From Thermoanaerobaculia bacterium (GTDB lineage Bacteria > Acidobacteriota > Thermoanaerobaculia > Multivoradales > Multivoraceae), in the NCBI GenBank assembly GCA_022822365.1, contig JAJEBV010000016.1, positions 124,001 to 188,000 of the forward strand: DNA of 64,000 bases. Direction: 5' to 3'. Numbering within the stretch: the stretch's first letter is position 1; each line of letters begins with the position of its first letter. A model generated the notes under the pieces. That model was not told where the DNA came from. It saw nothing but the letters and a program-made list of their open reading frames with translations, and did no database searches. Of this stretch, positions 1 through 64,000 are shown in pieces. Made by a program: the position numbers and the translations under genes.

Positions 1-929
1 ACCGTCACGGTCGCGACCTCGGCCTCGCGGTCGACCGCGACCGTCATCGGCGCACGGAGCGGCGGCGGCGGGTCGCCCTCCAGGAAGCTGTTCTCGGGCC
101 CCTCGACCACGCAGTCGAAGTGGTCGGGGCCGGCGCCGTTCGAGGCCAGCGGCACGCGCACGCCGCCCTCGCGGATCGTCTCCGTCGCCGGCCGTGTCGT
201 GTAGTAGAGGAACGTGCCCTGGCTGCCGACGAGGTCCGGCACGCACATCGCCGCCAGTTGCGCGCCGTAGAACCGGTCCGGCGGGAAGGTGATCGGAACC
301 CGGAGCACCGTGCTCCAGACGTTCCGTTCACCCAGCACGGTCCAGAACGGCTTCGACCGCCGGAGCATGCGGATCTCGGGCTTCTGCAGCGGGATCTTCC
401 ACTTGCCGAGCTTCAGGAAGCGCTCGACCCGGCCGATATGGGCCGAGGACAGCTTCGGCAGGTAGCTCCGCAGGTCGCGGTCGAGGAAGTCGAAGATGTT
501 GTGCTTGCCCGGATTGGCCCCGGTCGCGAACGTCGACCAGGCGACCGGGGACAGTGCCGGGTAAGTGCTCGCGATCCGCCGGTAGCTGCCCCGCTCGCTG
601 AGGGCCTTGAAGTTGGGGAGCTTCCCCTCCTTCATCAACCGCTCGGTCAACCGCGGGTCCTGGCCGTCCAGACCGACGAAGACGAGCCGCCTGACGTGCG
701 CCTTCGGCGGCTTCTTCCGCCGCACCACCCGCCACAGGGTCCGCACCGGCCACGCCAGAAGCGAGACGAAGGCAAGCGCCACCGTCGCCAGCAGCACGAG
801 GAACGACGACATCAGCGCGAACCCCGCCCCGGGGCCGATGTAGGCCGCCGCCGGCGCCGCGGCCAGGAGCGCCGCAAGAAGCGCCAGCGCGACGGCCTGC
901 GCTCGGCGGGCTGAGTGAGTGCCTGGCAT
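1..929 (-). CDS. Alkaline-phosphatase-superfamily (type I phosphodiesterase) protein, 3' truncated
   Basis: The gene starts at ATG 929 and runs off the left edge, giving 309 codons of an open frame. The N-terminus has a signal-like segment (about residues 10-29) and a second hydrophobic segment (about 36-62) ending in a basic WRVVRRKK stretch, so the protein is probably membrane-anchored with its catalytic part outside the cytoplasm. The catalytic domain opens with FVGLDGQD, a metal-binding Asp, and continues with a typical SPVAWSTFATGANPGKHNIF block in which a Ser/Thr would be the nucleophile. Members of this family hydrolyse phosphodiesters, nucleotides or phosphonates, or transfer phospho-groups in envelope biogenesis. 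The substrate cannot be told. The C-terminal metal ligands lie outside the window. Confidence 0.85.
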   Translation of the reverse strand, partial: MPGTHSARRAQAVALALLAALLAAAPAAAYIGPGAGFALMSSFLVLLATVALAFVSLLAWPVRTLWRVVRRKKPPKAHVRRLVFVGLDGQDPRLTERLMKEGKLPNFKALSERGSYRRIASTYPALSPVAWSTFATGANPGKHNIFDFLDRDLRSYLPKLSSAHIGRVERFLKLGKWKIPLQKPEIRMLRRSKPFWTVLGERNVWSTVLRVPITFPPDRFYGAQLAAMCVPDLVGSQGTFLYYTTRPATETIREGGVRVPLASNGAGPDHFDCVVEGPENSFLEGDPPPPLRAPMTVAVDREAEVATVT

Positions 930-1059
930 GTCTTCCGGACTCCGGATGGTCGTGGCTGAATCGGGAGCTGGCGCGTTCCCGACACGCCGGCTTGACAGAG
1001 CCGGCACGGGCGGGGATTCTATCCGCGCCCGACTGAGGCGCCAGCCCGGCCCCATCTTG

Positions 1060-1088
1060 CCCATACCCATGAAGCTGGCTAGTATGGG
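1060..1088. promoter_or_regulatory. Candidate vapBC operator (inverted repeat)
   Basis: A perfect 7-bp inverted repeat, CCCATAC (1060-1066) and GTATGGG (1082-1088), ends 5 bp before the vapB start codon. A TTGACA hexamer at 992-997 upstream could be a -35 box, with a poor -10 (TTCTAT) at a long spacing. VapB-type antitoxins usually bind such palindromes to repress their own operon. The link is inferred from position and symmetry. Confidence 0.45.
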
Positions 1089-1093
1089 TCGCC

Positions 1094-1333
1094 ATGAAGA
1101 CGACCGTCGAGATCCACGATGTGCTACTGGAACGGGCCAAGCACCGCGCGAAGGAAACGGGCCAGCCGCTGCGGGCCGTCATCGAGGACGGTCTCCGGCA
1201 GCTGTTGGCGAAACCGTTGCCGAAGACAAAGTACAAGATGAAGGACCTGAGCTACGGAAACCCCGACGATCCTGACCCCATGCAGAATCTGACATGGGAG
1301 GAGATCCGCGACATCATCTACGAAGGCAGGTGA
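1094..1333 (+). CDS. vapB: VapB-type antitoxin
   Basis: A 79-residue protein with a ribbon-helix-helix-like N-terminus ([23 protein letters not shown], quoted only to show the beta strand and amphipathic helix) and an acidic, Trp-containing tail ([13 protein letters not shown]) of the kind that wraps the toxin active site. It would neutralise the downstream PIN toxin and repress the operon through the palindrome just upstream. Its stop codon overlaps the toxin start (GTGA), so the two are translationally coupled. Length and context fit the VapB family well. Confidence 0.85.
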
Positions 1334-1779
1334 CTCGCCTGATCGCGCTGGACACGAACCTCCTCGTCTACGCCCATCGCAACGAGAGTCCGGTCCACGA
1401 CGAGGCTTGGGCCATCATCGAGGGCTACGCCGATGGCGACGAGCACTGGGCCATACCCTGGCACTGCTGCGTCGAGTTCCTGAGCATCGTCACGAACCGC
1501 CGGATGTGGGGCGAGAACGCTACTCCGCCTGTCGCAGCTTGGCGTCAACTGGAAGAATGGGTTTCGTCACCCTCGGTGCGCCTGCTCTCCGAGACGGACG
1601 ACTTCCTGCCGATCTTCGCCCGCATGGCGGCCAATCCGAGAATCACGGGTGGCCGCGTACACGACGCCCGCATAGCCGCGGTCTGCATCGCGCACGGCGT
1701 GACCGAACTACTGACCAGGGATCGCGACTTCGTCCACTTTCCCGAACTGCGCGTCCGCGATCCGCTGGTCTCGATGTGA
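1330..1779 (+). CDS. vapC: VapC-type PIN-domain ribonuclease toxin
   Basis: A PIN-domain protein of 149 residues starting at GTG 1330, which overlaps the vapB stop by 4 bp. An upstream ATG (1294) would give a longer form, but its extra residues do not look like PIN sequence. The acidic PIN residues are visible in order: [11 protein letters not shown] near the N-terminus, CVEFLSIV in the middle, HDARIAA, and TRDRDF near the end. VapC toxins are Mg-dependent RNases that cleave tRNA or rRNA. Its own stop overlaps the next gene's GTG start, so the sulfotransferase-like gene is coupled to this module. Confidence 0.88.
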
Positions 1780-2393
1780 CTTTCTCGCCGGCCCGCATCT
1801 GGCGCCGTGTCCGCTACGGCCGGCCGATCGTCGTCGTCTCCGGCCTCCCCCGCTCCGGGACCTCGATGGCGATGAAGATGCTCGAGGCCGGCGGCATGGA
1901 GATCGTCACCGACGGCGAGCGCGAGGCCGACGAGGACAACCCGCGCGGCTACTACGAGGACGAGCGGGTCAAGGATCTGGCGAACGCGCCGGACAAGTCC
2001 TGGCTCAGGGCGTCACGCGGTCGCGCGGTCAAGGTCATCTCCTTCCTGCTCAAGGACCTGCCGCCGAACCTGAACTACCAGGTCATCCTGATGCGCCGCG
2101 ACCTGACCGAGGTGCTCGCATCGCAGCGCAAGATGCTCGACCGCCGCGGCGAGACCGACGACACGCCGGACGAGCGGATGATGGAGCTGTGGCAGGACCA
2201 GCTCTGGCGCGTGAACTACCTGCTGAAGAAGGCGCCGCAGTTCGATTCTGTCGAGATCGAGTACGGCGAAGCGCTGCGCGACCCCGCGGCGGCGGCGACG
2301 CGCATCGCCGGTCTGGTCGAGGGGCTCGACGAGAAAGCGATGGCCGAAGTGGTCGACCCGGCGCTCTACCGGAACCGGGCCGAGCCTTGCTAG
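1776..2393 (+). CDS. Small sulfotransferase-family protein
   Basis: A 205-residue protein started at GTG 1776, overlapping the vapC stop (GTGA). It carries a 5'-phosphosulfate-binding loop, GLPRSGTSMA (about residues 22-31), and a later VILMRRDLTEVLASQRKML stretch that matches the 3'-phosphate-binding region of PAPS sulfotransferases. It is shorter than typical members (250-400 residues). The family moves sulfate from PAPS to hydroxyl or amine groups on carbohydrates, lipids or small molecules; the acceptor here is unknown. Its overlap with the TA module looks like simple gene packing. Confidence 0.8.
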   Translation: MTFSPARIWRRVRYGRPIVVVSGLPRSGTSMAMKMLEAGGMEIVTDGEREADEDNPRGYYEDERVKDLANAPDKSWLRASRGRAVKVISFLLKDLPPNLNYQVILMRRDLTEVLASQRKMLDRRGETDDTPDERMMELWQDQLWRVNYLLKKAPQFDSVEIEYGEALRDPAAAATRIAGLVEGLDEKAMAEVVDPALYRNRAEPC

Positions 2394-2525
2394 AGCAAGA
2401 GCGAAACGCGCGCTCGCTGCGTGGCCGTCCATAGCCGATCTGCTATCTTGAAGACCGCCTCGGGGAACTCGCAGACCCCGAACCACGGGGGCCACCGGCC
2501 TCGGGCAACAGAGAGGATCACGCCG

Positions 2526-3194
2526 ATGCAGCACGGAAAAGAGCCGCGCTACCGCCTCGCTGAGGCGGCGAAGATCATCGGGATGCCCGCGCCGACGCTG
2601 CGGACCTGGTTCCGTGGGTGGCCTAGCGGAAAGCCGCCCGTCCTCGCTACGGATGGCGGCCCCGACAGTCCGCTGATTCTCAGCTTCTTCAACGTCGTTG
2701 AAGCGCGCTTCCTCGACGCTTATCGGCGACGAGGCGTCTCCATGCAGCGAGTCCGACGTGCGCTGAACTTCGTGAGCGAGCACCTGTCCGGCTTCGAACG
2801 CCCGCTTCTGAAGCCCGAGTTTGAAACCGACGGCAGGGCGCTCTTCATCGAGCTGCAGGAGGAGGCCAGCGACGCGGCCATGCTGCTGGACGCCACCGGC
2901 GGCGGTCAGCTCGTCTGGCCAGAGGCGGTGCGAGAGCACTTCCAGTCACTTGTCTTCGACGACCGCGGTGATCCTTCCAGGCTCTGGCTCGACGACCGGC
3001 ACGAGGTGATGCTGGATCCGCGTTTCGGCTGGGGTCTGCCGGTGATCGCGGGGTCCGGGGTCCGAACGGACGTCCTCTTCGAGCGCTCTGAAGCCGGTGA
3101 AGAGCTCGACGCGATCGCAGAGGACTTCTCGCTGAAGACGTCCGAGGTCGAGACCGCGGTGGCCTGGGAACGAGTGGCCCGGCGCGCGGCGTAG
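2526..3194 (+). CDS. DUF433/VapB45-like antitoxin with N-terminal helix-turn-helix
   Basis: A 222-residue protein started at ATG 2526, preceded by GAGAGG. The N-terminus (YRLAEAAKIIGMPAPTLRTWFRG) looks like a MerR-type helix-turn-helix. The C-terminus (DPRFGWGLPVIAGSGVRTDVLFER ... AEDFSLKTSEVETAVAWE, quoted in parts) is a DUF433 domain. This is the architecture of Mycobacterium VapB45 (Rv2018). It is followed 30 bp downstream by its expected PIN-like toxin. It should act as antitoxin and autorepressor. An earlier in-frame start at 2421 exists but would add unconserved sequence. Confidence 0.8.
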   Translation: MQHGKEPRYRLAEAAKIIGMPAPTLRTWFRGWPSGKPPVLATDGGPDSPLILSFFNVVEARFLDAYRRRGVSMQRVRRALNFVSEHLSGFERPLLKPEFETDGRALFIELQEEASDAAMLLDATGGGQLVWPEAVREHFQSLVFDDRGDPSRLWLDDRHEVMLDPRFGWGLPVIAGSGVRTDVLFERSEAGEELDAIAEDFSLKTSEVETAVAWERVARRAA

Positions 3195-3224
3195 CCCTCC
3201 CGACGGCAAGGCGAGCAGATTCCG

Positions 3225-3638
3225 ATGCCGACTGGCCCGGACGACGCCCCGTGCGTGACGTTCTTCTTCGACCGCTCGATCGGCAAGGCCGTCCCAAAGG
3301 CTCTGCGAACCGTCCGCGTGCCCGCCGTCTCCCACGACGCCCAGTACCGGGCTCAACAGATCGTCCCGGACGAGACGTGGATCGAGGAGCAGACGGCACT
3401 CGGACACGTCCTGGTGACCAAGGACAAGGGAATCCGCCACCGGGACTCGGAGAAGGCAGCCATCCGATCGGCCGAGGCGAGGCTCCTCGTGCTCACCGAC
3501 AAGCGCGCAACCCGCCTAAGAATGCTGCGGGCGATCATGATCGCATGGCCGAAGATGATGAACATCATCGGCACGGAGCCGACGGGTCCATGGATCGTCA
3601 CGATTGGCGCGGGCGGCGCGCTGAAGAAGGTGCTCTAG
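3225..3638 (+). CDS. VapC45 PIN-like toxin
   Basis: A 137-residue protein whose N-terminal FFFDRSIGKAVPKALR and central VLVTKDKGIRHRDSEKAAI give the acidic pattern of the VapC45/DUF5615 PIN-like group. The arrangement of a DUF433-HTH antitoxin followed by a small PIN-like toxin is the same as vapB45-vapC45. The toxin is predicted to be a metal-dependent RNase. The 242 bp after it (3639-3880) hold no convincing gene, RNA or repeat. Confidence 0.78.
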   Translation: MPTGPDDAPCVTFFFDRSIGKAVPKALRTVRVPAVSHDAQYRAQQIVPDETWIEEQTALGHVLVTKDKGIRHRDSEKAAIRSAEARLLVLTDKRATRLRMLRAIMIAWPKMMNIIGTEPTGPWIVTIGAGGALKKVL

Positions 3639-3880
3639 TAGCCCGTGGAAGAAGCCAGAACGCATTCGAGCGACGATGTCCAACCCTGCGATCCTGGGTC
3701 GAAAGCGGCCCCGCTATCCTCATTCATCCGGCCTCGTTGGGCGCACGCCTACCCGCTCTCGGCGCGCCACTGACTTCCCTGCGGGCTGCTAAAGGCAGCT
3801 AACACGCCGTCGTGCGCGAGCCAAGGAACGAAATCGATGGTGGGCGACCCATTCCGGCCAGCCGCTAGCATGCGCCGACC

Positions 3881-4873
3881 ATGACTCGCGAAGCGGAAAT
3901 CGGCTCTGTACGAGAGCTATCAACGGTCGGCAAGCTGTGGCGTGGAGAGACGGACTTCACTCGGTGGCTCGCCCGGAACATCGGAGACCTCGACAGGGTC
4001 CTCGGCCTCGGCCTGCGGGACGCTCGGCCGGAAGAGAAGGCGGGCGCCTTCCGCGTGGACATCGTTGCGGAGACCTACGACGACAGCATCGCCATCGAGA
4101 ACCAGTTCGGACAGAGCGACCACAAGCACTTCGGGCAATTGCTGACGTACATCGCCCATCCCGACCAGCAAATCAGCCAAGGCATCTGGATCGTCGAGAG
4201 CGCTCGTGACGAGCACGTCAAGGCGGTCGAGAGGTTGAACGAGGCCGAAACGGTCAGGATCTGGATGGTCAAGGTGAGCGCCATCAGGATCGGGGATTCT
4301 TTCCCTGCGCCGCTCTTCGAGATCATCGTCGCGCCTCTCGAAGCCGGGGAGTCCAGCGACTCTTGGACAGGCACCGAGGCTGATCGCGGTCTAAAGGGCC
4401 CCCAGATCAAGGCGCGGCACTTCCAGACCGCGTTGTTCGCCCAAGCAGAGCAAGACGCGATCAACTCGCCGTTCCGGCGGCTCTCTCCGAGGCCGGCCCA
4501 ACAGAGGGACACACCCGCGCTCGGCCAAGGACTGCTCTACCGACTTGCGGTCAAGCAAGGTGAAGCCCGCGTTCTCGTAACGAACCGAAAGCCCAGGAAC
4601 GGTCCGGGAACATGGCTCGAGTTGTACGACGAACTGAACGCCGAGTCCGACCGGATCGCCTCCGAGTTCGCCAACGCCGGACCGCAACGGGAGTTGATGT
4701 GGTGGGACGATCGCTCGACCAACGGCCGTTGGGGCGTCACTTACGCGGTGGACATCGATCTCGAAAGACCAGACAAGGAGAAGCTGCGCGAACTGAACCA
4801 GGCCGCGGCCGCCATGAAGGCAGTGTTCGACCCTCGCATCGAGCGACTCTCCGACAAGTTCGAGGAGGCTTGA
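3881..4873 (+). CDS. DUF4268 protein with PD-(D/E)XK-like nuclease fold
   Basis: A 330-residue protein. Residues about 45-90 contain FRVDIVAE followed by SIAIENQFGQSDHKHFGQLLTY, the layout of a restriction-endonuclease-like core: a metal Asp, then E-x-Q where E-x-K is usual. Gln in place of the catalytic Lys is known in this fold. The C-terminus (GTWLELYDELNAESDRIASEF, WWDDRSTNGRWGVTY) matches DUF4268. These proteins are often found near restriction or mobile genes, but here it stands alone between a TA module and metabolic genes. A role in DNA cleavage or defence is inferred, not shown. Confidence 0.7.
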   Translation: MTREAEIGSVRELSTVGKLWRGETDFTRWLARNIGDLDRVLGLGLRDARPEEKAGAFRVDIVAETYDDSIAIENQFGQSDHKHFGQLLTYIAHPDQQISQGIWIVESARDEHVKAVERLNEAETVRIWMVKVSAIRIGDSFPAPLFEIIVAPLEAGESSDSWTGTEADRGLKGPQIKARHFQTALFAQAEQDAINSPFRRLSPRPAQQRDTPALGQGLLYRLAVKQGEARVLVTNRKPRNGPGTWLELYDELNAESDRIASEFANAGPQRELMWWDDRSTNGRWGVTYAVDIDLERPDKEKLRELNQAAAAMKAVFDPRIERLSDKFEEA

Positions 4874-4910
4874 CCCGCGCGACCAAGCTGGCGGACGCGC
4901 TCGGCCGGCG

Positions 4911-6005
4911 TCAGTACACCCCGACCGTCGTCGCCGACGCCAGCCTCGCGAACGGCCGCACGCCGCTCACGCCGTCCCAGGGATAGTCGACGTAGGGCTG
5001 TTCCCGCTCGCCCTCGTCGCGCTCCAGGAAGCCGGGGACAAAGAACTCCCGGGTCAGCGTCGTGAGGCGCACGCGGCCGGTGGCGCCGTAGTCGACGACC
5101 TGGTCGGGGTCGTCGGGGTTGACGACTTCGAGCACGGCCCGCGGCTGCGGCGCGTAGTAGGCGATCGTGTAGCCCTCGGCGGCGGTCACGGGCCGCGAGG
5201 CGGCGAGACCCATCAGGGTGTTGCCGTAGGTCGGCGTCATGTAGACGCCGTCGAGCAGCTCTTCGACCGCGAAGCGGGTCCATTGCGGCGTGAACTCGGT
5301 GCCGCCCGAGAAGATGCCCTTGATCCCCGTGTCGGCGAGAGTCTGGCCTCGGTCCTCGAGCGCCAGGCACAGGGACTCCAGCAGCTTCGGCGTCGCGAAC
5401 ATGGCCTGGATGTCGTGCCCGGCCGACAGTACCGAGAGAGCCTGGTCGATCACGTGATCCTTGTATGCCTCGAGGTGCTCCATCCAGCCCTTCTTGATCA
5501 GCTTGATCACCCAGCGCGGGTCGAGGTCGACGCAGAAGCAGATGCCGCCGCGGTACTGGCAGAGGTGCTCCACCGCCAGGCGCAGGCGGCGCGGGCCGGA
5601 GGGACCCAGCATCAGCCAGTTGGAACCAGGCGGGAAGTGCTCGTCCGGCAGGCTGGCGCTGAACAGCTCGTAGTCCGTGCGGAAGTCGTTCAGCGCCACC
5701 CGGCTCTTCGGGATCCCCGTCGTTCCGCCGGTCTCGAACACGTAGATCGGATCGTCGGCCATCGCCTTCGGCACCCAGCGCCGCACGGGCCCGCCGCGGA
5801 GCCACTCGTCCTCGAACGGCGGGAACTTGCGCAGGTCGGCGTAGCCGGCGACGTCGCTGCGCGGATCGAAGTCGAGCTTCTTCGCGAAGTCCAGCCAGAA
5901 CGGCGTGCCCGTCTCCGGCGTGAAGTGCCACTCCATCATGTCGCGGACGTGGGCATCGAGTGCTTCCCTGGCCTGTGCCTGAGCGTCAGCGCTGGCGACT
6001 TCCAT
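4911..6005 (-). CDS. Short adenylate-forming (acyl/aryl-AMP) enzyme, PaaK/LuxE-like
   Basis: A 364-residue ANL-superfamily protein. The phosphate-binding motif is ETGGTTGIPKS (about residues 91-101), followed by GIFSGGTEF and TPTYGNT, which match later adenylation motifs. It is about 100 residues shorter than phenylacetate-CoA ligase and seems to lack the mobile C-terminal domain with its catalytic Lys, as LuxE acyl-protein synthetases also do. It would activate a carboxylate as acyl-AMP. It lies downstream of the PQQ dehydrogenase on the same strand and near the divergent aldehyde dehydrogenase, which suggests aldehyde/acid interconversion. The natural substrate is unknown. Confidence 0.7.
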   Translation of the reverse strand: MEVASADAQAQAREALDAHVRDMMEWHFTPETGTPFWLDFAKKLDFDPRSDVAGYADLRKFPPFEDEWLRGGPVRRWVPKAMADDPIYVFETGGTTGIPKSRVALNDFRTDYELFSASLPDEHFPPGSNWLMLGPSGPRRLRLAVEHLCQYRGGICFCVDLDPRWVIKLIKKGWMEHLEAYKDHVIDQALSVLSAGHDIQAMFATPKLLESLCLALEDRGQTLADTGIKGIFSGGTEFTPQWTRFAVEELLDGVYMTPTYGNTLMGLAASRPVTAAEGYTIAYYAPQPRAVLEVVNPDDPDQVVDYGATGRVRLTTLTREFFVPGFLERDEGEREQPYVDYPWDGVSGVRPFARLASATTVGVY

Positions 6006-6098
6006 TTTCTGGCTCCAATCGGATCGGTCCTGCTGTCGTCGGCGACTTGCCGAAGCGGCGGCAGACTACAGCACGCGTCGTAGTTTCGGCGAGCGGGG

Positions 6099-7814
6099 TT
6101 ACTCCGCTAGCGCGAACACCCACAAGACGCCACCCTCGGGCACGTAGGTCCTCGTGCCGATCGCTCCGTCCAGGTGAGCCGTGCCGCGCTGGGCGTCCAC
6201 GCCCCAGCCCGACTGGACCGCGATGTACTGTACGCCGTCGACTTCGAAGGACGTCGGCACGCCGGTGACGCCGGAGTTCGTCCGCTGGCGCCAGAGCAAC
6301 TCGCCGCTCGCCGCGTCGAAGGCGCGGAAGTAGCGGTCGCTGGTGCCGCCGACGAAGACCAGACCGCCCGCCGTCGTCAGCACCGGGCCCCAGAGCTTGC
6401 GCTCGAACTCGACGGTCCAGACCTGCTCCCGCGTGTCGAGGTTCCAGGCCTGGAGTTCGCCGTAGTGGTCGGCCCCCTCCCGCGACACGAAGCCGCCTTC
6501 CATGCCCATGAACGTGCGCCCCGGACGGTAGTCCTGCTCGACGCCCTCGAGGTGCGAGCAGGTGTTCTCGTTGGCCGGGATGTAGAGCAGCCTCGTGTCC
6601 GGGTTCCAGGCGGCCGGCGGCCAGTTCTTGGCCCCGGACCAGGACGGGCAGAAGACGGCGCGCTCCCCGGTGCCCGGCGTCCTGGCCGGGTCGTACTCGG
6701 GCCGGCCGGTCTCCGGGTCGATCGACGTGAACACGTCCTGGTAGACGAACTTCGTCGCGTCCAGGAAGTCGATCGAGTCGGCGCCGCGCTCCAGGATCCA
6801 GAGATAGGCGTTCCGGCCTGGATGCACCAGCGCCTTGCGGGTGCTCCCGTCGCGTTCGACGTCGATGAGCAGCGGCGGATCGACCTCGTCCCAGTCCCAA
6901 CTGTCGTTCCAGTGGTACTGGTGGTGCGCCTTGAGTTCGCCGGTGTCGACGTCGAGCGCCAGGACCGAGGTGGCGTAGAGGTTGTCGCCCGGTCGGGCGT
7001 CCCCCATCCACGGCCCGCCGTTGCCGGTGCCCCAGTAGCTCAGCCTCAGCTCCGGGTCGTAGGTCCCGGTGACCCAGACCGGCACGCCGCCGGTCCGCCA
7101 GGTGTCGCCCGGCCAACTGTCATGACCCGGTTCGCCGGGCCCGGGGATGGTGTACGTCTTCCAGAGTTCCTCGCCGCTATCGGCGCCGTACGCGGCGACG
7201 AAGCCGCGAATCCCCCACTCGCCGCCCGAGACGCCCACCATCACCTTGCCCTCGACCACCAGCGGCGCGAGCGTCATGTAGTAGCCGCGGGCGTAGTTCT
7301 CGACCGCCGTCTCCCAGGCCACTTCGCCGGTTCGGGCATCCAGAGCGAACAGCCGCGCGTCGACGGTGGCGACGTAGACCCGGTCGCCCCAGAGCGCGAC
7401 GCCGCGGTTCGTCGGGTGCATCTGCCGCAGGTCTTCCGGCAGCTCGGGCACGAAGCGCCACAGCAGCTCTCCCGATCGCGCGTCGAGCGCGAGCACGCGA
7501 CTGCCTGGCGTGGTGATGAAGAGCGTGCCATCGTTGACGATCGGCGGCGCCTGGTGGCCCTCGTTGATGCTGGTCGAGAACGTCCAGACCGGCTCGAGGG
7601 AAGCGACGTTCGAGGTGTCGATCGCGTCGAGCGGGCTGTAGCCCCAGCCGTCGTAGGTGCGCCGGTACATGAGCCAGTTCTCCGGCTCCGGCGAGAGCAG
7701 CCGCTCCTGGGTCACCGGCCGGTACGCCCGCTCCTGGGCCATCGCCGGCGCCAGCGCGGCGCCGAAAGCGAGGCCGGCCACTGCGCATCGAACGAACGCG
7801 TGCCGATCAACCAT
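6099..7814 (-). CDS. Periplasmic PQQ-dependent alcohol dehydrogenase with lanthanide-type Asp
   Basis: A 571-residue quinoprotein with a signal peptide (cleavage near ALAPAMA-QE, residue 26). Repeated beta-propeller motifs such as ALDARSGELLWR, ALDARTGEVAWE, ALDVDTGELKA and AFDAASGELLWR are the tryptophan-docking blades of PQQ dehydrogenases. No cytochrome c domain follows. The active-site segment WDWDE places catalytic Asp307 two residues before Asp309. That second Asp marks lanthanide-dependent XoxF/ExaF/PedH enzymes. The usual vicinal Cys-Cys pair seems absent: the equivalent site reads QMHPTNRG (131-138). It should oxidise an alcohol in the periplasm and pass electrons on, probably to the adjacent Rieske protein. 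Confidence 0.88.
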   Translation of the reverse strand: MVDRHAFVRCAVAGLAFGAALAPAMAQERAYRPVTQERLLSPEPENWLMYRRTYDGWGYSPLDAIDTSNVASLEPVWTFSTSINEGHQAPPIVNDGTLFITTPGSRVLALDARSGELLWRFVPELPEDLRQMHPTNRGVALWGDRVYVATVDARLFALDARTGEVAWETAVENYARGYYMTLAPLVVEGKVMVGVSGGEWGIRGFVAAYGADSGEELWKTYTIPGPGEPGHDSWPGDTWRTGGVPVWVTGTYDPELRLSYWGTGNGGPWMGDARPGDNLYATSVLALDVDTGELKAHHQYHWNDSWDWDEVDPPLLIDVERDGSTRKALVHPGRNAYLWILERGADSIDFLDATKFVYQDVFTSIDPETGRPEYDPARTPGTGERAVFCPSWSGAKNWPPAAWNPDTRLLYIPANENTCSHLEGVEQDYRPGRTFMGMEGGFVSREGADHYGELQAWNLDTREQVWTVEFERKLWGPVLTTAGGLVFVGGTSDRYFRAFDAASGELLWRQRTNSGVTGVPTSFEVDGVQYIAVQSGWGVDAQRGTAHLDGAIGTRTYVPEGGVLWVFALAE

Positions 7815-7816
7815 CG

Positions 7817-8380
7817 TCAGAACTCCTCCTCGAAGCGGATCGTGGCACTGAAGCCGCCGGCCGCCACCAGCACGCCATCCTCGGCGCGGAGCGGCAGCGA
7901 CGGCAGCCGGCGCGGCGCCGGACCGGAGATGACTTCGGCGCCGTCCCGCGGGTCGAACTCCGAATCGTGGCAGGAACAGACCAGGAACCCGGTGTCCTCG
8001 GACCAGCCCTCGACGTCGCAGCCGGTGTGGGGGCAGATGCCCGAGTACGCGACGACGCCGTCGACCGACGCCTCGCGCGTTTCCGGCGCCAGCGAATCCG
8101 GATCGAACCGCAGCAGCAGCACCTGGTTCAGGAGCGAGCCGTCGCGGACCGCGCCGCTTGACGGGTCCATCGCGAAACTGAAGATCTGCTCGCTGGCCAC
8201 CGGCACGTCGTCCACCCGGATCGTTTCGCCCTGACGCGGCCCGAACGCGAAGACGAACCGGTCGCCCTCCTGTGGACGGACCCTGCGCGGGTCGTCCGAC
8301 TGCGCGTGCAACACCTTCAGGCTCCGCGCCCCCAGACCCAGGGCCAGGGCCGACTTGAGAATCGTCCTGCGATCCGTCAT
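7817..8380 (-). CDS. Tat-exported Rieske [2Fe-2S] protein
   Basis: A 187-residue protein lying 2 bp upstream of the PQQ dehydrogenase gene and clearly in one operon with it. The N-terminus has a twin-arginine signal (DRRTILK followed by a hydrophobic stretch), as expected for a folded Fe-S protein exported to the periplasm. The cluster motifs are CPHTGC and CSCHDSEFDP, giving two Cys and two His ligands. Rieske proteins usually belong to bc1 or dioxygenase complexes, but neither is encoded here. The simplest reading is an electron carrier for the dehydrogenase. That role is inferred. Confidence 0.88.
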   Translation of the reverse strand: MTDRRTILKSALALGLGARSLKVLHAQSDDPRRVRPQEGDRFVFAFGPRQGETIRVDDVPVASEQIFSFAMDPSSGAVRDGSLLNQVLLLRFDPDSLAPETREASVDGVVAYSGICPHTGCDVEGWSEDTGFLVCSCHDSEFDPRDGAEVISGPAPRRLPSLPLRAEDGVLVAAGGFSATIRFEEEF

Positions 8381-8491
8381 GGACGGTCGAGGCTAGCAGT
8401 CCGGCGCGCTAAGCCGGTGCTACGATTCCGCCTCTTTCGCGGCCTCCTGAACCACATCGCGGACCGTCCCGGCCCGCCACAGGTACCCAGC

Positions 8492-9925
8492 ATGATCGAC
8501 ATCCCCGCCATCCGTTGGGGCAAGCCCTACGAGTCGCTCGAGAAGGCGACGATCGTCCACTTCGAGACCGGCGAGGAGCTGGCCACGCTGCATCAGACCA
8601 ACCCCGGCCTGGTCCAGCGCGACATGCGCCGCGCCCAGCGCGCCCGCGACATCCTGCGCCAGATCCCGTCCAGCGAACTGATCTCGATGGTGACCGAGGC
8701 CGCCGACCTCTACCTGAACGCGGACCTGCCGCTCGGAAGCGGTACCCAGACCCCGCAGGACTTCGTCCACTACCAGTCGGCGACCACCGGCCTGCCCGAG
8801 CACATGTGCCGGGCGAACATGGACAAGAACCACTTCGTCCTGACGAACATGGGCGAGGTGCTCGAGGCCCTGACGCGCGGCCTCGACCTCGACATTCTGG
8901 CCCGGGGTCACGGCGTCGAGGAGCGCGGCGTGCCGGTCAGCTACCAGGCCCAGGCGCCGGTGATCGGCCTGGTGCTGCCGTCGAACTCGCCGGGCGTGCA
9001 CACGCTGTGGATGCCGGTCATTCCGCTCCAGATCGGCCTCGTGTTCAAGCCCGGGCCGCAGGAGCCCTGGACCCCTTACCGGATGACCGAGGCCTTCGCC
9101 CAGGCCGGAGTCCCGCGAGAGGCGATCTCGATCTACCCGGGCGAAGGCGACATCGGCGCCGCCGTTCTCGCCTCCTGCTCAAGGAGCATGATCTTCGGCG
9201 GCGCGGACACGGTCGCCCGCTACCAGAACGACCCCCGGGTCCAGCCGCACGGCCCCGGTTTCAGCAAGATCCTGCTCGGCGACGACGTCGTCGACGACTG
9301 GGAGCAGTACCTCGATGTGATGGTCGACAGCGTCCTGGTCAACAGCGGCCGGAGCTGCATCTCCTGCTCCGGCGTCTGGGCCTCGCGCCACACGGAGGAG
9401 ATCGCCCAGGCCCTGGCCGAGCGGCTGGCGCCCGTCCTGCCCATGCCGGCCGACGACCCGGAGTCTCCCCTCGCCGCCTTCACCGTGCCCGGCATGGCGA
9501 AGGCGATCGACGGCATGATCGAGCGGCAGGTCGATGTCCCCGGCGTCCGCGACCTGACGTCCGAGATCCGCGGCAACGGCCGCCTCGACGAACGCGAGCG
9601 CTGCGACTACCTGCTGCCGACCGTGCTCCACTGCGCCGACGCCGAGGTCGAGGCCGCCAACGTCGAGTACATGTTCCCCTTCGTCTCCGTCGTCGAGTGC
9701 CCGCAGGCGAAGATGCTGAACGCGATCGACGACACCCTCGTCTGCAGCGCGATCACCAACGACGAGCACTGGCGGCGGCAACTGATCGACGCCACCCACG
9801 TCGACCGCCTGAACCTCGGCCCGGTGCCGACGATTCAGCTCAACTGGCTGCAGCCGCACGAAGGGAACATCATCGACTTCCTGTTCCGGGCACGGGCGTT
9901 TCAGGAGGCGGAGGTGGCTAAGTGA
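8492..9925 (+). CDS. Aldehyde dehydrogenase / acyl-CoA-reductase-like protein
   Basis: A 477-residue ALDH-superfamily protein, started at ATG 8492. An upstream in-frame start would overlap the divergent Rieske gene. The nucleophile is in NSGRSCISCSG, and cofactor-fold segments include APVIGLVLPSNSPGVH and MIFGGADTVARY. It lacks the common ALDH FTGS/ELGGK wording, which points to an acylating or LuxC-like subgroup. It is divergent from the Rieske/PQQ operon and close to a short acyl-AMP-forming enzyme. Together they could interconvert alcohol, aldehyde and activated acid; the direction cannot be told from sequence. Confidence 0.75.
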   Translation: MIDIPAIRWGKPYESLEKATIVHFETGEELATLHQTNPGLVQRDMRRAQRARDILRQIPSSELISMVTEAADLYLNADLPLGSGTQTPQDFVHYQSATTGLPEHMCRANMDKNHFVLTNMGEVLEALTRGLDLDILARGHGVEERGVPVSYQAQAPVIGLVLPSNSPGVHTLWMPVIPLQIGLVFKPGPQEPWTPYRMTEAFAQAGVPREAISIYPGEGDIGAAVLASCSRSMIFGGADTVARYQNDPRVQPHGPGFSKILLGDDVVDDWEQYLDVMVDSVLVNSGRSCISCSGVWASRHTEEIAQALAERLAPVLPMPADDPESPLAAFTVPGMAKAIDGMIERQVDVPGVRDLTSEIRGNGRLDERERCDYLLPTVLHCADAEVEAANVEYMFPFVSVVECPQAKMLNAIDDTLVCSAITNDEHWRRQLIDATHVDRLNLGPVPTIQLNWLQPHEGNIIDFLFRARAFQEAEVAK

Positions 9926-9946
9926 AACGGATGGTCGCAGGCTTGG

Positions 9947-10108
9947 GTGCTTCTGATCATCGGCGCCGCCGCCGTCACGACCATGTTGCAGACGCCGGAC
10001 GGCGGTCCGGCGCTTGCCGAACTCGCCATCGGGTTTGTTGCCGGAGCCTGTTTCCCGGCGGGTTTGGTCCTTCTGTGGGCCGGCTACCGAGCGCGGCGCT
10101 CAGACTGA
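9947..10108 (+). CDS. Possible small two-segment membrane protein
   Basis: A 53-codon frame from GTG 9947 encodes VLLIIGAAAVTTML and, later, a second hydrophobic stretch FVAGACFPAGLVLLWAGY, ending in RARRSD. It lies directly after the ALDH stop in the same frame. A GTG at 9922 in another frame (MKRMVAGLG) would supply a basic N-terminus if one base were skipped near 9945-9950, so the gene may be frameshifted or mis-sequenced. The two hydrophobic helices and positive tail look like a real small membrane protein, but no family is recognised. Confidence 0.35.
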   Translation: MLLIIGAAAVTTMLQTPDGGPALAELAIGFVAGACFPAGLVLLWAGYRARRSD

Positions 10109-10115
10109 GTCGCGA

Positions 10116-10139
10116 TCACCGGACCAGCACGAAGGCCAT
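10116..10139 (-). pseudogene. Vestigial toxin start (VapC-like) after the antitoxin
   Basis: The antitoxin stop TAA overlaps an ATG (TAATG, 10137-10141) that opens a frame reading only MAFVLVR before TGA. PIN toxins coupled to Phd-like antitoxins commonly begin MAFVLDAS. The normal coupled start is therefore kept, while the remaining toxin (about 130 codons) is gone. This is an inference from seven codons. Confidence 0.4.
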
Positions 10140-10381
10140 TAGTAGCGGCGCCCTTCCTCAATCAACTCGCGAATCGACAGTCCACCCAAGCTGTGGGACT
10201 CGCGGAACTTCTTCAGGTTCTCGATCGCAGTTCGCACTTGGTCCGTGTCGACGCCGCGATAGGGGATCAGCTCGGCGACGGGGCGATCGTGCCGGGTGAT
10301 CACGAACCTCTCGCCCGCCTCCACTCGCTTCAGCAGCCGTAGCAAACCAGTCCTGACCTCAAGTACGCCGATCTCTGACAT
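10139..10381 (-). CDS. Orphan Phd/YefM-type antitoxin
   Basis: An 80-residue protein of the Phd/YefM fold: VLEVRTGLLRLLKRVEAGERFVI is followed by TRHDRPVAELIPY, the conserved beta hairpin, and an acidic toxin-binding tail SIRELIEEGRRY. A good ribosome site (GGAAGGAG) lies just upstream. No toxin gene is found on either side; only a seven-codon remnant overlaps its stop. It may be a solitary regulator or an antitoxin against a related toxin elsewhere. The family call is firm and its present function is uncertain. Confidence 0.82.
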   Translation of the reverse strand: MSEIGVLEVRTGLLRLLKRVEAGERFVITRHDRPVAELIPYRGVDTDQVRTAIENLKKFRESHSLGGLSIRELIEEGRRY

Positions 10382-10508
10382 GGGGTCGCTCCTTCCTGGA
10401 CCGCAGCAAATCTAGCTGACTGACGGACATCCAGGGTCGACCGGCACCACCGGCGACGCCGACAAGCGAAAGACCGGTGAACCTCGCACCGCTGTACGAT
10501 CACCCACC

Positions 10509-11366
10509 ATGCGCAAGCAGCTTCCCGGCGGCATCGAGCTGCGCGAACTGGCTTCCGACGATGACTACGAAGCCGTGGTCGACCTCGAGCGGGAAACGTG
10601 GGGCGTCGGTTTCGAGGACACCGTGCCGACGACGATCCTGATGATCTCGCAGAAAATGAGCGGCGTCCTCGCCGGGGCCTTCGACCCGAACGGCCGGATG
10701 CTCGGTTTCATCTACGGGTTGAGCGGCTTTCGGTACGGCAAGCGGGCGCACTGGTCGCACATGCTCGCCGTGACTCGGGAGGCCCGCGGCCTCGGGCTAG
10801 GGCGGGAACTCAAGGTCTTTCAGCGCGAGATCCTGCTGCCGCTCGGCGTCGAGACCGTCTACTGGACCTACGACCCTCTGGTCGCCCGGAACGCGAACCT
10901 GAACCTGAACCGGCTCGGCGCCCTGCCGGTCGAGTACGTCGTCAACATGTACGGCGAGGACACGGGAAGCGTGCTGCACAGCGGCCTCGGCACGGATCGC
11001 TTCGTGGTCGCCTGGCCGATCCTGAGTTCCCGGGTCGACTGGCTGATGACCGCTGGCTCGTCCGCCCAGCCGACGCGGGCCGCGGCGCCCTTCCCCGTCG
11101 ACGAGTCCTTGCCGGAGACGGCGTGGGTCGAGGTACCGCCGAACATCGGCCGCATCCTGCATGCGTCACCGGAGGAGGCGTTCGACTGGCGGCGGCGGAC
11201 CCGGGCGGCGTTCCAGGAACACCTGGGCGCCGGATGTGAAGTGACGGGGTTCACGTGGCGGGAAGATCCGGAGCCGGATGCCGGCCAGAAGGCCGGCGCA
11301 CCCAGTGTCATGAACCGGCGCTACTACTACCGGCTCGAGAAGCTCGACGGAACGGAGAAGCAATGA
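10509..11366 (+). CDS. GNAT acyltransferase of the N-succinylamino acid racemase pathway
   Basis: A 285-residue GNAT protein. The acyl-CoA-binding turn is seen in VTREARGLGLGREL, and the diagnostic segment TYDPLVARNANLNLNRLGA is followed by NMYGEDTGSVLHSGLGTDRFVV. This subgroup is found next to MenC-like racemases. In Geobacillus such a GNAT succinylates D-amino acids before the racemase acts. The stop overlaps the racemase start (ATGA). Residues 256-267 (DAGQKAGAPSV) are encoded by a dispersed hairpin repeat inserted in frame, which adds an unusual insert before the final RRYYYRLEK strand. Confidence 0.8.
   Translation: MRKQLPGGIELRELASDDDYEAVVDLERETWGVGFEDTVPTTILMISQKMSGVLAGAFDPNGRMLGFIYGLSGFRYGKRAHWSHMLAVTREARGLGLGRELKVFQREILLPLGVETVYWTYDPLVARNANLNLNRLGALPVEYVVNMYGEDTGSVLHSGLGTDRFVVAWPILSSRVDWLMTAGSSAQPTRAAAPFPVDESLPETAWVEVPPNIGRILHASPEEAFDWRRRTRAAFQEHLGAGCEVTGFTWREDPEPDAGQKAGAPSVMNRRYYYRLEKLDGTEKQ
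11274..11308 (+). repeat. Dispersed hairpin repeat, copy A (inside coding sequence)
   Basis: The core is GCCGGCC-AGAA-GGCCGGC at 11280-11297, followed by GCACCCAGTGT. It is the only copy within a gene and is translated in frame near the C-terminus of the GNAT protein. The stem, loop and tail are identical to copy G (59830-59858, reverse orientation). Confidence 0.85.
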
Positions 11367-12490
11367 GCCTTCAGATCGACTCGATCACCCTGCGCGAGAT
11401 CCAACTGCCCCTGGTGGAGCCGTTCCGGATCTCCTCCGGCGTCACGACGACCCGCCGGATCCTGCTGCTGGAGCTCGTCGATGCGGACGGCGCTTCCACC
11501 TGGTCCGAGTGCGTCGCCGGCGACTTCCCCAACTACTCGCCCGAGAGCATCGACACGGCGACCCTGGCCATCCGCGAGTGGCTGGCGCCGCGGGTGCTCG
11601 GCCGGCGCTTCGAGACGCCCGAGGACGTGTCGGCCGCCCTGGCCGAGGACCTCCGCGGCCATGAGATGGCCCAGGCGGCGATCGAGATGGGCGCCTGGGC
11701 GCTGGCGGCGACGAAGAGGGGTCAGAGCCTGTCCTCGCTGCTGGGCGGCACCCGGAAACGGATCGGCACCGGCATCTCGATCGGCATCCAGAGCTCTCCC
11801 GAAGAACTGGCCGACAAGGCCGGGAAGGCGCTGGGCGAGGGCTATCGGAAGATCAAGCTGAAGATCAAGCCCGGCCAGGACCTCGACTACCTGCACGCGG
11901 TCCGCGAGCGGCTCGGACCGGAAGCGCCGCTGATGGCCGACGCGAACAACGCGTACACCTTGGACGACGCCGACCACCTGGTCCAGCTCGACGACTTCGA
12001 CCTCGTGATGGTCGAACAGCCGCTGGCCTGGGACGACGTCGCCCGCCACGCCGAACTCCAGCGCCGGATGCGGACGCCGATCTGCCTCGACGAATCGATC
12101 ACGAACATCGCCCGGGCCGAGGACATGATCCGCCTCCGAGCGGGGCGAATCGTCAACATCAAGCCGGGACGCGTCGCCGGGTTTACGGCCTCGAAGGCGA
12201 TCCACGACCTCTGCGAGGCGAACGACATCCCGGTCTGGTGCGGCGGCATGCTGGAGAGCGGCATCGGCCGCGCCTACAACGTCGCCCTGGCCTCGCTGCC
12301 GAACTTCACGATCCCAGGCGACGTGAGCCCCAGCAGCCGCTACTGGGCGCGCGACGTCGTGTCGCCCGAGTGGACGATGGACGGCGACGGTTGGGTCGAC
12401 GTACCCGAGGGTTCCGGGCTGGGCGTCGAAGTCGACCGCGAGCGGATCGAGGCGCTGACGGTGCAGGAGGAGACGCTGCGCATCGGTTAG
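11363..12490 (+). CDS. menC: N-succinylamino acid racemase / o-succinylbenzoate synthase family (enolase superfamily)
   Basis: A 375-residue enolase-superfamily protein, started at ATG 11363 (overlapping the GNAT stop). Catalytic residues are visible: K165-L-K167, metal ligands D193 (MADAN), E218 (VEQPL) and D243 (CLDES), and K267 (NIKPGRVAG). The C-terminal GGMLESGIGRAYN and NFTIPGDVSPSSRYW match the OSBS/NSAR group, not dipeptide epimerases. Pairing with the GNAT favours racemisation of N-succinyl amino acids in D-to-L amino acid conversion. A menaquinone-synthesis role remains possible; no other men genes are present. The matching desuccinylase is not in the window. Confidence 0.85.
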   Translation: MSLQIDSITLREIQLPLVEPFRISSGVTTTRRILLLELVDADGASTWSECVAGDFPNYSPESIDTATLAIREWLAPRVLGRRFETPEDVSAALAEDLRGHEMAQAAIEMGAWALAATKRGQSLSSLLGGTRKRIGTGISIGIQSSPEELADKAGKALGEGYRKIKLKIKPGQDLDYLHAVRERLGPEAPLMADANNAYTLDDADHLVQLDDFDLVMVEQPLAWDDVARHAELQRRMRTPICLDESITNIARAEDMIRLRAGRIVNIKPGRVAGFTASKAIHDLCEANDIPVWCGGMLESGIGRAYNVALASLPNFTIPGDVSPSSRYWARDVVSPEWTMDGDGWVDVPEGSGLGVEVDRERIEALTVQEETLRIG

Positions 12491-12550
12491 CAGCGGCAAA
12501 GGGGAGCCGGCCTGCCGGCCGGCACGTACTCCCGGCCGCCTTCGGCGGCA

Positions 12551-12579
12551 GCGGGTCAGAAGACCCGCGCACCCAGTGT
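12551..12579 (+). repeat. Dispersed hairpin repeat, copy B (stem-covariant)
   Basis: The stem GCGGGTC-AGAA-GACCCGC (12551-12568) differs from copy A at several stem positions, but both arms change together. The AGAA loop and GCACCCAGTGT tail are the same. A second GC-rich palindrome precedes it at about 12508-12526. It sits in the convergent gap between the racemase and SDR genes. Confidence 0.75.
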
Positions 12580-12593
12580 GGGACCTCGCGGGT

Positions 12594-13355
12594 CTACAGG
12601 CTCCAGCCGCCGTCGACGGTCACCGTGTGGCCGGTGACGAACACGTTGCGCTCGATCAGGGCGAGGATCGCATCGGCGCAGGTTTCGGGAGTCGCCACCC
12701 CCTGGAGCGGCGCCCCGGCGCTCACGCGCTCCTGGGCCTTGTCGTAGTTCTCGTCGCCGAGTCCGCCGCGGAGCCAGCGCCCCTCGATGAAGCCGGGGGC
12801 GATCGTGTTGACCCGGATCTCCGGGCCGAGCACGCGCGCCAGCGACTTCGTCATCACGATGACCGCGGCCTTGGACGCGGCGTACGGGATGCTGCTGCCG
12901 CCGCCGCCGATGCCGGCGATCGAGGCGACGTTGACCACCGCGCCCTCGCCCGCCGCCTTCATGTGCGGCGCGGCCGCCCGCGTGCAGTTGAAGACGCCGC
13001 GCAGGTTGGCGCCGAGAATGTCGTCCCACACTTCGTCGGTGACGCCTTCCAGGTCGTCGTGAGCGATGAAATGGGTCATCCCCGCGTTGTTGACGAGGAC
13101 GTGGAGCGCGCCGAACGCCTCGACCGCCGAGTCGATGAGCCGCCGGCAGTCGGCGTCCTTTCGCATGTCCGCCTGGACGGCCACCGCGTTGCCGCCTCCG
13201 TCGCGGATGCCGCCCACGATCCGTTCAGCTGCTTCGGCGCCGCTGTGGTAGTTGACGACCACCGACGCGCCGAGGTTCGCCAGCAGTTCGGCCGTCGCCT
13301 CGCCGACGCCCGACGACGAGCCGGTGACAACGGCGACCTTGCCCTTGACCTCCAC
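12594..13355 (-). CDS. Short-chain dehydrogenase/reductase
   Basis: A 253-residue classical SDR. TGSSSGVGEA (about residues 11-20) is the NAD(P)-binding loop, NNAG the structural motif, and S...YAASK the catalytic Tyr-Lys. The Rossmann fold is complete and the C-terminus ends in TVTVDGGWSL, typical of FabG-like enzymes. The substrate is a hydroxyl/ketone compound that cannot be specified. It is followed on the same strand, across a repeat element, by the region of the enoyl-CoA hydratase; the two may share a degradative role. Confidence 0.85.
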   Translation of the reverse strand: MEVKGKVAVVTGSSSGVGEATAELLANLGASVVVNYHSGAEAAERIVGGIRDGGGNAVAVQADMRKDADCRRLIDSAVEAFGALHVLVNNAGMTHFIAHDDLEGVTDEVWDDILGANLRGVFNCTRAAAPHMKAAGEGAVVNVASIAGIGGGGSSIPYAASKAAVIVMTKSLARVLGPEIRVNTIAPGFIEGRWLRGGLGDENYDKAQERVSAGAPLQGVATPETCADAILALIERNVFVTGHTVTVDGGWSL

Positions 13356-13419
13356 GTATGGCGCCGGATCGTCAGGCGGGCGGATTGGACGTTAGCCGCT
13401 CAGCGGCGTCGCAGGCGAT

Positions 13420-13442
13420 GCCGGCCAGAGGGCCGGCGCACC
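13420..13442 (+). repeat. Dispersed hairpin repeat, copy C
   Basis: GCCGGCC-AGAG-GGCCGGC at 13420-13437 followed by GCACC. The loop differs by one base from copy A. It lies between the enoyl-CoA hydratase stop and the SDR start. Confidence 0.8.
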
Positions 13443-13462
13443 GACAGGCTCCTCGACGCAAG

Positions 13463-14254
<792 letters not shown>

Positions 14255-14391
14255 TTGCCTGCTCCTGTTCGCTTGCGGGGCCGTCTCAATGGCCGTTTGT
14301 TTGAAGGCCGCGAGAGTAGCAGCAGGCCCGGTCGCACGCGGCCTGGAAGCGGGCGCGCAACCGTCCGCAACTTGCTAGCGTGCCGCCCGAC

Positions 14392-15444
14392 ATGGCACTC
14401 CTTCCCTTGCCCGCCGGCTCCGGCCCGGAAGGCGACCCGTACCGAAGCGGCGACTGGTCGTACGATCCCGATCCGAACCGGGTCGCGGCAGCGGCGGCCG
14501 AGTGGCGAAGCGACCACAACCTCTCTCCCGCGGCGGACGACAGGACGCGACGCATCCTCCTGCTGGTCGACGAACAGCGGGACTTCTGCCTGCCCGAAGG
14601 TGCGCTCTACGTCGGCGGCCGTTCGGGCCGCGGAGCCATCGAGGACACGAACCGCATCGTGCGGTATATCTACCGCAACGTCGGCAACCTGACGGAGATC
14701 GCAGCCAGCCTCGACAGCCACACGCCGCAGCAGATCTTCTTCTCGTCGTTCTGGGTGGACGCCTCCGGCAAGCAGCTCGACAGCCACCGGGAAGTCCTCG
14801 CATCGGAGATCGAAGCAGGCGAAGCGGTTCCCAACCCGGGCCTCGCCGGTTGGTTCGGCGACCGTAGCCACGACTGGCTCAGGCGCCAGGCCCTGGACTA
14901 CTGCCGGCGCCTCGAAGCGACCGGGAAGTACCGCCTCTACCTTTGGCCGCCGCACTGCTTCCTGGGCAGCGAGGGCCACGGCCTGGTCGGGGCCGTGCAG
15001 GAAGCGCGCCTCTTCTTCAGCTACGCGCGCGACGCCGAGACGCCGATCCTGATCAAGGGCATGAATCCCCTGACCGAGTACTACTCCGTGCTCACGCCCG
15101 AGGTCCTCCTCCGCCACGACGGCGAGGAACTCGATCAGCGCAACGAGACGCTGATTGACCGGCTGCTCGGGGCCGACGCCCTGATCGTCGCCGGCCAGGC
15201 CGCGAGCCACTGCGTGCGCTACACCGTCGACGACCTGCTGGCCGAGATGAAGGCCAGGGACGTCCCGCCAGGCCGCCTGCACGTCCTAGCCGACTGCATG
15301 TCCGCGGTCGCCGTGCCCGACCCGGAACGCCCCGGTCACTACCTGGCGGACTTCACGCCCGAAGTCGAAGCCTCACTGAAACGCTGGCAAGACGCCGGAG
15401 TCCACATCGCCAGTTCAGAAGACGACGCCTCGGACTGGGACTGA
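14392..15444 (+). CDS. Nicotinamidase-like isochorismatase-superfamily cysteine hydrolase
   Basis: A 350-residue protein from ATG 14392 (a GTG at 14380 would add 4 residues). The catalytic triad is visible as D60 (LLVDEQRDFC), K222 (LIKGMNPLTEYY) and C274 (GQAASHCVRYT). It is longer than standard PncA (about 210 residues) because of inserts in the middle. It is convergent with nadE and next to pncB, so it most likely deamidates nicotinamide to nicotinate, feeding PncB and, through NadD, NadE. Context strengthens a call that fold alone could not make. Confidence 0.75.
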   Translation: MALLPLPAGSGPEGDPYRSGDWSYDPDPNRVAAAAAEWRSDHNLSPAADDRTRRILLLVDEQRDFCLPEGALYVGGRSGRGAIEDTNRIVRYIYRNVGNLTEIAASLDSHTPQQIFFSSFWVDASGKQLDSHREVLASEIEAGEAVPNPGLAGWFGDRSHDWLRRQALDYCRRLEATGKYRLYLWPPHCFLGSEGHGLVGAVQEARLFFSYARDAETPILIKGMNPLTEYYSVLTPEVLLRHDGEELDQRNETLIDRLLGADALIVAGQAASHCVRYTVDDLLAEMKARDVPPGRLHVLADCMSAVAVPDPERPGHYLADFTPEVEASLKRWQDAGVHIASSEDDASDWD

Positions 15445-15460
15445 CGTCGAAGCCCGGATC

Positions 15461-15485
15461 CCGGCCAGAGGGCCGGCGCACCGAC
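15461..15485 (+). repeat. Dispersed hairpin repeat, copy D
   Basis: CCGGCC-AGAG-GGCCGG core (15461-15476), then CGCACCGACA. It fills the convergent gap between the nicotinamidase-like gene and nadE. Confidence 0.75.
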
Positions 15486-15513
15486 ACGAGGACTACGTCA
15501 GCGCTGCCACCAC

Positions 15514-17607
15514 CTACGGCAGGTTGCGCCGCAGCTCCTCCACCCAGACCGCCGGTCCGCCGTCCGACGGCGCCCGCCAGTCCCCTCGCGGCGACAACGA
15601 CCCGCCCGACCCCACCTTGGGTCCGTTCGGCAGCGCCGAACGCTTGAACTGACTGGTGCCGAAGAAGCGCACCAGGAACACCTCGAGCCAGTGCTTGATC
15701 TCGGCGAGCGTGTACTCGCGCCGATCGCTCCCTGGCATCGTGTCGAGCCAGGCGCCGCGATTCCGGTCTCCCCAGGCGTGGTGAGCGAGAAAGGCGACGC
15801 GGCTCGGCCGGTAGCCGTACCGGCTCAGGTAGTAGAGGTGGAAGTCCTGGAGCTCGAAGGGACCGATCACGGCCTCGGTCGACTGGGCGGGCTCCCCGTT
15901 GTCCGCCTCCGGTCCCTCCGCCGCCGGCACTAGCTCCGGCGAGATCTCCGTGTCGACGATCGACTGCAGGGTCTCGCTGGCCTCGGCGCCGAACTCGGCG
16001 CGCTCGACCTCCCAGCGGATCAGGTGCTGGATCAGGGTCTTGGGAACCGACGAGTTCACGCTGTAGTGCGCCATCTGGTCGCCGACGCCGTACGTGCACC
16101 AGCCCAGCGCCAGCTCGGAGAGATCGCCCGTACCGATGACGAGGCCGCGGTTCAGATTGGCCAGCCGGAACAGATGAGACGTGCGTTCACCGGCCTGGAC
16201 GTTCTCGAAAGTCGCGTCGTAGACCAAAGCGCCTCGCTCGCCCCGGCTGTAGGGGTGATCGATCGATTCCAGCATCCGCTCGCTGGCCGGCCGGATGTCG
16301 ATCTCCGACGCGGTGACGCCGAGCGCCGCCATCAGACGCTTCGCGTTCTCGTAGGTGCGTGAGGAAGTGCCGAAGCCGGGCAGCGTGTAGGCGAGGATGT
16401 TCGCCCGCGGCAGACCGAGACTGTCAACGGCGCGCACGCAGACGATCAGCGCGTGGCTGGAATCGAGCCCGCCCGAGACGCCGATCACGACCTTCTCGAT
16501 GCCGGTCGCGCGTAGGCGCTGGACCAGGCCAGCGACCTGGATGTCGAACGCCTCGGCGCAGCGCTCGTCCCGCTCATCGCTGTCCGCCGGTACGTACGGA
16601 AAGCGCGGGATCTCCCGCTCGAGCGCCACTGCAGCGGCCGGACGCTTCACCGCAACGCCGACCCGCCGGAACCGCCCGGCAGCCGACTCCCGGCGCGCCG
16701 CGTCCCGGAACGTCGACATGCGAAGCCGCTCCTGCGCCAGCCGCTCCAGGTCGAGGTCGGCCGTGAGAATCTGGGCCTCCTGGCTGAATCGCTCCGACTC
16801 GGCCAGCCGCTCGCCGTTCTCGTAGATCAGGCCGTGACTGTCCCAGGCCAGGTCCGTGGTCGACTCGCCGGCGCCTGCCCCGGCGTAGACGTAGGCGGCC
16901 ACCGACCGTCCCGACTGCGACGCGCACAGCAGCCGCCGGTAGTCGGCCTTGCCGATCGTCACGTTGCTCGCCGACAGGTTGAACAGCACCGACGCCCCGG
17001 CCAGCGCGCCGTGCGTGCTCGGCGGCAGCGGCGACCACAGGTCCTCGCAGATCTCGACGTGGAAGCGGAACCCGGGGACGGGGCCCACGTCGAACAGGAG
17101 GTCCTCGCCGAAGGGAACGTCCTCGCCGCCCAGGGACACGACCTCGGAGCGGCGCGATTCGGCGGCCGCGAAGTAGCGCTTCTCGTAGTACTCGCGGTAG
17201 TTCGGCAGGTAGATCTTCGGCACGATCCCGGCGATCCTTCCCGTACACACGACCGCCGCGACGTTGAAGACCGCGCCGTCGACAAGCAGCGGCAGCCCGA
17301 CGATCAGCGCGGTCCGAAAGTCCCGCGACGCTTCCGCCAGTTCGAGGAGCGCCGCCTTCGAGCCGTCCAGCACCGCCGACTGGTGGAACAGGTCGTCCAG
17401 GGAGTAGCCGCTCAGGTTCAGTTCGGGGAAGACCGCCGCCACGGCATCGAGCTCGTCCGCGTGGCGCGCCAGGGCGAGCGTGCGCTCCAGGTTCGCCGCC
17501 GGATCCCCGATCTCCACCCGCGGCAGGCACACGGCCACGCGCGCGAACCCGTGTTCGTACAGGTCGTCGAAGCGGCGCACGGCACCGCCGGTATCCGAAG
17601 CGGCCAT
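15514..17607 (-). CDS. nadE: Glutamine-dependent NAD+ synthetase
   Basis: A 697-residue two-domain enzyme. The N-terminal nitrilase-type glutaminase domain has its Glu-Lys-Cys triad in [23 protein letters not shown] and HVEICEDLW. The C-terminal synthetase domain has the ATP pyrophosphatase loop [11 protein letters not shown] and [17 protein letters not shown]. It converts nicotinate adenine dinucleotide to NAD+ using glutamine nitrogen and ATP. The length fits the long bacterial type. It sits 74 bp downstream of pncB on the same strand, in an NAD salvage cluster. Confidence 0.95.
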
Positions 17608-17681
17608 GCGGGATTATGAACGACTGGCCGGCAAATGCCTCAAGAGCAAGACACTTCGGCCCCGGAGGAGGCGCCCTCAGC

Positions 17682-19096
<1,415 letters not shown>

Positions 19097-19100
<4 letters not shown>

Positions 19101-20932
19101 GACGGCGCCTCCAGCAGCTCCCGCGCGGACCGGTGCTGGTAGAGCTCGCCGTCCTCGAAGCCGAGCCGGCGGTAGTACTCGCGGGTGCCGACCGAGGAGA
19201 TGACGGCCACCTGCTCGAAGCCGGCGCCGGCCGCGATGCCCAGGGCCTCGGCGATCACACGCCGGCCGAGACCAACGTGCTGCGACCGGCCCTTCTCCCG
19301 CGCGCCCAGGCCGACGACCGCTCCGTAGACGTGAACCTCGCGGATGATCGCCTTCCCCGCCAGCTCCGGGAGCGAGAACTCGTCCGCGCCGGCCGAAGCG
19401 GGCAGGCGAAGCCGCAGGAACCCCGCGATCCGGTCCTCCGCGGTCACGAACTCGAGGAAGACCTCCCGGCCGCCGGAAGCCTCGTAGTCCGTGCGCCGCA
19501 GCCGCAGCCGCGCCGGATCGACCGGGCGGCCGCCGACCTCGCGGGCGCGGATGTCCCGGCAGCGGAGGCCGCGGGCCGACGTTTCGGCCTCTGCCACCTG
19601 CCGCAGGTTCGTCGTCCGGTTGCCGGTCACGATGTCGGTCCCCGGAATGTCCCGGATCACCCGCGTCAGCCGGCAGTAGCGCGGCGTCGCGCCCAGGCTG
19701 TGGACGAGCAAGTCCAGCAACTCGGCCCGGTCGTAGGGCCGCCAGTCGCCACGACGGTGGTAGGCCATCAGCTCGGCGCTCTCGATCAGAGAGCACGGGT
19801 AGACCTTGAGCTCGTCCGGGCGCACGTCGGGATCCGCGAACAGGCGGTCGAAATCCTCCCGGTCCTTCGCCGGCGTGGAACCGTGGAGATTCGGCATCCA
19901 GTGCGCCTGGATCTTGAATCCCGCCTGACGCAGAAGACCTACTGCGAGCCGCGACCGGACCGTGTCGTGGCCGCGGCCGTTCAGGGCCAGGACGTCGTCG
20001 TCCATGCTCTGGATACCAATCTGGACCTTGGTCGCCCCGAGCCGCCGCATGCGCAGCACCTCCGCCGGGTCGAGCCGGTCGGGCCGGGTCTCGAGCGACA
20101 GCCCGACGCAGCGGACCGCGGCCGTCTCATTCTCGCGCTGCGCCGCCAGAAGATCGGTCCAGCCGGCGTTCTGCTCGCGAGCTTCGACCGCCGCGCGCGG
20201 ATGGGCGGCGGTCCAGTCGGAGACAACCTGGTTGTAGCCGCGGCCTGCCGCCGCGTCGGACGAGTCGATCTCCTCGCCCTGCACAGTCTCGTCGAGCTGC
20301 CGGAAGTCCACCGCGGGCTCGAACGTCAGGAGCGGATCCGACGCCGGCTCGGACGACACGTCGAAGAAGTCGTTCATCGCCTGGAAACAGCGCAGGATGA
20401 ACCACACCTGGTAGCCCTCGGGGTAGCTCGACCAGGTGCCGCCGAGGACGATCAGCTCCACCTTGTCGACCGGATGCCCCGTGTGGCGGAAGGAACGGAG
20501 GCGGGAGAACGTCTGCCGGTACGGGTCGAACTGGTGCTCCGCGGCCCGCTGGGCGCCGGGCTCGGACGACAGGTAGCTCTTCGGCATCCGCACGTCGCTG
20601 GGACAGAAGATGCACCGGCCCGGACACGGGAAGGGCTTGGTCAGCACGGTCACCGGCGCGACGCCGCTCCGGGTACGGACCGGCTTCATCCTCACCCGGT
20701 CGACGAACGCCTGCTCGCCCGACGATCCGGGTCGAAGCGCGCGGTAGCCGCGGATCAACTCGCTCTTCGAGAAGAAACCCCTGCCGTTCTTCGGGTGGCG
20801 GCGCAGCAGATTCTCGAGGTCGCGCTCCTCGAACCGTGAGGCGCTCTCGATGGCGCCGATGATCGCGTCGAGCTCCGCCGCGTGCGCTTCGGGCTCGAAC
20901 GAGTAGCGCTTCGGGGCTATTGTCGCCGCCAT
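19097..20932 (-). CDS. Elp3-like radical SAM / acetyltransferase (tRNA wobble uridine modification)
   Basis: A 611-residue protein with the Elongator subunit 3 layout. The radical SAM part has cysteines C103, C107 and C110 in PCPGRCIFCPSD. KVQIGIQSMDDDVL and HWMPNLHGSTP are further Elp3 signatures. The C-terminal GNAT domain (about residues 460-611) includes RSQHVGLGRRVIAEA and VGTREYYRRLGFEDGELY. In eukaryotes and archaea Elp3 adds carboxymethyl-type groups to U34 of tRNA. Stand-alone bacterial homologues are known but patchy. Its stop overlaps the pncB start, and a Trm9-like methyltransferase lies about 1 kb beyond its start. Confidence 0.92.
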
Positions 20933-20980
20933 GGGGGGAACCTACTACGGCGGCGCCGGGCGACTGAGAGCAACTCGGCG

Positions 20981-21793
20981 ATGACGATCACAGCCGGAAA
21001 GAACGCTGCGAAAGCAACGTTCGAGGGGCGGGCGGCCCTGGTCACGGGCGGCGGCAGCGGCATCGGACTGGCGATCGGTCGCGCCCTGGCCCGGGGCGGA
21101 TGCCGCATCGCCCTCGGCGGCCGCCGCCGGGATGTCGTCGAAACCGCGGCCGCCGACCTGCGCTCGCTCGGTATGCATGCCGTCGCCGTCGCCGGCGACG
21201 TGTCGACCCCGGACGGCGCGCGGGAGATGGTGGACGAAGCGGCCCGCCAACCAGGCAGCCTTGACATCCTGGTCAACTGCGCCGGGGTCTACCGCGCCGG
21301 TCCGCTCTTCACCGAGGGCGACGAGAACGAACCGGACCCGGTCGACCTGGTCGTCGACGTCGACCTGAAGGGCGTGCTGTTCGCAACCCGCGCCGCGATC
21401 CCCCATCTCCGCGCAGGCCGTCGCGGCGCCTCGATCGTCAATATCTCGTCGTCGCTCACTCAATCGCCGCTCGCCAACTGCTCCGTCTACACCGCCGCGA
21501 AAGCCGGCGTCGACGCGTTGACCCGCAGCCTCGCGGCCGAACTCGCCGGCGACCGGATCCGCGTCAACGCCGTGCTTCCCGGCGTCGTGCGCACGCCGAT
21601 CTTCGAGACGGTCATGCCGCCCGAGGAGGTCGCCGCCTTCCTCGACGGCTTCGGCGAGCAGGTGCCGCTGGGCCGCGTCGGCGAGCCGGACGACGTCGCG
21701 CGAGCCGTCGTCTTTCTCTGCGACCCGACGAACGACTGGATCACGGGAGCGCTGCTCACAGTCGACGGCGGCCTCAGCCTGGGCACGCCGTAG
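20981..21793 (+). CDS. Short-chain dehydrogenase/reductase (FabG-like)
   Basis: A 270-residue SDR from ATG 20981, divergent from elp3 with only 48 bp between the starts. The cofactor loop is TGGGSGIGLAIG, the structural motif is NCAG, and the catalytic residues are S of NISSSL and YTAAK. The C-terminal ALLTVDGGLSLGTP is typical. Substrate unknown. Two reverse-oriented hairpin repeats follow its stop. Confidence 0.88.
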   Translation: MTITAGKNAAKATFEGRAALVTGGGSGIGLAIGRALARGGCRIALGGRRRDVVETAAADLRSLGMHAVAVAGDVSTPDGAREMVDEAARQPGSLDILVNCAGVYRAGPLFTEGDENEPDPVDLVVDVDLKGVLFATRAAIPHLRAGRRGASIVNISSSLTQSPLANCSVYTAAKAGVDALTRSLAAELAGDRIRVNAVLPGVVRTPIFETVMPPEEVAAFLDGFGEQVPLGRVGEPDDVARAVVFLCDPTNDWITGALLTVDGGLSLGTP

Positions 21794-21809
21794 CGATCGG
21801 CCGACTGCC

Positions 21810-21865
21810 GGTGCGCCGGCCTTCCGGCCGACTGCCGGTGCGCCGGCCTTCTGGCCGGCATCCGG
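21810..21865 (-). repeat. Two tandem hairpin repeats, copies E and F
   Basis: Two reverse-oriented copies lie head to tail. Copy E has GCCGGCC (21815-21821), loop TTCC and GGCCG. Copy F has GCCGGCC (21842-21848), loop TTCT and GGCCGGC (21853-21859), preceded by GGTGC and followed by ATCCGG. Copy F is the exact reverse complement of copy A through the stem, GCACC and the CCGGAT flank. Confidence 0.85.
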
Positions 21866-21900
21866 TCCGACGCGGCGAGACCAGGCAGCGATACTCCCCC

Positions 21901-22683
21901 ATGAACACGGCAACGCAAGCCGCCCTTCGCCGGATCAACCGCGACTTCTACAGCCGCCACGCGGCCGACTTCGACCGCACCCGTCATCCCGGCGGCTGGC
22001 CGGGCTGGCGACGCGTCGTGGAGACTGCGGCCCGGGCCACCGACGGCCCGCTTCGCGTCCTCGATCTCGGCTGCGGCAACGGCCGCTTCGCCCTGTTCCT
22101 GGAGCGCAACCCCGATCTCCGCCGGCGCCGGCCATTCACCTATACCGGCATCGATCTCAGCGCCGAGTTGATCGACCACGCCCGCACCGCCACCGCGGGC
22201 CTCGACCACATCGGCTTCCAGGTCGACGACATCGAGAAGTGCCCGCTCGACGCTGCGACTTGCGACCTCGTCGTCCTTTTCGGCGTCCTCCACCACCTCC
22301 CTGGCTTCGACACCCGCCGCCGCACCCTCGAACGCGCGTCATCCGCCGTCGCGCCCGGCGGTTTGCTGGCCCTTACCTGCTGGCAATTCGCCGACGACGC
22401 CAGATTCGAGAACCGCCGGCTCGGCTGGTCCTCGGAAGCAAACGTCGATCCGGCGGAACTCGAACCCGGCGACCATCTGCTGCGCTGGGGAGACCACGGC
22501 TCCCCAGCCCGGCGCTACTGCCACCACACCGACGAGCCCGAACTCGATCGCCTCGCCTCTGGCCTGCCGCTTGCCGAAGTCGCCCGCTACCGCTCGGACG
22601 GATCCGGCGGCCGGCAAAACCTGTACTGGCTTGGCGCTCGGCCGCCGGCCCCCCATCGCAACGGCGCCTCTCGTGTACGCTGA
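21901..22683 (+). CDS. Trm9-like class I SAM-dependent methyltransferase
   Basis: A 260-residue methyltransferase from ATG 21901. The SAM-binding motif is VLDLGCGNGRF (about 53-63). The opening NRDFYSRHAADFDRTR, then WPGW, resembles Trm9/ALKBH8 tRNA methyltransferases, as do VLHHLPGFDTRRRTLERAS and the closing CHHTDEPELDRLA region. Trm9 methylates the carboxymethyluridine made by Elongator, so closeness to an Elp3 gene supports a tRNA U34 role. The similarity was judged by eye; a general small-molecule methyltransferase is the alternative. Confidence 0.65.
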   Translation: MNTATQAALRRINRDFYSRHAADFDRTRHPGGWPGWRRVVETAARATDGPLRVLDLGCGNGRFALFLERNPDLRRRRPFTYTGIDLSAELIDHARTATAGLDHIGFQVDDIEKCPLDAATCDLVVLFGVLHHLPGFDTRRRTLERASSAVAPGGLLALTCWQFADDARFENRRLGWSSEANVDPAELEPGDHLLRWGDHGSPARRYCHHTDEPELDRLASGLPLAEVARYRSDGSGGRQNLYWLGARPPAPHRNGASRVR

Positions 22684-22707
22684 CCGGGTGACCGAGCGGG
22701 CCAGGTG

Positions 22708-22746
22708 GCAGCTTCCCATTGACGTCAGTGGGTTGCCCAAAGCTGC
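22708..22746. promoter_or_regulatory. Operator-like nested palindrome upstream of the NYN gene
   Basis: A near-perfect dyad CCCATTGACGTCAGTGGG (22715-22732, 16 of 18 symmetric, centre TGACGTCA) is flanked by outer arms GCAGCTT (22708-22714) and AAGCTGC (22740-22746). The element ends 5 bp before a -35 box. Such symmetry suggests binding of a dimeric regulator. Confidence 0.6.
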
Positions 22747-22751
22747 AGCGC

Positions 22752-22780
22752 TTGACACGCCTCTTGCCGGTCTCTAGCAT
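22752..22780 (+). promoter_or_regulatory. Sigma70-type promoter for the NYN/ATPase locus
   Basis: TTGACA (22752-22757), a 17-bp spacer and TAGCAT (22775-22780). Perfect -35, four of six -10 matches and ideal spacing make it the best promoter-like sequence found in the window. Transcription would start near 22787, just before the hairpin at 22795. Confidence 0.65.
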
Positions 22781-22794
22781 CACGGTCACTTTCT

Positions 22795-22842
22795 CCCTAC
22801 CGGACTCGCCTCGTTCCGGGGCCCCGGTAGGGTTATTTTTTT
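22795..22842 (+). terminator. Intrinsic terminator or attenuator before the NYN start codon
   Basis: CCCTACCGG (22795-22803) pairs with CCGGTAGGG (22824-22832) across a 20-nt loop and is followed at once by TTATTTTTTT (22833-22842). This is the only strong rho-independent terminator seen in the window. It lies between the promoter and ATG 22850, so it could end methyltransferase transcripts, attenuate the NYN transcript, or end a roughly 55-nt leader RNA. Confidence 0.7.
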
Positions 22843-22849
22843 CGACCGA

Positions 22850-23479
22850 ATGCCGCCCGAACCCGAGACCAAGCGCGCCGTCTCGTTCATCGATGGCCAG
22901 AATCTGTTCCGCCATGCCAAGGACGCGTTCGGCCACTATCACCCCAACTACGATCCGTTGCTGCTGGCGGAGGCAGTGTGCGCACGTCAGGGGTGGTTCA
23001 GCAGGCAGGTTCGCTTCTACACCGGACTTCCCAGCCGCCTGCACGATCCCCGCTGGCACGGCTACTGGACCCGCCGTCTCTTGGCCATGCGGCGGGCAGG
23101 CGTCCACGTAACCTCCCGACCCCTACGCTACCGTCGCGAGACGGTCCAGTTGCCCGACGGCTCTTCCAAGGAGGTCTTCGTTCCTCGCGAGAAGGGAATC
23201 GATCTCCGTCTCGGGCTCGATGTCGTCCGACTGGCGCGTAACGGCGACCTGGACGTCGCCATCGTCTTCAGCCAAGACCAGGATCTTGCCGAGGTCGCAT
23301 CGGAGCTTCGCGACATCGCGCGCTCCACGAACCGCTGGCTGAAGATCGCCAGCGCCTACCCGGGCAGTTCAACGGCTACGTCCCGCAAGGGCATCGACAG
23401 GACGGACTGGATCGTTCTGGATCGCCGCCTCTACGACCGCTGCCTCGACCCGCGGGACTATCGTCCAGCCGATTGGTAG
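22850..23479 (+). CDS. NYN-domain (PIN-like) ribonuclease
   Basis: A 209-residue NYN/LabA-type protein. The acidic active-site set is visible: D15 in VSFIDGQNLF, D118 in KGIDLRLGLDVVRLA, and D143/D145 in FSQDQDLAEV. These proteins are predicted metal-dependent RNases with the PIN/FEN fold. The start at 22850 has no Shine-Dalgarno sequence and sits 7 nt after a T-tract terminator, so expression may depend on readthrough. It is followed 259 bp later by the ATPase/TOPRIM-like pair. A defence or RNA-decay role is plausible and inferred only. Confidence 0.82.
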   Translation: MPPEPETKRAVSFIDGQNLFRHAKDAFGHYHPNYDPLLLAEAVCARQGWFSRQVRFYTGLPSRLHDPRWHGYWTRRLLAMRRAGVHVTSRPLRYRRETVQLPDGSSKEVFVPREKGIDLRLGLDVVRLARNGDLDVAIVFSQDQDLAEVASELRDIARSTNRWLKIASAYPGSSTATSRKGIDRTDWIVLDRRLYDRCLDPRDYRPADW

Positions 23480-23738
23480 TGGCGGGGGCGACGAAGGCCG
23501 CTGGCGGCGGTGGGGAACGCCCGCCCCGCTCGCGGCTATAGTCGTTTCTCTATCGGTTCCGGTTGGCCCGAGGTACCGGGTTCAGCCGAGCCGGGACACT
23601 TTCGCGTCCGCCTTTCGTCCGCACCGTGAGAAGCTCTACCCATCCGCTGTTCGCCGTCCTCTCGCCGGAAAAGGGCGTGCGTGCGGTGGTCGCCGCGGCC
23701 GTTCCGCCAGCCGCCTACCCGCCGTCCGGGGGGCCACG

Positions 23739-25334
23739 ATGACGGCGATTCGCCTGCAGTCGTTCCGGTGTCTTCGCGACACCGGATTCGTCGAGTTGCG
23801 CCCGCTCACCATCCTGGTGGGCCGGAACAGCTCCGGCAAGAGCAGCTTCCTGCGGTTCCTGCCGCTACTCCGTCAGAGCATCGAAGCCCGCACGAGGGGT
23901 CCGATCCAATGGGGCGGCGAGTACGTCGACTTCGGCGGTTTCGAGGAAACGCACTCGACCTTCAGCGACGACGACGAGATCCGTCTGGGCTTCCGAACGA
24001 AGCTCGATCCGGATCCAGGCCCGGGGAGCGGCTTCTTCAACCCTTTTCGAGCGTCCCTCGGCAGGTCCAGTACCTTGGGGTCGATTCCGTGCAGCGTGAC
24101 GTTAGCGATCTGCCCGGATCCCGAAGACACGGTGGTCGCGTGGTTCAGGTCGGTTGAGATGGAGGTGGCGGGCCACGCCGTCAGGATCGACTTCGAGGAT
24201 CCGAACAAGCTGAGCGCCGTCTTCGTCAACGGCAGCGAACCGCTCGAACAGGTCAGGGATCAGTTGCAGTTCGGCCGGGGCAGCCTGCTGCCGACGGTCC
24301 GTCGGTTCGGACCAGGCGGGAAGGCCAGCCAAGGAACCATCTTCGAGTCGTCGCGGGGCTTGGGAAGTGATGGCTTGGCCTCTGGCGAGCTCGTGGATGC
24401 TCTCAGGCCGCTCTGTCACGGCAACACTTCGGAGGAGAGAATCGCCGGAGCGGCGATGGTGATCCCCTTCGGCACTGCCGAGGAGATGCTCGAGTCCCTG
24501 AGAGAGCACCATGCGCCGGGCCACTACTGGCGCGAATCGGTAGAGCGGTTGGACGTCACGGATTCCGCGTTCCTGAAGATCCGGGACCTCGCGGTGGCGA
24601 ATCGGCTCGGCGCCGTCCTCGAATCGCTGGACAGTCGTCTTGAAGCGTTCAGCAAGGGTGTGCGCTACTCGAAGCCCGTGCGGGCGACAGCCCAACGCTA
24701 CTACCGCCGACAGGCCCTGGCTGTCGACGAGGTCGATCCGGAAGGAGGCAACCTGGCCGTGTTTCTGCGAAGCCTGTCGGAGGCGAGCCGCCGGGACTTC
24801 GAGACCTGGACGATCGAAGAGATGGGCTGGAGAATCTCGACTTCTCTCGGGGGCGGGCATATCTCGCTGCACTTGGAAGAGAAGGACGGCCGGAGCCACA
24901 ACCTGGCCGATGTCGGTTTCGGATTCAGCCAGATGCTCCCGGTGCTGGCCCAGCTCTGGTCGATGCGGCCCTCTTCCTACGGGAAGTTCCTCTCATCTTT
25001 TCTGTCGATGTCGGATTCGACCTTCGTGATCGAGCAACCTGAACTGCACCTGCACCCGGCCTTGCAGGCGCGGCTGGCGGACACGATGTGCCGGGCCGTC
25101 TCGTCGCCGCGCCTCGGGGACCTCGGACTGACTCTCGTCGTCGAGACCCACAGCGAGGCGATCGTCAATCGAATCGGCCGGCTGATCGCCGACGGAAAGC
25201 TCGACAGCGACTTGGCGTCGGTCGTGTTGTTCGAGCCGTCGCGCGACGGCAAGGGCTCCTCCGTACGGACCGCGACCTTCGACTCGGACGGCTATCTGCA
25301 GAACTGGCCCTTCGGCTTCTTCGAGCCGGGTTGA
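23739..25334 (+). CDS. SMC/OLD-like AAA ATPase with DUF3696 C-terminus
   Basis: A 531-residue ATPase of the ABC/OLD type. Walker A is VGRNSSGKSSF (about 28-38); Walker B with its D-loop region is FVIEQPELHLHPALQ (about residue 428); the switch is ETHSEAIVNR (about 468). The C-terminal VVLFEPSRDGKGSS and WPFGFFEPG match DUF3696. Such ATPases work with a nuclease partner. The next gene starts 7 bp later and supplies a TOPRIM-like protein, so the pair resembles split OLD-family or PARIS-like defence systems. The 259 bp before the start hold no clear element besides a GGGGGG ribosome-site-like run. Confidence 0.82.
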   Translation: MTAIRLQSFRCLRDTGFVELRPLTILVGRNSSGKSSFLRFLPLLRQSIEARTRGPIQWGGEYVDFGGFEETHSTFSDDDEIRLGFRTKLDPDPGPGSGFFNPFRASLGRSSTLGSIPCSVTLAICPDPEDTVVAWFRSVEMEVAGHAVRIDFEDPNKLSAVFVNGSEPLEQVRDQLQFGRGSLLPTVRRFGPGGKASQGTIFESSRGLGSDGLASGELVDALRPLCHGNTSEERIAGAAMVIPFGTAEEMLESLREHHAPGHYWRESVERLDVTDSAFLKIRDLAVANRLGAVLESLDSRLEAFSKGVRYSKPVRATAQRYYRRQALAVDEVDPEGGNLAVFLRSLSEASRRDFETWTIEEMGWRISTSLGGGHISLHLEEKDGRSHNLADVGFGFSQMLPVLAQLWSMRPSSYGKFLSSFLSMSDSTFVIEQPELHLHPALQARLADTMCRAVSSPRLGDLGLTLVVETHSEAIVNRIGRLIADGKLDSDLASVVLFEPSRDGKGSSVRTATFDSDGYLQNWPFGFFEPG

Positions 25335-25341
25335 AGCGCCC

Positions 25342-26466
25342 TTGCTCATCGAGTTCGCAGACGAGTTGGCCGCGGATCTGGCTGGCGACGAAGTAGACGC
25401 ACTCGAGAATCTGCTGTCGGCCCGGCGCGCGGGGCTGCACCTGCTGACGGCCGGAAGCGACGTGTTCGAGAAGCTCGACGGCATCGCCGGCCTCTCGGCC
25501 CGCGGACGCGGAATTCTCGCGAAGTCGAGAAGAAGGCAGTACGAGAAGGCGGAGCTGCTCAGGAACGTCTCGGTCAGGGTGCTCGTCACCCGCGACACAG
25601 GCCCTTCGTTGGTGCGGAACGGCGACCGGGAAACAGTCGTCGTCCCGCTGCGGCACTTTGTCCGGTACGAGGCGGCGGGCCGGTCCGTGGTGTTGGGAGA
25701 GAGCGAACGGGATGCGGAACTGGCGGTACGGATGGCCCGGTACTTCGCCCATACTCGAGAACTTGATGCAGTTCCCCTTCAGGCTCGTGTGGCGGAGGGT
25801 GGAGGGAACAGGACGAACGGCGCCTTCCGCCGCTATCGGGACGATCCTCGCTTCTGCCTGTGCGTTGTCGACAGCGACCGCGAAGCGCCGAGCGAGGGCG
25901 AAGGGGACACGGCGATTGCGGTCCGGGCCGAGGTGGACGAAGCGAAGCCCTGGGCAGCGGTGAAAGTGCTCGCGTGCCGGGAGACGGAGAACACCCTGCC
26001 CCTCGGGCTCATTGCCAAGACGTTCGGCGACGACCACCAGTATCGCGGGAAGCTCGAGCGCCTGAAGCAGTTCGAGGATGGCGATCCCTTCGGCGCGTAT
26101 CGTGCGCACTGCGACTTCAAGAACGGCACGACGCTGCGGTGGGCCTTCCGCTTGAAGGAGGAAGAGTCCCGGCGCTTCTGGCTGGGGCCCGAGGCGACAG
26201 CGACGCGCACGCCCTCGGTGAAGGCGGAGTGCCTGCGCGAAGAAGCTTGCCCGCGGCCTAAGGAGGGGCCCGAGAAGCAAAACTGCGCCTGCGAGATAGC
26301 CCCGGTGCTGGGCGGCGAGCTGCTGGCGAAGTGCCTCCAGGTTGCCGAGAACACGCCGGATCGGGTACTGCACGGCCTGCTATGCCCGAAGACCCGCCCT
26401 TACTGGCAGACCATCGGGCGGGCCGTGTTCAGTTGGGCCTGCGGCACGAGGGAGACGAGAGTCTGA
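25342..26466 (+). CDS. TOPRIM-like (DUF4435-like) partner of the ATPase, with Cys cluster
   Basis: A 374-residue protein started at TTG 25342, 7 bp after the ATPase stop. I see a TOPRIM-like acidic pattern: E120 with D124 (SVVLGESERDAEL), then D177-S-D179 (CVVDSDRE), then a RETEN segment (E214, E216) like the REIENYL motif of DUF4435 proteins. Residues 297-317 hold four cysteines (C297, C303, C315, C317) that could bind zinc. The N-terminal 90 residues match nothing I know. I read it as the effector or sensor of a two-gene ATPase/nuclease system. The family call is by pattern only. Confidence 0.5.
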   Translation: MLIEFADELAADLAGDEVDALENLLSARRAGLHLLTAGSDVFEKLDGIAGLSARGRGILAKSRRRQYEKAELLRNVSVRVLVTRDTGPSLVRNGDRETVVVPLRHFVRYEAAGRSVVLGESERDAELAVRMARYFAHTRELDAVPLQARVAEGGGNRTNGAFRRYRDDPRFCLCVVDSDREAPSEGEGDTAIAVRAEVDEAKPWAAVKVLACRETENTLPLGLIAKTFGDDHQYRGKLERLKQFEDGDPFGAYRAHCDFKNGTTLRWAFRLKEEESRRFWLGPEATATRTPSVKAECLREEACPRPKEGPEKQNCACEIAPVLGGELLAKCLQVAENTPDRVLHGLLCPKTRPYWQTIGRAVFSWACGTRETRV

Positions 26467-26558
26467 GAAACGGGCCGAAGCCATCCTCGACGGGCTGACG
26501 CGCGGCCGCTGGCTGCAGGACGGCAAGCGCAACCGCCGGGCCTACGCGGGACCGGCTA

Positions 26559-26577
26559 CCGGCGTTCGCCGGCGCAC
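26559..26577 (+). repeat. Possible degenerate hairpin repeat, copy I
   Basis: CCGGCG (26559-26564), TT, CGCCGG (26567-26572) and CGCAC resemble the family, but the loop is shorter and the tail incomplete. It lies in the 152-bp gap before the serine hydrolase gene, which otherwise shows only the GAAGGAGG ribosome site (26601-26608). Confidence 0.35.
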
Positions 26578-26618
26578 GGCGACGGCTGCTAGTTTGCCGT
26601 GAAGGAGGATTGCAACCG

Positions 26619-28064
26619 ATGAAGTCCCTGCGTCCCGTGTTGGCCGCCCCCCTTCTGCTCGCGGCCCTCCCGGCCGCGGCCCACCAGGAGGAGACCTACG
26701 ACTACTGGCAGCCGCAGCGGCAGATGGTCCGCCAGGGCCAGCAGGCCATCTTCATGTGCAACGGCCTGTTCACCTCGAACCGGAGTCTCGAGCAGGTGTT
26801 CGCACAGGAACTGGCCTACCTGCCGGAACCGGTCGGAACCGCGAAGGGCGGCGACTACGAGGTCGACCGGGAACGCCAGGCCGTGACGATCGGCTCGGGC
26901 CACGGCGTGCCGAAGATGCGGGCCGCCTTCCGCGAGGGGATCGGCTGCGTCGTCATGGCGCCGGATCAGACACTCGCCGACATCGACAGCCTGCCCGCGA
27001 TCGAAATGCCGCCACCGGCCGGCGATGCGGCGAAGATCCCGTGGCCCGATGGTGACCTGACCGGTCCAATCGAGCTGCCGGCCGGCGTCGACGCGGCGGC
27101 GCTCCAGAGCGCCTCCGACTGGGCGTTCGACCGCGAATCGCCGCATCAGGTCACGCTCAGCCTGCTCGTCGTCCATGGCGGCAAGATCGTCCACGAGCGC
27201 TACGCAGACGGCGTCGACATGACGACGAGGACCCGCACCTGGTCGACGGCGAAGAGCATCGCCTCGACGCTGATCGGCATGCTGGTCGACGACGGCAAGC
27301 TGGCGCTCGACGAGCCCCTCGGCTTCGACTTCCTTCCCAGGGAAGCCGCCGCGGCGGAGACCGACCCGCGCTCCGCGATCACGCTCCGCCACGCACTGAA
27401 CATGTCGAGCGGCCTGCAGACCGTCGACAACGGCGGCCAGGAGTACGCCGTCGGCTCCGGCATGTCCTACTGGGCCGGGGCCAGCTCCGTCGAAGGCGCC
27501 CGCCGCCGCGCCCTGATCCGCGAGCCGGGCGCCAACTGGGACTACGAGAACTACGACACGCTGCTCGCCGTCTACGCGATGAAGCGCGCCCTCGGCAGCG
27601 AGAAGAAGTACCACGAGTTCCCCCGGAGGCGCCTCCTCGACCCCATCGGCATGAGAAACACCCTGCTGAGCACCGACCGCTTCGGCGACTTCATCCTCAG
27701 CAGTCAGGTCTACACGAACGCCCGCGACCTCGCTCGCTTCGGCCTCCTCTACCTCCGGAACGGTCTCTGGAACGGCGAACGCCTCCTGTCGGAGGACTGG
27801 ATCGACTTCGTCCGCACCCCGGCCCCCTCGACCGCCGACCGCGGCAACTTCTACGGCGGCCAGTTCTGGCTCGTCCCCGACGAGCGCAGGGACGTCCCCG
27901 GGGACGCCTACTCCACCGCCGGCAACCGCGGCCAGTACGTCGTCATCGTCCCCTCCCGCGACCTCGTCATCGTCCGCCGCGGCCTCGACTGGGGGCGGCA
28001 GGGCTTCGACCGCTGGGACATGACGCGCGAAGTGTCGAGAGCGTTTCAGGCGGCGCGGCGCTAG
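26619..28064 (+). CDS. Secreted serine hydrolase, beta-lactamase/transpeptidase fold
   Basis: A 481-residue protein from ATG 26619, spaced 10 bp after GAAGGAGG; a TTG at 26610 is too close to that site. A signal peptide ends near AALPAAA. The class C beta-lactamase-like triad is visible as S-T-A-K (TWSTAKSIAS), Y-E-N (WDYENYD) and a C-terminal AGNRGQYVV in place of KTG. Members include esterases, D-aminopeptidases and carboxypeptidases, so the substrate is open. It sits 31 bp ahead of the SCP2 gene and may be cotranscribed with it. Confidence 0.85.
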   Translation: MKSLRPVLAAPLLLAALPAAAHQEETYDYWQPQRQMVRQGQQAIFMCNGLFTSNRSLEQVFAQELAYLPEPVGTAKGGDYEVDRERQAVTIGSGHGVPKMRAAFREGIGCVVMAPDQTLADIDSLPAIEMPPPAGDAAKIPWPDGDLTGPIELPAGVDAAALQSASDWAFDRESPHQVTLSLLVVHGGKIVHERYADGVDMTTRTRTWSTAKSIASTLIGMLVDDGKLALDEPLGFDFLPREAAAAETDPRSAITLRHALNMSSGLQTVDNGGQEYAVGSGMSYWAGASSVEGARRRALIREPGANWDYENYDTLLAVYAMKRALGSEKKYHEFPRRRLLDPIGMRNTLLSTDRFGDFILSSQVYTNARDLARFGLLYLRNGLWNGERLLSEDWIDFVRTPAPSTADRGNFYGGQFWLVPDERRDVPGDAYSTAGNRGQYVVIVPSRDLVIVRRGLDWGRQGFDRWDMTREVSRAFQAARR

Positions 28065-28095
28065 GATCCGCGGCTCCGACGACTGGGGAGGTGTG

Positions 28096-28398
28096 ATGAC
28101 GATCGACGAGTTCGTTGCCGACATGGCGGTCAAGGCGGAGGCCATCGATCCGCTCGGGAAGAGGCTGCTCTTCCTGCTCGACGAGGAGCAGATGCTGATC
28201 GACGGAACGGGCGAGGCGAACGTCGTGTCCAAGGTGTCCGGGCAGGACGTAGAGACGGACTGCACGGTGCGGATGTCGATCGACACGTTCGGCAAGCTGC
28301 AGCGCAAGGAGATCAAGCCGTTCATGGCGGTGGCGTCCGGGAAGATCAAGGTCAGGGGCGACATGTCGATTGCCGCCAAGCTGAAGAAGCTGACCTGA
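28096..28398 (+). CDS. SCP2 sterol-carrier-domain protein
   Basis: A 100-residue single SCP2-type domain (ATG 28096; a GTG at 28093 would add one residue; GGGGAGG lies just upstream). The end, MAVASGKIKVRGDMSIAAKLKKL, is the conserved SCP2 lipid-cavity strand and helix. Such proteins bind fatty acyl-CoAs or sterol-like lipids. It is followed within 3 bp by a sulfotransferase gene, suggesting a lipid carrier serving that enzyme. Confidence 0.85.
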   Translation: MTIDEFVADMAVKAEAIDPLGKRLLFLLDEEQMLIDGTGEANVVSKVSGQDVETDCTVRMSIDTFGKLQRKEIKPFMAVASGKIKVRGDMSIAAKLKKLT

Positions 28399-28401
28399 GG
28401 T

Positions 28402-29643
28402 TTGGCGAATCCGTCGATCCGGATCCGGCAGCCGGTCGCGCTCAGGGCCGTCAACCGTGTCGGGGCGGTCGTGCGCCGCTGCGGGCTGAGGCCCTTCTCA
28501 CTGGAGGCCGAGCGGATTCTGGAGAAGGCCCGGCAGGCCAGCGGATTCGAGGTGCGCGATCCGATGTTCCGGGAGGGGCTCGAGCGCCTTGTACACGGGC
28601 TTGAAGCGCATGCCCGGTTGAGCACCTTCGGGCGGCTGGCCGCGCGCGGCACCGTGCAGCGCTCGGCCGAATCACGTTCCAGGGTCGAACGGGCGTTCGC
28701 GGAGCACCCCGAGATCGGCGAGGAACCGATCCGCGCGCCGGTCTTCATCGTCGGCATGCCGCGGAGCGGGACCACGATCCTTCACGCCCTGCTGCACCTG
28801 GACCGGGATCACCGCGCGCCGCTGTCCTGGGAGTGCCTGCTGCCCCACCCGGCGCCGAATCCGGACGACTACCAGAGCAACGAGCGGATCGAGACGGTCC
28901 GCAGGGAGTTCGACCAGATCTTCCGGCTCGTCCCGGACTTCAGGCGCAAGCACTACATGACGGCCGACTCGCCGCAGGAGTGCGTCGGCGTCACCGCGCT
29001 CAACTTCGCGAGCTTCCAGTACATGGCCATGGCCTGGCTGCCGGAGTACCACGACTGGTTCGCCAGCACCGACCAGGCAGCGAACCTGCGGTGGCACCGG
29101 CGGTTCCTGCAGTTCCTCCAGTCGGGCGGCGTTCCGAGCCGCCGCTGGCTGCTGAAGTCGCCCGTCCACCTGATGCGGCTGCGGGCTCTCTTCGAGGTCT
29201 ATCCCAATGCCCGGGTCATCGTGACCCATCGTCACCCGGCCGACGTCGTCCCCTCGGTGGGGAGTCTGATCTCGTCGATGCGGTCCTTCTACTCGGACCA
29301 CGAGGACACGCTGCGAACCGGGCGGGAGCAACTCCGGATCTGGGCCGACTACTTCGCCCGGTTCCTGCGCGACCGCCGCGAACTCGACCGCGAGGAACAG
29401 ATGGTCGACGTCTTCTTCGACGACTTCGTCAAGGACCAGATGTCGGTCGTCGACGCGATCTACTCCCGCTTCGGCTGGGACCTGAGGCCGGAGGACCGCG
29501 ACAGGATGGAGCGCTTCCTGCAGCAGGAGCGCCGCGGGAAGCACGGCGTTCACAAGTACTCGCTGGAGCAGGTCGGCATCACGCCGGCCGAGATCGACAA
29601 CGAGTACGCCCACTATCTGGCCTTTCTGGAAACACAGAGATGA
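28402..29643 (+). CDS. Sulfotransferase family protein
   Basis: A 413-residue PAPS-dependent sulfotransferase, started at TTG 28402 right after the SCP2 stop. The 5'-phosphosulfate loop is VGMPRSGTTILHALL and the 3'-phosphate site is VIVTHRHPADVVPSV. LLKSPVHLMRL lies between them. Long members of this group act on lipids or glycans. It is cotranscribed with the SCP2 gene and with the DUF1214 gene that starts 16 bp later. The acceptor is unknown; a hydrophobic, carrier-bound one fits the neighbours. Confidence 0.88.
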   Translation: MANPSIRIRQPVALRAVNRVGAVVRRCGLRPFSLEAERILEKARQASGFEVRDPMFREGLERLVHGLEAHARLSTFGRLAARGTVQRSAESRSRVERAFAEHPEIGEEPIRAPVFIVGMPRSGTTILHALLHLDRDHRAPLSWECLLPHPAPNPDDYQSNERIETVRREFDQIFRLVPDFRRKHYMTADSPQECVGVTALNFASFQYMAMAWLPEYHDWFASTDQAANLRWHRRFLQFLQSGGVPSRRWLLKSPVHLMRLRALFEVYPNARVIVTHRHPADVVPSVGSLISSMRSFYSDHEDTLRTGREQLRIWADYFARFLRDRRELDREEQMVDVFFDDFVKDQMSVVDAIYSRFGWDLRPEDRDRMERFLQQERRGKHGVHKYSLEQVGITPAEIDNEYAHYLAFLETQR

Positions 29644-29659
29644 GCCTGGAGATACAGCG

Positions 29660-30724
29660 ATGAGCGAACGCGACTTCGAGAGCCGGCAGGCCCTGCACGA
29701 GTTCCTGGATGTGGTCCGCAACGCGGAGCAGACCTTCCTCGACCCCGAGAAGGAACTCGACCACCAGGGCCACGTGGACGGCTACCAGCACCTGTTCCAC
29801 CTGATGCAGATCACGGTCGACTTCTACCTCCACAACGACCCCCTGCGGCCCCGGCTCGTGCGGCTCACGGACGGGAGCCGCAAGCTCTACGGCGACAACG
29901 TGGACGCGGTCTACTACTTCTCCCAGGTCCGCGGCGACCAGGAGTACGTCATCCGGGGGCGGCGCTTCGACAGTTGCTACCTGAGCTTCTGCCTCTACGG
30001 CGGCGACCCCAACGGCGAACTGGCGGACCGGGTCACGCTGAACGTGAACCACCGGGACATCGTGTTCGACGACGACGGGTCGTTCGAGATCAAGCTGACG
30101 GCGAACCCTCAGGGCCCGAACGAGTTCCGGATCGAGCCGGATTCGGTCTCGCTCTTCACCCGAGAGTACTTCTTCGACCACCCGGCTTCGACAGAGAGCG
30201 TCCTGAACATCGAGAACGCCTCGCCGCAGCCTCCCGCGCTGCCCCTCGACGACGCCGAGCTGGCGCGGCGCATCCGCAGCATGGCGATGTTCTTCATGTG
30301 CACGACCTGGATCGCGCCGCTGCCGGTCCACCTGCCCTTCAACGAGTTCTGCGCGCCCTGGGAGTTCGACCCGGAGCAGGGAGGCTGGGGAACGGTCGAC
30401 AACATCTACTGCTTCTGCCGCTTCCGGCTGCAGGAGCACGAGTACCTCAAGGTGCGTTTCCGGTCACCGGAAGCCTGCTACTGGGGCCTCCAGACGTGGA
30501 ACTACCTGATGCAGTCGACGAACTACGCCGACTTCCCGGTGTGCGTCAACAAGCAGACCGCCGAGGCCGAGCCGGACGGCAGCTACGTCATCTACCTCAG
30601 CCACCGGGAGGCGCCGAAGAACTGGATCAGCACCGCCGGCTACAACGAGGGCGTTCTCTTCGCGCGCTGGCTTCTCGCGGAAGAGCTGCCGGAGACGCCG
30701 GAGGTCGAACTGGGAGAGTGGTGA
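29660..30724 (+). CDS. DUF1214-family protein linked to sulfotransferase
   Basis: A 354-residue soluble-looking protein without a signal peptide. The C-terminal half (YLKVRFRSPEACYWGLQTWN, SYVIYLSHREAPKNWISTAGYNEG, quoted in parts) resembles DUF1214. The N-terminal half holds Trp/Tyr-rich strands such as YYFSQVRGDQEYVIRG. DUF1214 proteins often accompany sulfotransferase genes, as here, but no biochemical role is known to me. It ends 1 bp before the convergent topoisomerase VI A gene. Confidence 0.65.
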   Translation: MSERDFESRQALHEFLDVVRNAEQTFLDPEKELDHQGHVDGYQHLFHLMQITVDFYLHNDPLRPRLVRLTDGSRKLYGDNVDAVYYFSQVRGDQEYVIRGRRFDSCYLSFCLYGGDPNGELADRVTLNVNHRDIVFDDDGSFEIKLTANPQGPNEFRIEPDSVSLFTREYFFDHPASTESVLNIENASPQPPALPLDDAELARRIRSMAMFFMCTTWIAPLPVHLPFNEFCAPWEFDPEQGGWGTVDNIYCFCRFRLQEHEYLKVRFRSPEACYWGLQTWNYLMQSTNYADFPVCVNKQTAEAEPDGSYVIYLSHREAPKNWISTAGYNEGVLFARWLLAEELPETPEVELGEW

Positions 30725-30725
30725 G

Positions 30726-31841
30726 CTAGATCCAGTCGCGGTCGGCGATCTTCTTCGGCAGGAACTCCTCGGTGACGAAGGAGAGGCCCTTGCTCGACAG
30801 GGCCTCCAGTTCCCACTTGACGCCGGCGCTGAGCATGTTCTTGATTTCCTTCTGCCAGGCCTTCGCCCTGAACCACTCGTAGTTCAGGATCTCCTTCGCG
30901 CGGGAGCGGTCCTGGTCGTTCAGGCGGATGCTGACGTCTTCGGAGAGGTCGTAGGCGCCGGGATCGAAGCTGGAGAGGCCGATGAAGCGGGCCTTGGGCA
31001 CCGCCATCCGCTTCGACTCGAAGGCGAGGCCGATCGAGCCCTGCTTGACGACGGAGTGGATGTAGTAGCCCCAGGGGTCGTTGTCGACGAAGACGTAGAG
31101 CGGCAGGTTCAGCTCGTGGACCATCCGGTACAGGAGCCGGCGCACGCCGCGCGGGGGCTGTCCCTGGCCGGTGACCAGGATGCAGTTGTGCCGTTTCCAG
31201 AACTTGTCTTCGTTGAGCCGCGCCCAGACGGCCTCCTTCTCCACCAGCAGGATGAACTTCGCGCCGTGGCCGACGAAACGGATCGTCTCCGGTTCGACGA
31301 TGCCGGGGACCGACCAGCCGCCCGAGCCCATCCGGGACAGATCGATCACGTCGCCCGCATCGACCAGCGTGAGCGGACCGACGACGGAGCCGCGCTTGGC
31401 GGCGAACAGGTGGAGTTCCTCCCGCAGGGCGCCCAGGGTGACCTCCAGGTCCTCGATGATCGGGTCCGATTCCTCCTGGCCCTCGAAGGTGTTCTCCCTG
31501 CCGTCGGCCAGCGTGTGCTTGCTCATGTAGTAGAGGTCGCGGATGCTGGTCGTCTTCTGTTCGTCGAGGAGCTGGGTGCAACCGCGGGCGACCAGGAGCG
31601 TCTGCATGTACTTGCGCGCCTGGTTCAGGTTGAAGAGCGAGCGCCGCTGGGTCGCGTCGCCCATCTCGATGATCTTCTTGCGCTTCGAGAAGGTGACGTT
31701 CGAGAGGGTTCGCGACGGGATGTCGACGTAAGGGTCGACCTCGCGACGGGCCATCGCGATCGTCTTCTTCGCCAGGTGCTCGATCTTTGCCCTGGCGTCG
31801 AGCTTGGCGGGGATCCTGAGCCGCTCTTCTTCCACCGGCAT
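30726..31841 (-). CDS. top6A: Topoisomerase VI subunit A (Spo11-like)
   Basis: A 371-residue protein started at ATG 31841 (GTG 31844 is also possible). The Tyr pair Y104/Y105 in SIRDLYYMSKHT holds the DNA-cleaving tyrosine, and the TOPRIM acidic residues are in LLVEKEAVWARL and FVDNDPWGYY. It forms the A2B2 enzyme with the overlapping upstream gene, which relaxes and decatenates DNA by double-strand passage. The pair is archaeal and plant in character; bacterial copies are sporadic. Stop/start overlap with subunit B shows translational coupling. Confidence 0.95.
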   Translation of the reverse strand: MPVEEERLRIPAKLDARAKIEHLAKKTIAMARREVDPYVDIPSRTLSNVTFSKRKKIIEMGDATQRRSLFNLNQARKYMQTLLVARGCTQLLDEQKTTSIRDLYYMSKHTLADGRENTFEGQEESDPIIEDLEVTLGALREELHLFAAKRGSVVGPLTLVDAGDVIDLSRMGSGGWSVPGIVEPETIRFVGHGAKFILLVEKEAVWARLNEDKFWKRHNCILVTGQGQPPRGVRRLLYRMVHELNLPLYVFVDNDPWGYYIHSVVKQGSIGLAFESKRMAVPKARFIGLSSFDPGAYDLSEDVSIRLNDQDRSRAKEILNYEWFRAKAWQKEIKNMLSAGVKWELEALSSKGLSFVTEEFLPKKIADRDWI

Positions 31842-33646
31842 CACACCAGCTCCAGTTGCGAACTGCGGAGGCGCTCGGACTCGGCAGGTGGCGGAGGCAC
31901 CGCGGGCTCCGGTCGGTCTTCGTCTCCGCCGGAGGGAGCAGCTCCTTCAAGCTCGGCGTCGTCTCCGCCCGCTGGGGCCGCCGCGGCACCGTCCGCAACC
32001 GGCGGTTCCGCGTCCGGATCGACCACGAGGACGTTCTCGCAGGCTTCCAGCTCATCGGCGGAAGCGTCCTGCTCCTCGAGCATTCCCGCCAGCTCCGTCT
32101 TCTTGCGGCTGATCGCGAGCAGTCGATCGCGGAACAGCTTCTGGTCCTTGCCGGTGATCGCCTCCACCGAGCTGACGACTTCCTCGATGTAGAGGTTGAA
32201 CACCTCCCGGCGCCGCGCCTCGCTCCTGGCCCGCGCCTTGCGCTTGACGTACTGGCCGAGCCGGCGCCCGCAGGTCTGCACCGCGAGCTTGATCTCCTTG
32301 CGGATCTCGTCGTAGTCCGCCACCGCGACCTTGCTCTCGGAACTGAAGGGCACCCACACCGAGGCGAGATGCACCAGCACGATGAGCGGCCCCGACGGCA
32401 GCGCGCCCCGCGACTGGGTCAGGCCGTAGTTGCGCCAGGAGACGTCCATCACCGCCTTGGTGATGCAGCAGGAGCCGGCGAGGTACTGGAGCGGGACGCG
32501 GTTCGCGAAGCGGAGCACCTTGGCCAGGTCGTCGGCGGGCAGGTCGCCGCCCCAGGCCAGGCCGACCTCGACCTGGAACGGATTGCCACGGTAGACCGCC
32601 GGCCGGCGCGTCTCGACCCCGTAGAACTCCGCCCGGATGCCCCTGGTCAGGCCGGCCAGCAGCTCCTGCACGCCGATCGGCGACAGGCAGTCGGTCGATG
32701 GCGGCCGGATCCGGGTCGCGGAATCGTTCAGCGCCTGGTAGAGCTGGTCGGCGGCCTTCCGCACGACCGTGTTGGGACGCGCTTTCGGGTCGATGCCGGC
32801 CCGTTTGGCGAGCCCGACCGCCATCTGGGGCGACACCCGGCTGAAGTCGCGGGACAGGCACTGGCTGATCGTCGCGTGCTTCGTCGACTGCAGCATCTTC
32901 ATCAGCACGCCGAGTTCGACGCCGTGCGGATGCGGCTTGATCTCGCGAGGCGGCTCCGGATTCGACTGGACGCCCCGGACGTAGTCCGTCTCCTGGCCGT
33001 GCGGATCCCTGTAGTGCAACGTCGCGTGGGGGTTCGCCACCGCCACCTGGTGCAGGAATTCCTCCACCGACTGGCGGCCCTTCAGGTACTGCGCCTCCAG
33101 CTCGAGCTCGACACGGGTGCCGTGGTCGAGATCCCATTCGGCGAGCTTCCGCTTACCGACGGCCTTCGGCTTGTTCGTGTTCGTGTCGATGACGACCTGC
33201 ATCGCGTAGGCGGGCGACCGGGGGCCGGTGCGCGACACGATCGACACCGGCTTGCCGGTCGTCAACTGTCCGTACATCGCCGCCGCCGAAATGCCGATCC
33301 CCTGCTGACCGCGACTCTGCTTCAGGCTGTGAAACTTCGATCCGTAGAGCAGTTGCCCGAAGATCCTCGGCGCCTGCGTCTCGACGATGCCGGGGCCGTT
33401 GTCCGTCACCCGCACGATGTAGCGGTTCTGACCCTCAGCGGCCTCGAGCTCGACCCTGATCTCGGGCAGGATGCCCGCCTCCTCGCAGGCGTCGAGGGAG
33501 TTGTCGACCGCCTCCTTGACCGTCGTCAGGAGAGCCTTGCGAAGCGAGTCGAAGCCGAGCAGGTGGCGGTTCTTGGCGAAGAACTCCGAAACCGAGATCT
33601 CCCGCTGGCGGCGGGAGAGGGTCTCGGCTGTGACTCGCTTCGCCAC
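31841..33646 (-). CDS. top6B: Topoisomerase VI subunit B (GHKL ATPase)
   Basis: A 601-residue GHKL ATPase started at GTG 33646. The Bergerat-fold motifs are in order: TVKEAVDNSLDA, RVTDNGPGI and SRGQQGIGISAA, followed by a transducer with the switch Lys region. The C-terminal 80 residues are acidic and Pro/Ala-rich (low complexity), an extension absent from minimal archaeal proteins. ATP binding here drives strand passage by subunit A. The two genes form a compact operon with no associated mobile gene in view. Confidence 0.95.
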   Translation of the reverse strand: MAKRVTAETLSRRQREISVSEFFAKNRHLLGFDSLRKALLTTVKEAVDNSLDACEEAGILPEIRVELEAAEGQNRYIVRVTDNGPGIVETQAPRIFGQLLYGSKFHSLKQSRGQQGIGISAAAMYGQLTTGKPVSIVSRTGPRSPAYAMQVVIDTNTNKPKAVGKRKLAEWDLDHGTRVELELEAQYLKGRQSVEEFLHQVAVANPHATLHYRDPHGQETDYVRGVQSNPEPPREIKPHPHGVELGVLMKMLQSTKHATISQCLSRDFSRVSPQMAVGLAKRAGIDPKARPNTVVRKAADQLYQALNDSATRIRPPSTDCLSPIGVQELLAGLTRGIRAEFYGVETRRPAVYRGNPFQVEVGLAWGGDLPADDLAKVLRFANRVPLQYLAGSCCITKAVMDVSWRNYGLTQSRGALPSGPLIVLVHLASVWVPFSSESKVAVADYDEIRKEIKLAVQTCGRRLGQYVKRKARARSEARRREVFNLYIEEVVSSVEAITGKDQKLFRDRLLAISRKKTELAGMLEEQDASADELEACENVLVVDPDAEPPVADGAAAAPAGGDDAELEGAAPSGGDEDRPEPAVPPPPAESERLRSSQLELV

Positions 33647-33660
33647 GGTTCCTCTTCGGT

Positions 33661-35841
33661 TCAGGGGTTCAGAACGTGGCGCACTCCGACATGCACCATG
33701 CGGGGGGCGCCGATCGTGACCAGCCCGGTGCCGGAGATGCCGACCTGCACCTCCTCGTCGAGGAGGTTCTCGAGACCGGCGAAGACATGCCAGCGGCTGC
33801 TGATGGCGCGCGCGGCGCTCAGGTCGACGACGGCGAAACTGGACAGCGGCCGCGTATTCAGGTCGTCCTCGTACTGCTCGCCGACGAAGCGGAGTCCGAG
33901 ACGCGCCTGGAGCACGTCGGGGTTCGAGTACTCGAGGCCGAGGCTCGCCGAATGCTCGGGAGTCTGCGCCAGCCTCTTCCCCTCGAGCTCCGGGAAATCG
34001 GCCGCGCTGTCGACCTCGGCATTGCTGTAGAGGTAGGAGAGATCGAGCCGCCAGTCGTCACCGAGCCGCTGGCGAAGCTCCGCCTCCAGACCGTGGATAC
34101 GAGTGCGGTCCAGATTGAGCCGCTGCCGGCAGGAGCCGCCGCCGGGCACGAAGCCGCAAGGCTGGAAGAAGCGGCCGCTGGCGATCGTCGCCAGCGTCAC
34201 GTTGGCGATCGGGTTCTCGACCCGGTTCATGAACGCGTTGAGCGACAGCCGGGAGCCTCCCTCGTAGCGCACGGCGCCGAACTCGATGCCGGAGAGGCGC
34301 TCCGGTTCGAGCGCCTCGTTCGCTTCCGTGATGTCGTTGCGGACCCGGAACGGACGGTAGAGCTCGTTGACGGTCGGCGCCCGGAACGATCCGTACACCG
34401 AGCCGCGCAAGCTCCAGCCCAGGTCGAGGGCGTAGAGGAAACCGATCCGCGGCGACGCCGCCGTCTCGTCCCGATCCCCGAACATGTCGTCGCGGCGGAT
34501 CGAGCCGTCCGCCTTGTTGATCTCCAGCCGGCTGCCCGATCCCGTGCTCCAGCGGTCGATACGGGCGCCGAGCTCCAGCGTCAAACGATCGCCGAAGTCC
34601 GCCCGGCGCTGCACGTAGGCACCCGCGATCGACTGGTCGCCGCCCGCCGTGCGGCGCCGGTTGAACTGCGTCGTGTAGAAGAAGTCCTCGTTCGTCGCGC
34701 CGTCGACCGTGCGCCACTCGGCGCCGGCGACCCACAGGCCGTTGCCGGCTTCACCCTCCCACTGCGCACCGAGGCCCGTGGCCTCGGAGTCGACCAGGAA
34801 CTGGTCGAGAGCCGGCCGCTCGGACGACCGGTCGACCTCCTGGGCGCTGAACCGGCTGGCGAACTCCTGCTCGTGAGTGAAGCCGCGGACCGTCCAGGTA
34901 TCGCCCCGTTCGCTGACGATGTCCGCGCTCAACCGAAACGACGTGAGGTCCGTGTCGTTGCCGGTGAGTGGCGTGCCGTTGCCGCGGTCCTCAGAGAGGT
35001 TGTCGCCGCCGATGCTGACCTGCACGGATTCGCCCGCGGAGAACGCCAGCCGGCCGCCGACGCTGGTCTGCTCGGAGAACGCGTCGACGTCGATCGGGCC
35101 GCGCTGGTCGTCGCGCACCACCGGGTAGCCGTCCATGTCGAAGCTCCTCGCCGACAGGGTCAACGACGCGCTCTCGAAGCCCTGCCCGAACCAGGCGTCG
35201 CCGGACAGCACGCCGTGGTCGCCGGCGAGCGCCGAGAGGCTCAACCCGGGACCCGATTCCGAAGGGGTCGCCGTGACCAGGTGGATCACCCCACCCAGGG
35301 CGGAGTTGCCCCAGAGACTCGAACCGCCGCCGCGCACGACCTCGATCCGCTCCAGGCTCTCGCGGCCGACCCGTCCCCAGTAGATCCAGCCGCCGAACGG
35401 ATCGTTGAGTGGAAGGCCGTCGAGCAGCACGAGCGTGCGGCTGACGCCGCTCGGTCCGATGCCGCGCAGCGAGACGCCCTGACTGGTCGGATGGGCGACC
35501 ATCGAGCTGTTGCGGCGGAAGAGGCTGAAGCCCGGCACCCTGCGCATCGTGTCGTCCAGGGCAAGCGAAGCGCTGGCCCGCAGCTCCTCGCCGGAGAGCA
35601 CGGAGACGCTGGCCGTCACCTGTCCGAGTTCCTGCTCGGCCCGGGAGGCAGTGACGACGATGGTCTCGGCAAGGGCAGGGTCCTCGACCGGCTCGGTACC
35701 GTCGTCGTTCGAAGCGTCCGCGGCCGCGAACGACGCCGAGGCGAGGAGCGCACCGGCGAACACGGATGCGAAGAGGAGGAAGTGATCGCGAAGACGACCG
35801 GCGGTCCTTCGCGTCGTCGAGGCGGCAGGCAGGATCGGCAT
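33661..35841 (-). CDS. TonB-dependent outer-membrane receptor
   Basis: A 726-residue receptor from ATG 35841, 7 bp after AGGAG; a TTG at 35847 would leave no spacing. A signal peptide ends near ASASFAAADA. A TonB box-like ETIVVTASR leads into a plug domain with SVSVLSGEELRA, RGIGPSGVSRTLVLLDGLP and RIEVVRGGGSSLWGN. The barrel ends in RHVLNP. The pattern is that of vitamin B12/siderophore/catecholate receptors; the ligand is unknown. It is downstream of a LolA-like gene by 10 bp in the same operon. Confidence 0.92.
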   Translation of the reverse strand: MPILPAASTTRRTAGRLRDHFLLFASVFAGALLASASFAAADASNDDGTEPVEDPALAETIVVTASRAEQELGQVTASVSVLSGEELRASASLALDDTMRRVPGFSLFRRNSSMVAHPTSQGVSLRGIGPSGVSRTLVLLDGLPLNDPFGGWIYWGRVGRESLERIEVVRGGGSSLWGNSALGGVIHLVTATPSESGPGLSLSALAGDHGVLSGDAWFGQGFESASLTLSARSFDMDGYPVVRDDQRGPIDVDAFSEQTSVGGRLAFSAGESVQVSIGGDNLSEDRGNGTPLTGNDTDLTSFRLSADIVSERGDTWTVRGFTHEQEFASRFSAQEVDRSSERPALDQFLVDSEATGLGAQWEGEAGNGLWVAGAEWRTVDGATNEDFFYTTQFNRRRTAGGDQSIAGAYVQRRADFGDRLTLELGARIDRWSTGSGSRLEINKADGSIRRDDMFGDRDETAASPRIGFLYALDLGWSLRGSVYGSFRAPTVNELYRPFRVRNDITEANEALEPERLSGIEFGAVRYEGGSRLSLNAFMNRVENPIANVTLATIASGRFFQPCGFVPGGGSCRQRLNLDRTRIHGLEAELRQRLGDDWRLDLSYLYSNAEVDSAADFPELEGKRLAQTPEHSASLGLEYSNPDVLQARLGLRFVGEQYEDDLNTRPLSSFAVVDLSAARAISSRWHVFAGLENLLDEEVQVGISGTGLVTIGAPRMVHVGVRHVLNP

Positions 35842-35851
35842 GCGCAAGCTC

Positions 35852-37345
35852 CTAGAGAGCCGGACCCGGCGTGTCCGGGTCGGGGGGAGCGGGCATGGTA
35901 AACGATGCGGGATCGATCTCGGCCCCGGCTTCAGCCTCCTGGATCCTCAGTTCAACGGCGACCGCACCCTCGACGGCGATCCGGATCGTGCCCGGCACCT
36001 TGAGTCCACCCGCGTCCATGTAGTCGGCAATCGTCACGTCGATCTCTCCCGCCGCCTGCAGGAACGCCCCTTCGAAGACGACCCGGCGTTCCAGGAAGTC
36101 CTCGCCGCCCAGGTAGAGAGCGCGCGCTTCGCCCTCCGCGGTCAGGATGTCCAGCCGGTAGGTCTCGTCGCGCTCGACCTTCTCGATACCCGCCAGCGAC
36201 GCCTCCCCGCTGCTCGCGAGCCCGCCCCACAGGAAGTCGGAGAGGATCCCCACCGCCCCGACCATCTCCTCCGGCAGCGGCGACGGCTCGATGACGCCCT
36301 GCATCGGCGACACGTTCCAGGCGGTCTCGCCGTCGTAGGCGAGGACCATCGGCAGGCCCTGCATGTCGATGTCGATGCGGAAGGAACTTGGCCGCGCGAA
36401 GGCCACCGTCATCGGCACCTCGAAGCCGAGCAGGACGACGGTGCCGGCGGCGCTCACCGTCTCGACCTCGGCAGCCGAGCTTCCGCGGGCGGCCCGATGG
36501 CGCTCCAGCACACCGGCGAGATCCAGTGCGGCATCCGCCATCTGCCCCGGCATGAAGAAGATGTCCGGATCGATCTCGGGGTTGATCTCGTAAGACTCCA
36601 GGGTCAGCGGCATCTCACCCAGCGAAGAGACCAGGATCTGCCGGTGCGCCAGCATCAGGCCGTCGACGTCCCGGTAGTCCTCGAACCGGGTCTCCGAATC
36701 CTCCAGCCCGAAGCCGAAATCCGCCTTGGAGATCCTCTTCTTCTCCAGCCCGTCTTCCGTGCCGATGAAGACCTGGTGCGCCACGCCGCCGGGCGCGGTG
36801 ACCACGAGCTTCCAGGCTTCGCCGCTCTCGATCTCCTCGCGGCCGGCGAACTCCACCTCGTAGCCCAGCTCCGTGTACTCGAACCAGGGGCTGCTCAGCG
36901 TGGCGTCCGCGGCCTGGGCAGCCGCCACCTCTCCTTCGAAGGCAACCGGCCGGGGCTGGCCGGGCGCCTGACCCCACGCCTGCTCGCCGTCGAACGCCTG
37001 GATCAGGGCCATGCCGCCGAAGTCGCCCTCCACCCGAACCTGGTTCGGTCGACGCAGGCTAATCGTGAACGGGGCCGCCATGCCCTGCACCGACATCGTC
37101 CCGGTGGCCCGCGCTGCCTGAATCGAGCGCAGCTTCTCGAGGCCGCCCCGCGCCTCGTAGTGCATCGCCAGGACCCGGTCGAGTTCGCTGGGTTCTTCCG
37201 TCTCCTGAGCCCAGCCGGCACCGGCGACCAGAGCAAGCGCCAGGACGGCAAGACACGCACGGACCCGGTCCGCTTGCCGCCTGTTCTGTACGCCGCGCCC
37301 CGTTCCCGGGCGAGTTGCCGAGCCGATCGGTGCAGGTGCCTTCAT
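35852..37345 (-). CDS. Exported protein with two LolA-like domains
   Basis: A 497-residue protein from ATG 37345 with a signal peptide (AVLALALVAGAGWA). It consists of two related halves. Half 1 has GTMSVQGMAAPFTISLRRPNQVR then AFDGEQAW; half 2 has GTVVLLGFEVPMTVAFARPSSFR then AYDGETAW (quoted in parts). Both look like the LolA/LolB open beta-barrel that holds lipid tails. It may ferry a lipid or lipoprotein across the periplasm to the outer membrane, or work with the TonB receptor encoded next. Function is inferred from fold resemblance. Confidence 0.65.
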   Translation of the reverse strand: MKAPAPIGSATRPGTGRGVQNRRQADRVRACLAVLALALVAGAGWAQETEEPSELDRVLAMHYEARGGLEKLRSIQAARATGTMSVQGMAAPFTISLRRPNQVRVEGDFGGMALIQAFDGEQAWGQAPGQPRPVAFEGEVAAAQAADATLSSPWFEYTELGYEVEFAGREEIESGEAWKLVVTAPGGVAHQVFIGTEDGLEKKRISKADFGFGLEDSETRFEDYRDVDGLMLAHRQILVSSLGEMPLTLESYEINPEIDPDIFFMPGQMADAALDLAGVLERHRAARGSSAAEVETVSAAGTVVLLGFEVPMTVAFARPSSFRIDIDMQGLPMVLAYDGETAWNVSPMQGVIEPSPLPEEMVGAVGILSDFLWGGLASSGEASLAGIEKVERDETYRLDILTAEGEARALYLGGEDFLERRVVFEGAFLQAAGEIDVTIADYMDAGGLKVPGTIRIAVEGAVAVELRIQEAEAGAEIDPASFTMPAPPDPDTPGPAL

Positions 37346-37412
37346 CTCATCCTCCGCTGGCCGTCCGCCGCGAAGCCTGCCGGTGACCGCCAAGCCGGCT
37401 CGCTACCCGTAA

Positions 37413-37439
37413 TCCGTTCCGGCATGATAGCCGAACGGA
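37413..37439. promoter_or_regulatory. Inverted repeat in a divergent intergenic region
   Basis: TCCGTT-C-CGGC (37413-37423) pairs with GCCG-AACGGA (37430-37439) with one bulged C and a 6-nt centre. It lies between the divergent LolA-like and DUF898 genes and could be a shared operator. No clear promoter boxes accompany it. Confidence 0.35.
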
Positions 37440-37535
37440 GGGGGCGCGGAACGCAGCGGGCGGCGACGCCATGACCCATGGTATCGCTTCCCGGACTTTC
37501 CGCAACCCTTGAAAACAAAGAGGTTACGGTCGACG

Positions 37536-38579
37536 ATGTCCCAAGCCGGACGGCTGCGCTTCACCGCTGACGGATGGGAGTACTTCCGCATCTGGATCGT
37601 GAACGTCGCGCTGACGCTCCTGACTCTCGGCATCTACTCGGCCTGGGCGAAGGTGCGAGCGCGACGCTACCTGTACGGCAACGTCTGGCTGGGCGACGAC
37701 GCCTTCGACTACACGGCGAACCCGGTGGCGATCCTGCGGGGCCGGCTGCTGCTCCTCCTCGTCCTCGTGCCGGTCTCGCTGGCCCAGCGCATCTCCCTCG
37801 TGTACTACTACGCCGCCCTCCTCCTTCTCATGCCGCTAGTGCCGTGGGTGGTGGTCCGGGCCCGGTCCTTCCACATGCGCAACTCCAGATATCGGGGCAT
37901 CGCCTTTGACTTTCGGGGCAAGTACTGGGACGCCGCCGTCTGGTATCCGCTGTCCTGGGCCGCTTCGATCGTCACCCTCGGTCTGGCGAGACCCCTTACC
38001 GTGCGGCAGCGTGACGATTTCCTGGTCACCGAGTCCAGGTTCGGCAGTACGCCGTTCAGCTTCGTTGGACGGATCCGCCCCTACTACAAGGCGTATCTCA
38101 CTACCGCGGCCGTCCTCTTCCTTCTCTACGTCGGTGGCGTCTTTGGCCTCCTCCTCCTGATGGCCGCGACCAGTCTTGGCGCGGGTCCGGATGCCGGTCC
38201 CCCGGCCTTCGACATGAGGTTGTTCTTCGTGGGCTCGCTTGCCATAGCGGCAGCCGCCACTCTGTTCATCCTCGCCTTCCTGCGAACCCGCCTGCTCAGC
38301 TACCGCTGGAGCAACACCCGCCTCCGCGAGAACGAGTTCCTGCTCGACCTCTCCTTTCCGACGATGCTCTGGCTGTACACGAGCAACGCCGCCCTGATCG
38401 TCGCCACGTTCGGGCTCTTTGTGCCGTTCGCGCGGATCCGGGTACTCCGCTACGTCGTGAATCAGTGCAGCGTGCTGAAGAAGGAAGGCCCCGAGAGCTT
38501 CGAGGCGGGCGAGACGCAGCGCGTCGCCGCCACCGGCGCGGAGGCGGCCGGCGAGTTCGGCCTGGAGATCGGGATATGA
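37536..38579 (+). CDS. DUF898 (YjgN-like) polytopic membrane protein
   Basis: A 347-residue membrane protein from ATG 37536 (a TTG at 37509 lacks a ribosome site). Conserved segments are NVALTLLTLGIYSAWAKVRA near the N-terminus, YRGIAFDFRG in the middle and a repeated TFGLFVPFARIRVLRY at the end. About six to seven hydrophobic spans are visible. The function of YjgN proteins is unknown. Its stop overlaps the M48 peptidase start (ATGA), a pairing seen in other bacteria, which suggests a joint role in membrane protein quality control. Confidence 0.85.
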   Translation: MSQAGRLRFTADGWEYFRIWIVNVALTLLTLGIYSAWAKVRARRYLYGNVWLGDDAFDYTANPVAILRGRLLLLLVLVPVSLAQRISLVYYYAALLLLMPLVPWVVVRARSFHMRNSRYRGIAFDFRGKYWDAAVWYPLSWAASIVTLGLARPLTVRQRDDFLVTESRFGSTPFSFVGRIRPYYKAYLTTAAVLFLLYVGGVFGLLLLMAATSLGAGPDAGPPAFDMRLFFVGSLAIAAAATLFILAFLRTRLLSYRWSNTRLRENEFLLDLSFPTMLWLYTSNAALIVATFGLFVPFARIRVLRYVVNQCSVLKKEGPESFEAGETQRVAATGAEAAGEFGLEIGI

Positions 38580-39646
38580 CTTCGGTTCCCTGCCACTACT
38601 ACGACGGGCGGACCTCCGCCCGAAGGGAAGCCGGGTTGACGATCACTCCCGACGGGATCCTGATCGTTGCCATCGCCGGCATCGAGTCGCGTCTTCTCTA
38701 CCCCATGACCGAGGTCCGGATTCCCAACCGCATCGCCAACACGCCCCGCCATCTGCTCCTTCCCGAGGGAGCGCTGTGCGAAGTTCGCGACAACGACGGA
38801 CTGGACGCGATGCGGGAGCGGGCGGAAGGCCAGCCACCTTCTCATGCCCGCCGCTTCGAACGTCTGCTCCATCGGCTCGACAGCACCTGGCGTGGATCCG
38901 CGGCCGCCCTCGCCGTCACTGCCGCGATCCTCTACTCGTTCACGGAATGGGGAGCACCGGCGGTGGCTACGGGCGTGGTCGCGATCACACCTCCCGAGGC
39001 CGAGGCGGTCATTGGCGACAACCTCCTGGCGATGCTCCCCTTGTTCGGAGTCCTCGATTCGTCGGAACTCCAGTCAAGCCGCCAAGACGAACTCCGGGCC
39101 GTCGCAGAAGCGATGGGTCGGGAGGCTGGCATCGAAGACCTGGACCTCCAGTTCTTCTCCGCGCCCGGTCTGGGACCAAACGCCTTCGCCCTGCCGGGAA
39201 ACACCGTCGTTCTCACGGATGAACTGGTCGCGCTGGCCGAACACGACGAGGAGATCGTCGCGGTACTGGCCCACGAAGTGGGTCACGTGGCCGGCCGGCA
39301 CGTGATGCGCGGACTGGCCCAGACTTCCTCGATGCTCATCATCTGGACCGCCTTCACCGGCGATGCGTCCGTCGCGGCGCTGTCCATCCTGGGACCGGAC
39401 CAACTGCTCGCCCAGCGCTACTCGCGCACGTTCGAACGCCAGGCCGACCAGTTCGCCATCGAGTACCTGCTTCGGAACGACATCCCGCCGACCCGACTCG
39501 GAGACATCCTCCAGCGCCTTGAAGAGGCCCACGCCGACTCCGGCGTTCCGAACTGGCTGGCGAGCCACCCGGGAACCGAGGGCCGCAGGCGGGAGGCCCA
39601 GGACGCCGCCGAAAGCGTCCGCGACGGCTCGGAGGCCCTCGAATGA
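38576..39646 (+). CDS. M48-family zinc metalloprotease, membrane-anchored
   Basis: A 356-residue protein from ATG 38576. One transmembrane span (AAALAVTAAILYSF, near residue 108) separates an N-terminal cytoplasmic region from the catalytic part. The zinc motif is VLAHEVGHVAGRH, and the third ligand Glu is probably in FERQADQFAIEYL. Homologues include HtpX/Ste24 and LoiP/BepA types that degrade misfolded membrane or outer-membrane proteins. Translational coupling with the DUF898 gene suggests shared function. Confidence 0.88.
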   Translation: MTSVPCHYYDGRTSARREAGLTITPDGILIVAIAGIESRLLYPMTEVRIPNRIANTPRHLLLPEGALCEVRDNDGLDAMRERAEGQPPSHARRFERLLHRLDSTWRGSAAALAVTAAILYSFTEWGAPAVATGVVAITPPEAEAVIGDNLLAMLPLFGVLDSSELQSSRQDELRAVAEAMGREAGIEDLDLQFFSAPGLGPNAFALPGNTVVLTDELVALAEHDEEIVAVLAHEVGHVAGRHVMRGLAQTSSMLIIWTAFTGDASVAALSILGPDQLLAQRYSRTFERQADQFAIEYLLRNDIPPTRLGDILQRLEEAHADSGVPNWLASHPGTEGRRREAQDAAESVRDGSEALE

Positions 39647-39746
39647 CCGCTGTCAACGACCGGCATACTCTCTAGCGACCCGATTGAAACAGGAACGACA
39701 CGGGCGGCCACGCGGGCAGCCAGGTCCGCAGGAGGAGGAAACCGTC

Positions 39747-40598
39747 ATGCAGAAACTGACCAAGGCGCAGCGCGACCAGTGGGCGATCGACGGCTACATC
39801 CGCGTCGAGCAGGCGCTGTCACCTGAGCAGGTCGAGTTCTTCGACGCCGAACTCGACCGCATTCGGCAACTGCCCGGCTGGGAGCCGAACCCCGACGGCC
39901 CGCTCGGCCACTACGCTTGGCTCGACCACGCCGTCGACCGCGACCCGGAAGGCTTCATGGACCGCCGGGTCCTCCTCCACTACGACCAGGCGTTCCTCGA
40001 CCTGATGGACGCCTCGCCCGTCTTCGACCTGATCACGGACATCATGGGCCCCTACGTCGTGCTCAGCATGACCCAGGCGATCGTCCGACCGTCCAACCCG
40101 AAGTGGCCCGGCTACACGCACACCGACGGCGGTGAGGCGCTGCGCCGCATCCGCGTCACCGAGACCAGCCTGCCGCTGGCGATGAAGGGCATGTACCTGC
40201 TCTCCGACATCACGGATGAAGACTGCGGCAACTTCACCGTCTTCCCCGGCAGCCACATGCGGCCGTTCCCGGACCGCCCCTACCCGGCGCCGGGGCCGAA
40301 GACGCCGGGTGCCGTGCAGCTCAAAGGCAAGGCCGGCGACTGCATCCTGTTTCCGCACTCGCTCTGGCACGGTCCTTCGATGAACGCCTCGCCGCGCGCA
40401 CGCAAGACGATCCTCTACAACTACTGCCAGTTGTTCCTGCGCACCTACGACCCGGAGCCCACGCCCGAAGTCCTGGAGCGCTGCACGCCGCGCCAGCGCC
40501 GTCTGCTCGGCGACCTCGGTTACGATTTCCGGCCAGGGTCGTACTTCTACGCGCCAACCGACCAGGTCGACGTGATCGTCGGCGGAGCTTCGGAGTAG
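39747..40598 (+). CDS. PhyH-family Fe(II)/2-oxoglutarate dioxygenase
   Basis: A 283-residue protein from ATG 39747 with a strong ribosome site (GGAGGAGG, 39731-39738). The iron ligands are H and D in YTHTDGGEAL and the distal His in SLWHGPSM, with a following Arg for 2-oxoglutarate (SPRARKTIL). PhyH-type enzymes hydroxylate fatty acyl-CoAs, halogenate or modify natural products. No pathway is evident nearby; it stands between two unrelated peptidase genes. Confidence 0.85.
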   Translation: MQKLTKAQRDQWAIDGYIRVEQALSPEQVEFFDAELDRIRQLPGWEPNPDGPLGHYAWLDHAVDRDPEGFMDRRVLLHYDQAFLDLMDASPVFDLITDIMGPYVVLSMTQAIVRPSNPKWPGYTHTDGGEALRRIRVTETSLPLAMKGMYLLSDITDEDCGNFTVFPGSHMRPFPDRPYPAPGPKTPGAVQLKGKAGDCILFPHSLWHGPSMNASPRARKTILYNYCQLFLRTYDPEPTPEVLERCTPRQRRLLGDLGYDFRPGSYFYAPTDQVDVIVGGASE

Positions 40599-40690
40599 CG
40601 GTCAGCGCAGGGAGCACACCGATTTCCACCCCCGCAAGCCGTTCCGCTGACGCCGGACGAGACCTCCGCCATCCGCCGGTCCGGAGCGCG

Positions 40691-41590
40691 GTGGCGGCCT
40701 GCGTGGCCCTTGCCTGCGCCACGGCCTCCGGCCCAGGGCCCGACCTCGCAACAGGTCCCGAAACCTGGGCCAACCCGCTTGCCGAACTGACCCGCATCGT
40801 CGGCCGTGAGAACGTGGAGCGCGGGGACGAGCTGCTCGCCCTTTTCCAGGAGCGCGGACTAGCTCCCCAGGTCCAGGAGTTCAGGACTGAAGCGACGGAG
40901 GGGAACCCGAGCCAGGTCGGGCGAAACCTGATCGTCACGATTGGCGACGGGCCGCGCGACATCGTGGTTGGCGCTCACTACGACGCGGTCCGGCTCCCGG
41001 ACGGCACGGTCGTCGGAGGCGCCGTGGACAACGGCGCGGCTTCGGTGGTCTTGACCAGGGTCGCGGAGACCCTGGGTCGTCACGAGCTGGAACACCGTGT
41101 CCGGGTCGTCCTGTTCGACCTCGAAGAGTCCGGGCTCCTCGGGTCCCGCGCCTACGTTGAGGATGCCGAACCGGACCGCATCGCGGCCATGGTCAACGTC
41201 GACGTGGTGGTCGGCGAGGGCACGCTGATGTACGGACCGACGTCCCATGAGGGAAACGAGGCGGTCTACCGCAGTGTCCGCTTCGCGTGCGCCGCGAGTG
41301 AGATCACGTGCATGGGTTTCCCCCGCTATCCCCCGAGCGACGATCGCAGCTTTCAGGCCGCCGGAATTCCCGTCGTCTCGCTCGCCATGAACGATGCCGC
41401 GGCGTCGCATCAGATGTGGCTCGCCCTGAACGCGGGCGCCGAGTCCGGGCTCCGCGAGAACTTCGTGCCCGAGGTCTTCCGGATCATTCACTCGAGCAGA
41501 GACACGATCGAGCACGTCAGTGAAGCCGCGATGAACCACCTTCACGACCTGATCGTGGCGCTCGTGCTCGAACTGGACAGGTCGCTCTAG
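40691..41590 (+). CDS. M28-family zinc aminopeptidase-like protein
   Basis: A 299-residue peptidase from GTG 40691. Zinc ligands and the catalytic Glu are seen in VGAHYDAV, GAVDNGAAS, FDLEESGLLGS and NVDVV. The N-terminal AACVALACATAS is hydrophobic but short. An in-frame ATT at 40622, 8 nt after AGGGAG, would add 23 residues with basic charges and make a better signal peptide; this rare start is worth checking. Expected to be an exported aminopeptidase or carboxypeptidase. The 92-bp gap before it shows nothing else. Confidence 0.8.
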   Translation: MAACVALACATASGPGPDLATGPETWANPLAELTRIVGRENVERGDELLALFQERGLAPQVQEFRTEATEGNPSQVGRNLIVTIGDGPRDIVVGAHYDAVRLPDGTVVGGAVDNGAASVVLTRVAETLGRHELEHRVRVVLFDLEESGLLGSRAYVEDAEPDRIAAMVNVDVVVGEGTLMYGPTSHEGNEAVYRSVRFACAASEITCMGFPRYPPSDDRSFQAAGIPVVSLAMNDAAASHQMWLALNAGAESGLRENFVPEVFRIIHSSRDTIEHVSEAAMNHLHDLIVALVLELDRSL

Positions 41591-41628
41591 AAGGGCAACC
41601 GTGCCGGAGTGATCGGACAGGAGACCTC

Positions 41629-42312
41629 TCAGGGTGGATCGGCGTAGGGCTCGTCCATGGGCACGAACTCCGTTTCCAGCCGAGCCGCCCGGCTCCACTC
41701 GCGCATCGCCTTCGTGTCGAGCAGGGCGCGGCAGTACTCCTCGGCCTCAGCCGGCAGCGGCGGGTCGTAGGTGGCGAAGCGCGAAGCGACCGGCAGGAAG
41801 TAGGCGTCCGCGGCCGAGAAGTTGCCGAACAGGTAGGGGCTCCGTGTCCCGAACTCGCCGCGCGTATCGCGCCAGAGGGCGGCAAGCCGTTCGATATCGG
41901 CCAGGACATCCGGCTCGTGCCCCTTGCCCGGATGGTGCGAGCGGATGTTCATCGGCATCGCCGAGCGCAGTGCCGCGTAGCCGGAGTGGAAGTTCGCTAC
42001 CAGGGACCGGGCGCGGGCCCGGGCCCGGTCGTCGGCGGGCCAGACGCCGCGGTCGGGATGGAGGTCGTTGAGCCTCTCCACGATCGCCACCGTGTCGAAC
42101 GTCGCGAAGCCCTCGCCCGGTTCGCCCTCCCAGAGCACCGGCACCAGCCGGGCGGGGGACAGAGCGTCGATGTTCGCCTCCCAATCCTCCGAATCGAACT
42201 TCAGCATCCGTTCGGAGAACGGGATGCCGAGTTCGGTCATGAGCGCCCACGGCCGGAGCGACCAGGACGAGTAGTTCTTGTTGCCGATGACGAGGGTTAG
42301 CGGTTGCGGCAT
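41629..42312 (-). CDS. Glutathione S-transferase-like protein
   Basis: A 227-residue GST-fold protein. The thioredoxin-like N-terminus has NKNYSSWSLRPWALM, with Ser as the probable catalytic residue, and ARLVPVLWEGE carries the cis-Pro. The C-terminal helical domain follows (YLFGNFSAADAYFLPVASRF). It would conjugate or transfer thiols. Glutathione use in this organism is not shown. It is convergent with the M28 peptidase gene. Confidence 0.85.
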   Translation of the reverse strand: MPQPLTLVIGNKNYSSWSLRPWALMTELGIPFSERMLKFDSEDWEANIDALSPARLVPVLWEGEPGEGFATFDTVAIVERLNDLHPDRGVWPADDRARARARSLVANFHSGYAALRSAMPMNIRSHHPGKGHEPDVLADIERLAALWRDTRGEFGTRSPYLFGNFSAADAYFLPVASRFATYDPPLPAEAEEYCRALLDTKAMREWSRAARLETEFVPMDEPYADPP

Positions 42313-42372
42313 GGCGGCGGAGGCTAGTCAAAACCGGTTGACTGGGGCAAGCCAGGCGCTATCCTGAAAACG

Positions 42373-43326
42373 GTGCCCCTCACCAAGAGACCGCACAGCC
42401 TGCTGGCTCCGGCCGCACTGCTCCTGGCGGCGTCGGTTGCCCCGCCCCTCGGCGCGCAGGCCGGTTCCGCCTGGACTCCGCCCGGCGACATCGACGGACT
42501 GTGGGACTTCGCGACCGCAACGCCGCTGCAGCGGCCTTCCGCGCACGCCGACAAGGAGTACTTCACCGCCGACGAGGCGGCCCAGTTCGAGCGCGACACG
42601 ATCGCGCGCCGCGCCGAGGCCCAGAAGCGCAGCCCGAGCGTCCACGCCCCCTACTGGCTCGACCACGGGCGCCACGTGCAGGAGTCGCGCCGCACGTCGC
42701 TGATCTTCGATCCGCCGAACGGCCGCATCCCGCCGATGACCGAGGACGGTCGGCGCCGTGCACAGGAACGCCGCGACCTGCGCGCCAGCCCGCCGGCAGG
42801 CCCCGAGGACCGGAACCTCTGGGAGCGCTGCCTGATGGGCTTCAACGCCGGCCCGCCGATGAACCCGGGCGGCTACAACAACAACGTGCTGATCCTCGTG
42901 ACGCCGGACACCGTGGCGCTCCTCAACGAGATGGTCCACGACACCCGGATCGTCCCGCTCGACGACCAGCCGCGGCTGCCCGAGCGCCTGCGCCAGTTCA
43001 AGGGCGACTCGCGCGGCTACTGGGACGGCGAGACCCTGGTCGTCGAGACCCGCAACTTCGACCCCCGGATCAGCTTCGGCGGCTCCGGCGGCAACATGCG
43101 GCTCACCGAGCGCTTCACCCGGTTCGACGAAACGACCCTGATCTACGAGTACACGATCGACGACCCGGAGTCCTTCGAGCGCCCCTGGAGCGCACGGGTC
43201 GAGATGAAGCGGTCGGACCAGGCGATCTTCGAGTACGCCTGCCACGAGGGCAACTACGGCCTGCTCAACATCCTCGAGTACGCACGGACGAACGAGAAGC
43301 GGGCTAGCGAGTCTCCAGCAGAGTGA
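42373..43326 (+). CDS. Secreted protein of unknown function (acidobacterial-type family)
   Basis: A 317-residue protein from GTG 42373 with a signal peptide (LLLAASVAPPLGAQA). The mature start DIDGLWDFATATPLQRP, a mid segment CLMGFNAGPPMNPGGYNNN and RLTERFTRFDETTLIYEYTIDDP are typical of a large family of exported proteins abundant in Acidobacteriota and some Proteobacteria. No function is known to me. Its last 23 bp overlap the 3' end of the convergent vapC gene. Confidence 0.75.
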   Translation: MPLTKRPHSLLAPAALLLAASVAPPLGAQAGSAWTPPGDIDGLWDFATATPLQRPSAHADKEYFTADEAAQFERDTIARRAEAQKRSPSVHAPYWLDHGRHVQESRRTSLIFDPPNGRIPPMTEDGRRRAQERRDLRASPPAGPEDRNLWERCLMGFNAGPPMNPGGYNNNVLILVTPDTVALLNEMVHDTRIVPLDDQPRLPERLRQFKGDSRGYWDGETLVVETRNFDPRISFGGSGGNMRLTERFTRFDETTLIYEYTIDDPESFERPWSARVEMKRSDQAIFEYACHEGNYGLLNILEYARTNEKRASESPAE

Positions 43327-43705
43327 CGTCCGGCAGGCGCGCCGCCTTCCGGTCGAAGGTGTGGAGCGGCACGGCCCCGGCCCGGCGTGCCGCGGCCGCG
43401 ATCATGCGGTCGGCGAAGTCGGCGCCGCCGCGGCGATAGCCACGAGCGGCCTCCGCCACGTCGCTCGCGCACTCGATCTCGACCGCCACAGCATGGACGA
43501 GCTGATCGAGAACGGTTGCAATCTCCTCCCGCCCAAAGCGGAACGTGTACTCCAGCGCCCAGACCAGCTCGACCAGGACCTCCCGGCTGACGAAGCCTGG
43601 CTCGTCGAGCGTCAACCGCAGCATCAGCCTCTCCGCCTCCTCCGCCTGCTCCTCGTCATCCCGGAGGAAGAACCGGAGAAGGACGTTCGTGTCCAGCGCG
43701 ATCAC
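43304..43705 (-). CDS. PIN-domain toxin (VapC-like) paired with AbrB antitoxin
   Basis: A 133-residue PIN protein from GTG 43705, overlapping the antitoxin stop (GTGA). Acidic residues are in order: IALDTNVLLRFF, VELVWALE, GGADFADRMIAAAA and TFDRKAARL. It should be a Mg-dependent RNase toxin. The 3' end overlaps the convergent secreted-protein gene by 23 bp, so the pair share a transcription terminus region. Confidence 0.87.
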   Translation of the reverse strand: MIALDTNVLLRFFLRDDEEQAEEAERLMLRLTLDEPGFVSREVLVELVWALEYTFRFGREEIATVLDQLVHAVAVEIECASDVAEAARGYRRGGADFADRMIAAAARRAGAVPLHTFDRKAARLPDVTLLETR

Positions 43706-44031
43706 CTGCGACCGCCGCCCCCGGCGACGGCCCGGTCCTCCTCCAACGTCTCCGGCGACCAGTCGTCACCCAGTGCGCTGCGACACGCCCCTTCGATGAT
43801 GCCTCGCTCGATGTCTTCCAGAGTCGCCGGTGGCCCGTCGTACTTCAGTACACCGAACAACCGGCTGAGCGGCCGGACCGGCGCGATGCGCACCTCCCCG
43901 TCGTAGATGAAGTAGCGCACCAGGTCCCCCGCCTTCAGGTCGAGCGCCTCGCGCACAGCCTTCGGCAGGGTCGTCTGGCCCCGGGAAGTGAGCTTCGATT
44001 CCGGCAAGCGAGTGGGAGGTTGTGCGTTCAT
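43702..44031 (-). CDS. AbrB/MazE-type antitoxin
   Basis: A 109-residue protein from ATG 44031 (ATG 44046 is an alternative). The swapped-hairpin AbrB domain is seen in SKLTSRGQTTLPKAVREALDLKAGDLVRYF, quoted to show the G-Q-x-T-x-P-x-x-V-R signature, followed by a long acidic toxin-binding tail. It is coupled to the PIN toxin by a 4-bp overlap. Direct repeats upstream probably form its operator. Confidence 0.82.
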   Translation of the reverse strand: MNAQPPTRLPESKLTSRGQTTLPKAVREALDLKAGDLVRYFIYDGEVRIAPVRPLSRLFGVLKYDGPPATLEDIERGIIEGACRSALGDDWSPETLEEDRAVAGGGGRR

Positions 44032-44036
44032 TTCTC

Positions 44037-44065
44037 CATCCTGCATTACTCTTCGACATCCTGCA
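44037..44065. promoter_or_regulatory. Direct-repeat operator candidate for the AbrB/PIN module
   Basis: CATCCTGCA occurs at 44037-44045 and again at 44057-44065, exactly 20 bp (two helical turns) apart, just upstream of the antitoxin start. Same-face direct repeats suit binding by an AbrB-type dimer. Inferred. Confidence 0.45.
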
Positions 44066-44136
44066 AGGGGAAACCGCAGAACGAACATCGCCCGCAGAGC
44101 GGCCCCAGCGGGCTCTGAACGAGCGACTCCCGACGC

Positions 44137-45969
44137 CTAGCCGCCGGAGGCGTACGCGGCGACGTCCTCGCGGTGGGTCCACCAGCCGGGGCTGGTCCAC
44201 CAGTCGCTGCCGGGGGGCGGAGTCGGCTGGAACAGGAAGACGCCGGAGGGCGCGAACTCGACGCCGCGGAGGCGCTTGCTGAAAGCGCGGATCTCGGAGT
44301 AGTTCCACATCATCGTGAACGGCTGATCCTCGGCGACGACGTAGGCCAGCTCGCGGTAGATCGCGGCGCGCGCCTCCGGGTCGAACTCGCGCCGGCCGCG
44401 TTCCAGCAACTCATCGACCCGGTCGCTCCTGTAGCCGACGTAGTTGCGGGCGTTGTCGTAGCTCGTCGAGTGCAGCCGGATCGTCCACTGGTCCGGGTCG
44501 GTGGTCACCTCGTCGGCGTCGGCATGGGCCTGGAACTCGTGTTCCAGCAGGTGCTGTTCGTGGGTCGCGTTCTCGTACTGGCGGAGCGTCAGCTCGACGC
44601 CGATGCTGCGCAGGTCCTCGCGGTAGATGTCCGCCATCTTGACCGCGTCGGCGAAGGTCTGGGCAATCTCCAGCTCGAACGAGAACTTGACCTTCTCGCC
44701 GCCGATCTCCTTGTACCGCCAGCCATCGTCGGGGTCCGATAGCCAGCCGGCCTCGTCCAGCAGCTCGCCGGCGCGCTCGAGCTCGAACGGGTACTTCGGC
44801 ACGTCCGGGTTGTAGCCCATGTGGTCCTTGTCCCAGAGCTGGTCCGTCTCGAGGTAGACGCCGTAGGCGACGTCGCGGATCACCCGCTTCTGGTCGTAGG
44901 CGTGGGTCATCGCCCGCCGCACCCGCACGTCGGTGAAGAAGGGGTTGCTGCCGTCCTGGTTCCAGCCGATCCGCGAAATCCGCCGCGCCGGCGCCCAACC
45001 CTTGACGCCGAACCGCTTGAACTCCTCGTCGTTGCTCTGGGTGGCGAACTGCTGCGGCGTGAACCAGTACTCGTCGAGCTCGCCCTTCTTGAAGAGCAGG
45101 AGCCCCAGGTTGCGGTCGCTCTGTGGGCGGTAGATCACCCGTTTGAACGGCGCGATCCGGGCCGTGTCGGGGAAGTCGTCCCAGCGATCGACGACGATCC
45201 GGTCGGTCAGGGTCCAGGACACGAACCTGTACGGGCCGGAACCGATGACCTCCTCGCGGGCGTAGTGGTTGAAGTACTCGCTGCTGCGCATCGTCGGATC
45301 GTTCGCGAGCTCCTCCGGGTTGTTCCAGATGTGGCGCGGAATCGGCGGCACCCGCATCGCCAGCATGTTCGTGACCAGCGCGTCCTTGAAGTGGAACTCG
45401 ACCGTCAGGTCGTCGATCACGTCGATCCGCTCGATCTGGTCGACGTCGTGCTTGTACATCGCCGCCGGCACGTCGTCCGAGGCCACCATGTCGTAGGTGA
45501 ACTTCAGATCGTGCATCGTCCACGGCTTGCCGTCGTGCCAGGTCAACCCCGGCCGAACCCGCACGCGGGCGCTCATCCAGTCGTCCGCCATCACGCCTTC
45601 CTCGACCATCGTCTGGTTCCAGACCGTCGTCATATCGGCGTTGCGCGTCGTCAGCGACTGGAACAGCGCGCCCGAGAGGTAGTAGTCCTCCCAGAAGATC
45701 GCGAAGATCGGGTTCAGTGTCCGCGGATCGCCAAGCATGTAACGCACCAGCGTGTCGTCCCGGGCAACGACCTCCGGCCGGTCGAAGGGGTAGGGCTCGG
45801 TCAGCGTTGGCGGGTTGACGAGCGGGTCGGTCGCCGGGTCGTAGGCCGGGCCCGAGGGACCGGTGGTTCGTTCCGGCAGCGGACCGGTGCAAGCGGCCGC
45901 GAGGAGCGTCAGGAACCCGATGAGGACGAGAACGGCGGCGGTTCGGAGCGAGAGCGATCTCCTGGGCAT
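44137..45969 (-). CDS. Peptide/oligopeptide ABC transporter substrate-binding lipoprotein
   Basis: A 610-residue SBP family 5 protein. The lipobox is LTLLAAAC near residue 28. Family segments include FKRVIYRPQSDRNLGLLLFKKGELDEYWF, quoted in parts, and DQWTIRLHSTSYDNARNYVGYRSD. The binding partners (permeases and ATPases) are not next to it, so it may be an orphan receptor. Transport of peptides, opines or other small nutrients is expected. Confidence 0.87.
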   Translation of the reverse strand: MPRRSLSLRTAAVLVLIGFLTLLAAACTGPLPERTTGPSGPAYDPATDPLVNPPTLTEPYPFDRPEVVARDDTLVRYMLGDPRTLNPIFAIFWEDYYLSGALFQSLTTRNADMTTVWNQTMVEEGVMADDWMSARVRVRPGLTWHDGKPWTMHDLKFTYDMVASDDVPAAMYKHDVDQIERIDVIDDLTVEFHFKDALVTNMLAMRVPPIPRHIWNNPEELANDPTMRSSEYFNHYAREEVIGSGPYRFVSWTLTDRIVVDRWDDFPDTARIAPFKRVIYRPQSDRNLGLLLFKKGELDEYWFTPQQFATQSNDEEFKRFGVKGWAPARRISRIGWNQDGSNPFFTDVRVRRAMTHAYDQKRVIRDVAYGVYLETDQLWDKDHMGYNPDVPKYPFELERAGELLDEAGWLSDPDDGWRYKEIGGEKVKFSFELEIAQTFADAVKMADIYREDLRSIGVELTLRQYENATHEQHLLEHEFQAHADADEVTTDPDQWTIRLHSTSYDNARNYVGYRSDRVDELLERGRREFDPEARAAIYRELAYVVAEDQPFTMMWNYSEIRAFSKRLRGVEFAPSGVFLFQPTPPPGSDWWTSPGWWTHREDVAAYASGG

Positions 45970-46006
45970 AGTGGCGGAACTGTAGCGCGGCCCCGGCAGC
46001 GCGCGG

Positions 46007-46372
46007 TCAGCGCAGGCGGTCGATGCGCCGCCGGTCGCGCTTGGTCGGACGGCCGGCGCCGCGGCGTCTTGACGCCGGCTCCGCCACCAGGAAGGGATCG
46101 CGCTTGCGCGGCTCCGGCTTCGGCGGACTCAGATCCTCGTAGAGACGCGACGCCTCCGCTTTCGGCAACGGCTTGTCGCGCAGTTCCCGTACGACGAGGA
46201 TCCGCTTCCAGTCCCGGATCCTGAACTCGACCCGGTCACCGACCTTGAGCTGGCGGTGCGCCTTTGCCTGCTGTCCGTTCACAGTGACCCGGCCAGCGGA
46301 GCAGGCCGCAGCCGCCTTGGAGCGGGCGCGGAACATCCGCGACACCTGCAGCCACTTGTCGAGGCGGCTCAC
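46007..46372 (-). CDS. Hsp15-like S4-domain RNA-binding protein
   Basis: A 121-residue protein from GTG 46372. The S4 domain is MSRLDKWLQVSRMFRARSKAAAAC with VTVNGQQAKAHRQLKVGDRVEF, close to Hsp15/YrfH. It is followed by a very basic C-terminal tail (RRGAGRPTKRDRRRIDRLR). Hsp15 binds stalled 50S subunits carrying nascent tRNA and helps recycle them. Confidence 0.88.
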   Translation of the reverse strand: MSRLDKWLQVSRMFRARSKAAAACSAGRVTVNGQQAKAHRQLKVGDRVEFRIRDWKRILVVRELRDKPLPKAEASRLYEDLSPPKPEPRKRDPFLVAEPASRRRGAGRPTKRDRRRIDRLR

Positions 46373-46427
46373 CGGTCCGGTTCCTGGCTACCAGCGCGCC
46401 GCATCCACCATGTGCTACGGGGTCCCT

Positions 46428-47717
46428 TCATCGCAGTCCAAGGCGATGGGTCTTCCCGATCCGCTGCACGTTCCGCTTCCCAACGCCCGCCTCCTCGGCA
46501 AACCGAGGCCAGTCGGCGACGGCTCCAAACACCTGGTCGATGACGCGCGCAGCCCGTGGCTTCTTCAGCCCCGAAGTCTCCGCGAGTCGGAGCAGGTCGG
46601 TCCGTTCGAAGCTGCGGCGCTTGCCCGCCAGACTCATCTGATGTTGACCGGTCCAGGTACCCCGCGGGTTGTAGGCGTAGGTCACGTCGTACGCCGGCGA
46701 CAGGCGCCACTCTCCGGCCCGGTTCATCAGAAAGGAGATGTTCTTCACGTGATCGTCCTGGTTTCGTGCAACGACATTGAAGACCGCTCGACGGTACTGC
46801 TCCTCAACCGCAACCATCCCGAGCCCGAGTTCGCGAACCGTCTCCATCGCCTGCTCGTACGAGTGGGCGCCCGCATCTCGATAGTCGAAGTGCCGCAACG
46901 CCGCCAGGGACTGCATGTGGACCCTGTTGCCGGCCGCATCGCGGTCGAAGCGGCGGGTCATGAAGTGGCTCCGTCCGCCCTCGAGGTGCAATCGGCATTC
47001 GGACATCTCGATTCCGGACTGGCGCGCCATCAGATGGTACGCGTACTCGATCCGGCCGTAGCCCAACGGATCTGCCATCTCCCGGTCGCCGTTGCCGGTG
47101 ATGCCGTCGAACTTCAGGATCCAGTGCCCGAAGCCGGCCTTCGCGTCGACCTGACCCGAATGAAACTCACCCGTGCCCGGATTCCAGGCGAGCACCGCCT
47201 TCGCTCTGGCACCGCCCGCGGATGTACCCACAATGAGGATGTCCTCTAGCGCCCCGTCTGCATCGAGGCGTCCGGACATTTCTCTTCTCTCTTCGAGAAC
47301 CCGATTCACGAGTCCGACCAGTCGAGCGATCTCGACTTCCTCGCGCCGATCTCCCCTATGTGCCGCAGGTTGGTACTCCAACGCTCCCATGCCACGAGTG
47401 CCCACGTAGCAGAGCCGATCCACTGGATTGAAGCTCTCGAGAGTCCGTTCGTTTTCCGCCAGCCAGGCATCGATCAGCAAGTTGCCGAAACGGTCGGGCA
47501 ACGAGTCCGCCAAGAGGCCGGGCAACCCCATGAACGACTGCCCGAGCGCCGGAAAGTCGAACGTCCCTTCGCGAACGGGCATCTCAAGCGGAGACACTTC
47601 GACGCCGGCCGACTGGAACACGGGATCGTACTCAAAGACGCCCACTCCTCGACCTGCGTCCCAAACCACCGCACCGATGCGGCGACCCCACAGGATCACG
47701 CTACTGGCTTCAATCAC
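46428..47717 (-). CDS. hipA: HipA-family serine/threonine kinase toxin
   Basis: A 429-residue HipA protein from GTG 47717, overlapping the hipB stop by 8 bp. The N-terminal couple_HipA region (FEYDPVFQSAGVEVSP, quoted in part) precedes GTSAGGARAKAVL, the phosphate-binding region. The catalytic loop is ARNQDDHVKNISFLM and the metal site is SPAYDVTYAY. HipA kinases phosphorylate glutamyl-tRNA synthetase or similar targets and cause dormancy. It is a full-length module with its own antitoxin and operators. Confidence 0.92.
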   Translation of the reverse strand: MIEASSVILWGRRIGAVVWDAGRGVGVFEYDPVFQSAGVEVSPLEMPVREGTFDFPALGQSFMGLPGLLADSLPDRFGNLLIDAWLAENERTLESFNPVDRLCYVGTRGMGALEYQPAAHRGDRREEVEIARLVGLVNRVLEERREMSGRLDADGALEDILIVGTSAGGARAKAVLAWNPGTGEFHSGQVDAKAGFGHWILKFDGITGNGDREMADPLGYGRIEYAYHLMARQSGIEMSECRLHLEGGRSHFMTRRFDRDAAGNRVHMQSLAALRHFDYRDAGAHSYEQAMETVRELGLGMVAVEEQYRRAVFNVVARNQDDHVKNISFLMNRAGEWRLSPAYDVTYAYNPRGTWTGQHQMSLAGKRRSFERTDLLRLAETSGLKKPRAARVIDQVFGAVADWPRFAEEAGVGKRNVQRIGKTHRLGLR

Positions 47718-48072
47718 TCACGTCCTCCGCCCACGACCACGGCTGCTTGCGCGGCCGGTCTTTCCGGCGACGGGCGCGTTGTCGTTCCCGGCCGCCTGAG
47801 TCCACTCGTTCGATGGGCCGGATCTCTCCCGAGGGCACCGCGCTCAGCAGGCCATCAGCCAAGCCAAGTTCAATCGAGAGGCGCAGCAGACTGTCCAGAC
47901 TGCATGGCCGGCCAGCCTCGATGTTGCGGAGGGTGCGCAGCCCGATTCCCGCATCCGCAGCCAGGGCTCGCTGCGTGATGTTCCTGGAAAGGCGTAGCTT
48001 CGCCAGCCGACGACCCAGCTCAGTCCGCAGCGCCCGTGAGGTCAGGTTTCGACCCGGAGTTCTACCGGCCAT
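47710..48072 (-). CDS. hipB: HipB-type helix-turn-helix antitoxin
   Basis: A 120-residue protein from ATG 48072, 6 bp after GGGGAG. A GTG at 48147 would start within the operator and is less likely. The Xre/HTH3 domain is LRLSRNITQRALAADAGIGLRTLRNIEAGR. The tail is long and basic (RERQRARRRKDRPRKQPWSW), unusual for HipB. It should bind HipA and repress the operon through the AAGAGG boxes upstream. Confidence 0.85.
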   Translation of the reverse strand: MAGRTPGRNLTSRALRTELGRRLAKLRLSRNITQRALAADAGIGLRTLRNIEAGRPCSLDSLLRLSIELGLADGLLSAVPSGEIRPIERVDSGGRERQRARRRKDRPRKQPWSWAEDVSD

Positions 48073-48139
48073 CGCTCGCTCCCCTACTCTCGGATCCTTC
48101 CCCTCGGCCCCAAGACCGGCATCAGTCTCTCCTTGGTCA

Positions 48140-48203
48140 AGAGGCACTATTCTGCCTCTTATAGATCCAAATTGCTAGTAAGAGGCTACAAACTACCCCT
48201 TAT
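48140..48203. promoter_or_regulatory. hipBA operators and promoter region
   Basis: A perfect inverted repeat AAGAGGCA (48140-48147) / TGCCTCTT (48154-48161) is followed 41 bp away by a second, weaker site TAAGAGG (48180-48186) / CCCCTTA (48197-48203). The block is conspicuously AT-rich for this genome. On the minus strand a TATAAG -10-like box overlaps an arm of the first palindrome. HipB proteins bind such paired sites cooperatively. Confidence 0.65.
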
Positions 48204-48260
48204 CAATCAGAACCTAGAGCAGTTCCAACGGCCCCAAGCGCTTCCAAGCAGCCCTTGGGC

Positions 48261-50114
48261 CTAGCGTTTCTTCCGCCGCGGCAGGTAGAGGTCGGTGATC
48301 GTCCCCTCGTAGGCCTCGGCGGCGAAGGCAACGGTCTCCGACAGCGTCGGGTGCGGATGCACGGTGAGCGCGAGATCGGCGGCCTCCGCGTTCATCTCGA
48401 TCGCCAGGGCCGCCTCGGCGATCAGGTCGCCCGCGTTGACGCCGACGATGCCGGCGCCGACGACCCGGCAGCTCGACGGATCGAACAGCAGCTTGGTCAG
48501 TCCTTCGGGCCGGCCCAGCGTCAGCGCCCGACCGGATGCGCCCCAGGGGAAGACGCCCTTCTCGTAAGCCGTGCCGTTCTCCCGCGCCTCGGTCTCGGTG
48601 AGACCCACCCAGGCCACCTCCGGGTCCGTATAGGCCACCGACGGGATGACCCTGGCCTCGAAACCGCTCTTCTCACCCGCCGCGACTTCGGCCGCGACCT
48701 TGCCCTCGTGGGTGGCCTTGTGGGCAAGCATCGGGCCGGGCACCAGGTCGCCGATCGCGAAGACGTGCGGCACGTTCGTACGCTGCTGGTCGTCGACCGG
48801 GACGAAACCCTGCTCGTCGACGTGAACACCCGCCGCCTCGGCGCCGAAACGGTCGCTGTTGGGACGGCGGCCGACCGCGACAAGGACCCGCCCGAACAGG
48901 CCGGAACGCGACTCACCGTCGTCGTCTTCCATGGACACCATCAGGCCGTTCTTCTGTGCCTTGACGCCGGTCACGCGGGTAGAGGTGTGAATGCCCTCCA
49001 GACGGCCGGCGAGGCGACGCTGGAGCGGGCGGACCAGATCGCGGTCGACGCCGGTCAGAAGCTGCGGCAGCAGTTCGACGACCGTCACGCGACAGCCGAG
49101 GGCGGCGTAAACCGTCGCCATCTCGAGACCGATGATGCCGCCGCCGATCACGAGCAGCCTGCCGTCGGGCTCGAAGTCGGGATCGAGTTCGAGCGCGTCG
49201 GTCGAGTCCCACACCCGCGGGTCGCCCTCCGGCAGACCCGGGATCATCGCCGGACGCGAGCCGACGGCGACGATCGCCTGGCCGAAGGTCAGCGTGCGGC
49301 GGCCGCCGTCGCCGTCCGCGACCGCGACTTCGTGGGGACCGACGAACCGGCCGCGGCCGCGCACGACCTCGACCTTCCGCCGCGCGGCGAGCTGGGCCAG
49401 GCCTCCCGTCAGCCGGCCGACGACTTCCTCCTTCCAGCCCAGCAGGCGCGCGCGGTCTATCTCGGGCTGCCCGAAGTCGATGCCATGGGCGGCGAACTCC
49501 GCCGCCTCGTCGATCACGCGGCCGGCATGCAGCAGTGCCTTGGAGGGGATGCAGCCGACGTTCAGGCATACGCCGCCGAGGTTCGCGTGCGGTTCGACGA
49601 GCACGACCTGCCGACCCAGGTCCGTCGCACGGAAGGCGGCCGTGTAGCCACCAGGCCCGGCGCCCAGGACCAGCACTTCGGCGTCGACCTCTCGCGGCGC
49701 GGCGACGACGGGCGCGGCCGACGCCACCGCTGCTTCAGGCGCCGCCGACTCTTCTTCCGCGCCCTGCGCGGCCGGCTCCGCGCCGGCCTCCGGGGCGGCA
49801 CTCCTCCCGGACGCCGGCGGAGGCGCATGCGGATGCCGCGGCCGCTCCGCCCGATGATCGGGGTGCGACTCGTCATCGGCGTCGAGAACGACGATCAGGT
49901 CCCCCTCCCCCACCTTGTCGCCGAGGGAGACGGCGACCTCCAGGACGACGCCGCAGTGGGGCGACGGCACCTCCATCGACGCCTTGTCGCTCTCGAGCGT
50001 GATCAGACCCGCGTCGACGTCGACGTGCTCGCCCGGCGAGACGAGGACCTCGACCACATCGACGGAGTCGAAGTCGCCGATGTCGGGTACGACGATGCGG
50101 ATCGGTTCGGCCAT
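48261..50114 (-). CDS. lpd: Dihydrolipoamide dehydrogenase with N-terminal lipoyl domain
   Basis: A 617-residue E3 enzyme. Residues 1-80 form a lipoyl domain with the lipoylated Lys in TLESDKASMEVPSP. A Pro/Ala linker follows, then FAD-binding GAGPGGYTAAFRA and the redox disulfide CLNVGCIPSKALLH. The interface His-Glu is in HPHPTLSETVAF. It reoxidises dihydrolipoamide for the pyruvate dehydrogenase complex encoded just upstream and starts 10 bp after aceF. Lipoyl-E3 fusions are known in several Gram-negative groups. Confidence 0.94.
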   Translation of the reverse strand: MAEPIRIVVPDIGDFDSVDVVEVLVSPGEHVDVDAGLITLESDKASMEVPSPHCGVVLEVAVSLGDKVGEGDLIVVLDADDESHPDHRAERPRHPHAPPPASGRSAAPEAGAEPAAQGAEEESAAPEAAVASAAPVVAAPREVDAEVLVLGAGPGGYTAAFRATDLGRQVVLVEPHANLGGVCLNVGCIPSKALLHAGRVIDEAAEFAAHGIDFGQPEIDRARLLGWKEEVVGRLTGGLAQLAARRKVEVVRGRGRFVGPHEVAVADGDGGRRTLTFGQAIVAVGSRPAMIPGLPEGDPRVWDSTDALELDPDFEPDGRLLVIGGGIIGLEMATVYAALGCRVTVVELLPQLLTGVDRDLVRPLQRRLAGRLEGIHTSTRVTGVKAQKNGLMVSMEDDDGESRSGLFGRVLVAVGRRPNSDRFGAEAAGVHVDEQGFVPVDDQQRTNVPHVFAIGDLVPGPMLAHKATHEGKVAAEVAAGEKSGFEARVIPSVAYTDPEVAWVGLTETEARENGTAYEKGVFPWGASGRALTLGRPEGLTKLLFDPSSCRVVGAGIVGVNAGDLIAEAALAIEMNAEAADLALTVHPHPTLSETVAFAAEAYEGTITDLYLPRRKKR

Positions 50115-50124
50115 CTCGCCAGCG

Positions 50125-51420
50125 TCAGAGCACGACCCGGCGGATGTCCGAGAGCACCGAACACAGGTGGGTCGTGAAGCGCACCGCGTACGCGCCGTCG
50201 ATCACCCGGTGGTCGTACGACAGCGAAACCGGCAGCATGAGCCGGGGCGCCAGACCCGCGCCAACGTAGACCGGCCGCCGCACGGAACGCGAAACGCCCA
50301 GGATGCCGACCTCCGGCGCGTTGACGATCGGCGTGAACGCGGTGCCGCCGATTCCGCCGAGGCTCGAGATCGTGAAGGTCGCGCCCTGGATGTCTGCGGG
50401 CCGGAGCTTCCGCTCGCGCGCCCGGCCGCTGACTTGGGCGAGTTCGCCGGCAAGTTCGTAGACGGACTTCCGGTCCACCTCGCGCACCACGGGCACGACC
50501 AGGCCGTCCGGCGTGTCGACCGCGACACCCAGGTTGTAGTAGCGCTTGAGAACCAGGGATTCTCCGTCCGGAGCGAGCGACGAGTTCATCTCCGGGAACT
50601 CGACAAGCGTTGCCGCCGCGGCCTTCATCAGGAAGGCCAGCAGGGTGAGCCGGACGCCGCGTTCCCGCGCCTCGTCGAGACGCGCCCGGCGAAAGGCCTC
50701 CAGGTCCGTGATGTCGGCCTCGTCGTGCTGGGTCACGTGCGGCACGTTCAGCCAGCTCCGGTGGAGGCTCGCCGCGGACAGCTTGCGGATGCGGCCGAGC
50801 GGCTTCGACTCGACCGGCCCGAACTTCGAGAAGTCGATCTCCGGGACAGGCGGGATGCCGGCGCCGGCAACCCGCGGTCCGCGGCCGGTCATCACCTCCT
50901 TGACGAAGCCCTCGACGTCCTCGCGCAGGATGCGGCCCTTGGCGCCGCTGCCGGAGACCCTCCGGAGATCGACGCCGAGCATGCGGGCGAAGCGCCGCAC
51001 GGCCGGGCTCGCGTGGGGCGGGGCCGAGGTCGCTGCCGGTCCGCCGGCCGCCGGGGGCGGCGGCCGGCGACCGCGACGAGGCGGACGCGGTTCGGCGGCG
51101 GCTGCCGGTCCAGGCGCCTCCGCCGCAGCTCCTCCACCTGCCGGGACGGTCTCCACGGTCTCGGCTTCCGCAACCGCGGCCGCCGCCTCGATCGTCAGGA
51201 TCAGGTCGCCTTCGCCGACCTGGCCGCCGAGTTCCACCGCGATCTCGATCACCCGGCCCGCCGCCGGCGAGGGCACCTCCATCGACGCCTTGTCGCTCTC
51301 GAGCGTGATCAGGGACTGATCGACCGAGACCTCGTCGCCGACGCCGACCAGGACCTCGACGACATCGACGGAATCGAAGTCGCCGATGTCGGGGACGACG
51401 ACGGAGAGGGTCTCGCTCAC
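50125..51420 (-). CDS. aceF: Dihydrolipoamide acetyltransferase (E2 of pyruvate dehydrogenase)
   Basis: A 431-residue E2 from GTG 51420, overlapping the aceE stop (GTGA). One lipoyl domain (TLESDKASMEVPSP) and a Pro-rich linker lead to a peripheral-subunit-binding domain (ASPAVRRFARMLGVDLRRVSGSG, quoted in part). The catalytic domain has SYDHRVIDG near the C-terminus. It transfers acetyl groups to CoA in the core of the complex. A single lipoyl domain is fewer than in E. coli (three). Confidence 0.93.
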   Translation of the reverse strand: MSETLSVVVPDIGDFDSVDVVEVLVGVGDEVSVDQSLITLESDKASMEVPSPAAGRVIEIAVELGGQVGEGDLILTIEAAAAVAEAETVETVPAGGGAAAEAPGPAAAAEPRPPRRGRRPPPPAAGGPAATSAPPHASPAVRRFARMLGVDLRRVSGSGAKGRILREDVEGFVKEVMTGRGPRVAGAGIPPVPEIDFSKFGPVESKPLGRIRKLSAASLHRSWLNVPHVTQHDEADITDLEAFRRARLDEARERGVRLTLLAFLMKAAAATLVEFPEMNSSLAPDGESLVLKRYYNLGVAVDTPDGLVVPVVREVDRKSVYELAGELAQVSGRARERKLRPADIQGATFTISSLGGIGGTAFTPIVNAPEVGILGVSRSVRRPVYVGAGLAPRLMLPVSLSYDHRVIDGAYAVRFTTHLCSVLSDIRRVVL

Positions 51421-54107
51421 GCGGTGGCCGGGTTCGGGGCGTTCGGGTCGATGCCGTAGGCGGCGATCGCCCTGGACGGCGCCTCGGGATCGATCTCGCC
51501 GTTCTCGGCCAGGGAGGCCAGGGCGGAGACCACGATGTGCCGGCGGTCGACCTCGAAGAAGGCCCGCAACTGCTCCCGGGTGTCGCTGCGGCCGAAGCCA
51601 TCGGTACCGAGCGTCCGGTACGGACCCGGGACGAAGGCGCGGATCTGGTCCGTGAAGACCTTCATGTAGTCGCTCGCCGCGACCGTCACGCCGCCGCGCC
51701 CGGTCAGGCACTGGCGGACGTAGGACACCTTTTTCTCCTCGCCCGGATGGAGGCGGTTCCAGCGCTCCACCTCCAGCCCATCGCGCCGCAGCTCGTTGAA
51801 GCTGGTAGCCGACCAGACTTCGGCGGACACCTTCCAGTCCTCCTCCAGCATCTCGGCCGCGGCCTCCGCCTCGCGCAGGATCGCTCCCGAAGCCAGCAGG
51901 GTGGCCCGCTTCCGATGACGCGAGCCGGGCCGGATCCGGTGCAGGCCGCGCCGGATGCCCTCTTCGGCGCCGGCCGGCATCCTGGGGTGCTCGTAGTTCT
52001 CGTTGAGCGTCGTCAGGTAGTAGAAGACCGGCTCCTCCTCGGCGTACATCCGCCGCAGGCCGTCCTGGAGGATCACCGCGAGCTCGTAGGCGTAGGTCGG
52101 GTCGTAGGAGACGCAGTTCGGCACCGTCGAAGCGGCCAGGTGACTGTGGCCGTCCTGGTGTTGCAGGCCCTCGCCGTTGAGCGTCGTCCGCCCCGACGTG
52201 CCGCCGATCAGGAATCCCCGCGCCTGCATGTCGGCCGCGGCCCAGATCAGGTCGCCGACCCGCTGGAAGCCGAACATCGAGTAGAAGATGAAGAACGGGA
52301 TCATGTGGAAGCCGTGGTTGGCGGCCGAGGTGCCCGCCGCCATCCAGGAGCAGAGCGAGCCAGCCTCGTTGATCCCCTCCTGGAGGATCTGACCGTCGCG
52401 GGCCTCCCTGTAGGGCGCGATCTTGTGCGCGTCGACCGGTTCGTAGAGCTGTCCGGTCGGCGCGTAGATGCCGAGCTGCCGGAACATGCCCTCCATGCCG
52501 AAGGTGCGCGCCTCGTCGGCGACGATCGGCACCAGCCTGTTGCGGATCACGGGATTCCGCGTGAGCAGCGTGAACAGGCGCACGAACGCCATCGTGGTCG
52601 AGAACTGGCGCCCGCGGCTCGACCGCAGCAGGGCCTCGAAGGCGTCCAGATCGGGCACGTCGAGCGGTGTCGCGGCAAGGGTCCGCGCCGGCAGGTAACC
52701 GCCCAGCGCCTCGCGACGCTCCTTCAGGTAGCGGATCTCGGGACTGTCCTCCGGCGGCCGGTAGAACGGCGTCTCTTCCAGGTCCTCGTCGGAGACCGGG
52801 ATGTCCAGCCGGTCCCGGAAACCCATCAGCGCCCGCAGCCCCATCTTCTTCTGCTGGTGGGTGACGTTCATCCCCTCGCCGGCCTCGCCCATGCCGTAGC
52901 CCTTGACCGTCTTCGCCAGGATGACCGTCGGCTGCCCGGTGTGCTTCACGGCCGCCGCGTAGGCGGCGTAGATCTTGTGCGGGTCGTGGCCTCCCCGGTT
53001 CAGCCGCCAGATGTCCTCGTCGGTCAGGTGGGCCACCATCGCCTTGAGTTCGGGGTACTTGCCGAAGAAGTGCTCGCGCACGAAGCCGCCGTCCTGGCTC
53101 GCCTTGTACGCCTGGTACTCGCCGTCGACCGCCTCCTCCATGCGCCGCCGCAGCAGCCCGTGGCGGTCGCGAGCCAGCAGCGGATCCCAGTACGAACCCC
53201 AGACCAGCTTGATCACGTTCCAGCCGGCGCCCCGGAACACCGCCTCGAGTTCCTGGATGATCTTGCCGTTGCCCCGGACCGGGCCGTCCAGCCGCTGCAG
53301 GTTGCAGTTGACGACGAAGATCAGGTTGTCGAGCTTCTCCCGGGTGGCCAGGGAGATCGATCCGAGGGACTCCGGCTCATCCATCTCACCGTCGCCCATG
53401 AAGGCCCAGACCTTGCGGCCCTCGGTGTCGACCAGGCCCCGGTTGTGCAGGTACTTCATGAACCGGGCCTGGAAGATCGCCATCAGCGGCCCGAGTCCCA
53501 TCGACACGGTCGGGTACTGCCAGAAGCCGGGCATCAGCCAGGGGTGCGGATAGGAGGACAGCCCTCCCGGCTGTGACTCGCGGCGGAAACGGAGCAGTTC
53601 GTCCTCGCTCAGCCGGCCCTCTAGGAAGGCGCGGGCGTAGATGCCGGGCGAGGAGTGACCCTGGATCATGACCAGGTCGCCGCCCTGGTCCTCCGAAGGC
53701 GCGCGGAAGAAGTGGTTGAAACCCACGTCGTAGAGCGTCGCGGCGGAAGCGAAGGACGCGATGTGCCCGCCCAGTCCGTCGTGGTCGTGGTTGGCGCGCA
53801 CGACCATCGCCATCGCGTTCCAGCGGATGATGCTGCGGATCCGCCACTCGAGTTCCGCGTCGCCCGGCAGCGGTTCCTGCGCCCTGACCGGAATCGTGTT
53901 CAGGTAGGCGGTCGTCGCCTTGTACGGCAGATAGGCGCCGGAGCGCCGAGCCTGGTCGACCAGGGCTTCCAGCAGGAAGTGGGCGCGCTCGGGCCCCTCG
54001 CGGTCCATGACCGCTTCCAGAGCCTCCAGCCACTCGGCGGTTTCCGCCGGATCGATGTCCTGGCGCGCCGTGTCCGCCCTGAGCCTGTTTGTGGGATTCA
54101 TGTCCAT
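51417..54107 (-). CDS. aceE: Pyruvate dehydrogenase E1 component (homodimeric)
   Basis: An 896-residue E1 from ATG 54107 (MDMNPTN; ATG 54101 is an alternative). The E. coli-type homodimeric form is clear from length and signatures such as GHIASFASAATLYDVGFNHFF, GDGEMDEPES in the thiamine-diphosphate site, GGTSGRTTLNGEGLQHQDGH and YDPTYAYELAVI. It decarboxylates pyruvate and acetylates the E2 lipoyl group. aceE, aceF and lpd form one tightly packed operon. A TPP riboswitch on the opposite strand lies about 140 bp from its start and serves thiC. Confidence 0.95.
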   Translation of the reverse strand: MDMNPTNRLRADTARQDIDPAETAEWLEALEAVMDREGPERAHFLLEALVDQARRSGAYLPYKATTAYLNTIPVRAQEPLPGDAELEWRIRSIIRWNAMAMVVRANHDHDGLGGHIASFASAATLYDVGFNHFFRAPSEDQGGDLVMIQGHSSPGIYARAFLEGRLSEDELLRFRRESQPGGLSSYPHPWLMPGFWQYPTVSMGLGPLMAIFQARFMKYLHNRGLVDTEGRKVWAFMGDGEMDEPESLGSISLATREKLDNLIFVVNCNLQRLDGPVRGNGKIIQELEAVFRGAGWNVIKLVWGSYWDPLLARDRHGLLRRRMEEAVDGEYQAYKASQDGGFVREHFFGKYPELKAMVAHLTDEDIWRLNRGGHDPHKIYAAYAAAVKHTGQPTVILAKTVKGYGMGEAGEGMNVTHQQKKMGLRALMGFRDRLDIPVSDEDLEETPFYRPPEDSPEIRYLKERREALGGYLPARTLAATPLDVPDLDAFEALLRSSRGRQFSTTMAFVRLFTLLTRNPVIRNRLVPIVADEARTFGMEGMFRQLGIYAPTGQLYEPVDAHKIAPYREARDGQILQEGINEAGSLCSWMAAGTSAANHGFHMIPFFIFYSMFGFQRVGDLIWAAADMQARGFLIGGTSGRTTLNGEGLQHQDGHSHLAASTVPNCVSYDPTYAYELAVILQDGLRRMYAEEEPVFYYLTTLNENYEHPRMPAGAEEGIRRGLHRIRPGSRHRKRATLLASGAILREAEAAAEMLEEDWKVSAEVWSATSFNELRRDGLEVERWNRLHPGEEKKVSYVRQCLTGRGGVTVAASDYMKVFTDQIRAFVPGPYRTLGTDGFGRSDTREQLRAFFEVDRRHIVVSALASLAENGEIDPEAPSRAIAAYGIDPNAPNPATA

Positions 54108-54245
54108 CTCTTTGTCGCCCAAGGGCTTTCGGCGCATGCTCGGCGCCGCCCCGGGAACCTCCGATTCTACCCGCCCAAGGTCCCCCAGGCGGCTTCGGGA
54201 CAACGGCAGGGAGCAGCGCGAGACTCCACGACTGCTATGGTCCAG

Positions 54246-56270
<2,025 letters not shown>

Positions 56271-56332
56271 GGGCCGCGGAGGCCCGTGAGGCGCCAGTCC
56301 CCCGAAGCGAGTCACGCGAGACGACCAAGACC

Positions 56333-57376
56333 ATGTTCGAAGAACTCAGGATCCGGCAGTTTCGGCTCTTCGACGAACTCCACCTCGAATCGCTGGGACG
56401 AATCAACGTCCTGACGGGCCGGAACAACAGCGGCAAGACCACTCTGCTTGAAGCGATCCTCCACTTGTGCGGAGGCGGTCATCAAGGCGGAGTACTGGTC
56501 TCAAACCAGATGCGCGAGATGATCCAGCCCGGTGCGTCCCCCGCTGACTGGGCGACGACCCGATTCGGCCACATCTTCCACAAACTGGACACCAGCAGCA
56601 CGATCAGCGTCGAAGGCCGACATTCGGAACAGGGAACGCTGTCCCTGGAGATCTCTTTTGCCTCAGACGGCCGCATGAAGATCCCCTTGGGCAACGGCCA
56701 GGACGCGGCACCTATCGAGGGACCCGACGCCATTCTCCGGTACGTCTTTCGGCAGTCCGGCCGCGAAGCCGCCGAGACAACTCTCCGATGCACGGCAGAG
56801 GGTTTCGACACCTCGGAACAGCAAGGCCTGCCACCCTTTCCCGTCTCCATCCTGACGATGCGCAACGGCAACGTCCGGGAAGACGCAGATCGGTTCAGTG
56901 CCCTGCGACGAAGAAAGGAGCACGACGTCATACGAGACGCACTCCAGAAGATCGAGCCCCGCCTGACCGACCTCGAAATCAACTCGGGTCGAGGCGAACC
57001 GATGATCTTCGGCGACGTCGGACTACCGGAACTCGTCCCGTTGAACGTGATGGGGGAAGGGATGGTCCGTGTCGCACGACTCGTCCTCTCTATCGCCACC
57101 TCGCCGAAGGGAGTCGTGCTTGTTGACGAGATCGAAAACGGCATCCACCACTCCGCCATGGAGAAGGTCTGGGCCGCCGTCTCCCGGGCTGCCAGCGAGT
57201 ACCAGACACAGGTCTTTGCGACCACCCACAGCCTCGAATGCGTCCATGCAGCGCACCGAGCGATTCCCGAGGGTCTGAGCCTGCATCGGCTGCAGCCCGG
57301 CACCGGCCGAACCTCCGTCGCCTACGGCACGGACGAGATTACGGCGGCCGTGCACCACCACATCGAGGTGAGGTGA
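56333..57376 (+). CDS. AAA_15/AAA_21-type ATPase of a split OLD-like system
   Basis: A 347-residue ATPase from ATG 56333. Walker A is LTGRNNSGKTTLLE (about 27-40), the signature-like segment NVMGEGMVRVARLVL precedes Walker B VVLVDEIENGIHH (about 260-272), and the switch His is in TTHSLEC (about 296). There is no TOPRIM domain in this chain. The next gene, which overlaps by 1 nt (TGATG), supplies one. The pair probably acts as a DNA-sensing nuclease module. The codon use looks less GC-extreme than thiC, by eye. Confidence 0.8.
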   Translation: MFEELRIRQFRLFDELHLESLGRINVLTGRNNSGKTTLLEAILHLCGGGHQGGVLVSNQMREMIQPGASPADWATTRFGHIFHKLDTSSTISVEGRHSEQGTLSLEISFASDGRMKIPLGNGQDAAPIEGPDAILRYVFRQSGREAAETTLRCTAEGFDTSEQQGLPPFPVSILTMRNGNVREDADRFSALRRRKEHDVIRDALQKIEPRLTDLEINSGRGEPMIFGDVGLPELVPLNVMGEGMVRVARLVLSIATSPKGVVLVDEIENGIHHSAMEKVWAAVSRAASEYQTQVFATTHSLECVHAAHRAIPEGLSLHRLQPGTGRTSVAYGTDEITAAVHHHIEVR

Positions 57377-58041
57377 TGCCGTGCGACGACGCCCAGTCAG
57401 GCGTCGACGAACCACCGGAAGAGCGGCCACGCACTACCATTCGCTCCGCGTCGCAACTTCTGGTCGAAGGCAGAGACTACGTCCATTTCGTCTCAGCACT
57501 GACGAAGGAGCACTCCTTCGCGACACCGCAACTGCAGAACTTCGGCGGCGTCAACGAACTCTCGTCCTACTTGACGGCCTTCGTGCGCGCCCCAGGCTTC
57601 GAGAAAGTCGAGCGCCTCGGAGTCCTTCGGGACGCTGAGGGAGATTCCCGGTCGGCCTTCCAGAGCGTTCAGGGCTCCCTTGAGGCGGCAGGCCTCGTCG
57701 TTCCGAAGACACCAGGCCACATTGAGCCCGGCCAACCCTCCGTGGGGGTTCTCATCGTTCCGGCTCACGGTGGCGGCATGCTCGAAACCGTGTTGTGCAC
57801 AACACTCGCAGAAACGCCGATCGTGAATTGCATCGACGAGTTCCTGGAATGCGCGCATGCTGCCGGAGCCGAGATTCGCCGCCGACAGAAGGCCCGATCC
57901 TCCGCCTACCTCGCCACACGCGCTGTTCCCGGCCTTGCGGTGGGAGTCGCAGCGAAGAAGGGCTACTGGAATCTCCGTCACGAAGCGCTGAAGCCGCTGG
58001 TCGACTTCGTTGCCGCCGTCGGAGGGAAGACTGTTCAATGA
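57376..58041 (+). CDS. DUF3226 TOPRIM-fold protein
   Basis: A 221-residue protein from ATG 57376, 1-nt overlap with the ATPase stop. The TOPRIM acidic residues are E31 and D34 (LLVEGRDYVHF) and D86 (LGVLRDAEGD, with D90). VGVLIVPAHGGGMLETVL is the DUF3226 signature with E137. DUF3226 proteins are usually next to AAA_15-type ATPases, as here. A nuclease role against phage or foreign DNA is inferred from the OLD analogy. Confidence 0.78.
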   Translation: MPCDDAQSGVDEPPEERPRTTIRSASQLLVEGRDYVHFVSALTKEHSFATPQLQNFGGVNELSSYLTAFVRAPGFEKVERLGVLRDAEGDSRSAFQSVQGSLEAAGLVVPKTPGHIEPGQPSVGVLIVPAHGGGMLETVLCTTLAETPIVNCIDEFLECAHAAGAEIRRRQKARSSAYLATRAVPGLAVGVAAKKGYWNLRHEALKPLVDFVAAVGGKTVQ

Positions 58042-58081
58042 GGCAAGGGACACTGCGTTGAGACACTGGTAACGTGGCTGC

Positions 58082-58576
58082 ATGCGCTCCACAACCGTGG
58101 CCGCACTCTATGGCTGCCTCGCTCTAAGCACCGCGCCAGCACTTCCCCAAGAAAGTGCCCCGAGCCAGCAAGACAGTAAATCGGCGGAACTGCAGCAGCT
58201 TCATCAAGCGGCTGAGCGGGGAGACGCGGAGGCCCAAGCACGGCTCGGCTCCATGTACCAATTCGGCGAGGGCGTTCCGCAGAGCCACGCCGATGCCGCC
58301 AAGTGGACACGCCTCGCCGCTAAACAGGGCGACGCCCGTGCACAGTTCAAGCTCGGCGGCATGTACTACAGCGGACAGGGCGTTCCCCAGGACTACGTGA
58401 TGGCCCACATGTGGCTGAATCTGGCGGCTGCGCGATCCTACGAGGGGGCGGCGAAGGAGCGCGACTCCGTGGCTTCGAAGATGACAGCCGAAGCCATCCA
58501 TGAAGCACAGCGGCTCGCGCGGGAGTGGCGGCCCCAAGCAGCGTCGGCCAGCCCCGACGGCGAGCAGCGCCACTAG
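58082..58576 (+). CDS. Exported Sel1-repeat protein
   Basis: A 164-residue protein with a signal-like N-terminus (LYGCLALSTAPALPQ) and two Sel1/TPR-like repeats: AEAQARLGSMYQFGEGVPQSHADAAKW and AQFKLGGMYYSGQGVPQDYVMAHMW, quoted to show the repeat unit. Sel1 proteins act as scaffolds in envelope signalling or host contact; this one is minimal. The 179 bp after it show a TAAGAT box (58740-58745) near the next start but no clear promoter. Confidence 0.82.
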   Translation: MRSTTVAALYGCLALSTAPALPQESAPSQQDSKSAELQQLHQAAERGDAEAQARLGSMYQFGEGVPQSHADAAKWTRLAAKQGDARAQFKLGGMYYSGQGVPQDYVMAHMWLNLAAARSYEGAAKERDSVASKMTAEAIHEAQRLAREWRPQAASASPDGEQRH

Positions 58577-58755
58577 CTTCGACGGCACGGTAGGCCGCAC
58601 GGCACGAATGGCGCCTACCGCCTCCCTGTTGACGACAATGTCGACCAACGCCGGGGACCGCGTAGGCCTCAGGGAGTGAACGTTGGAAGCCGGCGGAAGC
58701 GGACGGGCGGCAGTCTTCCAAGAGGCGAGGAGTCGGGGCTAAGATCGCCCGTCGC

Positions 58756-59826
58756 ATGACAAACACGGATAACCAGAGCCGCCAGGAAAAGTTCTCGGGG
58801 ACCAGGGAGGTCGCGGAGCGCCTCAGCTTCGACCTCGAGCCGCTGCAGCGCTACCTGGAAGAACACGTCGAGGGGTTCTCGGGCGACCTCCGGGTCCAGC
58901 AGTTCAAGGGCGGCCAGTCCTGTCCCACGTACCTGCTCGAAGCCGGGGGCAAGAGCTACGTGCTGCGCCGCAAGCCGCCTGGGAAGCTGCTGCCGTCGGC
59001 GCACGCCGTGGACCGGGAGTACCGGGTGATGACGGCGCTGCGTGACACGAACGTGCCGGTGCCGCGCACCTACTGCCTTTGCACCGACGAGTCGGTCGTC
59101 GGCACGATGTTCTTCGTGATGGAGCACGTCAAGGGCCGGATCCTCTGGGAGGCGCTGCTGCCCGGCATGGAACCCACCGAGCGCTTCGCGATCTACGACG
59201 CGATGAACCGGACGCTCGCCCGCCTGCATGCCGTCGACTACGAGGCCGTGGGACTTGAGACCTACGGCAAGCCGGGCAACTACTTCGCGCGCCAGATCCA
59301 CCGCTGGACCAAGCAGTATCTCGCCTCGGAGACCCGGGACATTCCGGCAATGAACGCGCTGATCGAGTGGCTGCCGGCGAACATTCCGGACGGCGACGAG
59401 ACGACGATCGTCCACGGCGACTTCCGCCTCGACAACATGATCCTGCACCCGGAGCGGGCCGAGGTCATCGCCATCCTCGACTGGGAGCTCGGCACGCTCG
59501 GCCATCCGCTCGCCGACTTCAGCTACCACACGATGCAGTGGGAGATCCCGAAGGACAAGGGTGGGCTCAAGGGCCGCGACCTCGAAGCGCTCGGCATCCC
59601 GGGCCTCGAGCAGTACCGCGACGCCTACTGCCGGCGGACCGGCCGCGACGCCATCGCGCACTGGAACTTCTACCTCGCCTACAACCTCTTCCGCAGCGCC
59701 GGGATCGCCCAGGGAATCGCCGGCCGGGTGCGCGACGGCACCGCGGCCAGCGCCCATGCGAAGGAGGTGGGCGAAGGCGTGCCGCGGACGGCCGGACTGG
59801 CCTGGGAAGTCGCGCAGCGGGCCTGA
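58756..59826 (+). CDS. APH-family phosphotransferase (ACAD11-like)
   Basis: A 356-residue aminoglycoside-phosphotransferase-fold kinase. The ATP-lysine strand is SYVLRRKPPG, the catalytic loop is IVHGDFRLDNMIL and the metal site is AILDWELGTLGHPLAD. It resembles the N-terminal kinase half of ACAD11, which phosphorylates hydroxy fatty acyl-CoAs for degradation. Antibiotic resistance is unlikely to be its role. No acyl-CoA dehydrogenase is adjacent. Confidence 0.85.
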   Translation: MTNTDNQSRQEKFSGTREVAERLSFDLEPLQRYLEEHVEGFSGDLRVQQFKGGQSCPTYLLEAGGKSYVLRRKPPGKLLPSAHAVDREYRVMTALRDTNVPVPRTYCLCTDESVVGTMFFVMEHVKGRILWEALLPGMEPTERFAIYDAMNRTLARLHAVDYEAVGLETYGKPGNYFARQIHRWTKQYLASETRDIPAMNALIEWLPANIPDGDETTIVHGDFRLDNMILHPERAEVIAILDWELGTLGHPLADFSYHTMQWEIPKDKGGLKGRDLEALGIPGLEQYRDAYCRRTGRDAIAHWNFYLAYNLFRSAGIAQGIAGRVRDGTAASAHAKEVGEGVPRTAGLAWEVAQRA

Positions 59827-59829
59827 AGA

Positions 59830-59858
59830 ACACTGGGTGCGCCGGCCTTCTGGCCGGC
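59830..59858 (-). repeat. Dispersed hairpin repeat, copy G
   Basis: ACACTGGGTGC then GCCGGCC-TTCT-GGCCGGC (59841-59858). It is the exact reverse complement of the core and tail of copy A, about 48 kb away. Lies between the phosphotransferase and the transporter operon. Confidence 0.88.
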
Positions 59859-59968
59859 ACTCCGGGAGCCGCGCAACGACGCTACCGAAACCCCCTCTCC
59901 CGGCGACGTAGCGAGGGCCAAGGCTTCCGGCGCCCTCTATACTCCCGCCCGCCCCAGCACACGCCCGA

Positions 59969-61267
59969 ATGGACTGGACCACCATCCGCCTGCTGTACCT
60001 GAGCGAACTCAGGTCGGCCCTGCGCGAGCGTTCCGTCCTGATCAACGGGATCCTGATCCCGCTTCTGATGTACCCGCTGATGATGTGGGTCATGTTCTCG
60101 GCGATCCTGTTCGTGACCGCCCGCACCGAGAGCTTCGCTTCGCGGGTGGAGATCGCGGGTCTGCCCGCGGAGCATCGCGGCCTGCTCGAGCGGCTCGAAG
60201 AGGAGGGGCGAGTCGAGGTCACCGAAGTCGACGCCCCAGCGGCCGGAACGGCGGCCGCCTACCGCGCCGGTATCGAGGAACGCCTGCGGGCCTCTGAACT
60301 CGACGCCGCCCTGATCTTCGAGGCGACAGCCGACGGCCCGCCGGGCAACGCCGCCGTCTCGCTCCTGAGCGACGGCTCTAGCGACCAGTCGCAGACCGCC
60401 CGCGGGCGCTTGGAGCGGGCGCTTTCCGCCGAACGCTCGGACTGGCTCGACCGGATCGCCGAGCAGCACGGACTCGAAGGCGGCGAGTGGCAGGTCTTCG
60501 ACGTGGAATCCGACAACCTCGCCACCGGCGTCGAGATGGGGCAGTTCCTGATGGGGATGATGATCCCCCTGTTCTTCGTCATCATGATCGCGAACGGCTG
60601 CCTCTACCCGGCGATCGACTCGACCGCCGGGGAGCGCGAGCGGAACACTTGGGAAACGACCAGCACGCTCGCCACGCGGCGCATCCACATCGTCGCCGCC
60701 AAGTACCTCTACGTCGCCACGATGGGCACCGTCGCCGGCGCGCTCAACGCCGCCGCGATGGTCGTCTCCTTCCGTTCCTTCCTGGGACCGCTGCTTGCCC
60801 GCCTGGGCGACGGCGACGGCAGCGGCTTCGCCTTCGAGCTGCCGCTACGGTCGTTGCCCGTCCTGCTTCTCACCGCAGTCCTGCTGGGCGCCCTGATCGG
60901 CGCCGCGATGATGATCCTCGCGGCCTTCGCCCGCACCTTCAAGGAAGGCCAGTCGATGGTCACTCCCCTCTACCTGCTCGTCATCTTCCCGGTCGTCGTG
61001 CTGAACGACCCGAGCCTCGAGTTCACGCCGCCGCTGGCAGCCATTCCGGTCGTCAACGTCGTCCTGCTCCTACGCCAGGCGATCGCCGGAAACCTGCTCT
61101 GGCTGCAGCTCGGCATCACCCTGCTCTCGAACGCCGCGGCGATCGTCGGCTGCCTGTGGCTCGCCTCCCGCGTGCTGCGGGTCGAGGAGGTCGCCACCGG
61201 CTCGTTCGAGGGCAACCTGTTCCAGTTCCTGCGCCGGCAGCTCAGGCCGGCGGGAGGCAAGGCGTGA
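59969..61267 (+). CDS. ABC-2 type transporter permease (NatB-like)
   Basis: A 432-residue permease. One N-terminal transmembrane span (INGILIPLLMYPLMMWVMFSAIL region) is followed by a large extracytoplasmic domain (about 50-190), then five or more spans from LMGMMIPLFFVIMIANG onwards. The motif DSTAGERERNTWETTSTLATRR matches the NatB coupling helix. Its stop overlaps the ATPase start (GTGA). With the ATPase and the second permease it forms an exporter, perhaps for sodium or a peptide. Confidence 0.85.
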   Translation: MDWTTIRLLYLSELRSALRERSVLINGILIPLLMYPLMMWVMFSAILFVTARTESFASRVEIAGLPAEHRGLLERLEEEGRVEVTEVDAPAAGTAAAYRAGIEERLRASELDAALIFEATADGPPGNAAVSLLSDGSSDQSQTARGRLERALSAERSDWLDRIAEQHGLEGGEWQVFDVESDNLATGVEMGQFLMGMMIPLFFVIMIANGCLYPAIDSTAGERERNTWETTSTLATRRIHIVAAKYLYVATMGTVAGALNAAAMVVSFRSFLGPLLARLGDGDGSGFAFELPLRSLPVLLLTAVLLGALIGAAMMILAAFARTFKEGQSMVTPLYLLVIFPVVVLNDPSLEFTPPLAAIPVVNVVLLLRQAIAGNLLWLQLGITLLSNAAAIVGCLWLASRVLRVEEVATGSFEGNLFQFLRRQLRPAGGKA

Positions 61268-62022
61268 GCACGAACCAGGTCGAAGTCCACGGTCTCTCGA
61301 AGAGCTTCTTCGACCAGGCCCGGGGTGAAGTCAACGCGGTCAGGGAGGTCGACTTCGAGTGCCGGAGTGGAGAGATCTTCGGGCTGCTCGGCGCCAACGG
61401 TGCGGGCAAGACGACGACGCTGCGGATGATCTCCACCGTGCTTCAGCCGTCGAGCGGCACCGCCCGGGTGCTCGGCCACGACGTCGTCCGCGAGCCGGTG
61501 GAAGTACGCCGCAACCTCGGCTTCTACTCCGCGAGCACGGCGCTCTATCCCCGGCTCACCGCCCGCGAGACCCTGACCCTGTTCGCCCGGGTCAACAAGT
61601 ACCCGGCTGAGCGCACCAGGGACCGCGTCGAGGAGATGATCGAGCGCTTCGGTCTCGGCGAGTACGCCGGGGCCCGCATCGAGAAGCTCTCGACCGGGAT
61701 GAAGCAGAAGGTGTCGATCGCCCGCACCGTCGTCCACGACCCACCGGTGCTCATCTTCGACGAGCCGACCGTCGGCCTGGACGTGCTGAACGCGCTCGAT
61801 CTCCAGAAGGGCATCCAGGAACTGCGCGACGAGGGCAAGACGATCCTGTTCTCGACCCACATCATGAGCGAGGCCGAACGCCTCTGCGACCGCATCGCGA
61901 TCATCGACAAGGGGCGGATCCGCGCCTGCGACGGCCTCGAAGGGCTGCGCGCGGCGACGTCGCAGCACTACCTCGAGGACATCTTCGTCCACTACGTCAC
62001 CGCCGACGACACGACGGGCTAG
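61264..62022 (+). CDS. ABC transporter ATP-binding protein (NatA-like)
   Basis: A 252-residue ATPase from GTG 61264. Walker A is [15 protein letters not shown], the signature is [13 protein letters not shown], Walker B is [12 protein letters not shown], and STHIMSEAE is the switch region. It starts 4 bp inside the preceding permease gene and powers the two flanking permeases. The NatA/ABC-2 type of exporter is clear; the substrate is not. Confidence 0.92.
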
Positions 62023-62040
62023 GAGATGGCGCCGCAGAAA

Positions 62041-62066
62041 CTGGGTGCGCCGGCGTCCCCGCCGGC
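62041..62066 (-). repeat. Dispersed hairpin repeat, copy H (stem-covariant)
   Basis: CTGGGTGC followed by GCCGGCG-TCCC-CGCCGGC (62049-62066). The pair at the top of the stem is swapped relative to copy G, with pairing kept. It sits inside the exporter operon between the ATPase and second permease genes. Confidence 0.78.
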
Positions 62067-62123
62067 TTCTGAGGAAGACGCGACGCGAAGCGGCGACGAT
62101 TCTCCGACGCCAGGGCAGCCCGA

Positions 62124-64000
62124 ATGAACCGCCGGACCGTCACCGCGCTGGTCATCAACGACCTGCGCCAGCTCGCCCGCAACCCGCGGGTGCTCGTGTT
62201 CGCGGTCGCCCTGCCGCTCGTCATGTGGCCGCTGATGTGGTTCCTGACCTCGCTGACCACGGAGCGCCGGCAGGAAAGACTCGAAAGCCGAACGTACCTC
62301 TACGCGGTCGCAGAGAACCCCGCGGCAACCGACGGCCAGGCGTGGCTCGACCGGGCCCTGGCGCGCGCCGGCGACGACAGATCGCCAGGCGATCCGGACA
62401 CGGCGGACGGCCCCACGGTTCGCTTCGAACGCGTCGAGACCCCGGCGGATGTTCCGGCCGCCCTCGACGCGGAGCAGCTCCACGTTCACGTCGCCTGGGA
62501 GAGCGGGACCGCGGAGAGCGGCGCTCCCCTTGCCGTCTTCACCTATCGAGCGGACCTCGATGCATCCGGCGCAGCCGAGGGGTTCCTGAGGCGCGCCCTG
62601 CAGCGGACACGCGTCGAGGTCCGCCAGCAGCGCCTTGAGGCGACCGGCTTCGACACGAAGCCCGAGGATCTGCTGCCCGTCGAGCGGATCGAGACCGCCA
62701 GCGAGGAGCAGACCTCCGGGCTCCTCCTGGGCCGCGTTCTGACCGCGATCATCGTGATGATGATGCTCGCGGGCGGCTCGATCGTCGCCACGGACGCGCT
62801 CGCCGGCGAGAAGGAACGCGGCACGCTCGAAACGCTGCTGACGACGGCCGCCAGCCGGGTCGAGATCGTCACCGCGAAGAACCTGTCGATCCTGGCCGTC
62901 GCCTTCGCCACCAGCGTGCTCAACATCGCGAACATCGTCGTCTGGATGCAGCTCGACCTGATCGCGGCGCCCGCCGGCCTGAAGCTGGTCATCCCGGTCG
63001 GCGCCGGCGTGCTTCTGCTCCTGCTCTACGCCCCGGCGGCCGTCCTCCTCTCGAGCAGCCTGCTGCTGGTCTCGGGCCGGTCGAAGACGTACAAGGAAGC
63101 GCAGTTGCTGTTCGCGCCGGTGATGCTCGTCGCCATGGCCGTGGCGGCGATTCCCGTCCTGCCGGGCGTCGAGCTGCGGAGCGCGATCGTCCTGCTGCCG
63201 ATCGCCAACCTCGGCGTAGCGGCCAGGGAGATCCTGACCGGCCACTACGACTGGCCGCTGCTCGCCGCCGCCTGGGCGGTGACCGCCGGCGCCGCCGCCC
63301 TGCTCGCCCGCGCCTCGCTGCGCACACTGTCGGCGGAGAAGCTGATCACGGCCAGCGACACGGACGCCGCCGACCTCGCCGGCGGGCCCGCGCTCTTCCC
63401 GCGTCGCGTCGCGCGCTGGTTCGCCGTCCTCTGGGCTCTGCTCCTGGTCTGGCAACTGAACGTCGGCGGCGGCATCGACAGCCGCCTGCTGATCGTGATC
63501 AACATGTCCATCTTCGGCGCCGCGGCGTGGCTGATGATCGCCCGCTACCGGCTGCCCGTGCGCGAGACGCTGTCCCTGCGCAACCCCCCACCCGCGGCCT
63601 GGCTCGGCGTTCTGATCGGCGCCCCCGCGGGTCTGGTGATCGCCGACGGCGTCGTCCGTCTCGCCAGCCTGGCGATGCCCATTCCGGAAGAGTGGATCGA
63701 AGCGATGGCCGAGGCGTTCGGCGCGGACATCCCCGTCTGGCAGATGCTCGTCTTCTTCGCCATCCTCCCCGGCATCTTCGAGGAGATCGCCTTCCGCGGC
63801 GTCCTGCTCCACGGCCTGAAGAGCCGCCTCAGGCCCGTCCAGCTCGTGCTGGTCGCGGGCATCGCCTTCGGCTTCTTCCACGTCGACCTGTTCCGCATTC
63901 CTGGGACGTCCCTTCTCGGTGTCCTCCTCGTGATCGCCGTCCTCCGATCCGGCTCGATCTACCCCGCCATGGCCTGGCACGCCCTCCACAACGCCCTGGC
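62124..64000 (+). CDS. ABC-2 permease fused to CPBP-family intramembrane protease, 3' truncated
   Basis: The frame is open from ATG 62124 to the right edge (625 codons). The N-terminal part is a NatB-like permease: a first span, a large outer loop, then DALAGEKERGTLETLLTT and about five spans. From about residue 440 more spans lead into a CPBP protease with FEEIAFRGVLLHG (about 552), FGFFHVDLF (about 590) and AWHALHNAL at the window end, the Glu-Glu, His and His/Asn catalytic set. CPBP (Abi/CAAX) proteases process prenylated or bacteriocin-like peptides, so the exporter may also cleave its cargo. The end of the gene is missing. Confidence 0.85.
   Translation, partial: MNRRTVTALVINDLRQLARNPRVLVFAVALPLVMWPLMWFLTSLTTERRQERLESRTYLYAVAENPAATDGQAWLDRALARAGDDRSPGDPDTADGPTVRFERVETPADVPAALDAEQLHVHVAWESGTAESGAPLAVFTYRADLDASGAAEGFLRRALQRTRVEVRQQRLEATGFDTKPEDLLPVERIETASEEQTSGLLLGRVLTAIIVMMMLAGGSIVATDALAGEKERGTLETLLTTAASRVEIVTAKNLSILAVAFATSVLNIANIVVWMQLDLIAAPAGLKLVIPVGAGVLLLLLYAPAAVLLSSSLLLVSGRSKTYKEAQLLFAPVMLVAMAVAAIPVLPGVELRSAIVLLPIANLGVAAREILTGHYDWPLLAAAWAVTAGAAALLARASLRTLSAEKLITASDTDAADLAGGPALFPRRVARWFAVLWALLLVWQLNVGGGIDSRLLIVINMSIFGAAAWLMIARYRLPVRETLSLRNPPPAAWLGVLIGAPAGLVIADGVVRLASLAMPIPEEWIEAMAEAFGADIPVWQMLVFFAILPGIFEEIAFRGVLLHGLKSRLRPVQLVLVAGIAFGFFHVDLFRIPGTSLLGVLLVIAVLRSGSIYPAMAWHALHNAL

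Follow-up and report, generated by a model that had tools for sequence, protein, structure and literature searches.

A candidate ATPase/TOPRIM abortive-infection pair in a variable slot behind thiC of an Acidobacteriota genome

What is an ATPase gene joined to a TOPRIM gene doing behind thiC, a core gene, and what might such a pair do for the cell that carries it? We addressed this question in a 64,000-nucleotide stretch of Thermoanaerobaculia DNA (the window; coordinates count from its first base), whose source genome is referred to as G000 herein. We find that the pair is accessory cargo in a variable slot. We also judge it probable that the pair is a two-gene, toxin-antitoxin-like abortive-infection module of the AbiL/PARIS kind that corresponds to the PADLOC candidate system PDC-M38.

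Results

The pair and its family assignments

Inspection of the open reading frames in the window showed both genes to be intact, with the stop of the ATPase gene and the start of the TOPRIM gene joined by a TGATG overlap. An earlier note on this DNA had claimed such an overlapping ATPase/TOPRIM pair, and its coordinates and frames proved right. The features of the ATPase gene and the position of its partner are as follows.

56333-57376, + strand: ABC ATPase gene of the OLD/AbiLi type, presumed sensor/regulator (347 aa; Pfam and PADLOC)
56417-56440, + strand: Walker A, GRNNSGKT, residues 29-36 (from the translation; kept in relatives)
57053-57070, + strand: signature-like GEGMVR, residues 241-246 (alignment of relatives)
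57113-57130, + strand: Walker B, VVLVDE, residues 261-266 (alignment of relatives)
57221-57232, + strand: H-loop, TTHS, residues 297-300 (invariant across four relatives)
57376-58041, + strand: DUF3226 TOPRIM gene, presumed nuclease effector (221 aa; PF11536, PDC-M38B, predicted TOPRIM fold)

Alignment with relatives thus gave a complete ATPase motif set, from Walker A through the signature-like and Walker B motifs to the H-loop. The protein matched the Pfam families AAA_21 (6.8e-24) and AAA_15 (6.8e-16), and its best PADLOC models, each matched at full length, were AbiLi (PDLC02336, 2e-51) and PDC-M38A (1.2e-48; residues 1-347 over model positions 1-383 of 383). The partner matched DUF3226 (PF11536) at 9.8e-26 and PDC-M38B at 3.1e-9 over positions 12-206 of 220.

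The pair had also been described as the second of its sort, 30 kb from a first ATPase/TOPRIM couple. A couple does lie at that distance, at 23739-26466, but the candidate model PDC-M55B is the sole match of its second gene, whose TOPRIM identity is putative. Within 22850-26466, this couple matches NsnB/PDC-M55A and PDC-M55B, and an adjoining NYN-domain gene matches HEC-09; the region may be a small candidate defence cluster.

Fold and catalytic residues of the TOPRIM protein

To place the DUF3226 protein, we used a predicted model (mean pLDDT 82.6) in structural comparisons; the ATPase model was poor (pLDDT 39.4) and was set aside. The nearest structure to the TOPRIM model was PH0156 of Pyrococcus (Z 12.9, rmsd 3.3 over 189 residues), which was also reached by sequence (E 7e-4). 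It was followed by OLD TOPRIM domains (Z 10.3-10.9; TsOLD 10.7) and T7 primase (Z 9.0), while the match to AriB of PARIS was weak, at a Z of 7.4 that lies inside the range of chance arrangements. When the family-wide alignment A1 was searched against PDB sequences, only chance-level matches came up. The expectation that the pair would look OLD-like is therefore borne out for the TOPRIM fold.

In an alignment of 23 DUF3226 proteins, residues E31, D86, P129, G134 and E137 were invariant and K172 was found in 22, so that the motif-I Glu, the DxD motif, the metal-B Glu and the catalytic Lys of OLD-type TOPRIM nucleases were all matched. The codons concerned are these.

57466-57468, + strand: E31, TOPRIM motif I Glu (23/23 relatives)
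57631-57639, + strand: D86-A87-E88, DxD motif as D-x-E (D86 23/23; position 88 is D, N or E)
57784-57786, + strand: E137, presumed metal-B Glu (23/23)
57889-57891, + strand: K172, presumed counterpart of the catalytic Lys K562 of Bp OLD (22/23; PMC6755086)

By this alignment, E31, D86-x-E88, E137 and K172 would map to E400, D455/D457, E508 and K562 of Bp OLD (PMC6755086). The acidic residues E31, D34, D86 and E137 that the earlier note had picked out are all present, but D34 stands at motif-I position +3. The second acidic residue of the canonical motif belongs at +4 (E404 in Bp OLD); that site is D or E in 21 of the 23 proteins and Tyr35 in the window copy. This copy is therefore possibly less active. 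In Bp OLD the E404A substitution alone had no discernible effect (PMC6755086), and Tyr35 is thus compatible with activity of the window protein.

These data also bear on a module that acts on DNA in the manner of OLD or Gabija, in which the complex would cut invading or damaged DNA without a host stop by tRNA cleavage. Such a role is possible if somewhat doubtful. The TOPRIM model resembles OLD domains more than it does AriB, and K172 is the equivalent of the catalytic lysine in Bp OLD; however, fold similarity does not settle the substrate, the two proteins are encoded by separate adjacent genes like those of PARIS and AbiL, and no helicase partner gene adjoins the pair.

Relatives of the pair

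Wherever the gene upstream of DUF3226 could be read, it encoded a P-loop ATPase. Conversely, 9 of 11 relatives of the ATPase found at E<=1e-20 in 396 genomes adjoin DUF3226, the remaining two being partial matches. The two genes thus form one operon unit that co-occurs across phyla. The PDC-M38 models are also matched by relatives found on Klebsiella plasmids, in Chloroflexi and within the genus itself, and M. jannaschii and P. horikoshii have relatives as well. Phage records and viral contigs held no relative of the window ATPase or TOPRIM protein, and a search of the same records with two relatives of the TOPRIM protein gave no match either. One genome of the set (G019) has a related TOPRIM gene that is interrupted past its first half (L061:9601-10230).

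Plasmid relatives of the TOPRIM protein came from 109 Klebsiella records and 1 Raoultella record, and those listed were mostly ~4 kb long. For instance, one Klebsiella plasmid of 3843 bp encodes, apart from the pair, no more than a Rop protein, a helix-turn-helix protein and one small hypothetical protein, so that the pair makes up most of the non-replication content of these ~4-kb plasmids. The locus L077:1725-3472 is one such ABC/DUF3226 pair, among about 110 small Klebsiella/Raoultella plasmid records. On a Plesiomonas plasmid, a related pair follows phage tail genes, and in G014 one lies beside an HmaC-like gene. Among eight genes neighbouring related pairs that were scanned with PADLOC, HmaC in L058 was the only defence gene.

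Residence on small plasmids with little else is what a plain addiction (toxin-antitoxin) module would show, one that stabilises a replicon or slot and plays no part in phage defence, and other ATPase/TOPRIM pairs do behave as toxin-antitoxin systems (PMC10440598). We nevertheless consider addiction alone unlikely, as the chromosomal slot described below also takes a Shedu-type gene and the ABC-TOPRIM group includes several proven defence systems (PMC10568477, PMC12409363).

The thiC/APH junction across the genus

In the window, the pair lies between two core genes on the same strand, together with one further cargo gene.

54241-54372, + strand: TPP (THI-element) riboswitch preceding thiC (Rfam RF00059, full-length)
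54363-56270, + strand: thiC, core gene, left border of the insertion slot (NCBIfam ThiC equivalogs)
58082-58576, + strand: Sel1-repeat protein gene, extra cargo of the slot (Pfam Sel1, 1.5e-18)
58756-59826, + strand: APH-family gene, core gene, right border of the slot (Pfam APH, 1.8e-53)

The identity of thiC was established with NCBIfam (1061.6 bits). Its riboswitch was missed at the default threshold and was recovered by a looser Rfam search as a full-length match of 49.5 bits (E 8.8e-8), below the family gathering score of 54.3; an interim reading of the locus as having no TPP riboswitch was dropped. The riboswitch-bearing thiC reported upstream of the pair is thus real, with a TPP element that scores under its family threshold. 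From the end of thiC at 56270 to the ATPase start there are 62 nt, in which no promoter or terminator pattern was found. Given the shared strand and this short gap, it is plausible that the pair is transcribed from the thiC promoter.

To ask whether the pair belongs to this place, we searched 21 genomes of the genus for thiC and read the DNA downstream. With thiC present in 20 of them, 19 junctions between thiC and APH could be read; one genome without thiC and one with a contig ending too early were left out. The junction is empty in 13 of the 19, APH following thiC directly after about 34-220 nt. The pair occupies it in two, G000 and G009, and other inserts occupy the remaining four: a trypsin-like/TPR protein gene on the opposite strand (G008 and G013), a long open frame with a trypsin-like start (G016), and a gene group that includes a match to the Shedu nuclease SduA (G011; Pfam 5.3e-10, PADLOC 8.4e-14). 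The G011 slot behind thiC (L044:2914-6806) holds more small genes besides the Shedu-type SduA gene. Across the phylum, DUF3226 was found in just 18 of 396 genomes. This was the comparison that the earlier note had suggested as a check, and it showed no conservation of the pair behind thiC. The proposal there that the pair was inserted as cargo therefore holds, and the pair is accessory cargo in a variable slot.

In a three-gene tree, G000 and G009 fall in separate groups, each with close relatives that have an empty site (G001 for one; G015 and G019 for the other). Third-position GC (GC3) of the cargo genes is 0.71-0.76 vs 0.91-0.93 for aceE, thiC, APH and the next gene. No integrase gene was seen within the slot, which may instead have been filled by DNA exchange via the conserved flanking genes. 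The Sel1-repeat gene is missing from the G009 slot, with only partial matches (41-56% identity) elsewhere in the genus. At 58700-58770 the APH start region differs between junctions, the N-terminus being longer in filled slots (G000, G008, G011 and G013) than at empty sites.

An OLD-class housekeeping repair or cell-cycle factor that sits behind thiC by chance, for which archaeal Cran1 offers a precedent (PMC12796447), is highly improbable given the empty site in 13 of 19 same-genus genomes, the deviant GC3 and the patchy occurrence, and we rejected a housekeeping reading on account of the empty sites.

An identity breakpoint within the ATPase gene

Upon alignment of the two pair-bearing loci of the slot, DNA identity between G000 and G009 was 86.7% up to position 57173, whereas over the remainder of the ATPase gene it was 57.2%.

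57173, + strand: identity breakpoint vs the G009 pair (change-point analysis)

The log-likelihood gain at this change point was 39.4, whereas none of 300 shuffles exceeded 6.9, and identity falls abruptly, from 90-93% to about 53% in one 60-base step. The breakpoint lies inside the ATPase gene, between Walker B and the H-loop. Differences at first, second and third codon positions number 24/15/73 in the 5' part and 29/23/34 in the 3' part; the predominance of third-position differences in the 5' part is a sign of purifying selection. The TOPRIM proteins of the two genomes are 42% identical, while the flanks are 92.5% (thiC) and 90% (APH) identical.

The simplest reading of these two sequences suggests that the effector half, that is, the ATPase tail with the TOPRIM protein, was exchanged. 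Faster evolution of this half under arms-race pressure, with no exchange, appears rather doubtful as an account of the breakpoint: the 3' part is rich in amino-acid changes and just two sequences are compared, yet the fall in identity happens within a single step. Going further, we offer only as a speculative scheme that the thiC/APH junction is an integrase-free slot for defence cargo, filled via its flanking genes and read from the thiamine-riboswitch transcript, in which the ATPase tail and TOPRIM protein form a replaceable effector cassette while the sensor half stays. The sharp sensor/effector breakpoint lends itself to testing, on natural variants, which part determines the trigger and which part the target.

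A second ABC/DUF3226 family of the genus (L055:7786-9685) diverges elsewhere. Between G003 and G004 its flanks are 97-99% identical and the ATPase middle 65-90%; the divergent part is thus the ATPase middle, unlike in G000/G009, and we build no conclusion on it.

Discussion

We favour an abortive-infection module for several reasons. The ATPase matches AbiLi and PDC-M38A at full length and the TOPRIM protein matches PDC-M38B; DUF3226 regularly adjoins a P-loop ATPase; the TOPRIM model resembles PH0156, OLD domains and, weakly, AriB; E31, D86 and E137 are invariant and K172 nearly so; the cargo of the slot is exchangeable and includes SduA; and relatives sit on ~4-kb Klebsiella plasmids and beside Plesiomonas phage tail genes. 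Precedents point the same way. In PARIS, AriA keeps AriB, a two-metal tRNase, inactive and frees it upon sensing phage proteins (PMC12409363). In other ATPase/TOPRIM pairs the TOPRIM protein is a toxin neutralised by the ATPase, and AbiL acts by abortive infection (PMC10440598).

By analogy, the ABC ATPase would oligomerise, keep the TOPRIM protein inactive and sense a phage signal; once triggered, it would release or activate the TOPRIM protein, which would cut nucleic acid (tRNA or DNA) by two-metal catalysis and so stop the infected cell. What we infer in this scheme is that the TOPRIM protein is a nuclease, that the ATPase inhibits it, that a phage supplies the trigger, and what the substrate is. 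Three points weigh against an abortive-infection role: with Tyr35 at motif-I +4, the window copy could be less active; there are relatives in M. jannaschii and P. horikoshii, and an archaeal OLD protein (Cran1) has a cell-cycle role and not one in defence (PMC12796447); and the scanned neighbours of related pairs are mostly non-defence genes, with one HmaC-like gene among them. The literature that we searched held no paper on DUF3226 or PDC-M38, and no phage assay of any DUF3226 pair.

DUF3226 proteins are nameless in annotation. Even so, they accompany an ATPase in bacteria belonging to several phyla, as well as on small Klebsiella plasmids. If they are ATPase-controlled TOPRIM effectors, both the PDC-M38 candidate and a Pfam family that lacks a known function would gain one.

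Among known systems, OLD and Gabija GajA (classes 1 and 2) share with the pair an ABC ATPase, an OLD-like TOPRIM fold and matching catalytic residues, but there these reside in one protein, whereas the window has two and no adjoining GajB helicase. AbiL of Lactococcus (AbiLi/AbiLii) is likewise bicistronic, with an ATPase and a TOPRIM-like effector (PMC10440598), and the window ATPase matches AbiLi over its full length. However, AbiLii is RloB-type (PMC10440598), whereas the window partner is a DUF3226 protein with no match to the AbiLii model. As for PARIS, AriB is among the structural matches of the window TOPRIM protein, though a loose one; the protein has no match to the PADLOC model of AriB, and the ATPase matches AriA only in parts. 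Because these partner models did not match, we place the pair outside both AbiL and PARIS. PDC-M38 fits better, since both genes match their respective models, PDC-M38A and PDC-M38B, in identical order. The window TOPRIM protein is divergent, at 34.9 bits vs 235.7 for a Chloroflexi relative and with Tyr at motif-I +4, and PDCs as a class were proposed by guilt-by-embedding and are mostly unvalidated (PMC12988326). Taken together, these comparisons indicate that the pair would work like AbiL and PARIS yet belongs to neither, and that it is, by its model matches, a divergent member of the candidate system PDC-M38.
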